A stretch of 34,691 nucleotides of DNA, taken from the IMG/VR virus record IMGVR_UViG_3300025789_000012, positions 1 through 34,691 of that record. One strand, written 5' to 3'. Position 1 is the first letter of the stretch; each line of letters opens with the position of its first letter. This DNA comes from a virus. This document shows, in pieces, positions 1-34,691 of the stretch. Both the position numbers and the translations under genes were made by a program. The notes below the pieces were generated by a model. The model saw only the letters and a list, made by a program, of their open reading frames with translations. It was not told the DNA's origin and did not search any database.

Positions 1-127
1 CGGTGAATGGGTTGTGTATCGGCTCAATGTATATTTCCTGATCAAAGGAATTTTCCCGCACATAATCCGTTTTTAGCCGCCAATAGCCAAAGCCCATCCG
101 CACCGCGTAATTAAACGCGTTGTCATA
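1..127. repeat. Left copy of 127-bp terminal direct repeat (assembly overlap)
   Basis: Bases 1-127 are identical to 34565-34691, aligned position by position with a constant offset of 34564. A length of exactly 127 equals a commonly used maximum assembler k-mer, and the portal frame reads straight through the junction. This therefore marks a closed circular or circularly permuted genome rather than a biological terminal repeat. Confidence 0.95.
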
Positions 128-478
128 AGCGTGATCCGCATCCGATTGCACCTCAATATGGCGGCATATCCCCGTTAAGATTTCCGCAATCTTGGCATCG
201 GATTGGTTATTCATGCCGTGGACTTTAATCCGCGGGCGTTGTTGTCTTTGTTGATTAGTGACTTGCCTTACATACGCATCGATCTTGTTGATCGTTAGGC
301 ATGGCCGTGCCTCCAATGATCGGCTATTCTGTATTTCAACCGGCCATTGATCACCGGCGGCGAATTTCAAATCCTCTAGCGCCTCGGATCGGTTATTCGT
401 ATCCGCGTCATTGGCTAACTTTAAGAACTTTTTCGCCTCATCAATCCGTGGATCGAATTCTGTTTGGTTATCGGCCAT
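1..478 (-). CDS. Portal protein, N-terminal part (continues at window end)
   Basis: This is the start of the P22-type portal, the dodecameric ring through which DNA enters and leaves the head. The ATG at 478-476 follows the terminase stop by two bases. The frame is open to base 1 and, because the contig is circular, continues at 34564 down to 32943, giving 699 aa against about 725 for P22 gp1. Visible family features are an acidic start (MADNQTEFDPRIDEAKKF), then LEDLKFAAGDQWP and the conserved stretch VRQVTNQQRQQRPRIKV, which matches the N-terminal region of P22-like portals. The position directly after the large terminase is the standard packaging order. Confidence 0.9.
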   Translation of the reverse strand, partial: MADNQTEFDPRIDEAKKFLKLANDADTNNRSEALEDLKFAAGDQWPVEIQNSRSLEARPCLTINKIDAYVRQVTNQQRQQRPRIKVHGMNNQSDAKIAEILTGICRHIEVQSDADHAYDNAFNYAVRMGFGYWRLKTDYVRENSFDQEIYIEPIHNPFT

Positions 479-480
479 AT

Positions 481-1737
481 CTATCCCATCCAATTCGCTG
501 GTTCATAAACGGGTTTTTTCACTACCAATTTCTTTGGCTCTTGGATCATCAATCCCAACATCCGAAACGCATCCGCGCCATGCGAATATTGATCATGCAA
601 TGGTGTTCTTGAAAACTGTTTCGTATCCGGATCAACCTCATACCGGTAGTGTCTAAGGCATTGTAGCCCATCGGCGCAATTTATTCTATCAAACCAACAA
701 TTGCTAAAGATCGTGCGTGCGGCGTTAATTGAATCCGCTATTGGTGTCCTTGGGATAATCCGCGTCTTATAGCCCGCCGCCCGCACAATTTCCTCAATTG
801 ATCGCCCCGCCGCCGCCAATGTCTTGTTTTCCGCATCATGCGGTAGCCATAGCGTGTCAAACACATATCCAAAAGTTTGCATCTTGGCCAAGATAGCCGA
901 TATGGTTTCTTGTGATGTTTCAAAATAGCGGATTAGGCGGGTTTCCATTCCCACGAATTGCACAAACCACAATGCCGTTGCATCCGCCCAACCCAAATCA
1001 AAGACAACGTGAACGGGTTTAATCGGATCGTAGGGCACCTTTCCGATTCTTTCTTGTAGATCGGCCAATTGGATTTCCTTGGCAAAAACGGCCCCATCCA
1101 CGGTTTGCCTACAAATCCCCTCCCACACCATGTTATACGCCTCCGGATCACGATTCTTTAGCGTATCTTTTTCTAGCCGCAACACATCCGGAAACCACGG
1201 GTTATCAGACCAATTGATCTTTTGCACAATGGCGTTTTCGGGCGTGTGGATAACGAATCTTTGGTAGGTTTCATCCGTTTCTAATTCCGGATTGAATGAA
1301 ACCCATATTTCCGATTGTTCTTTTCTAATCGTTGGGATTAGCGTATCCCATGATCGCTTAGAAACCGTCTGCGCCTCCTCCACCCAACACACATCCACGC
1401 CCTCATAGCTCTTTACATTCGCCACATTATTTTTTAGGCCAACAAAGTTAAATTCCGATCCATTCTTGCCGCGGATTGTTCTATCCGTTATTTCATAGAA
1501 TTCCGTTAGCCCCATTGCGGTGATTTGATCACACAATAGCTTATGAACGGAATCCCTGATAGATGTTTGAAATTCACGGGCACATAGCACGCGTGTTGCC
1601 TTGTTAGCGCCGATGATCAACAGCGCCCTAGCTATTCCCCAACTTTTTGCCCCCCCTCGCCCTCCAAACAACACCTTATAGCGTGCCGGTTGGAATAGGC
1701 ATTGCAACTTTAGCGGGAATTCAATATTAGCCTCCAT
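481..1737 (-). CDS. terL: Terminase large subunit
   Basis: This is the ATP-driven DNA packaging motor and headful nuclease of the Terminase_3 / Terminase_3C type. In the 418 residues I see a Walker A motif GGRGGAKS at 25-32, Walker B VCWVEEA at 116-122 with its catalytic Glu, and a coupling motif WVSFNP at 145-150. The RNase H-like nuclease domain has an acidic residue in VVFDLGWADA (D247), a second in LPHDAEN (D301) and a third in HGADAFRM (D389). The length is typical of the family. The start ATG overlaps the end of the small subunit by 11 bases with no obvious Shine-Dalgarno, so translation is probably coupled. Confidence 0.95.
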   Translation of the reverse strand: MEANIEFPLKLQCLFQPARYKVLFGGRGGAKSWGIARALLIIGANKATRVLCAREFQTSIRDSVHKLLCDQITAMGLTEFYEITDRTIRGKNGSEFNFVGLKNNVANVKSYEGVDVCWVEEAQTVSKRSWDTLIPTIRKEQSEIWVSFNPELETDETYQRFVIHTPENAIVQKINWSDNPWFPDVLRLEKDTLKNRDPEAYNMVWEGICRQTVDGAVFAKEIQLADLQERIGKVPYDPIKPVHVVFDLGWADATALWFVQFVGMETRLIRYFETSQETISAILAKMQTFGYVFDTLWLPHDAENKTLAAAGRSIEEIVRAAGYKTRIIPRTPIADSINAARTIFSNCWFDRINCADGLQCLRHYRYEVDPDTKQFSRTPLHDQYSHGADAFRMLGLMIQEPKKLVVKKPVYEPANWMG

Positions 1738-2119
1738 TTGGGCTTACAAACGTCACCGCAATGTTTGTTAGCAATGGTGCGCCATTTTCACCGGTGATTT
1801 CTTGTTTAACCGATTCACGATATTTCTTTGGGAAACGTGCGGCCATTGATCGTGACCAAATACTTGCGTTTAGCTTGGCCCCATCCTTGTGCTCTAGCAT
1901 ATATGTCTGCGCCTGTTCCTCCCACCACGTTTGCTCCGCTATCTTGGCATCATCCAAGGCGTGCAGAAAGTCCGGATAACGATCACGCCAATCATACATA
2001 ACTCTTAATGACACACCCAAATATGTAGAAATTTGTTCTACACTTTTACCCTTTGCGCCTAATTCGACAACTAGATCGCAATACTTTGGGTCATATAGTG
2101 TTGGGCGGCCGCGTTCCAT
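1727..2119 (-). CDS. terS: Terminase small subunit
   Basis: This is the likely DNA-recognition partner of the large terminase. The 130-aa protein begins with a helix-turn-helix-like region (residues about 10-45: CDLVVELGAKGKSVEQIS, then LGVSLRVMYDWRDRYPDF). A middle helix includes EQTWWEEQAQTYMLEHKDGA, and the C-terminal part contains ASIWSRSMAARFPKKYRE. This layout is common in podovirus small terminases that precede a Terminase_3 large subunit. The ATG overlaps the stop of the preceding 48-aa gene (TAATG). Position and HTH make the call fairly safe; the exact subfamily is not determined. Confidence 0.85.
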   Translation of the reverse strand: MERGRPTLYDPKYCDLVVELGAKGKSVEQISTYLGVSLRVMYDWRDRYPDFLHALDDAKIAEQTWWEEQAQTYMLEHKDGAKLNASIWSRSMAARFPKKYRESVKQEITGENGAPLLTNIAVTFVSPNGG

Positions 2120-2265
2120 TATTTCTTTTTCGCCTTTGCTTTGGCGGCTTCGCGCTTTTCCGAATAGGCTATGGCTACCGCCTGCTTTACCGGCTTGCCC
2201 GCTTTCACTTCGGCTTCAATGTTCTTTTTGAATGCTTCTTTTTTGGTTGATTTGATTAATGGCAT
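2119..2265 (-). CDS. Small basic protein, 48 aa, unknown function
   Basis: This short reading frame fits exactly between its neighbours. Its ATG at 2265 abuts the previous stop and its TAA overlaps the small terminase ATG. The protein starts MPLIKSTKKEAFKKNI, continues KAGKPVKQAVAIAYS and ends in a Lys/Ala-rich tail. Small proteins of this pattern (MPL-KS..., KAGKP.KQA.AIAYS) are, as I remember them, frequent just upstream of terminases in podovirus-like genomes. The function is unknown. The basic, helical character would allow nucleic-acid binding, which is only inference. Confidence 0.85.
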   Translation of the reverse strand: MPLIKSTKKEAFKKNIEAEVKAGKPVKQAVAIAYSEKREAAKAKAKKK

Positions 2266-2538
2266 TTAGCAATTCCAATTCTTTAATGATGCCTTGGCCC
2301 TTTCGGCGGGGCCTTTGGCGTGCTTGACTACACCTTCCATTCGCGCACAAAATGATGCCTTTCGGCCCTTATCCTTTTCGGTTTTGGGGTTGGGTGCCGG
2401 TGCCTTTAGATTTGATCCGTTTTTGGCATTGTATTCCGCACGCCCCTTGGCCGTCATTCCGGCCCCCTTTTCCGTTGGGTTGTAGGTTTTGCCCTTGCCC
2501 GTTGTTTTGTGTGGGATTGGTTTATCGTGTGCTTTCAT
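2266..2538 (-). CDS. DUF6321-like small protein
   Basis: This is a 90-aa basic protein with the pattern KGAGMTAKGRAEYNAKNGSN followed by LKAPAP and KGRKASFCARMEGV. That order (GR..YN...G..LK.P, then SFCAR) is how I remember the phage family DUF6321; a profile search should confirm it. The C-terminus is Lys/Ala-rich. Its stop immediately precedes the ATG of the 48-aa gene, and its start overlaps the preceding gene by four bases (ATGA). It belongs to a tight cluster of small genes upstream of the terminase. The biochemical role is unknown. Confidence 0.8.
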   Translation of the reverse strand: MKAHDKPIPHKTTGKGKTYNPTEKGAGMTAKGRAEYNAKNGSNLKAPAPNPKTEKDKGRKASFCARMEGVVKHAKGPAERAKASLKNWNC

Positions 2539-2693
2539 TTTTTGGCCGTTTTTGCGGATTGTTTAAATGCGGCGGCGGTTGGTGCGCCCTTGGTGCCGGG
2601 CTTTCTCATCTTTTCAACCGGCTCACCCGCGGCCTTTTCCCGCTTGATCCGTTCCTGTTTGGCATGAATATTAGCGTATAAACCGGCTTTCAT
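2535..2693 (-). CDS. Small basic protein, 52 aa, unknown function
   Basis: I place the start at the ATG at 2693, which overlaps the stop of the GroES-like gene (ATGA) and has GGAGGA about seven bases upstream. A start further upstream would run into that gene. The protein begins MKAGLYANIHAKQERI and contains MRKPGTKGAPTAAAFKQSA. I recognise this as a recurrent phage small protein usually found beside DUF6321-like and 48-aa genes. It is Lys-rich with a conserved Pro-Gly turn. The function is unknown. Confidence 0.82.
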   Translation of the reverse strand: MKAGLYANIHAKQERIKREKAAGEPVEKMRKPGTKGAPTAAAFKQSAKTAKK

Positions 2694-2965
2694 TCCATTT
2701 CCTCCACAAAACACACATCTTTCCAAGACATCACAATTAAATTTTCATCTTTTAATTCTTGATATTTTAGATATTCGTCTTTGTAATCCTTGGCCAATGT
2801 GCCGAAATAAATCTTATCCCCAACACTTAGCCCCTGATCCTTGGCATCATCGCCCAATGCGGTGATATGCCCCACCGTGGGTGCCTCCGCCGTCTGTATC
2901 CACAAATCGCTTTGGATTCGTTGAATAGGCTTTACAAATATCTTATCACGCAATGGCTTAATCAT
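2690..2965 (-). CDS. GroES-like co-chaperonin (Cpn10 fold)
   Basis: The 91-aa protein begins MIKPLRDKIFVKPI, the typical Cpn10 opening (PL.D...V.P), followed by VGHITALGDDAKDQGLSVGD and KIYFG, matching the conserved Cpn10 turn (G..G......V..GD.V.F). A DEYLKYQELKDENLIVM segment near the end corresponds to the terminal strand. I chose the ATG at 2965 because it starts right at the family N-terminus and overlaps the upstream stop by eight bases. Phage Cpn10 proteins such as T4 gp31 replace or modulate GroES to fold the capsid protein. No GroEL partner is encoded here, so it would work with host GroEL. Confidence 0.85.
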   Translation of the reverse strand: MIKPLRDKIFVKPIQRIQSDLWIQTAEAPTVGHITALGDDAKDQGLSVGDKIYFGTLAKDYKDEYLKYQELKDENLIVMSWKDVCFVEEME

Positions 2966-3182
2966 TTTTCCGTGGCCTCCCGCGCTTGGGGCTTGAAAAA
3001 ACGCCCAAGGCGCTAGCCTCGGGCAAACTCTCGGCAACTGCATTACCCACCGAGATTTCTTTCCTTGCAAATTCGCCACACCATTCGTTTTGGGAACGGG
3101 TTTTGTAATCGGGATACCGGCGGCATGATCCTAAATCGTGCCCTATGTAAAACCGGCATACCTTACAATTGTCATCAGCCAT
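2958..3182 (-). CDS. Small Cys-rich (putative zinc-binding) protein
   Basis: This is a 74-aa protein with four cysteines, at positions 6 and 9 (CKVC), 20 (GSCRRYP) and 35 (NEWCGEF). The spacing suits a small zinc site. The C-terminal tail is basic (SPKRGRPRKND), resembling an AT-hook-like GRPRK motif that could touch DNA. It is downstream of a stem-loop region at 3199-3248. The function is unknown; zinc and DNA binding are inferred only from the residues. Confidence 0.75.
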   Translation of the reverse strand: MADDNCKVCRFYIGHDLGSCRRYPDYKTRSQNEWCGEFARKEISVGNAVAESLPEASALGVFSSPKRGRPRKND

Positions 3183-3198
3183 ATTAACTACCCTCTTA

Positions 3199-3248
3199 GT
3201 TTCTGTGGTTAGAAACGCCCCATTGTGTTCTAGACTTTGGGGTGTTTC
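3199..3248 (-). promoter_or_regulatory. Two mutually exclusive hairpins between early late-block genes
   Basis: Reading the minus strand, GAAAC-A-CCCCA (3248-3238) can pair with TGGGG-C-GTTTC (3222-3212) around a 15-base loop. The GTTTCT half (3216-3211) can instead pair perfectly with AGAAAC (3204-3199) around a six-base loop. The two hairpins share the GTTTC strand, so only one can form at a time. Neither is followed by a strong T run. This could be a processing site or an attenuator between the 112-aa gene and the Cys-rich gene. Confidence 0.5.
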
Positions 3249-3251
3249 GCA

Positions 3252-3590
3252 TTACATTGAATCTTGGACGTGATCCATACGCTTGTGCTCATAACAAGTA
3301 GATTCCGATGATCCACCTTTCATTTCGCCCAAGCGGCCATCGTGCATTCCCATGTGCTTGGAATCACGGCTACCAATTCCATCCATCTTGCCCATGCCCA
3401 CACCGCCCTCGATCGGGCGCTTGCGCTCTCCGGATGTGTCACTTGACAATGCGCCGCGGGGGATTTTTTCCCCTGATGCGCCGGGCACAAATCTTTCTTT
3501 ATCCTCTTTTGGCACGCGCACATTCTTTTCGCCGGTGCGATCAGATGATTTTGCGCCCATTGGCAAATTTTCCATTTTGGGGTATCCCAT
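3252..3590 (-). CDS. First gene of the packaging block; 112-aa hydrophilic protein with YEHKR tail
   Basis: The start is the ATG at 3590 with AAAGGA upstream. The protein is Gly-, Lys- and Met-rich and apparently low in regular structure: MGYPKMENLPMGAKSSDRTG, repeated SSD.(T)SGE-like units (SSDRTGEKN, SSDTSGERK) and MGKMDGIGSRDSKHMGMHDG. It ends CYEHKRMDHVQDSM. A YEHKR motif also ends the 74-aa protein next to the portal (32719-32943). I remember similar proteins in environmental podovirus genomes but know no function. It is the first gene after the candidate promoter at 3636-3666. Confidence 0.78.
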   Translation of the reverse strand: MGYPKMENLPMGAKSSDRTGEKNVRVPKEDKERFVPGASGEKIPRGALSSDTSGERKRPIEGGVGMGKMDGIGSRDSKHMGMHDGRLGEMKGGSSESTCYEHKRMDHVQDSM

Positions 3591-3635
3591 GATAAATCCT
3601 TTGTTTCTTTGCAAAAAACACTACACTTTGTAGCA

Positions 3636-3666
3636 ATTACACTATATCACATTTTGGGTTTGTCAA
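3636..3666 (-). promoter_or_regulatory. Candidate sigma70-like promoter for the packaging/head block
   Basis: The minus strand carries a perfect -35 TTGACA (complement of 3661-3666). Possible -10 boxes are TGTAAT (3641-3636, 19-base spacer) and TAGTGT (3644-3639, 16-base spacer). TAGTGT recurs about 20 bases further on. The -35 overlaps the stop region of the upstream gene, and the first downstream ATG is at 3590. This is the only intergenic space between early and packaging genes, which fits a switch point. Confidence 0.55.
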
Positions 3667-3968
3667 GTGTTTTTTTCTTTTAGCTTGGTTTCTAAAGCCT
3701 TTGCATTTTGTTGAAAATTCATAGTATTCATGTAAACACTTTCAATTTCCTCATCCGTCAGTCCTACCCATGTGCGTTGCTCATCTTTTGTTTTTAGTGC
3801 TTCTTTAATACTTTCAATAGCTTTGATGCGTTTGTCGTAATCAAAATCAGTCAGAGCTTCTAATGCAAGTTGTAATACTTCGTCTTTAGCAATAGCATCA
3901 ACAATAGTGCGTACCATACCTTCGCTAAAATGTTCGCAGAGTAAAATAACTGCTTCGTCTTTAGTCAT
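3663..3968 (-). CDS. Hypothetical helical protein, 101 aa
   Basis: The start is the ATG at 3968, with GGGAGG eight bases upstream and a four-base overlap with the preceding gene. The sequence is almost entirely helical and charged: MTKDEAVILLCEHFSEGM, then a segment with EALKTKDEQRTWVGLTDEEI and a Lys-rich end. WVGLTDEEI-type segments occur in many small accessory phage proteins. I know no function. The gene contains several CAG triplets on the plus strand, unlike most of the genome, suggesting recent acquisition together with its neighbours up to about 4320. Confidence 0.75.
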   Translation of the reverse strand: MTKDEAVILLCEHFSEGMVRTIVDAIAKDEVLQLALEALTDFDYDKRIKAIESIKEALKTKDEQRTWVGLTDEEIESVYMNTMNFQQNAKALETKLKEKNT

Positions 3969-4219
3969 TTCGCATCCTCCCAAATCCATCCCAACAATTC
4001 AGTTGTGTTTTTGATTTGTTTATCCGTTGGTTTTTGAAACATTGCAAATTTTGTTGTAGGCCCACCACCATACAAACACCAATAACCAACTGGGTCAGGA
4101 GGTTTGTAAAAGGTAACAACTCCTTTAGCCGTTCCTATGCCTACATCCCCAGTTACAGGGTCTATTCTTAACCTAGTGTCTAACTCACCATTTTCTTTAT
4201 ATGTTGGTAATGGATTCAT
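3965..4219 (-). CDS. Hypothetical protein, 84 aa
   Basis: I place the start at the ATG at 4219, preceded by AAGGAG seven bases upstream. The protein begins MNPLPTYKENGELDTRLRI and contains DPVTGDVGIGTAKGVVTFYK and a Gly-rich GYWCLYGGGPTTKFAMF stretch. It ends with a helical segment (TDKQIKNTTELLGWIWEDAK). It overlaps its downstream neighbour by four bases and its upstream neighbour by 23. The function is unknown. Its CAG-rich composition groups it with the other genes of this small patch. Confidence 0.75.
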   Translation of the reverse strand: MNPLPTYKENGELDTRLRIDPVTGDVGIGTAKGVVTFYKPPDPVGYWCLYGGGPTTKFAMFQKPTDKQIKNTTELLGWIWEDAK

Positions 4220-4319
4220 GTTTTTTCTCCTTGCATTTATGAAACGGCATAACACGACCAATCCAGCCAATCAATTCACCACATTTTTGGCAACAATAAG
4301 ATGGATAATTGGTTTTCAT
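4197..4319 (-). CDS. Small zinc-ribbon-like protein, 40 aa
   Basis: This short frame begins with the ATG at 4319, whose bases overlap the stop of the preceding gene (ATGA), and follows AAGGGGA. It encodes MKTNYPSYCCQKCGELIGWI and a further GRVMPFHKCKEKK before a short tail. CCQKCG and HKC give a compact set of Cys/His ligands. The pattern CxxCGE-IGW--R...HKC is one I recognise from small phage proteins. It ends 23 bases inside the next gene. It is probably a metal-stabilised mini-protein of unknown role. Confidence 0.72.
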   Translation of the reverse strand: MKTNYPSYCCQKCGELIGWIGRVMPFHKCKEKKHESITNI

Positions 4320-4540
4320 TCTTGTCCCCTTGCTCGGATTCGACTAGCCATTACACGTTCAAAATATTCTTCACATAATTTTGCACATTCCTCACGCTCT
4401 GCCAAAACCGCCAATCGGATCATTTCGTCAATTTCCCATCGGCGCAATGAAACCAATTGGCTGTCTTTAGATGGCGTAAGTTGTAAATCAATCTTTGCAA
4501 GCATACGCTCAAATTCCTCATTTTCCGGCGTTTTTTCCAT
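4316..4540 (-). CDS. Hypothetical helical protein with REECAKLCE motif, 74 aa
   Basis: The start could be the TTG at 4546 or the ATG at 4540; I prefer the ATG (MEKTPENEEFERMLAKI). The second half contains the recurrent phage motif LAEREECAKLCEEYFERVMA followed by SRIRARGQE. I recognise this type of helix with paired cysteines from many small phage proteins, but no function is known. The gene overlaps the 40-aa zinc-ribbon gene by four bases and follows the SSB-like gene by two. Confidence 0.75.
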   Translation of the reverse strand: MEKTPENEEFERMLAKIDLQLTPSKDSQLVSLRRWEIDEMIRLAVLAEREECAKLCEEYFERVMASRIRARGQE

Positions 4541-4542
4541 GA

Positions 4543-4806
4543 TCAAAACGGCACATCGTCATCCATAGCACTTACCCCACGCCCCATTGGCCGGCCGCCT
4601 TGTGGGGCCGCGTAAGGCGTTTCTATGGGGTCATTCATGTAGGCCCATCCATCCCAACCGCCAACCGGCACGCAATCGATTTTTAACATTGCGCCGTTTT
4701 TAGTATCAATCACCGATCCAATCTTTTGATAGCGGTTTTTCTGTTGGCCATCCTTGTTGGTATAGGTTCCGCTTATAACTTTGATTTCCTTTAATACCTT
4801 GCTCAT
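4543..4806 (-). CDS. Small SSB-like protein with DDDVPF tail
   Basis: The 87-aa protein begins MSKVLKEIKVISGTYTNKDG and contains QQKNRYQKIGSVIDTKNGAM, a beta-hairpin-rich segment. After a Gly/Pro-rich linker (PQGGRPMGRGVSA) it ends MDDDVPF. That acidic Asp-Asp-Asp-hydrophobic-Pro-Phe end closely matches the C-terminal tip of bacterial SSB (DDDIPF), which recruits repair proteins. The gene overlaps the YqaJ exonuclease by four bases and shares an operon with ERF. I infer a role in handling single-stranded DNA during recombination; the fold itself is not proven from sequence. Confidence 0.65.
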   Translation of the reverse strand: MSKVLKEIKVISGTYTNKDGQQKNRYQKIGSVIDTKNGAMLKIDCVPVGGWDGWAYMNDPIETPYAAPQGGRPMGRGVSAMDDDVPF

Positions 4807-5414
4807 TTGAATTTCCTTAATATTTCAACTTTTTTCGTAACTTCATCCAAAAACTGTGTAATTTCTAATTCCAACATCCGCACATACGTTGGATCGTATT
4901 CAACCCTTTCAATAAATATTTGTAGATTTTCCGGAAACCGCGGATCATAGCTAACAAAATCACACCAATTGCGGCCGGTGCAAGCCATTTGCCACATCAT
5001 TTGTGGAATGTATTTAGCCGGCACCTTTTGCGTTAGCATGGTTTCCATGTGTGTGGCGCTATTGGGGCATTTCACCTCGATCAACCCATCCATGCCCACC
5101 AATCCATCGGGGCTTGCGCCTGACATTTCTATTGTTGGGTGATCCACAAAGCCGGTTTCGTTAACAAATAGCCCACGTTTCAATTCATAGGCTTGCCGCG
5201 CCATTGGTTCCGTTTCCGTGCCCCATTGCATCGCGGCATTGGTGTAGCTTTCCGCTTGTTTGTTGGTTAGCCTTTCCAACACCAATTGTGTTGAATAGTT
5301 TTCGCGGCTTGCGCTTGGGCCGGTTTTTGTCTTTGCAATCACATCCGCCACGCGGCTTGCGGTTACTTTTCCAAGGCGTGCGGCAAACCATTCATCCGAT
5401 CTTTGTTCCATCAT
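4803..5414 (-). CDS. YqaJ / lambda Exo-type 5'-3' exonuclease
   Basis: This 203-aa nuclease resects double-stranded ends to give the substrate for the ERF annealing protein. Visible family features are the opening RSDEWFAARLGKVTASRVAD (YqaJ signature), WGTETEPMARQAYE at 64-77, and the catalytic core SPDGLVGMDG then LIEVKCPN. The metal ligands D103, E113 and K115 appear in the D-(x)n-E-x-K order. I start at the ATG at 5414, which overlaps the upstream stop (ATGA); 5411 is an alternative. It is in the same transcription unit as ERF and the SSB-like gene. Confidence 0.9.
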   Translation of the reverse strand: MMEQRSDEWFAARLGKVTASRVADVIAKTKTGPSASRENYSTQLVLERLTNKQAESYTNAAMQWGTETEPMARQAYELKRGLFVNETGFVDHPTIEMSGASPDGLVGMDGLIEVKCPNSATHMETMLTQKVPAKYIPQMMWQMACTGRNWCDFVSYDPRFPENLQIFIERVEYDPTYVRMLELEITQFLDEVTKKVEILRKFK

Positions 5415-5755
5415 AGTAACCTCATTATGTGAATTCCATCTTTCTTGCACTTGTATGTATACGATCCAACGCCCCAATTATCCGATGCGTATCCGCAAAT
5501 AGCGCCCGATAGCCGGTCTTTATCGTAATTGTTATAGGGCACACATATTTCAATGCCCGTTAACAATTCGTTTAAATAAGGCGATATGTAGGTTTTCAAT
5601 TCGCCCCATTTGTATTTGAATGATCTTTTCTTTTGGGGGATCGATTCAATGTTTCCAAATCTATGGCCATCGGGTGTGATGATTAGATATTGCACATTTA
5701 GGTTTTTTAATATCCTATCCGTTTTTCTAATTTGATCATCAAACAATGTTTTCAT
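5411..5755 (-). CDS. Hypothetical protein, 114 aa
   Basis: I do not recognise a family. The protein begins MKTLFDDQIRKTDRILKNLN, with a short helix, then beta-rich segments VQYLIITPDGHRFGNI and YISPYLNELLTGIEICVPYN. It ends with aromatic and Cys-containing strands (GSYTYKCKKDGIHIMRLL). It overlaps the upstream gene by 17 bases and the exonuclease by four. Its position inside the recombination cluster suggests an accessory role there, but nothing in the sequence shows it. Confidence 0.72.
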   Translation of the reverse strand: MKTLFDDQIRKTDRILKNLNVQYLIITPDGHRFGNIESIPQKKRSFKYKWGELKTYISPYLNELLTGIEICVPYNNYDKDRLSGAICGYASDNWGVGSYTYKCKKDGIHIMRLL

Positions 5756-5954
5756 TTTCCATATCCCTATAAATGTTTAATTCGGCAACAACCATATCGA
5801 TCACATCGTATCTTTCAATTTCCATGAAATTTGACACACCAACCATTGTTTCAATCAATGCCGCCAACGTGGTTGACATTTCTTGCCCCACAAATAATTG
5901 CATAATTTCTTCGTGCAATTGTTCTTTTGTTTTTTGTTTAACTTTTTTCATCAT
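5739..5954 (-). CDS. Hypothetical helical protein, 71 aa
   Basis: The start is the first of two adjacent ATGs (5954 or 5951), overlapping the upstream stop. The sequence is Met-rich and helical: MMKKVKQKTKEQLHEEIMQL, then STTLAALIETMVGVSNFMEI and a C-terminal helix ending YRDMENENIV. There are no recognisable motifs or membrane segment. It is translationally linked on both sides. The function is unknown. Confidence 0.68.
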   Translation of the reverse strand: MMKKVKQKTKEQLHEEIMQLFVGQEMSTTLAALIETMVGVSNFMEIERYDVIDMVVAELNIYRDMENENIV

Positions 5955-6280
5955 TCGGCCAATCTTAATTTGGGTTTTTTAACGGTGCGGTATTCAAAAA
6001 TATCCGCATATCTAGGATTCATCAAGGCAAACAATCGGCAAAGATAAGGCGTGTGGTTGTTGTTCAATTTCCAAATCCCATTTTCGCTAAGTGCCGAATG
6101 GTGCCTTAACACCTCCAAGATCGTGCGCCCCGAATAGTGCTTATAGCCTTTGCGAATGATTTTCATTGTTTCGTGTTGAAAAGCATCGTAAATGTGTTCG
6201 TTGTTCGGAAACCAACTAAAGAATTCATCACTAAATTGGCTTTCGTGATACAACATGATTTGGATTCTTTCATCAATCAT
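5951..6280 (-). CDS. Conserved phage hypothetical protein, 109 aa
   Basis: I start at the ATG at 6280 because GAGG lies six bases upstream and this ATG overlaps the stop of the preceding 48-aa gene; the longer frame opens with TTG inside that gene. The protein has helices around FFSWFPNNEHIYDAFQHETM and IIRKGYKHYSGRTILEVLRH, followed by LNNNHTPYLCRLFALMNPRY. The pattern of IR.G.KHYS....I...R then (N)NN.T.Y..R.F is known to me from a widespread family of uncharacterised phage proteins near recombination genes. Confidence 0.78.
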   Translation of the reverse strand: MIDERIQIMLYHESQFSDEFFSWFPNNEHIYDAFQHETMKIIRKGYKHYSGRTILEVLRHHSALSENGIWKLNNNHTPYLCRLFALMNPRYADIFEYRTVKKPKLRLAE

Positions 6281-6419
6281 CGTTAACCTCGCATTTTTCG
6301 CATCCGGGGTGATCCGGATCAAGGCAATGTGGGTGCTTTAGCAATTCGTTTCGATACGCGTTTTCGATTGCATCTTGTTCGCGCCAATAATCGCTTTCCG
6401 CGGCGTAATCACTATTCAT
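6273..6419 (-). CDS. Small Cys/His-containing protein, 48 aa
   Basis: This frame begins at the ATG at 6419 (6422 also possible), overlapping the ERF stop, and ends eight bases inside the next gene. It encodes an acidic helix (MNSDYAAESDYWREQDAIEN) and a C-terminal cluster HPHCLDPDHPGCEKCEVNDD. C-L-D-P-D-H-P-G-C-x-x-C resembles small treble-clef or zinc-knuckle segments in phage mini-proteins. The tight overlaps on both sides support translation. The function is unknown. Confidence 0.72.
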   Translation of the reverse strand: MNSDYAAESDYWREQDAIENAYRNELLKHPHCLDPDHPGCEKCEVNDD

Positions 6420-6988
6420 CATGCGGGCACCTTTTCTTTCATTTCGTCTTTAACGGCAATCACGCGATCTTGGTGTGCTTTTTCGCTTTGGCACGCCTGA
6501 AATGCTATTCGATACGATGCCACTAATTGTTCCTGATTTTCCGCGTGGCGCATCTTTTCGATTAGCTTATCCAATTCTTTAACATTAACGTGGCTAACAA
6601 TCTTTGTTTCCACTTTCTTGGATGCGTGGTTTCCGTCATCATCTTCCGGTGCAATCCCGCACGCGGCCATAAGCGAATAGCGCCGCGCATAGGTTAATGC
6701 CGATGCGTAGCCCTGTGGATCGGCCTTAACGGCGGGGAAATGCAACATACCGCATTCCAATCTTTCGCCGCTTTCGTGGATAAAGATTGTTTCCACAATC
6801 ACGCCATCCGCACATTCGTAGGTTTTTTGTAATAAGAATATTCCGTTATCGTTTAGCGCATCAATCACCGCCTCCACACACCCCGCCAAATCAACATAGC
6901 GTGATTTAAAGTGTGGGTTGATGGATTGCTTTAGCGCGGGGTTAAATGCCTTTTGTGCTTTAACCAATGCTGTTGAAATGTTTTTCAT
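6419..6988 (-). CDS. erf: ERF-family single-strand annealing protein
   Basis: This is a recombinase of the ERF superfamily (P22 Erf type) that anneals complementary single strands. The core features are all present: an N-terminal region with NPHFKSRYVDLAGCVEAVI at 24-42, the mid strand region, GYASALTYARRYSLMAACGI at 93-112, and the acidic EDDDGN at 115-120. The C-terminal third is helical and variable, as in the family. The start ATG at 6988 has AAAGGA upstream and overlaps the preceding stop. It sits with a YqaJ exonuclease and an SSB-like protein in one operon, a classic exonuclease-annealase pair. Confidence 0.93.
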   Translation of the reverse strand: MKNISTALVKAQKAFNPALKQSINPHFKSRYVDLAGCVEAVIDALNDNGIFLLQKTYECADGVIVETIFIHESGERLECGMLHFPAVKADPQGYASALTYARRYSLMAACGIAPEDDDGNHASKKVETKIVSHVNVKELDKLIEKMRHAENQEQLVASYRIAFQACQSEKAHQDRVIAVKDEMKEKVPA

Positions 6989-7179
6989 GCGAAATCCTTT
7001 GTTATTTCTTTGATTTGCTCAATCGTTGATTCCAATTCCTGTTGCAAAAATTCAATTTCCTTGCAAAGTGATTCAACTTGTAATTTGTAATATCCGCTTT
7101 CAAATGCGTAATTGCTTTTGAATTGGTATTGGGCCATTGCGTCATCGCAATTTTTAACAATGTTTTCAAATCTATTCAT
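6985..7179 (-). CDS. Small coiled-coil protein, 64 aa
   Basis: The start at the ATG at 7179 is supported by GGAGG seven bases upstream; the stop overlaps the ERF start. After MNRFENIVKNCDDAMAQYQF comes a long heptad-like helix including LQVESLCKEIEFLQQELEST, with Leu/Ile at regular spacing. It is probably a dimerising coiled coil. I do not recognise the family, and any link to ERF rests only on adjacency. Confidence 0.72.
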   Translation of the reverse strand: MNRFENIVKNCDDAMAQYQFKSNYAFESGYYKLQVESLCKEIEFLQQELESTIEQIKEITKDFA

Positions 7180-7180
7180 T

Positions 7181-7261
7181 TCATGGCCTCCACACAAACA
7201 TATCTAACATAATGACAACAATTGCAATTGCGTATGCAAACAATTCAAGTTTCGTAAACAT
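7181..7261 (-). CDS. Candidate 26-aa membrane peptide
   Basis: This very short frame fills the gap between two genes: the ATG at 7261 overlaps the upstream gene by 17 bases, and the stop ends two bases before the next ATG. Residues 7-24 (LFAYAIAIVVIMLDMFVW) form one hydrophobic helix. Such one-helix peptides are common in phage early regions. The Shine-Dalgarno is weak, and the next gene's GGAGG lies inside this frame, so the evidence is positional and compositional only. Confidence 0.45.
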   Translation of the reverse strand: MFTKLELFAYAIAIVVIMLDMFVWRP

Positions 7262-7448
7262 CTTGCGAATCGGTTTCTCTATGCAAGCCCCATATTCCAT
7301 AGTATTCGGAAATGCGTCTTTCGTTGTTCTGTGGTATCTTTCCATTTAAATCACCTGTGATTGTTAGTGCTTGGTTGATGATGTGTGCGGGATATTGAAT
7401 GCCAACCCGCACTTGATCTAGGATTAGGTTGGCTTGTTCTTTTGTCAT
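7245..7448 (-). CDS. Hypothetical protein, 67 aa
   Basis: The protein begins MTKEQANLILDQVRVGIQYP and continues AHIINQALTITGDL, a pattern I have seen in small early proteins of phages of beta- and gammaproteobacteria. It is helical with a polar, aromatic C-terminus (YYGIWGLHRETDSQDVYET). The ATG overlaps the stop of the upstream gene (TAATG), so translation is coupled. The function is unknown. Confidence 0.75.
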   Translation of the reverse strand: MTKEQANLILDQVRVGIQYPAHIINQALTITGDLNGKIPQNNERRISEYYGIWGLHRETDSQDVYET

Positions 7449-7672
7449 TAATAATCTTGGCCATTGCGTGCGGGCGCGGCACCTAAGAATTCAACATTCA
7501 AAGGCGCATCGTATTTCCAAGAAACCGGTGTTTTATTTTCTTTAGATGTAAACATAATAAAAGGGCGATTGCCTTTTAATAATTCACGGGCGCTATCTAA
7601 AGCATCTTGCACAGTTGCGTATTCAAAATGTTGCAATGTGTCTTGTGTTTCTAAAATGTATGATTTTTTCAT
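7448..7672 (-). CDS. Hypothetical protein, 74 aa; first gene behind promoter A
   Basis: The protein is MKKSYILETQDTLQHFEYAT followed by VQDALDSARELLKGNRPF and strand-rich TSKENKTPVSWKYDAPLNV. The alternating strand-helix-strand pattern suggests a small alpha/beta domain, but I recognise no family. It is the first gene after the promoter-like site at 7723-7751, with a leader of about 44 bases containing GGTCTTTTAAGA, which is also found in the methyltransferase leader. Confidence 0.72.
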   Translation of the reverse strand: MKKSYILETQDTLQHFEYATVQDALDSARELLKGNRPFIMFTSKENKTPVSWKYDAPLNVEFLGAAPARNGQDY

Positions 7673-7722
7673 CTTGCTACTTTCTTAAAAGACCGCTTAC
7701 GATGTGTTGCGGCATGATTGTT

Positions 7723-7751
7723 ATTGTATAGCCATCTAAACATCTAAACAT
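7723..7751 (-). promoter_or_regulatory. Promoter/operator-like site A with tandem GTTTAG motif
   Basis: The minus strand reads two tandem copies of ATGTTTAG (complement of CTAAACAT at 7736-7743 and 7744-7751), a short spacer, then a -10-like TATACAAT (complement of 7723-7730). The -35 is weak (ATGTTT at 17-base spacing from TACAAT). Site B at 8809-8837 shares the GATGTTTAG, GGCTATACAATA and downstream leader motifs. The region 7673-7779 holds no gene. Confidence 0.6.
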
Positions 7752-7779
7752 AGGACAAACCCTAATTTTTTAAAATAAA

Positions 7780-8766
7780 TTAAATATTGTTGTTTTTTTC
7801 ACTATCGTTGATTTTTTGTGTTGCCTTGCGCCAATCGCCCTTGCAAAACACCAAAACGTTTTGATGCACTTTGGCCATCTTTCGGCCTATTTCAAATTGC
7901 TTTGTCACGCGCATGGCGGCCGATCCAACCGATGTCGCTAGTATCGCCTCGTTATATAGCCGTGCCCCGCATATTTCAAAGGCATTAATTGTTTCGCTAA
8001 CAAAGTTTCTATAAAAGCCCTTTTTATCGCGGAAATCGCCCACCACAAAGCACGCAAACGAATCATCCTTTAGCGCCCTAACGGATCGCCAAATAATCCG
8101 CCTATAAGCCGCTAGAAAGGCGTGGAAATCCATGTTTGATAAATCTTGTGGGTGATCCGAATACACCTCCAAATCGCCATAAGGCGGGCAACTAAAGATG
8201 AAATCCGCATCCGGCAATTTCGTTTCCATGCTATCGCCACAAACCCATTGGGGCTTAATTTTTGTATTAATATCGTTGGCTTGGATGATATTGGCATCAA
8301 TTTGTTCTTGCCTTAAATCACACCCCCAATAATTCCGCCCCATAGCACCCGCCACAATCCCCCGCACCGATCCACCGGCAAAGGGATCAACCACTAAGCC
8401 GCCCAAAGGGCAAAACCATTTGTAGGCCAATTCCGATAGCACCGGATCAAACACCGATGTTGCCCCAAGCCCTTGGGCACCGCCGCTTAGATCATTCTTT
8501 TTGATCCAATCCGTTGTATTAAATGTGTGCGCGTATTTTTTCCGGTTGTGATACCAAATGGTGCTTTCGCTAGATTCCATTAGGTTTTCCCCCCGCCCCA
8601 CCTCCGATTTAATCCCCAACGCAATCCACGCCCTTTTTCTTTCTTGCCATTCGCCCGATTGGGCATTTAATATTGTGAATGGCGGCAATATAAAACGTTG
8701 GTTAATAACGCTTTCCGCATTAGGCTTAACAACATCGCCGAATAAATCAACACCATATAAATCCAT
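7780..8766 (-). CDS. DNA methyltransferase (SAM-dependent, amino-MTase type)
   Basis: I start at the ATG at 8766, with AAGGAA nine bases upstream; the longer frame to 8829 would run through the promoter. In the 328 residues, motif I is DPFAGGSVRG at 127-136, the Asp loop after it is NYWGCDLRQEQ, and the catalytic motif is FSCPPYGDLEVYS at 191-203. CPPY replaces the usual (D/N/S)PPY. The order FxGxG-like then PPY fits an N6-adenine or N4-cytosine methyltransferase. No restriction enzyme is nearby, so it is probably a solitary phage enzyme that protects DNA or marks it for regulation. Confidence 0.88.
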   Translation of the reverse strand: MDLYGVDLFGDVVKPNAESVINQRFILPPFTILNAQSGEWQERKRAWIALGIKSEVGRGENLMESSESTIWYHNRKKYAHTFNTTDWIKKNDLSGGAQGLGATSVFDPVLSELAYKWFCPLGGLVVDPFAGGSVRGIVAGAMGRNYWGCDLRQEQIDANIIQANDINTKIKPQWVCGDSMETKLPDADFIFSCPPYGDLEVYSDHPQDLSNMDFHAFLAAYRRIIWRSVRALKDDSFACFVVGDFRDKKGFYRNFVSETINAFEICGARLYNEAILATSVGSAAMRVTKQFEIGRKMAKVHQNVLVFCKGDWRKATQKINDSEKNNNI

Positions 8767-8808
8767 TTTGATTTCCTTAAAAAGACCACGATATGTGGAT
8801 TGTGGTGT

Positions 8809-8837
8809 ATTGTATAGCCTACTAAACATCCATGCAA
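8809..8837 (-). promoter_or_regulatory. Promoter/operator-like site B for the leftward early block
   Basis: On the minus strand TTGCAT (8837-8832), a 17-base spacer holding GATGTTTAG, and TACAAT within TATACAAT (8816-8809) form a plausible promoter about 36 bases before the methyltransferase ATG. It matches site A at 7723-7751 in the -10 region, the GTTTAG motif and the leader. Confidence 0.65.
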
Positions 8838-8840
8838 TAG

Positions 8841-8869
8841 TTGATTTGTATATTTAACTAAACTATAAT
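8841..8869 (+). promoter_or_regulatory. Promoter of the Cro-like gene, probably leaderless
   Basis: TTGATT (8841-8846), a 17-base spacer and a perfect TATAAT (8864-8869) form a strong sigma70-type promoter on the plus strand. The spacer ends with CTAAAC directly against the -10. Only seven bases separate the -10 from the ATG at 8877, so transcription should start at or next to the start codon. Confidence 0.75.
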
Positions 8870-8876
8870 ATGGCTT

Positions 8877-9035
8877 ATGACATTAAACAAAGCAATCGAA
8901 TGTGCCGGATCAAAGGCGGAATTGGCGCGTATCCTTGGAATAACTAGGGGCGCGGTTAGCCAATGGGTTGAAATCCCTATGGCCCGTGTGTGGCAATTAC
9001 AACTTTTACATCCGGAATGGTTTTTGTTTAGTTGA
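8877..9035 (+). CDS. Cro/YdaS-like helix-turn-helix regulator, 52 aa
   Basis: This small DNA-binding protein fits the Cro/YdaS family. MTLNKAIECAGSKAELARIL is followed by GITRGAVSQW (recognition helix about residues 22-31) and the typical Cro/YdaS end VWQLQLLHPEWF. The length of about 50 aa is normal for the shortest family members. The gene lies between divergent promoters facing the leftward early block and the rightward replication block, the position of Cro or a lytic-switch regulator. No Shine-Dalgarno precedes the ATG, consistent with a leaderless mRNA. No CI-like partner is present. Confidence 0.85.
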   Translation: MTLNKAIECAGSKAELARILGITRGAVSQWVEIPMARVWQLQLLHPEWFLFS

Positions 9036-9041
9036 TATAAT
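9033..9041 (+). promoter_or_regulatory. Extended -10 promoter for the replication block
   Basis: TGATATAAT gives a TG-n-TATAAT extended -10 (TATAAT at 9036-9041), which can work without a good -35; none is obvious. GTTTAG lies five bases upstream of the -10 hexamer at 9026-9031, the same hexamer seen at the other three promoters. The start would be near 9048, immediately before the structured leader. Confidence 0.6.
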
Positions 9042-9047
9042 GATTTG

Positions 9048-9110
9048 AAACGCGGCTAGGGTAGCTCCCGAAAAGACGATTCGTTACCGTCCTGCCGATG
9101 TTTTCTTTTT
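9048..9110 (+). ncRNA. Structured leader RNA candidate (c4-like, attenuator or put-like)
   Basis: Starting from the extended -10 at 9036, the predicted transcript begins with a foldable element. CGGC (9053-9056) pairs with GCCG (9094-9097) and AGG (9058-9060) with CCT (9091-9093). Inside are GGG/CCC (9059-9061 with 9067-9069) and GACG/CGTC (9075-9078 with 9088-9091); some pairs are alternatives. A T-rich tract follows at 9101-9110. It could be a terminator/attenuator, an antitermination put-like leader, or a relative of phage c4 antisense RNA, which also occupies a 5' leader. The family assignment is a guess. Confidence 0.45.
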
Positions 9111-9137
9111 AACGCAAACCGAAAAACGTAAGGTTAT

Positions 9138-9848
9138 ATGCACTATTACAATTTCCATATTGGGGATTACAAATCCCACACCCATCATTTAACGATCATT
9201 GAAGATATAGCTTTTCGGCGTTTGCTTGATCATTACTATTTACATGAAGCGCCGATTAAGCAAAGAAATATTGCTAGGCAAATTGGAATGCTTGAATACG
9301 AACAAGATGTTCTTTCCGTTTTAAATGAATTTTTTCACGATACACCCGATGGATATATTCACCCGCGGGCGGATGAGGAAATTGCAAAATATCGTGAGTT
9401 AAGTAACGCCGGTAAACGTGGTGCGGCTAAACGTTGGAATAGCCCCCCCATAGCCCCCCTATGGCCACCCCATAGCCCCCCCAATGCCACCCCAATAGCA
9501 ACCAATAACCAAGAACCAGTAACCAATAACCATATATATACGGATTTTGAAAAAGTTTTAAAAGCCAAAAACAAAACACTAACCGAAACATTGATCGCAT
9601 CAATTCAGGCGGAGGCGGCCAAAGCCAACTTGACCATAGATGAGGTGATCAAGATTTGTTGTGAGCGTGGTTGGTCAACATTCAAAGCCGAATGGGTTTT
9701 GCCAAAAGTTGATGTTATTCACCAAACGGTGCCTAGCACGATTGGGCGCGATCCAATCCTGATTAAGTTAGAAAACGATGCTAAAAACGCCGTGGCCATG
9801 CCCGATGATGTGAAAGCAAAATTTAAAATGATCAAAAACAATGCTTGA
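9138..9848 (+). CDS. DUF1376-domain (YdaU-like) replication protein
   Basis: The 236-aa protein opens MHYYNFHIGDYKSHTHHLTI and EDIAFRRLLDHYYLHE, the clear signature of DUF1376, and continues through a winged-helix-like region to about residue 95 (ELSNAGKRGAAKRW). A Pro/Asn-rich linker (about 100-135) leads to a C-terminal helical part (LTETLIASIQAEAAKANLTI; WSTFKAEWVLP). DUF1376 proteins occupy the replication initiator position in many phages. The start has AAGG seven bases upstream. It is the first gene of a tightly overlapping rightward operon. Confidence 0.88.
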   Translation: MHYYNFHIGDYKSHTHHLTIIEDIAFRRLLDHYYLHEAPIKQRNIARQIGMLEYEQDVLSVLNEFFHDTPDGYIHPRADEEIAKYRELSNAGKRGAAKRWNSPPIAPLWPPHSPPNATPIATNNQEPVTNNHIYTDFEKVLKAKNKTLTETLIASIQAEAAKANLTIDEVIKICCERGWSTFKAEWVLPKVDVIHQTVPSTIGRDPILIKLENDAKNAVAMPDDVKAKFKMIKNNA

Positions 9849-10017
9849 TCCGGTTGAACATTACGCGCGTTTAGCACTTAAGCCCGGTTGGATTGATTAC
9901 GTTAGGCAACGCGTGAAAGAGTTGGAAAACGATCCAACCGGAATGTTTAAGGGATTGGGAATAGCAATTAAACAAAGAATGGATGAATTAAATGTTTCAT
10001 GTGACATTTCGGGTTGA
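9841..10017 (+). CDS. Small hypothetical protein, 58 aa
   Basis: This short frame starts with the ATG at 9841 inside the end of the DUF1376 gene and ends 26 bases inside the RusA gene. It encodes MLDPVEHYARLALKPGWIDY followed by VRQRVKELENDPTGMFKGLG and IAIKQRMDEL. The even amphipathic character and the conserved-looking KPGWIDYVR.RVKELE..P.G pattern suggest a real small protein of the replication block. The function is unknown. Confidence 0.72.
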   Translation: MLDPVEHYARLALKPGWIDYVRQRVKELENDPTGMFKGLGIAIKQRMDELNVSCDISG

Positions 10018-10411
10018 TGGCCAACCGCACGGAAAGGGCCGCCCACGCTTTACACGCCAAGGCGGATTTGTTAGGGCATACACCGATGCTAAAACGCTAT
10101 CCTATGAAAGCATAATTCGATTGGCGGCACAAAAATCAATGGGCGCATCAATGCCGCTTACAACGGCGTTAGACGCGTTTGTTTACATATCCTTGGCCAT
10201 CCCATCAAGCTATTCTAAAAAACGCAAGGAATCGTGTTTAAACGGCTTGGAAAAGCCAATTAAAAAGCCGGATATCGATAACGTGGCCAAAAGCGCGTTA
10301 GATGCTTGCAATGGTGTGATTTTTGTATCTGATAGCCAAATCGTTAATTTGTTTGTGGCTAAGCGATATGGCGATCCGCACATAGAGGTGTTGATAAGGG
10401 AGACGGAATGA
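9992..10411 (+). CDS. rusA: RusA-family Holliday junction resolvase
   Basis: This is an endonuclease that cuts four-way junctions arising in replication and recombination. The 139-aa length is close to RusA. It has the conserved GKGRPRFTR near the N-terminus (residues 14-22) and the core KKPDIDNVAKSALDACNGVI with D94, D96 and K100, spaced like E. coli D70, D72 and K76. D114 follows in FVSDSQI. All catalytic positions are therefore present. The stop overlaps the next ATG (ATGA). It probably resolves junctions produced by the ERF/exonuclease system encoded on the other strand. Confidence 0.93.
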   Translation: MFHVTFRVDGQPHGKGRPRFTRQGGFVRAYTDAKTLSYESIIRLAAQKSMGASMPLTTALDAFVYISLAIPSSYSKKRKESCLNGLEKPIKKPDIDNVAKSALDACNGVIFVSDSQIVNLFVAKRYGDPHIEVLIRETE

Positions 10412-10515
10412 ATACTTTACTGATTATTCTTATGCTTTTTCTAGGATCAATTGCGTTATTAATGATTTTGATCGCCACTTGGGCGGTGATAGAGGAATTA
10501 TCGAATGACACCTGA
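10408..10515 (+). CDS. Small single-pass membrane peptide, 35 aa
   Basis: The ATG at 10408 overlaps the RusA stop and follows GGGAG at good spacing. Residues 3-27 (LLIILMLFLGSIALLMILI and on) form one long hydrophobic helix, followed by an acidic end WAVIEELSNDT. The stop overlaps the next gene. The role in the membrane is unknown. Confidence 0.7.
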   Translation: MNTLLIILMLFLGSIALLMILIATWAVIEELSNDT

Positions 10516-10831
10516 AAGACACGCACAGTTTATCTATGACAACGCAACGGCGTATGCAAAGGCCAAATCCATTCGGATTGGGTGCGAATTAAAGTTAAAA
10601 AGTGCCAAAGCCATTTGTATGCGATCCGTTGCCGGTGAATTCACGCAAATAGCGGCGCAGGAAAGGGAGGCGCTATGTGATCCGGAATATTTGGGATTAA
10701 TTGAAGACTTGGAAAACGCGGTGTTGACGGAGGAGACGCTAAAATATCAGCTAGAGGCATCGAGGCTATCGATTGATATTTGGCGCACAAGGGAGGCATC
10801 CGAGCGCCTTGGGATAAGGTCACACGAATGA
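10505..10831 (+). CDS. Hypothetical helical protein, 108 aa
   Basis: MTPERHAQFIYDNATAYAKA begins a nearly all-helical, charged protein with AAQEREALCDPEYLGLIEDL and a C-terminal LSIDIWRTREASERLG. The pattern with AAQERE...DPEY..L...L then W(R)..EAS resembles a family of uncharacterised proteins found in phage replication regions, as I remember it. The start is preceded by GAGGAA. It overlaps both neighbours by a few bases. No function can be assigned. Confidence 0.75.
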   Translation: MTPERHAQFIYDNATAYAKAKSIRIGCELKLKSAKAICMRSVAGEFTQIAAQEREALCDPEYLGLIEDLENAVLTEETLKYQLEASRLSIDIWRTREASERLGIRSHE

Positions 10832-11052
10832 AATGCCCCACCTGTGGATTAATCGGAAAAATACTAGAAACACGCACCAATGATGATGAATCCAAGCGGC
10901 GGCGATATGAATGCAAAGGCGGGCACCGATATAGCACCCGTGAAATCATATCCAAAGATGAATTACATTCGCAACAAATCCTTATTAAAAGTAGTGGCGG
11001 CGATGTCTTGTCAACGGTGTGGTCACCACGAATCTCAGGCCGCGCATTCTAA
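10828..11052 (+). CDS. NrdR-like zinc-ribbon protein, 74 aa
   Basis: The start at the ATG at 10828 overlaps the upstream stop (ATGA). The first 40 residues, MKCPTCGLIGKILETRTNDD followed by ESKRRRYECKGGHRYSTREI, mirror the zinc ribbon of NrdR: CxxC, a middle ETR and RRR, then a C..GHR(Y/F)(S/T)TRE. The last pair is C-x-x-G-H rather than CxxC, so the site is CCC plus His, or incomplete. The ATP-cone of NrdR is absent. From 10958 the frame overlaps the nuclease gene by 95 bases, and its last 30 residues look unconserved. Confidence 0.72.
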   Translation: MKCPTCGLIGKILETRTNDDESKRRRYECKGGHRYSTREIISKDELHSQQILIKSSGGDVLSTVWSPRISGRAF

Positions 11053-11272
11053 TTGGCACGGCGGCAAGGGCCGCGGGATTAAGGCATCCGATAATTATGT
11101 TGCCGCGCTTTGCCAACCTTGCCATCAAGAAATTGATAGCGGCCATCTTATGACAAAGGCGGAAAGAATGCACGCGTGGTATCTAGCGCACATTCAAACC
11201 ATACACTATCTACAAATTACTAACCAATGGCCCAAAGGCGTGCCACTAACCGATCTGTATTTAAATCGTTAG
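10958..11272 (+). CDS. DUF1364/YbcO-like HNH-type nuclease
   Basis: I start at the ATG at 10958 (MNYIRNKSLLKVVAAMSCQR) because the family begins with IR.K.LL....... C. The core is MSCQRCGHHESQAAHSN, then GKGRGIKASDNYVAALCQPC and HQEIDSG. The two CxxC pairs form a zinc site, and AHSN with the later CHQEID supplies HNH-like catalytic residues. YbcO/DUF1364 proteins are phage nucleases in the position of nin-region genes. The end is Trp/Tyr-rich. The start lies 95 bases inside the zinc-ribbon gene in another frame, which is unusually deep. Confidence 0.78.
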   Translation: MNYIRNKSLLKVVAAMSCQRCGHHESQAAHSNWHGGKGRGIKASDNYVAALCQPCHQEIDSGHLMTKAERMHAWYLAHIQTIHYLQITNQWPKGVPLTDLYLNR

Positions 11273-11493
11273 CCCTTACGCATATTGGGCAATGGTGCGC
11301 TTGGTTGTTTCATCCCCGCATCATGCGAATGGCTAGGGTGTGCGTGTGAAATATCCGTTTTTTCATGCTTTTTTAATTCTTTTTCAATCCGCATAACGTG
11401 CTCACGCTCTTTTTGCCATTCCTTTTTAACCACAAAATGTTTATCCATTTCGTGTTTAGTTTCGCCTTTGGTGAATTTAAAATTCGTTGCCAT
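11269..11493 (-). CDS. Small His/Lys-rich protein, 74 aa
   Basis: This is the last gene of the long leftward arm. It has a very strong AGGAGG ribosome site before the ATG at 11493 and follows the endolysin stop by one base. The sequence MATNFKFTKGETKHEMDKHF is followed by a charged helix (EWQKEREHVMRIEKELKKHE) and a His/Ser-rich stretch HAHPSHSHDAG. The His cluster could bind metal. No family is recognised. Its stop overlaps the stop of the convergent nuclease gene. Confidence 0.72.
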   Translation of the reverse strand: MATNFKFTKGETKHEMDKHFVVKKEWQKEREHVMRIEKELKKHEKTDISHAHPSHSHDAGMKQPSAPLPNMRKG

Positions 11494-11494
11494 C

Positions 11495-12088
11495 TTATCC
11501 TCCTAAAACCTGTAATGCTTTTGCCGATTGGGCGATTCTATCTTGTAGGCCAATCAAACCGCCATTGATTCTTTTGCACAATGTTTCCGCGTTATCAACC
11601 AATTTACCACACCCGTGCGTTTCCCAAAACCATCCGGCCGATAGCGCGGCAAACATCGGTGTGGCGATTAAATCCGGATTCATCACAAAATCTTGGCCTA
11701 ATGCCTTTCCGCAATGCCAATAATTATCGTGGCCGGTTAACTGAAAAAGCCCACGGCCGCGAAAACGAAACCCATCCCCGCTTTGTTCATCCCGATTCCC
11801 CATCCGATTGCTATAAATATGATTGGCAATCAATTGTGGGTTTCTTGCGTATTTATTGGCATCATCCATTGTTGGAAACCGCTTAGGCCATAGTTTCATT
11901 AGGGTTTCGGCACGGTAATTTAAGTTTTCCTCCAATAGCCTAAAATGCCCCGATTCGTGGCTTGCTTGGCCAATAAACGCGGCTTGTTCTTTTGGCGTAT
12001 TCATGCCAAATTTGACAAACGTTGTTGTCAACGGCTCAGACCACTCCGGCGCAATCCCTAATGCGTGTAACTTTTCGGCACTAATCAT
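11495..12088 (-). CDS. Endolysin, GH19 chitinase-like
   Basis: This is a peptidoglycan-degrading lysis enzyme. The GH19 motifs are clear in 197 aa: AAFIGQASHESGHFRLLEEN with catalytic Glu45, then NLNYRAETLMKLWPKRFP with the second acid Glu61, and the substrate-cleft motif RFRGRGLFQLTGHDNYWHCG at 108-127. It has no signal peptide, so export depends on a holin. The ATG overlaps the spanin stop (ATGA) after GGGGGTG. Confidence 0.93.
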   Translation of the reverse strand: MISAEKLHALGIAPEWSEPLTTTFVKFGMNTPKEQAAFIGQASHESGHFRLLEENLNYRAETLMKLWPKRFPTMDDANKYARNPQLIANHIYSNRMGNRDEQSGDGFRFRGRGLFQLTGHDNYWHCGKALGQDFVMNPDLIATPMFAALSAGWFWETHGCGKLVDNAETLCKRINGGLIGLQDRIAQSAKALQVLGG

Positions 12089-12654
12089 TTCACCCCCGCA
12101 TTTACTATTTGCATCACTTGGTTGTATTGGGCAATGCAGGCGTTGAGGTTGGTGATGGCGGTGTCACCATCGGCGGCGATGGCGATAATATCTTTAGTAG
12201 CCTGTCTGTTAGATTGGCTTGCATCGGTTTGATTTCCATCGGCGGCACCTGAATCGGCTTGTAGGGAACAACCGGAGGGGAGGCGCAATTCGCCAGAATC
12301 AACGCGGGCGTTAAGACTAACCACTTTGGCTTGAATGTCATTTTTTGCCTTTCTTAAAGCACCATTGGCCTTGTCAATCTTGGCCGTTAATTCGGCTTCT
12401 TTGGCCCTAGCCTCTCCATTAAGTCTGTCAATTTCTGCTTGATCCTCCGCAACACGGCGGTTATAGCCAGTTTCATCCGCAACATAATATCCCCCTAAAA
12501 CAATCAACACAATTCCCACCACTTGAATGATCAACGCGTGGGGCTTTAGCATGGGCAAAAATCCCACTAAATAGCTAATTGCATACGCGCCAAATCCTAG
12601 AATTAGCGCAAATAAAGCCAAATAATGCAAAAGATGTGCAAAAAAATCAAACAT
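12085..12654 (-). CDS. Rz: Rz-like inner-membrane spanin subunit
   Basis: I start at the ATG at 12654 (MFDFFAHLLHYLALFALIL), which overlaps the previous stop by eight bases. Residues about 8-32 and 40-58 are hydrophobic, giving two predicted N-terminal membrane segments where most Rz proteins have one. A charged coiled coil follows (DQAEIDRLNGEARAKEAELT and on to about residue 115), and the end is NACIAQYNQVMQIVN, as in Rz-like proteins. The Rz1 lipoprotein is nested inside in another frame. Position beside the endolysin supports the call. Confidence 0.82.
   Translation of the reverse strand: MFDFFAHLLHYLALFALILGFGAYAISYLVGFLPMLKPHALIIQVVGIVLIVLGGYYVADETGYNRRVAEDQAEIDRLNGEARAKEAELTAKIDKANGALRKAKNDIQAKVVSLNARVDSGELRLPSGCSLQADSGAADGNQTDASQSNRQATKDIIAIAADGDTAITNLNACIAQYNQVMQIVNAGVK
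12114..12341 (-). CDS. Rz1: Rz1-like outer-membrane spanin lipoprotein, nested in Rz
   Basis: This 75-aa frame lies wholly inside the Rz coding region in another frame, the classical embedded Rz/Rz1 layout. The ATG at 12341 follows AAAGG. A signal sequence WLVLTPALILAN ends at C19. The lipobox reads I-L-A-N-C, with Asn at -1 instead of the usual Gly or Ala. The mature part is very proline-rich (ASPPVVPYKPIQVPPMEI, SPSPPMVTPPSPTSTP), typical of o-spanins. It would pair with Rz to fuse inner and outer membranes at lysis. Confidence 0.82.
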   Translation of the reverse strand: MTFKPKWLVLTPALILANCASPPVVPYKPIQVPPMEIKPMQANLTDRLLKILSPSPPMVTPPSPTSTPALPNTTK

Positions 12655-13132
12655 TTTTGGTGCTATCCCTTGCGTGCGCCATTCTTTCCCGCTCCTCCTC
12701 ATCCTCCAACACCGGCGGCCCCGATGGCGGCGGCGGCGGCACCCACGATTCATCAAACCTCGGGTTGGTAAACGTTGGCATAGCGCCGAATGCTTGGCCG
12801 CTTTGGGGCATTGCTTGGGGCATTCCATAACAACCGCCCATCATGGGAATCTGTGGGCTTGTGGCTTGTTTTATAGCCCCTATGGTGCCCGCAACGCCGC
12901 CCGCCACTTTCTTGCCCGCCACACCCCCAATTGCGCCCACGATTAGCAAAACAATATCGTTTAGCATCTTGGTGTAGGCTTGATCGATGGGGGCCATTGC
13001 TTTGATCGGTTGCACCACAAAAGTAACCGAATACAAAAGCGCAACAACAATGAAAAATAGAATAGCGGTGATGGCCAACACCACGATGGCCCACACCCTC
13101 ACCTCGATTTCGTCACTTGTTAACTTGTTCAA
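12647..13132 (-). CDS. Candidate holin-like membrane protein, 161 aa
   Basis: I favour the TTG at 13132 as start (NKLTSDEIEVRVWAIVVLAI) because GGAG lies about eight bases upstream. Two hydrophobic segments follow, about residues 12-40 (VWAIVVLAITAILFFIVVAL) and 58-80 (MLNDIVLLIVGAIGGVAG). The C-terminal half is Gly/Met/Pro-rich and contains PPPPPSGPP and a charged end. Position in the lysis block and two membrane helices suggest a holin. The long soluble tail is atypical, so it may be another envelope protein. Confidence 0.65.
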   Translation of the reverse strand: MNKLTSDEIEVRVWAIVVLAITAILFFIVVALLYSVTFVVQPIKAMAPIDQAYTKMLNDIVLLIVGAIGGVAGKKVAGGVAGTIGAIKQATSPQIPMMGGCYGMPQAMPQSGQAFGAMPTFTNPRFDESWVPPPPPSGPPVLEDEEERERMAHARDSTKNV

Positions 13133-13298
13133 CCTTTTTCTCCAACACCGGTGCAACTAAATATTCGGGGCACGTTTGGCTAAATTCGCACTTAGGGTGC
13201 ACGCAATCCTTGTCATTAAAGTGATCGGGGTCTTGGCATAGATACCGGTATCTATCATCACACCCCGCCAACAACAATAACAAAAAAAGATATTTCAT
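13113..13298 (-). CDS. Small Cys-rich lipoprotein, 61 aa
   Basis: The ATG at 13298 overlaps the upstream stop (ATGA). The N-terminus MKYLFLLLLLAGCDDRYRYL is a signal peptide with a textbook lipobox LLAGC (Cys13). Asp at +2 would predict retention in the inner membrane. The mature part holds four more cysteines (LCQDPDHFNDKDCVHPKCEF, TCPEY) that could form disulfides in the periplasm. It may be a superinfection or lysis accessory factor; this is inferred only from location. Confidence 0.78.
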   Translation of the reverse strand: MKYLFLLLLLAGCDDRYRYLCQDPDHFNDKDCVHPKCEFSQTCPEYLVAPVLEKKVEQVNK

Positions 13299-13531
13299 TT
13301 GCTTTCGATCTTTGCAAGTGCCTTGTTAACCCTAATTTCCATGATCTTGATATCAATAAACATCCACGCCATGATTGGCAATAAGAATAGCAAAGTGGTC
13401 ATTAGGCAAACGACCGTGATGATGTAGAAAGAGCGATCATCATCGCCCACACCCACGCTATCATCAGAAAAGTTACCGTTGTTATTATTATTCGATCCGT
13501 AACTTGATCCGCTTTTTGTCGTTTTAGCCAT
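13295..13531 (-). CDS. Small single-pass membrane protein overlapping the 230-aa gene
   Basis: The 78-aa protein has a Ser/Gly/Asn/Asp-rich soluble N-terminus (SGSSYGSNNNNNGNFSDD) and one membrane helix, residues about 35-60 (FYIITVVCLMTTLLFLLPIM), then a short charged end. Its first 130 bases overlap the end of the upstream gene in another frame. A GGAAAG site precedes the ATG, and the stop overlaps the lipoprotein start, which supports translation. A role in lysis is likely from position. Confidence 0.68.
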   Translation of the reverse strand: MAKTTKSGSSYGSNNNNNGNFSDDSVGVGDDDRSFYIITVVCLMTTLLFLLPIMAWMFIDIKIMEIRVNKALAKIESK

Positions 13532-14094
13532 GCCGCTTTCCGTTTCTTATCCAATTCCGCCTTTCTTGCTAACGCCTGTTGATTGGCGATGTGGCCAACC
13601 ATCTTATTCACACGGCTATACAAATCCTTCATCTCCTCCGGCACATGGTAAACCATGTATTCCCGCATTTCCTCATTTAACTTTTCCATCTGTAAGTTAG
13701 CAATAACCAACTTAATCGCAATATCTTGTCCTTCCTCGCCTGATGCCGTCAAAGCAATTTCTTCTTGTTCCTTGGCGTAATTCTTTAGCCCGTTATAGGC
13801 GTGAAAGAATTTTGTTAGTGCATCGGCTACTTGCGCGTAGATTTGGTTTTCATCAAATTCAACCTTTTGTTTTGCCTTTTTAGTGGGCTTTTCAACAATT
13901 TTTTGTTGATTTTCTTGTTTAACACCCCCAAAAAGACCCGTCAAAAACGCCCAAATGCCCTTTGCGTCTTTTTGTATTCCTTTTACATCTTTGACAACGC
14001 CATCAATCTCTTTCTTGGCATCAACAACAAATTGCCTTCCCTCCTTGTACATCTCGCAGGATTCTTTGACGAGCTTGAAGGCCGAAGTAGCCAA
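13402..14094 (-). CDS. Coiled-coil protein with C-terminal membrane helix, about 230 aa
   Basis: The start is uncertain. A TTG at 14094 begins MATSAFKLVKESCEMYKEGR, while an ATT at 14118 would add eight residues (IDPFTLVA) that look like the usual beginning of such proteins. Amphipathic helices follow (DAKKEIDGVVKDVKGIQKDA), then GIWAFLTGLFGG, a basic linker (EKPTKKAKQKVE) and a long helical region containing EMREYMVYHVPEEMKDLYSR. The C-terminal residues about 200-222 (IIITTVTFLMIAWVWAMMIA) look like a membrane anchor. I remember homologues in environmental phages without function. Confidence 0.72.
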   Translation of the reverse strand: MATSAFKLVKESCEMYKEGRQFVVDAKKEIDGVVKDVKGIQKDAKGIWAFLTGLFGGVKQENQQKIVEKPTKKAKQKVEFDENQIYAQVADALTKFFHAYNGLKNYAKEQEEIALTASGEEGQDIAIKLVIANLQMEKLNEEMREYMVYHVPEEMKDLYSRVNKMVGHIANQQALARKAELDKKRKAAWLKRQKADQVTDRIIITTVTFLMIAWVWAMMIALSTSSRSFA

Positions 14095-14120
14095 AGCAAC
14101 AAGTGTGAATGGATCAATTT

Positions 14121-14315
14121 TTACAACCCAAAAAATTTATGGAAAAACGCACCCGCAACGCCGGGGCCAAGTAAAACTAATAGCATCACGCCATAGATCA
14201 AAAATTCGATCTTGGTCATGCGCCGTTCGCCATCTCGCAAACATTGTTCTATGCGGCGATATCTTTCATCGCAAACGGCAACGTGAACGGCCAAGTCTTG
14301 TTCTGTGTTGCTCAT
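14121..14315 (-). CDS. Small membrane protein, possible holin or holin partner, 64 aa
   Basis: The ATG at 14315 overlaps the collar gene stop (ATGA). MSNTEQDLAVHVAVCDERYR begins a charged helix, followed by one hydrophobic segment (FLIYGVMLLVLLGPGVAGAF, residues about 38-57) and a short basic end. The pattern EQDLAVH.AVCDERY...E is one I know from small phage proteins in lysis cassettes. With one membrane span and an N-in soluble helix it could be a class III holin or an antiholin. Confidence 0.7.
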   Translation of the reverse strand: MSNTEQDLAVHVAVCDERYRRIEQCLRDGERRMTKIEFLIYGVMLLVLLGPGVAGAFFHKFFGL

Positions 14316-14863
14316 GTCTTTTGAATAAATGCTAATGCGTAATAAAGTGGATTGTTGGTGCCGCTAGATGTAACAACACCGCTAGATGCAAATCCGCCAT
14401 TGTTTCCAACCGAATAGCTATTGCCCGCGCCAACGATAAATCGATCCCTTAAATCGGGCGTGCCATTTGATCCATTGCAAAGCACATAGCCGGTTGGGAT
14501 TCCGCCGATTGATCCTGACCACATGATGATCCCACCGGCGGGCACCGCGCTAACGGCGGGGCTTGTGCCAATGATTCCATATAAGTTATCCAAGGTTTGA
14601 ATAACATTGTTGCTTGCATCGGTTAACACAAATTTATATGAATATCCGCTTGTTAGCCAAATTTCATTGGCGGGGCGGCCATCCGTGCCTAACACGATTG
14701 GGTTGGTATTGGCGGTGTTTCCGGTGTTGTCCGTGTAAGTGTTTAGCGGTGTGCTTGTGCCCGCTTGGTAGGTGTAGATATATCCACCGGCCAAAGGCAC
14801 ATTAGGAATGGTGCTTGATAGAAATTGAAATCCGTTTCCTACGGGTGAAAGATTAACGCTCAT
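14312..14863 (-). CDS. Tail collar-domain protein, 183 aa
   Basis: The N-terminal part (SPVGNGFQFLSSTIPNVPLA, GGYIYTYQAGTSTPLNTYTD, then NPIVLGTDGRPANEIWLTSG) resembles the head-binding region of podovirus tailspikes and collar-type fibres. The C-terminal half carries the phage tail-collar signature: AGGIIMWSGSIGGIPTGYVL, CNGSNGTPDLRDRFIVGAGN. The ATG at 14863 follows AAGGG and overlaps the upstream stop. It is probably a short fibre or adsorption protein. Confidence 0.82.
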   Translation of the reverse strand: MSVNLSPVGNGFQFLSSTIPNVPLAGGYIYTYQAGTSTPLNTYTDNTGNTANTNPIVLGTDGRPANEIWLTSGYSYKFVLTDASNNVIQTLDNLYGIIGTSPAVSAVPAGGIIMWSGSIGGIPTGYVLCNGSNGTPDLRDRFIVGAGNSYSVGNNGGFASSGVVTSSGTNNPLYYALAFIQKT

Positions 14864-17259
14864 GGTTGGCCCTTAATGTTAATTGTCCCAATCGGCGTGA
14901 TACCCGCCGTTGGTGAAATGCGTCTTTGCAATTCAAGTGCTTTTTGTGCTTTTTCCGCCTCCAACAACGCCTTTTCTTGGCGTGCTTTAAACATCGGTTT
15001 CAATACTTGGCCAACAACACCGCTTGCGCCGCCGGTCTTGACATTCAATGCCGCCTCGCCAATCCCAATCGCAACATCACGCGCCGCACGTTTAGCCGCC
15101 TCTGTTTCCGTCAAAATGCCCGATTGTGAAACGTTTGCCGATCCACCGGCACGATTTCTAACGTGTTCGCTTAGCCGCGCCACATCACCGATGTTACGCA
15201 ATCTATTCGCCACCTCCGGCCCCGCAATCAAATCCAAATTAGGCCCAAGTTTATTCAATTCTTTGTTTAATGCCGCTTGGCTAACATTGCCTTTGTCATC
15301 AATAACACCGGCTTTTTGTTTTAGATGATCGGCTAATCCGGCAATGATTTCGTGATGTGCCGGTGTATTGCGGCCAACCAAATCGATTGCACGGCTTAAA
15401 TCCGCGGGTGTTGTTTTGTTACCCGCGATAAAGTTTTCAAAAAATCCCTTGGATGCCGGATGCGCCACGTTTCCGGTTTCTATTTCCAACGGCGTGCGAT
15501 TATCCTCATACGCCATCGAATACAATTTATTATATGTTGGCTTTTTCGTGTCTAACAATTCCTTTTGCCGCCTAAATAAACCCCGTGCCGTATCCGCCGC
15601 ATCTTTGAATTCAATTGCGGTTTCATCCGTTAGCGGCAATTCTTCTAACGCATCTTTTATGTGGCCAATAGCATTTCTGATATTTCCATTACTTTCCCCG
15701 CGTATTGCCGTTGCCAATTGCGTGCGTAAATGTTCAAATTTATTTAGGTTTAAATCTTTTTCACCGCTTGCATAATCATCAAGTCTTTTTTTCCAAGTAT
15801 CGGGTAAAAAATCAATATCATCCTTTTCATTTAATTTTTCAAGTGCATTTTGTGCAACTTTTTTAGCATCTAACGGAAATTTACCATTGTTTAATTGTTC
15901 TAAGTTTGTATAAGCATTCTTGATGTTTTGATTGTCAACCTCAACATTATTCTTTTTAACGTGTTCTAAAATATTGTTGGCTTTGCCTTGTTGGCCAACG
16001 CCGGAATGTTCCGCCGCAAATTCATCTTTGATATTGTTGAATCCTTTGATCAACATCGGATCGCGTTCTTCAAATTTAGCCCTTAACGCTTCATTGCCCT
16101 CGTGCGATTTCTGATTGTATTCATCCGATAGCTTGGCCACATCTTGTGTTGCTTGCCCCTCGGTTGGGATAAATTCCGGATCAACTTTTGCAAATTTATT
16201 GTGGATTTCAATAGCTTGCAAATCTTTGGGCGTGATTGTGTTGATTGGGCGATTGGCCAATTCCGCTTGCATATCCGGCCTTGCCTCTGAAATAGCTTGT
16301 CTAACCGCTTGTTCATGTTGCACCGCGGCCGCACCGCCACTTTGTAATCCGCTTAATGGCGTTACTTGTGCTTGCGGTTGTTTTGCTTGGAATTGTTGGG
16401 CCATTTGTGATTTAACATCACCCAATTCCGATCCAACGGCTTTTAATCCTTTTGCGCCTAATGTAATTCCTTTGGGGGCCAACATTGCCGCACTTTGCAT
16501 CATGTGGCGCACATCCTCAACCGGCAAACCCGTGGCTTGGCTAAGTTTTTCCGCACCCAAATTAATATTTTCGCCAATGTATTTCATCGCCTGTTGCGAT
16601 GCCTCACCCTTATACCCCGGTGATTCAATAACATTGGTGCCGGTTAAATATCCGGCGGTTTTACCAAATGGCTTTTCTAATGCGCTTGTCACCGTTTGCC
16701 CTATTTCCTCCGCCCTTTGTGGCGTGGTAAATGGGCGCGATAAGCCTTGTGCAACATATCCCGCCATTGGCAACACGCCACCAACCGTTATATCGGCCAA
16801 TGATGCTAATCCTTGCCCCGTGCGTTTAGCCGCATCAATTAAATCTTGTGGATTCAATTGTTGTTGTTGGGCAATAGCTTGTTTGCTACGAATTTGCGGT
16901 GTTTTAATATATGGCTTGGTTAGATCAACTTGGGCTTGTTGTTCTATCGGCACGCCCATAGCCTGTTTAACACTTGTGGGCGCTTTAATGCTTGCAACAT
17001 CGGGATCAAAATCTAATGGATCAACATTTGAATTTGGATTGATTTGAATCGTTTTGCCATCGGGGCGATGCAATCCGTGTTCCGCAAGCAATTGATCGCT
17101 TGCTTTGTTTACATCGGTTAATTCTTTGCCGGTTAATTCACGGTGCCTTTGTTTTAAAACATCTAGGCGTTGTTGCAATTCCGGATTTGTGCCGGTTTTA
17201 GGTTTGAATTTTTCAAAGAATGCAACATCTGGGTCTTGATCTAATACGGTTGTTGTCAT
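14860..17259 (-). CDS. Large internal virion / DNA-ejection protein candidate, 799 aa
   Basis: No enzyme motif is visible. The protein is long, mostly helical and Ala/Gln/Asn-rich. After a charged start (MTTTVLDQDPDVAFFEKFKP) comes a hydrophobic Gly-rich region at about 150-265 (LASLADITVGGVLPMAGYVA; MMQSAAMLAPKGITLGAKGL) that could insert into membranes. Long helical charged regions follow to about residue 700, then an Ala-rich end. As the last of three large genes after gp10-like, it occupies the place of P22 ejection proteins (gp7, gp20, gp16). The ATG overlaps the upstream stop. Confidence 0.7.
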   Translation of the reverse strand: MTTTVLDQDPDVAFFEKFKPKTGTNPELQQRLDVLKQRHRELTGKELTDVNKASDQLLAEHGLHRPDGKTIQINPNSNVDPLDFDPDVASIKAPTSVKQAMGVPIEQQAQVDLTKPYIKTPQIRSKQAIAQQQQLNPQDLIDAAKRTGQGLASLADITVGGVLPMAGYVAQGLSRPFTTPQRAEEIGQTVTSALEKPFGKTAGYLTGTNVIESPGYKGEASQQAMKYIGENINLGAEKLSQATGLPVEDVRHMMQSAAMLAPKGITLGAKGLKAVGSELGDVKSQMAQQFQAKQPQAQVTPLSGLQSGGAAAVQHEQAVRQAISEARPDMQAELANRPINTITPKDLQAIEIHNKFAKVDPEFIPTEGQATQDVAKLSDEYNQKSHEGNEALRAKFEERDPMLIKGFNNIKDEFAAEHSGVGQQGKANNILEHVKKNNVEVDNQNIKNAYTNLEQLNNGKFPLDAKKVAQNALEKLNEKDDIDFLPDTWKKRLDDYASGEKDLNLNKFEHLRTQLATAIRGESNGNIRNAIGHIKDALEELPLTDETAIEFKDAADTARGLFRRQKELLDTKKPTYNKLYSMAYEDNRTPLEIETGNVAHPASKGFFENFIAGNKTTPADLSRAIDLVGRNTPAHHEIIAGLADHLKQKAGVIDDKGNVSQAALNKELNKLGPNLDLIAGPEVANRLRNIGDVARLSEHVRNRAGGSANVSQSGILTETEAAKRAARDVAIGIGEAALNVKTGGASGVVGQVLKPMFKARQEKALLEAEKAQKALELQRRISPTAGITPIGTINIKGQP

Positions 17260-18857
17260 TGAAATTCACCCCTTTCAATGCGTTTCATCATCTTTTGTTT
17301 GCGTTGCAATTCCTTAGCCTCATCCGGCGTTAAATCACCAAATAGCTTTGCCCTTTCAAATTCTTTTTGCATTGGCGAAAGATTAGATTTATTAATGTTT
17401 TGCAACATAAAGTTTCTAATATCGTAATTAGCGTTGAATTCGGCACGATAATTTTGTTCGTGTATTGGGCCGTTGTATGGGCCATGCTTGGCCATAAACG
17501 CCTTTAAACCCGCCGTGTAGGCGTGTGCCGCGGTGTTTGTTGCATAGGCACGATCCGCAATGCTTTTCAATGCCTTTGGATCAATATCGGGTGATCCGCT
17601 TATGTTATTTACGGTTTCGCGTGCCGCGTTGGTTGGTGCGCCAAATATTGATTCATTATTCAATTGTTGCATAGCCAAGTTTTTAGCTAATTCATTTAGG
17701 CTAGGATTTCCAACAAGTGATGTTTGCAAATTACGCACCACTTGGCCCAATTGGCTACCTGTGGCGGCACCAAGGTTTTCGTAAATCTTGCGAATGTTTT
17801 GATCGCTTTCGCTTGCCACTTTATCGGCCGCAATAGACGCATCTTTTCTAGCCATTCCCGCCTCATATCGCGCTTGTTGTTGCGTGTTTAATTGCGGTAT
17901 CGGGCCGGGGGCAACCGGCATATCCAACGATATTTTAGGAATATCGGCCGATGGTTTTGTTGCCCCTACATTTGGCATACCGGCGGGGATTCCCGCGGGC
18001 GGTGCGCCGGTTGCGGGCGGCAAATTAAAGTTATCCGGCAATGGCCCATTTGGTTTGGTTTGGGCGTTTGCTTGCGTGTTTGCTTGGGCATTTGCTTGGG
18101 CTTGCCCCATTGTCACCGGCGTTAAAACGCCACCGGGGCCAACCTGATAAGTTATATTATTAATGGTTTGGAATGTGCCCGGTGCGGGATTGATATTTAA
18201 TGATTGCGGTTGGCGATTAGGTTGAAACAAAGATTGTGGCATCAATGTTGTTTGTGATCCTTGGCCGATTGCGGTAGGTGCCAAATTAGCTTGTGCAAAT
18301 TGTTGCGTGTTTTGGCCACGTTGCACAATATTCGTTAATGCTTGCCCCAATGCTTGCGGCTTTTCATCAATTAAAGTATAGATTGGCCGTAAATGCGCCT
18401 CAACCGATGCCTTATCAATCCCACGGCCAACCAATCTTTCTTGTGCCGCAATCACCGCATCTTTAGCGGCTTTAACCGATTTAGGGTCTTTTGGATTGAT
18501 GTTTTGAATATCTTTGTTGGGGATCAAGGCACCCAATTCGTCATTCATGTGTTCGGCTTGGGTGCCGGTTAAATCATATTGTGCCTTGCGTGCCTCAATT
18601 TCGGCTTTCCGCGCCGCTTGTTCCGCAACGGTAATATTGGGTTGTTCTTTCCCGCGTTGTTCCCTAGATAGCGATTTGCTTCTTTCAATCTCTGATTCTT
18701 GCGTTGCTTGTTGTCTTTCTAATTCCAAGCGTGCTTTTTCCAATTGCAACGGCATCAATTGTTGCGATTGTTGATATTGTTGTAAGGTGTTTAAATTCCC
18801 CAACATATCGCTTAATGTTGTTGGCTTGCTAACGGCATAATCGGTAAATACGGGCAT
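17256..18857 (-). CDS. Putative ejection/internal virion protein, 533 aa
   Basis: The Gln- and Ala-rich helical start (MLGNLNTLQQYQQSQQLMPL, then EKARLELERQQATQESEIER) is followed by a low-complexity middle. That middle has QAQANAQANTQANAQ repeats at about residues 250-268 and a Pro/Gly-rich stretch at about 270-320. The C-terminal half is helical (QLGQVVRNLQTSLVGNPSLN; SPMQKEFERAKLFGDLTPDE). An AAGGA site precedes the ATG at 18857. It lies between two other large helical proteins in the P22 ejection-protein position. Function is inferred from context. Confidence 0.68.
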   Translation of the reverse strand: MPVFTDYAVSKPTTLSDMLGNLNTLQQYQQSQQLMPLQLEKARLELERQQATQESEIERSKSLSREQRGKEQPNITVAEQAARKAEIEARKAQYDLTGTQAEHMNDELGALIPNKDIQNINPKDPKSVKAAKDAVIAAQERLVGRGIDKASVEAHLRPIYTLIDEKPQALGQALTNIVQRGQNTQQFAQANLAPTAIGQGSQTTLMPQSLFQPNRQPQSLNINPAPGTFQTINNITYQVGPGGVLTPVTMGQAQANAQANTQANAQTKPNGPLPDNFNLPPATGAPPAGIPAGMPNVGATKPSADIPKISLDMPVAPGPIPQLNTQQQARYEAGMARKDASIAADKVASESDQNIRKIYENLGAATGSQLGQVVRNLQTSLVGNPSLNELAKNLAMQQLNNESIFGAPTNAARETVNNISGSPDIDPKALKSIADRAYATNTAAHAYTAGLKAFMAKHGPYNGPIHEQNYRAEFNANYDIRNFMLQNINKSNLSPMQKEFERAKLFGDLTPDEAKELQRKQKMMKRIERGEFQ

Positions 18858-18867
18858 GATTTATTCC

Positions 18868-21054
18868 TTATGCGGCTGTAAGTTTCAATGTGGTTGTTGC
18901 CGGTGTTGGCGCAAATGCGGTTACCGCGGCATTCGTCAAATTGCTTAACAAATTGGTTTGGTTTTGTGCGTTGGCAACTTGTTGGCCCGCCGCACTTGCC
19001 GCCAATCCCGTGGTGACATTTCCATACGTTTGCGCCAATCCACCGCCTAGGCTACTTAATTGTGCGTTAGCGTTTTGGCCTAATCCGGCTTGGCCCGCCA
19101 ATGTGTTATAGATATTGTTGCGTTGGGTTTGGTAATTAGTAAACGCATTTTGATACGCGCCTTGTGCGTAATTCTGTGCGTATGTGTTAAGCCCTTGTAA
19201 AGTATTTCCGCTTAATAACCCACCGCCAACATTGGCCGCGTTTTGCGATTGGCCCAATCCTTGTTGTAATTGGAATTGATAATTCGGTGCTAATTGTGCG
19301 GTTAAATCTTGGTTGTTAAATTGGTTGGTTAGATAGCCCGATCCGGTGCCCGTGCCCGTGACACCGCCCGTGGGTGACATAACGTTATAGGTGCCCGATC
19401 CAAGCGATCCTAACGTGTTTAAAGCATTCACACCCGCCTGTTGATAGGGCGATTGCAATTGGCCTTGTTGGGTATATAGCCCTTGAATCAAATTTTGTGC
19501 GTTTTGGCCTGCGGCGGCTTGTGTGGCGGCCGCACTATTGTTTGCGTTTGTTAATGTATTTGAATTAACTAGGCTAACACCGGCGGCGGCCAAAGCGGCA
19601 ATTTGTGCGGCGGTTAAACCCGTTGCGGCGGCGGCCGCGGCGGGTGCAACACTTGATGCGGCGGGCGCGGCGGCGGGTGCGGCGGCGGCGGCGGCCGCGG
19701 GCACAATCGATGTTGATGGTGTTAAATTGGTTGTTGTATTAACCGGCGTGCCACTTGGCAAACCCGTGGAATTAACAATTGGGCTTGTGGCATTCGGTGT
19801 TATTGGTGCGGTTGATGTCACCGATGTTGATGTGGGCGAAACACCAACCATATTTGTAAATGGCACGGGCGTTGGGGTTGTTGGCACGGATGCCGTGCCG
19901 GTGCCCAACGATGAAAGATTTGTTAAATCGCCCGGTTGGGGCGTGTTGATAAAGTTTGGATTTAAAACCGATCCCGGCAATTGTTGGGCGTTTGCCAAAT
20001 TGCCTAATGATGCACCGCCCGTTGGTGTTGTTGGTGTTGTATTAGTTGGCGTTGTTGGTGCAACATTTGATAACGTTGTTCCATCACTTGGTGTGCTTGG
20101 CACATCGGTTGATGATGTAGGATTATCCGCGGGCGCATTGGGATTGATTCCCAAGCCACTTTTAACGGATTGCACCAAAGGCGAATCGGGATTAAATCCC
20201 GCGTAAGACACGGCCGCACTAATCAATGCCGCACCATATTGGCCTTTGCTTGCCGCATCGGCGGCGTTATAAGCGGCGATATAGGGCACTAAAGCGGGGA
20301 ATGCAATCGCTAAAGCGGGCACCGCGGCCGATGTTAATGCGCCCGTGCCACCGGCAAATCCGCCAGCACCCGCATTCAAGCCAACGTTTTGCACATTGGC
20401 GGCGGTAACCGGCGCAATCGTGCCACTTTGATCGGTTTGTGCGGTGACTTGAATCATCCCATTCCCGCTAGGAATGTTGATTCCGGTGCCGTTTGGCCCT
20501 ACTTGCACTTGATAATTTCCGGCGATTGGTGCGCCCGTTGTCTTGTTGATTAAGTTATATGTGCCGGTATCCGCGTTGTAATTAACCGCCGCATTTCCGC
20601 TTATCAATGCTTGTGATAATTCCGGATTGGCTTGTTGCGCCGCACTAATCATATTGCCCGATGCTTGGCCATAGCTTGTGCCAACCGCGCCCGGTGCGGC
20701 CGATCCCACAAATTGCGGTGCGGCCATGCTAGAAAGTGATGTGCCCAAATCGGTTGGCGTGGCCCCCGATCCTGTTGTTGATGGCGTGCTTTGTGATGCG
20801 CCGGTTGTAATTCGTCTTGTGGGTGCCGGTTGCGCCACCGCTTGCACCTGTTGGGGTGTGATATTCATCCCCGTTGCGGTGCTAACAATGCTTGCAATTT
20901 GCGCGGGGTCTGTAATTCCAATCGATGCGGCCGCTTGCAAAATAGCCTGTTGGCCTTGGGGCGTGCCGATATTAGCGTTAATAAAATCGCTTGTGCCCGC
21001 CGGTAATCCGGCCATAGCATCTTGCACGGCGTTATTTATTGCGGTTGTTGTCAT
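18868..21054 (-). CDS. Putative DNA transfer/ejection protein with low-complexity centre, 728 aa
   Basis: An N-terminal helical part (AVQDAMAGLPAGTSDFINAN; AASIGITDPAQIASIVSTAT) is followed by Thr/Pro/Ser-rich linkers at about 290-440. A poly-Ala/Pro segment (nt about 19600-19700) comes next. The C-terminal region is rich in Gln, Asn and Gly with repeats of YQ..., including NYQFQLQQGLGQSQNAANVG and TNYQTQRNNIYNTLAGQAGL. That C-terminal style recurs in proteins I remember as podovirus DNA-transfer proteins. GGGGGAA precedes the ATG. The long alanine tracts explain the long opposite-strand shadow frames. Confidence 0.7.
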   Translation of the reverse strand: MTTTAINNAVQDAMAGLPAGTSDFINANIGTPQGQQAILQAAASIGITDPAQIASIVSTATGMNITPQQVQAVAQPAPTRRITTGASQSTPSTTGSGATPTDLGTSLSSMAAPQFVGSAAPGAVGTSYGQASGNMISAAQQANPELSQALISGNAAVNYNADTGTYNLINKTTGAPIAGNYQVQVGPNGTGINIPSGNGMIQVTAQTDQSGTIAPVTAANVQNVGLNAGAGGFAGGTGALTSAAVPALAIAFPALVPYIAAYNAADAASKGQYGAALISAAVSYAGFNPDSPLVQSVKSGLGINPNAPADNPTSSTDVPSTPSDGTTLSNVAPTTPTNTTPTTPTGGASLGNLANAQQLPGSVLNPNFINTPQPGDLTNLSSLGTGTASVPTTPTPVPFTNMVGVSPTSTSVTSTAPITPNATSPIVNSTGLPSGTPVNTTTNLTPSTSIVPAAAAAAAPAAAPAASSVAPAAAAAATGLTAAQIAALAAAGVSLVNSNTLTNANNSAAATQAAAGQNAQNLIQGLYTQQGQLQSPYQQAGVNALNTLGSLGSGTYNVMSPTGGVTGTGTGSGYLTNQFNNQDLTAQLAPNYQFQLQQGLGQSQNAANVGGGLLSGNTLQGLNTYAQNYAQGAYQNAFTNYQTQRNNIYNTLAGQAGLGQNANAQLSSLGGGLAQTYGNVTTGLAASAAGQQVANAQNQTNLLSNLTNAAVTAFAPTPATTTLKLTAA

Positions 21055-21065
21055 TTTTCCCCCAT

Positions 21066-21299
21066 TTATACATTGTAATACGGCACTTTAAAATGTTGCC
21101 CGTTTACCGTGATATTTATGAAACCAACCGGATGCGCGGGCAATGTGCCCGATCCCGTGGTTGCCGTGGTGCTAGGGGTAAAGTTCAACAAATTCAAAAA
21201 GAATTGTTGCCATGCCCGTGTAGGCCGATTCGATGCCTTATCCAAAAATTCACTTTGTGGATAAGGTTGTAATTGTGATGTATTAGTGGTAATTGTCAA
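21066..21299 (-). CDS. Small structural protein, 77 aa, TTG start
   Basis: The start codon is TTG at 21299, overlapping the stop of the gp10-like gene and preceded by GGGGGTG. The protein has a helical middle ([18 protein letters not shown]) and a strand-rich end [19 protein letters not shown]. Small genes of this type, ending in G(Y/F)I...I.G....VPYY, commonly follow gp10-like genes. The exact role is unknown, but it probably belongs to the head-tail connector or ejection set. Confidence 0.75.
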
Positions 21300-23257
21300 T
21301 TTTCACCCCCACTTGCCTTTAAGTTAGCGGAAACAATAACGGCCTTGACGGGATCGGTCACCACCACCTCAAACACCCGATCACGCGCTTGGCCCAATCG
21401 CCGCCAAATTGCGCGGTTTTGATATTTTCCGGTTTGGCCGATGCCGACCCAATGTTCCTTGGACCATGTTGATCCGCCATCGTCTGACCAACGCAACATA
21501 GCTTGCGGGTTAGTGGTTGTTGTCTGTTGGCTAATTGCGCTTTGCGTGCCCAAAACAACGGTTTGTGTGGCCGGAATCGTTAGCGTGGCCGTTGGCGCAA
21601 TGTAATAGGGTGATTGTATATAAAGAAATTGATTTTGGCTAAGGCCCGTTGTTCCCACACCGGGTTGAAATTGAATCTGAAATTCCTCGAAATACTGCCG
21701 TTGTAAATCCGAAACCAAATGCGGTGCGCGTCTTAGCCGCCTAATGTTATTTCCATCATCCGTGTAGTTGGTGTTGTCCAACTCATATATCTTTCCGTTG
21801 GCGTAATCACCCACCAACACCATATTTTGGAATACACACGAACAATTTCCACGGTGCCGCGTGTATTGTGATCCGGTGTAATAAAGCCATTTATACCATA
21901 GCCCCGTTGTGGAATCGAAAGCCCAAGTGATGTTAATTGTAGGAAACGAAACAACATAAACCTCATGGCCTTCCAATTGATAAGTCCACGCAACCGCATC
22001 CTCAATATACTGATTCACCAACGTGTTTTCCACCGCGTGCGTGCTTATTCTTTGCGGAATATAGCCATTCATTTGCATGATTTGGCCTTGGCCGCGTAGG
22101 TTTCGGCTTACATAGGCAAAACTATTGGCTAGGCGTGAAACACTATTTTGGGCAACAATTCCGTGTTGGGTGCTAGTGCCCGGTATGCGTTGGAATGGAA
22201 ACGGAAACAAGCCCGCATCCACCCACACCTCCGAACTCGCCTCGCCCATTAGGTAAACTTCCCTGTGATCCACAATCAACGCAACCAATTGATCCGGTGC
22301 GCCATCCTTGGATGCAAAAGATAATTGTTGCGATATGGGGCTTAGCGCATCCGATGATCCCCATTGTTGGCTAGATGGGCGTGAATAAACAAAATAGTTA
22401 TCAATCACATCCACCGTTGTTCCGCCGCTAAATGCCCCATCGGTGCTAGGCAACACCGTGAAATCTAGCGCATACATGGTTTCCGATCCAACCGTGGTGT
22501 TGCTACTTAGCGTGTAAGAATTGTATCCACCGCTAGGCGTGTTGATGGCGATCACCACCGAATCCACCGGCACGCTAGTGCCTTGAATGGTTTGCCCCAA
22601 ATACAATGTTGATGTGGTTAACAATGTGCTATTGGTTGATCCCGATGCGGTTGATCCGGTAAAACTAGCCGTATTTAATGAATTCATCAATGTGGATGCA
22701 ACCGTTTGCGATATATTCAACGTCCACGTCGTGCCCGATCCGCCCGTGATCACCGTTTCTTGTGACACACCAACACCAAACAAAACTTGCCCAATAGCAA
22801 TTGTGCCGCTTTGAATGTTGGAAACCGTTAGCGTTGTGCCCGATATTGATCCGGTAAATATGGCCGTTGTGGGCGTTGTAATGCGCCATGAATAGCGATA
22901 AGACCCATCCACAATGTAGGCATACAAGCCATTATCAACAAGCCCCACACGGCCGCTTGTGCTATTTAAGATTCCCACAATCGTGGGCGTTAGCGTGCTT
23001 GATAAAAGATACACATAAGCGCCACAAACCGCTATTGCCTGCGTCCCGCCGCTAAGTGTTCTAAGGCCACGGATTTCGGCACCGGCGGGCAACACCAATT
23101 GCGTGGTTAGGCCCGGCGTTGGGTATAGCGCAACAACTCCCCTATCGCCTTGTTGTTTAGTGGGATCGATTTCCGGATAGAAATTAATACACTCCTGCGC
23201 ATCCTGATAGATGCTAGGTGCGGTGTAGCTTGCCCCAACAAAACCAAAGTCCGGCAT
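21296..23257 (-). CDS. P22 gp10-like packaged-DNA stabilisation / head-completion protein
   Basis: This protein plugs the portal and forms part of the tail hub in P22-like phages. Family features are [20 protein letters not shown] with [19 protein letters not shown] and [14 protein letters not shown], then the beta-propeller-like second half ([12 protein letters not shown]-type segment, [40 protein letters not shown]). At 653 aa it is much longer than P22 gp10 (about 470). The excess comes from an insert at residues about 130-265 made of two FTGS-type beta-rich repeats, also seen in the gp4-like neighbour. Confidence 0.88.
22685..22864 (-). other. FTGS-type beta-rich insert domain in gp10-like protein
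   Basis: Residues 132-191 read [20 protein letters not shown], then [13 protein letters not shown] and [13 protein letters not shown]. This matches residues 78-147 of the gp4-like protein in order and spacing. A second, weaker copy follows at residues about 197-260 ([33 protein letters not shown]). The domain interrupts conserved gp10 sequence. Confidence 0.75.
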
Positions 23258-23266
23258 TTTCTAGTC

Positions 23267-24238
23267 CTATCTGAAGAAGCCTCCGCTCAAAATCCAGCCC
23301 GCATCGCGTTGGCGTGATGTCAAGATCGCGTCTTGATAGGCGGAATTTTGCACGGGTTTCATGTTGGTGCGCTTGATTGTGCTTTTCCCCTGTGCGGCAA
23401 AGGCATTAATCATCTGTATTTGCGTTGCGCTTGCCTTTCCATATGCGGGCATTAATCTTTCCGCTAGGCACCATTCCAACGCCATTTCATAGCCTTGGGG
23501 CAATATGATCGGATCATTAATCGTCACATAATTGCTAAATAAAGTATCGCAAAATAAGTGCATTTCGCCTTGCGATGGGTTTGGCCACACAAAGATGTTT
23601 CCCAATGGATCACTTGGTTGGTAATAAACCGCCTTTGGCCACGGGCCGTTTAGCGTCTTTAAGCCAATCATGTTGTAGTTTTCTAGATTCAACACGGCAA
23701 CGGGATAATCCAATCCGCCGTTAATAATGGGCACGCCATTGGAATTGGTGTTGATTCTAACGAATGATGAATTAATGCTTAGTGGGCGTTGATAGAAAGC
23801 ATTGATTGTGGTGCTTGAAACATTTTGGCTAATGTTAAGCAAATAGGTGCCTAATTCGTTAACATTTCCGCCCGCGCCGGTTGCAAAACCATTGATCTTG
23901 GTGCCCGTGGTAATTCCGGTGCCGCTTAGTGTCATCCCAAGGGCTATTGCACCGCTTGTGATCGCGGTAACCGTCAACACGTTATTGGTGATTGATCCGG
24001 TAAAAACCGCGCCAATTTCACCACCGGGGCCGATGGTGTATTGGGTTTGGCCGGGTGTGATCGGAAAAATGACCTCGGTTTTGTAATAAACCATCATTTG
24101 TTCGTTTGACCATTGATCGATCATTCGATTCATCATCACAAACGCGTCTTGTGCGGATGCCGGATCGGGCGTTTCACCGGCCGCCAATGCGCCAATATCC
24201 TTTAAAGCGGAGCTAATAATATCTATTGGCGCGGTCAT
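23267..24238 (-). CDS. P22 gp4-like tail accessory factor with inserted domain
   Basis: This protein attaches below the portal as the first tail adaptor ring. It begins [20 protein letters not shown] then [20 protein letters not shown] with [11 protein letters not shown], the signature of the P22 gp4 family. A later part has [20 protein letters not shown] and the C-terminal helix [20 protein letters not shown]. It is 323 aa, against about 166 in P22. Much of the difference is an insert at residues 78-147 with the same FTGSI...LNISQ pattern as the gp10-like protein. AGAGGAG precedes the ATG. Confidence 0.88.
23798..24007 (-). other. FTGS-type beta-rich insert domain in gp4-like protein
   Basis: Residues 78-147 read [38 protein letters not shown] and [15 protein letters not shown]. 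The sequence before ([13 protein letters not shown]) and after ([11 protein letters not shown]) belongs to the gp4 framework, so the segment looks like an insertion. Confidence 0.75.
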
Positions 24239-24249
24239 GGTTTCTCCTC

Positions 24250-24408
24250 TTATGCGGGCACTACAACGTGCCCATCATCGGCGGGTTTTGGTTGTTGCTC
24301 ATTGCCTTGGCGTTGGATTTCTTCCATCGTCTGTGCAATTAATTCTTGATTACGTTGCAATGCAACAAAAATCGTGTTTACTTGTGGGATTGAAAGTTCT
24401 AGTTTCAT
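24250..24408 (-). CDS. Small helical protein, 52 aa
   Basis: The ATG at 24408 overlaps the stop of the preceding gene (ATGA). [20 protein letters not shown] and [20 protein letters not shown] match a recurrent small phage protein with the pattern (L/I)(T)(V/I)P.VN.I...L......(A)..(I)..I..Q. The tail is polar and ends VVVPA. It is usually found among structural genes. The function is unknown. Confidence 0.78.
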
Positions 24409-24689
24409 AGCTTGGGTGTAAAGGTTTGTGGAAGCCAAGGAGGAACGGCTTTCACGGGTTGGTTGGATTGTTCCTCTAGCCGTGATTCTATTATGTTCTT
24501 TCCATCAAGCATAGATGCCGATTTGATCCAATCAATCACGTTTTGTTCGGTCACTTGATCATAAGGAATATCACCCTTTTCGGTGAAATACCAATTCCCC
24601 TCGGTGTCTACTTTGCCGTTGGAAACATAGTATTTGGCCGATGTGATTTGCCCATCCTTATGCTCAACCTCTAAGATTTTCCAATCCAT
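24405..24689 (-). CDS. DUF7936-like protein, resident copy, 94 aa
   Basis: I start at the ATG at 24689, which overlaps the preceding stop (TAATG). The protein opens MDWKILEVEHKDGQITSAKY, continues with a strand (EGNWYFTEKGDIPYDQVTEQ) and a helix NVIDWIKSA, and ends with PPWLPQTF. The plan W...LE...DG.V..A......, (I)PY..(V/L)T...VI.W(V/I)..., PW is that of a small phage family I remember as DUF7936. Its neighbour at 24689-25030 has the same plan. The composition is of the main genome type, without CAG. Confidence 0.72.
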   Translation of the reverse strand: MDWKILEVEHKDGQITSAKYYVSNGKVDTEGNWYFTEKGDIPYDQVTEQNVIDWIKSASMLDGKNIIESRLEEQSNQPVKAVPPWLPQTFTPKL

Positions 24690-25030
24690 TAGGCCACCCA
24701 AGGCAATGGTTGTGTTATTGGAGAAACTGGAGGATTAGCCATGCTATTAATCTGGCCTTGCACGTTGGCTTCAAAGTTAGCAATACCTTGCTCTCCCAAA
24801 GATGCTTGCACCCAACCAATGACTGTGGCTTGAGTGAGTTGAGCATAAGGTACAAAGCCTGCCTGAGCATCAGATACGGGGTATTGAGTGTTTCCACCAA
24901 TACTTGCGGTTTGTGTGCCGTCTGTGCCTGTTAGAGTCCAATTGACGTTGACAACATAGCCAGCGTTTGTACCGCTAGGCCATTGTTGCATTGATTGAAT
25001 TGTCCATGTCCATGAATTTACTTGTGCCAT
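24689..25030 (-). CDS. DUF7936-like protein, module-associated copy, 113 aa
   Basis: AGGAG precedes the ATG at 25030. The protein reads MAQVNSWTWTIQSMQQWPSG then a strand-rich NVNWTLTGTDGTQTASIGGN, VPYAQLTQATVIGWVQASLG and a terminal PLPWVA. The order W(T).TI......, DG...A(S)..G, F(V)PYAQLT.ATVIGWV, PW matches the downstream protein, so the two are tandem paralogues. This copy has the CAG/CTG-containing composition of the adjoining S74 fibre, suggesting both came in together. Confidence 0.75.
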   Translation of the reverse strand: MAQVNSWTWTIQSMQQWPSGTNAGYVVNVNWTLTGTDGTQTASIGGNTQYPVSDAQAGFVPYAQLTQATVIGWVQASLGEQGIANFEANVQGQINSMANPPVSPITQPLPWVA

Positions 25031-26520
25031 GTTTATGCTCCTACTTTTGCTTTAAGGGATTGAACTTCTGCGTTTAGCTCTTTAATTGCGTTGACTAAAT
25101 GCCATATCACATTAGATGAATCTACAGACATAACGCCAGTAGATTCTGTTTTTACGCAATCTGGTAAAACTTGTATAAGTTCTTGTGCTATTGGCCCAAG
25201 CTGAACGCCTTTAATATTAATAGCACTATGTTTTGGTAAATCTGTCACTTCATCTTCTGTGCGGTATTCAAAATTACGCACTTTGATTTGTGTAACAGCA
25301 GACAATCCTACTGTATTGTCTACAATGTTTTTCTTTAGTCTTTCGTCTGATGTAATAGTCCAAAGCGTTGAGTTGTTACCTTGATATACACCACCACCAT
25401 TGGGGTTAATAAATCCAGTAGAACTGCCTTTTCCTGCACTTGCTTGTGTGTTTATGTTTATTTCATTATTTGCACTAGCTGATGATGCTTGTGGTGAACC
25501 AGAACCAATATAAATATTTGAAGAACCAGTAGTTATATTGCTTCCAGCTTGAAACCCTATTGCTGTATTGTTAGATGCTGTGGTGTTGTTGGCTAAAGAT
25601 TGAAAACCTATTGCAGTATTACTAGAGCCAGTACTACTGTTTGAGCTAACCGCAAAGCTGCCCAGATAAGTGTTATATGAACCAGTTACACCGTAACCAG
25701 CAGCAAAACCCCCAAAAAAGTTATTTGCTCCTATTGTATTGTTATACCCCGCCTGATATCCTACTGCTGTGTTATTTGCACCAGATGTTGTACTATACCC
25801 TGCTTGATGCCCAATATAAGTATCTGCGTTATTACTGTTGACTGAGTTATTGAGAGAGTAACCTGCTTGATATCCAATCAAAGTCAAACCATCTGGTCTG
25901 TTTATGGAATAACCAGCCTGATAACCAATAATAGTAGAGCCAACCGAACCAGTAAATGAAACGTAGCCCGCTTGATAACCAATAGTTACAGCGTTTGAAT
26001 TACCCGCTCCACCATTTACACCATAGTTGGCTTGATAACCTACTGCTGTGTTATTGGATGCTGTGGTGTTGAAATTAAGTGCTTGAACACCAACTGCAAC
26101 ATGAGAGCCACCAGAATTATCATTTGTCAAAGCGTTGTATCCAACAGCTACGTTTGTACCGCCTGACCCAACTTCAGAAGATAAAGCACCAGAACCAACA
26201 GCAGTAGATTTTCCTCCACCTCCTTGATAAAGTGCGTTATAACCTATTGCCGTTGCATCAGAATATGTGGTTGTGGTGTTACCCGCTAAAGCCAAATTAC
26301 CCAATGCGGTGTTTCGAGCGCCTGTTGTGTTGGCGTTCAAAGCACTAGCACCCAAAACAGTATTAGTCGATATTGACCCCGCACCTTGTCCAACAGTCAA
26401 TCCATGAATAGTGATGTCATTGGTAATTGCGCTTGATGACCCACCCAATGATATAGATGTGCCACCAATTGTGATTGAACTATTAACTAAACCTGAATTC
26501 GGTAATCCTGTGGCATTGGT
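24710..26520. other. Compositionally distinct (recently acquired) fibre module
   Basis: CAG occurs about 18 times on the plus strand in 25081-26080. I find none in 33001-34000 or in 14881-17250, and none in the adjoining gene at 24405-24689. The segment covers the repeat and S74 parts of the fibre and the 113-aa protein, but not the first roughly 80 codons of the fibre. Boundaries are approximate. Confidence 0.7.
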
Positions 26521-26760
26521 TAAAACAATAGTCGATGGCGTTCCCAATGCTGGTGTCACCAATGTAGGGCTAGTGGCCAATACAACCGCACCCGATCCTG
26601 TGGTGCTTGCCAACATGGTTGTCGTTACTGTGCCCGTGTCACCCGTTGTTACAAAAGTGCCCGATACGGCGGGAACGGCAATCGTAAAACTAGATGCGGT
26701 GTTTGGGCCACTTACGGCCACTTGACCGCCTGATGCCGCTTGAAAGACTAGATTTCCCAT
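25033..26760 (-). CDS. Tail fibre with GYQAGY repeats and S74 chaperone domain
   Basis: This is a 575-aa receptor-binding fibre candidate. The N-terminus (MGNLVFQAASGGQVAVSGPN, FTIAVPAVSGTFVTT) is of the kind used for virion attachment. Residues about 130-450 hold many short repeats of the type NNTAVGYQAGY and SNTAIGFQ, as in YadA-head-like trimeric beta-rolls. The last 105 residues are an intramolecular chaperone of the peptidase S74 type starting at Ser471 (SDERLKKNIVDN), which trims itself after trimerisation. AAGGGG precedes the ATG. From about 26520 downward, base usage differs sharply from the rest of the phage. Confidence 0.9.
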   Translation of the reverse strand: MGNLVFQAASGGQVAVSGPNTASSFTIAVPAVSGTFVTTGDTGTVTTTMLASTTGSGAVVLATSPTLVTPALGTPSTIVLTNATGLPNSGLVNSSITIGGTSISLGGSSSAITNDITIHGLTVGQGAGSISTNTVLGASALNANTTGARNTALGNLALAGNTTTTYSDATAIGYNALYQGGGGKSTAVGSGALSSEVGSGGTNVAVGYNALTNDNSGGSHVAVGVQALNFNTTASNNTAVGYQANYGVNGGAGNSNAVTIGYQAGYVSFTGSVGSTIIGYQAGYSINRPDGLTLIGYQAGYSLNNSVNSNNADTYIGHQAGYSTTSGANNTAVGYQAGYNNTIGANNFFGGFAAGYGVTGSYNTYLGSFAVSSNSSTGSSNTAIGFQSLANNTTASNNTAIGFQAGSNITTGSSNIYIGSGSPQASSASANNEININTQASAGKGSSTGFINPNGGGVYQGNNSTLWTITSDERLKKNIVDNTVGLSAVTQIKVRNFEYRTEDEVTDLPKHSAINIKGVQLGPIAQELIQVLPDCVKTESTGVMSVDSSNVIWHLVNAIKELNAEVQSLKAKVGA

Positions 26761-26769
26761 GATTTCCCC

Positions 26770-29265
26770 TTATGGCGCAATATAAATTGCGGAAACATAC
26801 AACGCACCCGTGGATGGGTTATATTTTAACTTTGTTGATGATGTTGTGGCGGGATTATTTCCGCTTGAATTTGATACAAACACGGGATAATACGTTGCGT
26901 TGGTGCTTGTGTTATCCGTGATCGCTATATTCGTTGCATTTGTGGCCGTGGTTGCCGTTGTTGCGCTACTTGCATTTCCCGTTAAAGCGCCCACAAACGT
27001 GGTGCTAGTAACCGATACAAGCCCCGCAATCGTTGTGGCCGATGATCCCAACGAAATAGCCGTTGTCCCAACTGTCACACTAGAATTATTAAGTGCCGAA
27101 TTGGGAATAGATGTTAGCCCCGCACCCGATCCGCTAAATTGTGTGGCCGTAAATACGCCCGTGCTAGGGTTAAATTGTAGCTTGGTGCTAGATGTGTATT
27201 CGGTGCTTAAATTACCCGCCGTTTGGTTGGCAAATAATGGGTATCGCGTGCCGTTTGTTGTGGTGTCATCGGTGACTGTTGCGTAGGCCGTTGGTGACAC
27301 CCAACTAGGCGCACTTGATCCGTTGGATTGTAAGACTTGGCCACTTGTGCCCGCCGCCGTGAATCCGTAAGCCGTGCCCGTTCCGTAAGCAACCGCACCC
27401 GCCGTGGGTGTTGCCGTGCCGTTTGTGCCGCCATTCGTTATAGCCACTTGGCCAACAATATTGCCCGCTTGAACCGACAAATTGCTTTTGTTGACGTAAA
27501 TTTGGCCACTAGAATTTACATAAGAAACTGTGCCAATTTTGACGGCATAGCCCGTGGGCGGTATGGTGTTTTGATAATAGCCCGCCGAATAAGGCGATAA
27601 ATAAAGCGTGTCACCAACTGTATAAGTGCCCGTGTTAACACCCGATACAACCCCAATCGTGGTCACATAGCCCGCCGTGCCCGTTGGAATAGCCTGATTT
27701 GCCAATCCAATCACGTTGGCCGTGGTTAGGCTATTAGCAATGGCCAAAGCCACGCAAGGATAAATAAATCCGCTAGATGTGCTAGTGATGTAAACGGGTT
27801 GGCCAACATTGATTGTTGATCCCGTGTTGTTGTAAACCTTTAATTGAATTTCTTGCCCAATGTGCAATTCATTATTCGTTACGCCGTTGTAGTAAGCCAA
27901 GGCATCTTGTGCTTGGTCATAAAACAATTCGCCCTGTGCGTAATTGGGCAAAGATGATTGGGGCGTAAATGTCGCGTAATTAGAAACAGTCGGGTTTGCT
28001 AGGCTTGCGCCCGTTGCCAATGCTAAAACCGATCCCGATCCACTTGTTGAATAAGATGATCCCCATGCCGATCCGGTTGAATTGGGTATCCCCGATGCGG
28101 GATAAACCATTGGCGCGGTGTTTGAAATCGTCACCGCACTTGATCCGTTATAACTTGTGCCGCTTAGATTTGATCCAATCGTTAAAGCAAATAGATTTCC
28201 ACCCAAAGCCACGCCCGAAATTGTGGAATTGGCCAATTGTGCGTTAGTAATCGTGCCACTAAGCGCGGTTGTTGGAATCGTTGTTGCGGCCGTCATAGCA
28301 CCCGTGCCGTTGCCGTAAACATACCCCGTTAGCGTTGTTGCCCCCGTGCCTCCATAGGCCACCGCTATGGTGCTTGCATTCCAAGTGCCCGCCGTTAGCG
28401 TGCCAACACCCGTGATTCCCGTGTAAGACCCGCTTACAAGGCTAGATGAAATCGTGCCACTTGTGATTTGTGATGCCGCAATAGCAATATTCTGTGATGT
28501 TGCGCTAGTGATTTGGCCTTGGGCGTTAATCACAAAAGTGACTGTTTGGCTTGCCGATCCATAGCTTGCGGCCGTGACACCCGTGTTGGTGATGCTAAAT
28601 GTATTGGATGATAGCGTTAGCCCCGTGCCCGCATAATACGTTGCCGATCCGCTAAATTGCACCCAAGGCATTGCGGTGACACCGATTGTGCCCGTTTGTG
28701 ATGCCGTGCAAACCCATCCCGTATCGGCTTGTCCGCCGTTTAAAAGCACTGTGTAAGCGCCCGAAACCTCCGCCCACACATCCATATCAACCGCCCGTGC
28801 CCAAGCCGTTGATGACGCAATATAGATGCCGTTTTGTGATGATGTGCTTTGATTCTTGACTAAAACCCGATCACCAGTTAATGTGGTGTATCCATCAATG
28901 GTTTGTAGCCCCGAAAGCGTGATGTTTGTGGTTGTTCCAACTTGGCACGCCGCCTTTGGGCCAAGCCCTTGGGCAACCATATCCACATAATATTTATTGG
29001 CAATATCCGTTGAATTAGCGGGCGATGTGGTGATCGTGCCCGTTGTTGTGGATATGCTTGTAAAAGCCCCCGTAGATGGCGTTGTAGCCCCAATAGGGCT
29101 TGAATCTAGGGTGCTATTGGTGATTGTTAGCCCGCTTTGAATAGGGCTGATTGTGGCCGTGAAAGGTTGGCCCTGACCGATAAAGGTCTGAAACGTGCCA
29201 TCGACCGCAAAATACGCCTGAACGGGCAGTAGGTTTTGGTCAACAGTTTTGTTAGGGCCAACCAT
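26770..29265 (-). CDS. Large tail fibre-like protein, 831 aa
   Basis: I start at the ATG at 29265 (MVGPNKTVDQNLLPVQAYFA), one base after the upstream stop; a TTG at 29283 is the alternative. The N-terminal part has FAVDGTFQTFIGQGQPF and, near residues 80-200, the common fibre region KYYVDMVAQGLGPKAAC with GDRVLVKNQSTSSQNGIYI and TAWARAVDMD. The rest is Thr/Ser/Gly-rich beta repeats. The C-terminus contains an internal duplication (TSSTKLQFNPSTGVFTA and TSSTKLKYNPSTGALYVSA). It is probably a structural fibre or its base section, next to the S74 fibre. Confidence 0.85.
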   Translation of the reverse strand: MVGPNKTVDQNLLPVQAYFAVDGTFQTFIGQGQPFTATISPIQSGLTITNSTLDSSPIGATTPSTGAFTSISTTTGTITTSPANSTDIANKYYVDMVAQGLGPKAACQVGTTTNITLSGLQTIDGYTTLTGDRVLVKNQSTSSQNGIYIASSTAWARAVDMDVWAEVSGAYTVLLNGGQADTGWVCTASQTGTIGVTAMPWVQFSGSATYYAGTGLTLSSNTFSITNTGVTAASYGSASQTVTFVINAQGQITSATSQNIAIAASQITSGTISSSLVSGSYTGITGVGTLTAGTWNASTIAVAYGGTGATTLTGYVYGNGTGAMTAATTIPTTALSGTITNAQLANSTISGVALGGNLFALTIGSNLSGTSYNGSSAVTISNTAPMVYPASGIPNSTGSAWGSSYSTSGSGSVLALATGASLANPTVSNYATFTPQSSLPNYAQGELFYDQAQDALAYYNGVTNNELHIGQEIQLKVYNNTGSTINVGQPVYITSTSSGFIYPCVALAIANSLTTANVIGLANQAIPTGTAGYVTTIGVVSGVNTGTYTVGDTLYLSPYSAGYYQNTIPPTGYAVKIGTVSYVNSSGQIYVNKSNLSVQAGNIVGQVAITNGGTNGTATPTAGAVAYGTGTAYGFTAAGTSGQVLQSNGSSAPSWVSPTAYATVTDDTTTNGTRYPLFANQTAGNLSTEYTSSTKLQFNPSTGVFTATQFSGSGAGLTSIPNSALNNSSVTVGTTAISLGSSATTIAGLVSVTSTTFVGALTGNASSATTATTATNATNIAITDNTSTNATYYPVFVSNSSGNNPATTSSTKLKYNPSTGALYVSAIYIAP

Positions 29266-29266
29266 G

Positions 29267-29614
29267 TTAGCTTTGATCGCCAACGGCCGTTACATAAAGC
29301 AAACCCGCCGTGCCACTATTACTAATTGCCGTCATGTAAAAGGGCGTGGTTGGTGTTGCCAAGATAAGGGGAGAAGTCATACCCGCAGGCAAAACATAAT
29401 CCCCTGGTGTTCCATCACTCGGAAACGTTGCGGCGGGGCATGGCGAATAATTCGCAAACTTAACCGCAATGGGCGATGCGCCCGTGTTTAGGAATGAGCA
29501 GAAGTTGATCTGATCGTTTGTCTGATCATCAATCAAAGTGCTTGCATGGGCACTATTGGTGACGCTAAGACAATACGTCTGACCCGCGTTGCGTTGAACG
29601 GTTGATCCGGCCAT
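29267..29614 (-). CDS. Small beta-rich virion protein, 115 aa
   Basis: MAGSTVQRNAGQTYCLSVTN opens a Ser/Thr/Ala-rich, strand-rich protein with NFCSFLNTGASPIAVKFANY, a Cys/Pro segment and AGLLYVTAVGDQS at the end. Patterns such as FLNTG..PIAV.F, DY.LPAGM and FYM.AIS suggest a jelly-roll-like virion surface or fibre-associated protein. It is followed directly by the large fibre. No family name can be given. Confidence 0.72.
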   Translation of the reverse strand: MAGSTVQRNAGQTYCLSVTNSAHASTLIDDQTNDQINFCSFLNTGASPIAVKFANYSPCPAATFPSDGTPGDYVLPAGMTSPLILATPTTPFYMTAISNSGTAGLLYVTAVGDQS

Positions 29615-29616
29615 GA

Positions 29617-29943
29617 TTACACCGCATTGGTTGGTAGGATCGTGCCCTCTAAGCGATCAACACCAAGTGTATAAACACCGGATGCTGGCGTTGCCGATGA
29701 TCCTGTGCTATTGGTGAATTGAATAGAAAGGGTGTTAGCGGCCGAAACCCACGCGTTAGCGATTCCCACACCGGTTGTTTGGGCACCTTGCAAGGAAATA
29801 TTCACAAAATCGTTGACCACAAGGCCGGGGATCGTGAATGTTTGTGTTGCTTGTGTGCCAGAAACGGCGGCGGGGGATAAAGTGGGGTAAACAAGGAAAG
29901 AATTAAGAATATTCCCCCTAAGGATTGTTGTTTGTAATGACAT
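29617..29943 (-). CDS. Small beta-rich virion protein, 108 aa
   Basis: A strong AAAGGAG site precedes the ATG at 29943, the first gene after the terminator at 29986-30007. The protein (MSLQTTILRGNILNSFLVYP; TFTIPGLVVNDFVNISLQGA; NAWVSAANTLSIQFTNSTGS) has the pattern of a compact beta sandwich: TIPG....D(F)V..., GV..A.V.A..T..I.F.N. I remember similar small proteins near capsid genes, probably virion components. Confidence 0.72.
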   Translation of the reverse strand: MSLQTTILRGNILNSFLVYPTLSPAAVSGTQATQTFTIPGLVVNDFVNISLQGAQTTGVGIANAWVSAANTLSIQFTNSTGSSATPASGVYTLGVDRLEGTILPTNAV

Positions 29944-29972
29944 AAAAACTCCTTTGTGTTGATTGTATCTTG

Positions 29973-30013
29973 AAAAATAAAAAAAGCCACCCGTTTTGTG
30001 GATGGCCTTTTTC
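29973..30013 (-). terminator. Rho-independent terminator after the head genes
   Basis: On the minus strand GGCCATCC (from 30007) pairs with GGGTGGC (ending at 29986), with one T-G pair, around a short A-rich loop, followed by seven T. On the plus strand it is equally framed by A and T runs, so it could work in both directions. It separates the head block from the fibre block. Confidence 0.85.
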
Positions 30014-30028
30014 GTATTTACCTAAACA

Positions 30029-30469
30029 TTATGGTAAGAATGTAAGGTCATAGCCGTAAACAAATACATCGCAAGTGGCGGCAATCGTTGTGCCCACATT
30101 CACATACATTGTGGATGGGTTAGAAATTGCGGTTGCGGGATTTGTTGCCGTGGATGTTGTCACATAAGGGCCACCGGTGTTGCTTGTCAACGCGGCGGTT
30201 GTCAACACGGTTGATCCTGTTTGTGATGCGCCGGTGTAAACACCAACGGTTGCCGTTGCAATAGTGGTTGTTGCGCCGCTACTGTTAAGGCCGTTGGTGA
30301 TCAACACGCTTACGGGAACAAATTTAGAAACATCCACCACCGTCATAGCGGTATCACCCGCTAGGGCTAGGTTAACGGATTGTGCGGATGCAATCAAACG
30401 CAAGGCTTGGTTTGTGGCCAAGTTTTGTGGGTGATTGCTTACTGTGGTTGCTGGTCCGGGATTTGCCAT
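30029..30469 (-). CDS. Putative capsid decoration or structural protein, 146 aa
   Basis: This protein lies directly behind the coat gene, with AGGAG before the ATG at 30469. The sequence is Thr/Ala/Val-rich and strand-rich: LRLIASAQSVNLALAGDTAM, VSVLITNGLNSSGATTTIAT, GVYTGASQTGSTVLT, and a terminal CDVFVYGYDLTFLP. The GDTAM.V.D.SK..P..V...N.......T.ATVGVYT pattern is common in small proteins just downstream of phage coat genes. A decoration role is inferred from position and abundance of beta structure. Confidence 0.72.
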   Translation of the reverse strand: MANPGPATTVSNHPQNLATNQALRLIASAQSVNLALAGDTAMTVVDVSKFVPVSVLITNGLNSSGATTTIATATVGVYTGASQTGSTVLTTAALTSNTGGPYVTTSTATNPATAISNPSTMYVNVGTTIAATCDVFVYGYDLTFLP

Positions 30470-30494
30470 GATTTTTTACTCCTAATGTTTAACG

Positions 30495-31739
30495 TTAAGC
30501 CGCAACACGGCAAGCCAATTCGGGATACAACGGTGCCCATCCATATAAGACATCCAAACGGGTTGGAATCGAATCATTGTTGATGGTGTACTGACGTACC
30601 ACACGCATGGAAAGGCCGATTTCTTTATCGCTTGCACGGCCCGCGAAGTGCACCCCCTCGGGTAGCTCGAGATCCGCCACGGCCAAGCAGAAAGCGTTAC
30701 GGTGCATGATTATGTTTTGGGGTGAAACGGTGCCACTATTGTTAAATGGTGTCACGGTGCTTGCGCCCGCACTTGTCACGCTAACGTTTTGGAATTGACC
30801 GGCGGTGATAACGGCGGGGCTAACGGTGACGCTAGTGGTGCCGCTTGTGGCAACCGTGGCGGCCGCGGTGACAACAAAGTTTCTTAGCTTGTTGCTACCA
30901 TAGGCTTGGCGGTTTTGTGGGTTAACGGCGTAGACGTTTGCAATCTGAATCACATCACCAACATTCAATTGACCGGCGGCCGTAGTGGCGCTTAGTGCGA
31001 TTGTTGATGTCTGTGCCCATCCTGATGTCAAAAATCCCGTTGCGGTGCTTGTATTGCACGATAAAACGGCCGTAGGGCTATTGCCAAAGGTTTGGCTAAC
31101 CACGTTCTGGTCCATTTTCCAATTCATCCCCGCGCTGTCCCTGCCCATCAACCCCTTCCTGTATTGCTCACCGATAGCCTCTTGTGGAACAAACAAGCCT
31201 TTTAGTGAATCAACAATGGTTGCCGATGTAAATGGCTCCACAATACAAGACCGGCGGCCATCACGGGGTGCGCCCTCCGCATCCAAATAAGCCGCGGCGG
31301 TTAGATATGTGATCAAACCTGTGGGCGGTGTTCCGGCCGTGCCAACAATATTTGCGGTATTGTTTTTAGCCATCACCAATCCATCACGGTCTATCTTATT
31401 GGCTATGGCGGCCACAGCGGGTTTCAAAACTCGGTCGCTGAACATGTCGAGGCTTAGCGCTAAGTCTTGGGTCGTGAACTGCGTGTCCACATGGAACTGG
31501 GTGCTTAGTGTCACGGGCACGCTAGTTTCGTTGAAATCCTCAACGTTTAGCGCGGGGCCTGTGGTACCAATGAAGCGTCCGGGACGTCTAACATTAACCG
31601 TGTTACCGATTTTTGCACCGACCACTGCGAACTGATCATCGTAATTGCGGTCCACCTCGCTCGTAAACGTCAATTCGTTTTCGAGCACCATAAGAGCTTC
31701 ATTTGTGATTTTTGATATCGTCAATAAATTGTTTGACAT
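30495..31739 (-). CDS. Major capsid protein, P22 coat family
   Basis: The 414-aa protein fits the HK97-fold P22 gp5 family (430 aa in P22). Recognisable parts are the N-arm MSNNLLTISKITNEALMVLE, the GNTVNVRRPGRF region, VPVTLSTQFHVDTQFTTQDL with ALSLDMFSDRVLKPA, a central segment CIVEPFTSATIVDSLKGLFV, and the C-terminal HRNAFCLAVADLELPEG with RVVRQYTINNDSIPTRLDVL. A Thr/Ala-rich middle (about 225-320) corresponds to the variable insertion domain. AAGGAA precedes the ATG. It follows scaffold, as in P22. Confidence 0.93.
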   Translation of the reverse strand: MSNNLLTISKITNEALMVLENELTFTSEVDRNYDDQFAVVGAKIGNTVNVRRPGRFIGTTGPALNVEDFNETSVPVTLSTQFHVDTQFTTQDLALSLDMFSDRVLKPAVAAIANKIDRDGLVMAKNNTANIVGTAGTPPTGLITYLTAAAYLDAEGAPRDGRRSCIVEPFTSATIVDSLKGLFVPQEAIGEQYRKGLMGRDSAGMNWKMDQNVVSQTFGNSPTAVLSCNTSTATGFLTSGWAQTSTIALSATTAAGQLNVGDVIQIANVYAVNPQNRQAYGSNKLRNFVVTAAATVATSGTTSVTVSPAVITAGQFQNVSVTSAGASTVTPFNNSGTVSPQNIIMHRNAFCLAVADLELPEGVHFAGRASDKEIGLSMRVVRQYTINNDSIPTRLDVLYGWAPLYPELACRVAA

Positions 31740-31757
31740 GATCTTTCCTTAAAAAAA

Positions 31758-32642
31758 TTACCTGATTTTTCCCGCCCGCCGCGCCTCTTTCCACGCCTGA
31801 TATGTGCCGTGAAATTCACCACTTGAATTAATGGGAATATCCGCAACACCACCGCTAGGCTTTAAGGCACGCACCGGTGCGGGTGCTTTACTTGTCTTGA
31901 CCGTAGTCTCCTTAGCCGGTTCCGCCTTTTCGTATAGCTTTTCCAATTTTCCCAATTCAAGAAGGGCTTTGCGTGTGGGCATGGCCGCCAACTTTTGTGC
32001 GTATTCCAAATCCTCCGCCAAGTGATATAGGATTCTTGGGCCTACATCCGATTCCAATATGGAATCACGGATTTCATCGGAAACAACAACATTAGCCGTT
32101 GAAACCATTTCATCGTAATCGGGCAATTCGGCTTTCACTTGATCTAATTTGGATGACCAAGATTGGATAACCTTTTGTCTTTCCTCATTAGCCTTGCGAT
32201 TCGCCTCCTGTTGATCCCTTTCCGCCAACGCCTTTTCGGTTGAATATTGGGCCAAAGCCTTTGCATATTCAAACGCATCCTGAAATTGCCCCGGTTGCGG
32301 TTCCTGATCAACGCTCGGCCTTTGTGGTGCCGCCACTTGCTCAAGTGCCCTTAACCTATCCTCCAACGCTTGCCTTTGTTGGCGTTCCGCTTCCGCCTCC
32401 GCCTTTGCCGCCTCGCGTTGTTTCGTCAATTCGGAAAATCTTTTCTCTAACTTTGGGTTCGCCCGCTTTTCCTCTACGGGTTTGGCTTCCTCTTGCACCT
32501 CGGGTTCATTCTCAACCACCTCCGTTGATGGCTCGGCATCCACCGCCACATCATCCGTTTGATCGGCTAAACCTAAACGATTTGCATAAAATTCCGCCGC
32601 ATTCTCGCTTGTGAGCACTTGGCCCGCTTCTTTTTCCGACAT
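31758..32642 (-). CDS. Scaffold protein
   Basis: The 294-aa, highly charged helical protein lies between portal and coat. The acidic start (PSTEVVENEPEVQEEAKPVE) is followed by a coiled coil (LEKRFSELTKQREAAKAEAE and on to about residue 105). A mid part has PDYDEMVSTANVVVSDEIRD, SDVGPRILYHLAEDLEYAQK and LAAMPTRKALLELGKLE, then a basic C-terminus (YQAWKEARRAGKIR) that would contact coat subunits. P22 scaffold is 303 aa. These features fit P22-like scaffolds well. Confidence 0.88.
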   Translation of the reverse strand: MSEKEAGQVLTSENAAEFYANRLGLADQTDDVAVDAEPSTEVVENEPEVQEEAKPVEEKRANPKLEKRFSELTKQREAAKAEAEAERQQRQALEDRLRALEQVAAPQRPSVDQEPQPGQFQDAFEYAKALAQYSTEKALAERDQQEANRKANEERQKVIQSWSSKLDQVKAELPDYDEMVSTANVVVSDEIRDSILESDVGPRILYHLAEDLEYAQKLAAMPTRKALLELGKLEKLYEKAEPAKETTVKTSKAPAPVRALKPSGGVADIPINSSGEFHGTYQAWKEARRAGKIR

Positions 32643-32660
32643 AGGTTTCCCTAAGAATTA

Positions 32661-32682
32661 ACCCCGTGCATCCCCACGGGTA
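32661..32682 (-). other. Stem-loop upstream of the scaffold gene
   Basis: On the minus strand CCCGTG, a six-base loop and CACGGG form a six-base-pair hairpin about 20 bases before the scaffold ATG, without a T run. It may be an RNase processing or translation-control element that sets the scaffold level relative to the portal. The rest of the 76-base gap (32643-32718) holds nothing I recognise. Confidence 0.5.
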
Positions 32683-32718
32683 AGGTTTGTGTAATCTTTA
32701 CACGAAATCATTACTTTG

Positions 32719-32943
32719 TCAAACACGCCCATTTCGTTTGTGTTCATAAACCACTTGTTCTTTTGATCCGGTGTTGAAATTTTCTTTATATTGTTTGTTA
32801 TTCAAATCACTAAGGGCGGCCTCAATGGCTTGTTTTCTACCCATTTCGGATTTCATTTTTTCAAATTTTGGATGTGTTTTAGCTTTTTCGTGTTGTTCTT
32901 TGGCATATTTTTTAGCCAATTCTTTTTGTTCATCATTCATCAT
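32719..32943 (-). CDS. Small charged protein with YEHKR tail, 74 aa
   Basis: The ATG at 32943 overlaps the portal stop (TAATG). MMNDEQKELAKKYAKEQHEK is followed by a basic helix (HPKFEKMKSEMGRKQAIEAA) and ends EQVVYEHKRNGRV. The terminal YEHKR matches the end of the 112-aa protein at 3252-3590. Both flank packaging genes, so a common partner such as portal or terminase is possible. The function is unknown. Confidence 0.75.
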   Translation of the reverse strand: MMNDEQKELAKKYAKEQHEKAKTHPKFEKMKSEMGRKQAIEAALSDLNNKQYKENFNTGSKEQVVYEHKRNGRV

Positions 32944-34691
32944 TAGATTGCCCTTTCTATGGCTTCCGCCTTTGCTTCACGTTCACTTATCCGATCCAAA
33001 TGCGCCAAATAAATGGCCAATTGGGCTTTGATATTTTCTACCTCTAATTGCGTCTGTGTCTTAGCCACCGTATCTTGTGCTTGCGTGTGTGTCTTTAAGA
33101 CCATATCCATGTGTCTTTCCTGATCACGCAATTCAATATCATGGGCGCGGTTGGTTTCTTTGATCAATGTGCGCTTGGTTTCCGCATCCTGTTTCATCTG
33201 CTCCACATCCGCACGATTCTTAATCATCAATTGCATTGCTTGTAATTGTTGTTGCAATTGTTGAATAGTTTGTTTGGATTGGGCCAATTGCATTTGCACT
33301 TGTGGCGGCACGGGTGATTTATCATCAATTTGTGCCAATGGGTTGCTTGCGGCCAATCGATCCGCAATTACATCCGCACCGGGGAAATCCATGTTTCTAA
33401 AGATCAAATCACCGGCAACATTCATCAAATTGGGATCGGCACTTAACAAAGGCATCATCGATTCAACCGCCTCAATCCGTTTACTGTTGTAGCCGGGGCC
33501 GGTATCCATCACCACATCGTATTCGCCAACGGTAACATCGTTTAATATCTTTTCAACGCCTTGTTCGTCTTGGCCACGCTTATTGATTTCAACCAAATCC
33601 GGCTTTCCATCATCGCCAATAATCCGCATCACACGCGCGTTATCGTAGATTTTGGGGATTAGATCAAGAATAATTCGGGCCGTGTGCTTAATGGATCGCG
33701 TTAGATTATCGTAATAGTGGTAATTAGATAGATCAATTTGTTGTTGTTGGCCATTTAGGGCCTTGCCGCTAATGTTTCCGGTTGGCATTTGGTTTGGATC
33801 AAAGATGCCCAAAACCGCTTGCATATCGCTATTAATTCCATCCGCGGCGGCCATAATTCCCGCGGGCGGTGCCTCCGGTTGAATCCGTGTTGGCACCGGC
33901 GCGGGCACGCCCTCGATATCCTTTTGCTTGTATCGCAACACCGGCATCGATTTAATGTTTGCCTGTGCCCATTCATTCTCGTGGCCCTCATCCTGTCCCT
34001 CGGCAATTAACCACTTGGCCTTTGGCGCTAGGGCAACGGATTCGGTTAGCGCGGTTTTCCAAAAGTTATACATCCTTTGTGGGTCTTTGGCCATTCGCAC
34101 CAAGCCATATTTTTTGCGCTTGTTTTCAACAATGAATTCCTCACCATACACCGGCACAATTGGAATGTATTTGCTTGCCCATTTGCCCTCCTCTAGCACC
34201 TCCATGCCCGTGCAAATGATCTGTTTCACCTCTTTTTTAAATGATGGCCTTTCATCAACCACCACCAAGCCACGGGCCAACATTTCCGCCTGATCGGGCA
34301 AATCGGATCGGAAAGCCTTTTCGCCATTGCTTAATAGGCATAGCTTATCCGCCTTTCTTTCCGTATACCAATATTCCGCAATCCGGATATCCTCCCGCAT
34401 CACCCATTCCGCATTGCTATCGCCGGTGCCGCGTTGTGTAAATCCCGCGCCATCATCCGCGCCGGGATACATCTTTCGGAATATTTCCTTGCTAACCACT
34501 TGCGTTATTAGGCACTTTTCCGCATCCGATCCATCCGGCAAGATGCTATTTGGATCAAAATACACGGTGAATGGGTTGTGTATCGGCTCAATGTATATTT
34601 CCTGATCAAAGGAATTTTCCCGCACATAATCCGTTTTTAGCCGCCAATAGCCAAAGCCCATCCGCACCGCGTAATTAAACGCGTTGTCATA
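32943..34691 (-). CDS. Portal protein, C-terminal part (start lies at base 478)
   Basis: This is the remainder of the P22-type portal. Codons upstream of 34565 are duplicated by the terminal overlap; the true start is at 478. It carries the family feature IEPIHNPFTVYFDPNS near the junction and a long mid-domain (YNFWKTALTESVALAPKAKW). The C-terminus is a Gln- and charge-rich helical region (QSKQTIQQLQQQLQAMQ, then repeated KTHTQAQDT-like heptads), expected for the barrel or helical crown of P22-like portals. The stop TAA overlaps the ATG of the next gene (TAATG). It is followed by a 74-aa gene, scaffold and coat, the usual head operon order. Confidence 0.92.
   Translation of the reverse strand, partial: YDNAFNYAVRMGFGYWRLKTDYVRENSFDQEIYIEPIHNPFTVYFDPNSILPDGSDAEKCLITQVVSKEIFRKMYPGADDGAGFTQRGTGDSNAEWVMREDIRIAEYWYTERKADKLCLLSNGEKAFRSDLPDQAEMLARGLVVVDERPSFKKEVKQIICTGMEVLEEGKWASKYIPIVPVYGEEFIVENKRKKYGLVRMAKDPQRMYNFWKTALTESVALAPKAKWLIAEGQDEGHENEWAQANIKSMPVLRYKQKDIEGVPAPVPTRIQPEAPPAGIMAAADGINSDMQAVLGIFDPNQMPTGNISGKALNGQQQQIDLSNYHYYDNLTRSIKHTARIILDLIPKIYDNARVMRIIGDDGKPDLVEINKRGQDEQGVEKILNDVTVGEYDVVMDTGPGYNSKRIEAVESMMPLLSADPNLMNVAGDLIFRNMDFPGADVIADRLAASNPLAQIDDKSPVPPQVQMQLAQSKQTIQQLQQQLQAMQLMIKNRADVEQMKQDAETKRTLIKETNRAHDIELRDQERHMDMVLKTHTQAQDTVAKTQTQLEVENIKAQLAIYLAHLDRISEREAKAEAIERAI
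34565..34691. repeat. Right copy of 127-bp terminal direct repeat (assembly overlap)
   Basis: This is the exact duplicate of bases 1-127. It lies inside the portal coding sequence, and removing one copy leaves an uninterrupted 699-codon portal gene. Confidence 0.95.

Follow-up and report, generated by a model that had tools for sequence, protein, structure and literature searches.

Two proteins of one phage, unlike over the rest of their sequences, end in closely similar short tails, and the question raised is what this peptide does there. The window, meaning the whole stretch of DNA analysed here, spans 34,691 nucleotides of an IMG/VR virus record (IMGVR_UViG_3300025789_000012). An initial annotation had pointed to YEHKR tails on a 112-aa and a 74-aa protein, and translation bears this out: the former (P1, 3252-3590, minus strand) ends CYEHKRMDHVQDSM, and the latter (P2, 32719-32943, minus strand) ends VVYEHKRNGRV. 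A literature search for YEHKR returned only work on yeast Hkr1 and no description of the tail.

Genome and head module

The window belongs to a freshwater P22-like podovirus, in which portal, coat, scaffold and Terminase_3 are recognised by Pfam and PHROGs and follow in order, as read in the sister contig L002. The portal matches PF16510 (E 5.6e-144) and the coat protein (30495-31739) PF11651 (E 7.4e-35), in a single ORF. The scaffolding protein (31758-32642) matches phrog_8865 (E 1.4e-31), the terminase large subunit (481-1737) matches PF04466 (E 6.8e-39), and a weak match designates the probable small subunit (1727-2119). All are on the minus strand. No prohead protease family was found among the 27 window proteins, a subset of its ORFs, scanned with PHROGs.

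The portal of a sister phage aligns at 100% to window positions 34691-32946 and 502-2. The portal gene is thus split across both window ends (C-terminal part at 32943-34667, N-terminal part at 2-502, both minus strand), meaning that the window is circularly permuted and that P1 and P2 are separated by ~5 kb around TerS-TerL-portal and not by 29 kb. That the two genes flank the packaging genes, as had been proposed, therefore holds: they lie on either side of TerS-TerL-portal, and the corresponding ORFs of sister contig L002 are at 9971-10336 and 15179-15433. Elsewhere in the window, putative ejection proteins are encoded within 14860-21054, and an int-alpA RNA (RF02996) is detected at 9049-9115 on the plus strand, with 43.8 bits for a gathering threshold of 35.8.

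A tail shared by P1 and P2

Across all six reading frames of the window, YEHKR is encoded at just two places, the tails of P1 and P2. The common segment is longer than first described, reaching ~14 residues of the form NTGxxExxxYEHKR, roughly. Its most constant residues are Y, H and R, and a Cys is often conserved as well. In P1 it reads EMKGGSSESTCYEHKR (3279-3326, minus strand, with YEHKR at 3279-3293); in P2 it reads NTGSKEQVVYEHKR (32734-32775, minus strand, with YEHKR at 32734-32748) and is followed by NGRV. Tails of P1 relatives take the forms NTGSKEHVAYEH(S/K)R or NTGRTEGVCYEHKR. Full-length P2 proteins of the window type are rare, with three distinct ones, all of which keep N-T-G-x-x-E-x-V-x-YEHKR and differ in the tail at positions also variable in P1.

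A profile was built from 54 distinct P1 tails, in which E(-4), Y, H and R are invariant, many of the underlying loci having been recruited by the motif itself. Run against the ORFs of 231 loci, this profile recovers two of the three P2 types with E ~1e-7, and among 57,635 ORFs the same two score 2e-7 to 4e-7; the third type (L089) reaches only 0.05-0.08 on its own. The P1 and P2 tails of the window are encoded by DNA that differs at wobble positions and, across loci, third codon positions vary at the conserved tail residues. The fixed residues in this comparison were imposed by the search expression, and the wobble variation alone is its result: the tail is conserved as protein while synonymous sites are free. 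The idea that P2 recently copied the resident P1 tail, KGGSSESTCYEHKR, was rejected, the P2 tail being closer to the P1 tails of other phages.

A third carrier was found at L071:3051-3389, in a protein unlike the other two that adjoins P1 and holds the tail module GKLGQMNTGRSEKEVYSHVRQPHSQ / GQMNTGRSEKEVYSHVRQPHSQ followed by ~20 further residues. This protein also contains two THID repeats. The profile search of the fetched loci passed no carriers beyond P1, P2 and the L071 protein. A pattern search with NTG..E...Y[ED]H.R returned 82 stretches, and the 48 distinct ORFs bearing this pattern in the scanned loci are all P1-like or P2 except one of 357 aa, which looks like a chance match.

The P1 family

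P1 is a Gly/Met-rich protein predicted to be disordered (AlphaFold2, 29 sequences, mean pLDDT 53.6, pTM 0.12). It is common in this phage group, where it is found beside Cys-rich and Cpn10-like proteins. A search of viral contigs returned 109 relatives, of which 80 were kept, and Y.H.R is present near the end of the P1 ORF in all 80 kept loci. A less biased sample was drawn from loci obtained with the slot tag or the P2 core (see below) that include a Cpn10-like or Cys-rich gene with 1.5 kb or more of sequence upstream. P1 is present in 23 of these 26 loci and keeps Y.H.R in 20 of the 23; the changed tails read YEHKK, YTKTK and YVKEK. By hand count, 11 of the 20 proteins keeping Y.H.R have A, S or G in place of E(-4). 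The motif is hence conserved in homologues of both proteins, P2 included (3/3).

P1 is present in 214 of the 231 fetched loci, most of which had been retrieved through P1 or the tail; the Cys-rich gene is present in 209 and the Cpn10-like gene in 192. In the window the Cys-rich protein, with a weak HiPIP-like match, and the Cpn10-like protein that travel with P1 occupy 2690-3182 (minus strand). The Cpn10 (GroES-like) gene itself, which adjoins P1, is at 2690-3079 on the same strand, its match being weak and under the curated cutoff.

Window P1 has no family in PHROGs or Pfam, nor do 29 P1 members have one in PHROGs or NCBIfam, and sequence matches in the PDB are limited to "Cake" proteins (best E 0.0085). 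Among named phage records, P1 was found in two Manatee Spring records; a match in an Erwinia phage (E 10) was taken as chance. The 67-kb contig IMGVR_UViG_3300025723_000032 (source of L002 and L029) carries two different P1 genes and two packaging modules, and is perhaps two phage genomes assembled together. P1 relatives at L259-L261 are on contigs binned with Methylococcales, Burkholderiales and another beta-proteobacterium; this binning is a host hint only, since one of the contigs (34 kb) is phage-sized.

A hypervariable slot between portal and scaffold

P2 is the occupant of a hypervariable slot extending from the portal stop to the scaffold start (32643-32942, minus strand). AlphaFold2 (3 sequences) predicts three helices in P2 and gives its tail a pLDDT mostly below 50, suggesting that the tail is probably disordered. 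Sister phages have no gene there, or have one that usually belongs to one of ~30 protein groups with a different peptide in common, the "slot tag". Loci fetched for P1 or P2 gave 63 distinct junction strings: 40 are without a gene (gap of at most 100 bp), 17 contain a tagged gene and six a tailed P2, and no slot gene with neither peptide was found in them. Some strings are one contig read from two loci, and a hand count gives 16 distinct tagged proteins and three distinct P2.

The tag has the form [VI]TSxNxxEF...EMxKRG, or more fully MPTVTSxNKxEFDxxEMEKRG with variants, and covers ~15-20 residues. Its position in the protein is free: mostly N-terminal, it is C-terminal in the L282 family (four ORFs) and in L105, and internal in L373. 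As with the tail, its residues are conserved while third codon positions vary. In viral contigs, the tag DNA pattern with correct spacing occurs in 114 stretches, compared with 22 for a mis-spaced control; the loci found with the mis-spaced pattern (L237-L258) were excluded from the ORF sets from the tag profile onward. The tag expression applied at junctions is loose: of 17,149 ORFs with 60-420 aa, 391 fit it within their N-terminal 60 residues. All 16 distinct junction proteins score E 5e-8 or better against the tag profile, although this profile was built from 11 slot peptides, some of them belonging to these 16 proteins, and the proteins that supplied those peptides match by construction.

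Tagged proteins range from 34-66 aa, as in several that contain little besides the tag, to ~400 aa. A crude string comparison of the non-tag parts sorts 85 distinct tagged ORFs into 32 clusters. Most scanned slot proteins have no recognisable domain, and GP88 (PF17338, in L105, E 6.7e-20) is the sole cargo domain above a curated cutoff. Weak ART-like matches are found in L162 and L034 (E 0.006-0.1), a PFIN match below cutoff in L296 (E 5.6e-4) and weak ParB-like PHROG matches in L033 (E 5e-4). Residues 32-126 of the L296 protein, tag excluded, match within a 538-aa Nodularia phage protein encoded five genes upstream of a head maturation protease.

Among 57,635 ORFs, 158 tag hits are found at E <=1e-3, of which 145 adjoin portal and/or scaffold. 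The other 13 come after the small gene o2119, in most cases ahead of TerS or TerL. A 193-aa tagged family resides at this second site, between o2119 and TerS/TerL (L013:2040-2618, L092:10732-11310, L095:2577-3155), and the tag is accordingly not bound to the portal-scaffold slot. No description of the slot tag or of a hypervariable portal-scaffold slot was found in the literature searched.

Resemblance of the slot tag to the scaffold N-terminus

The slot tag resembles the N-terminal motif of the neighbouring scaffold. In the window this motif is VLTSENAAEFYANRLGLA (32565-32618, minus strand), the scaffold start reading MSEKEAGQVLTSENAAEFYANRLGLADQ / VLTSENAAEFYANRLGLAD. A tag-like motif opens 189 of 196 scaffold ORFs; of the remaining seven, two are truncated or incomplete (L324, L372), and the motif is altered in five (L283, L345, L382, L408, L414). 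When a scaffold-motif profile was run against 49,904 ORFs, the best 13 in a row after the cut-off scaffolds were tagged proteins, each match being weak individually (E 0.02-0.24), and the tagged loci had in many cases been collected with a pattern holding part of the motif. Less affected by recruitment is the converse comparison, made in loci not selected by tag: once the tagged proteins are passed, the four top-scoring matches to the tag profile are N-termini of scaffolds (E 0.03-0.74). The same holds for P2-core proteins, recruited by nothing but their core: the tag of one of them, L375, reads IVTSENRAEFMANKLGLEQ and is close to both the window scaffold (VLTSENAAEFYANRLGLAD) and L375's own (VVTSENATTFYAERLGLAE), whose motif is VVTSENATTFYAERLGLAEQ. 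Inspection by eye of the loci listed revealed no visible co-variation between tags and the scaffold motifs of the same phages.

The resemblance extends in part to a cultured phage: the scaffold of Xanthomonas phage PBR31 (L417:3731-4591) begins MSETRTVVTSESLMQQLTG, a partial motif, and no gene is annotated in its slot. In Rhodoferax phage P26218, with a more distant scaffold, the motif is absent.

Two peptides on one core

The core of P2 (residues 15-48, KEQHEKAKTHPKF..LSDLN, 32800-32901, minus strand) is common to slot proteins of sister phages. BLAST of the core THPKFEKMKSEMGRKQAIEAALSDLN gives 45% over 40 aa to the slot protein of L268, and a dedicated core search returned 63 loci. Core-bearing strings number 38 when told apart by their C-terminal 70 residues, and many of them are close relatives. 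By hand tally, 26 have the tag without the tail, including L373, whose tag was seen by eye and missed by the profile. Four have the tail without the tag, these being of the window type and one of them cut off at its start. Five have neither peptide (L259, L363, L365, L368, L369), two are cut off before the tag, and L379 is without a tag and cut off before its end. None of the 38 has both peptides on one protein.

Tag and tail are thus swapped on one core. Neither the canonical tag nor the tail is strictly required, as the five strings with neither indicate. The N-termini of these five (such as NHADYISKELAKK) show a vague resemblance to the tag (E 0.6 for L259) and align with the start of P2, MKKELNHADYISKELAKKYNKEQHEK in L259 being placed opposite MMNDEQKELAKKYAKEQHEK; P2 therefore looks like a form in which the tag region was lost and a tail gained. 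The matches of the P2 core in the PDB, to heme oxygenase 2, are weak (best E 0.077).

Proposed docking and loading, and the alternatives

The tail had initially been read as a docking peptide for a common partner such as portal, scaffold or terminase. Its conservation, together with its replacement by a scaffold-like tag in most P2 relatives, favours this reading in kind, and lends no support to any one of these partners. Our preferred, still tentative account is that the tail is a linear docking peptide and that P2 is a cargo-type slot protein using it as an address. A wider and more speculative model, for uncultured P22-like freshwater phages, would have slot products enter the procapsid by either of two addresses, the scaffold-like peptide or the YEHKR tail, interchangeable on one core, with delivery alongside the DNA as a further possibility.

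On the preferred account, the portal-scaffold space is an exchangeable slot in this P22-like group. The scaffold-like tag would probably let slot proteins join the assembling procapsid through scaffold contacts. As P2 has no tag and bears a P1-type tail at its other end, P1's usual partner would probably recruit it to that assembly, P1 being a putative assembly component. From the head, slot proteins may then pass into the host along with the DNA.

If this is true, a P22-type phage could load changeable proteins by means of a peptide of at most ~20 residues, as T4 does with its CTS. The ~30 mostly unnamed slot protein groups would become candidate injected phage effectors, and the little-understood scaffold N-loop would be made directly testable. 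In addition, either peptide could be used as a minimal handle to load proteins into P22-type particles.

Alternatively, the tail might belong to a P1 function unrelated to the head, such as nucleic acid, metal or chaperonin binding, with P2 having acquired it by fusion and the slot genes being accessory. The position of P1, clustered with the Cys-rich and Cpn10-like genes ahead of the terminase genes and outside the head module, is compatible with such a role, as are the conserved Tyr, His, Arg and frequent Cys of the tail and the lack of P1 matches in the families searched. P2, however, bears the tail in a slot where most of its relatives carry the scaffold-like motif, which ties the tail to the head module, and we consider this alternative rather unlikely.

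An account in which slot proteins are assembly regulators and not cargo is also unlikely, at a level slightly below the preceding one. Such regulators would occupy the scaffold or P1 sites, through their likeness to the scaffold N-terminus or, in P2, through the tail borrowed from P1, and tune portal incorporation, scaffold release or turnover, themselves staying unpackaged. The likeness of the tag to the scaffold N-terminus would suit them, as would the 34-66 aa proteins consisting of little besides the tag, and a P22 study reports that the scaffold N-loop also affects scaffold release (PMC12005531). Yet the non-tag parts are diverse, reach ~400 aa and include GP88 and weak ART- and ParB-like matches, which would be odd for simple regulators, and regulation would have to be optional with the slot empty in 40 of 63 junction strings.

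By a third alternative, tag and tail would not dock at all and would be by-products of cassette exchange, providing ends for homologous recombination or translation starts, in line with the free swapping of genes in the slot and the position of the tag mostly at gene starts. The variation of third codon positions at the conserved residues of both peptides, and the occurrence of the tag at C-terminal and internal positions and at a second genomic site, largely refute this reading, which we hold to be highly improbable. Chance or convergent likeness of two short tails is very unlikely given the tail-profile scores: although the motif is short, its surroundings in P1 are of low complexity and the L089 form alone reaches only E 0.05-0.08, the match covers 14 residues, attains E ~1e-7 for two of three P2 types and joins families constrained at the same positions.

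Comparison with known systems

P22 gp8 is the scaffold of a phage with the same head type, and its N-loop is the scaffold end corresponding to the motif described here. P22 itself is not known to have a TSEN motif or a tagged slot gene. When the N-loop (residues 1-57) is removed from P22 scaffold, the resulting particles contain much less of the ejection protein gp16 and retain scaffold (PMC12005531).

The CTS of phage T4, in the portion of the account consulted, is a short terminal peptide found on fast-changing proteins, an N-terminal propeptide removed by gp21, and is proposed to direct a variety of proteins into the head (PMC9026906). Both systems place a short terminal peptide on unlike proteins, the tag here being distributed over 32 clusters and the tail over P1, P2 and the L071 protein. 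In contrast to the CTS, the tag can be N-terminal, C-terminal or mid-protein and resembles the scaffold N-terminus, and the tail lies near the C-terminus; that same portion does not describe the CTS as a scaffold match (PMC9026906). Tag and tail hence resemble the T4 CTS by analogy of working, packaging being a prediction here, and they are not assigned to the T4 CTS type.

MuF proteins are encoded downstream of the portal and combine a conserved part with variable parts, some of them ADP-ribosyltransferases, and their delivery with the DNA has been hypothesised, as stated in an excerpt of the source (PMC5576092). The slot gene, directly downstream of the portal, shares this location with MuF (SPP1 gp7-like) genes. 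However, MuF is a domain with its own profile, whereas slot proteins have only a 15-20-residue tag or tail, and no Pfam match to a MuF domain (PF04233 / PF06152) was found at E <=1 in P2 and 20 slot proteins. Polyvalent proteins, as presented in part of the article describing them, are multidomain, include ART- and ParB-type domains and are thought to travel with the phage DNA (PMC5512222). The slot proteins recall them through ART- and ParB-type matches that are weak or below curated thresholds, and differ from these multidomain proteins in being small.

Inserts in coat genes of relatives

The coat gene of some relatives is interrupted. In 23 of 170 fetched coat loci (L162, L016, L029, L133, L166, L015 and others) it matches in 2-5 pieces. 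In most of these loci the breaks are inserts of ~210-250 bp at recurring sites near residues 27, 51, 90, 106, 204, 356 and 382. A comparison with Rfam returned no intron match. Many of the inserts are related across sites (~75-86% identity), have strong predicted folds and end near GTAACAGAATG; they look like very small group I introns.
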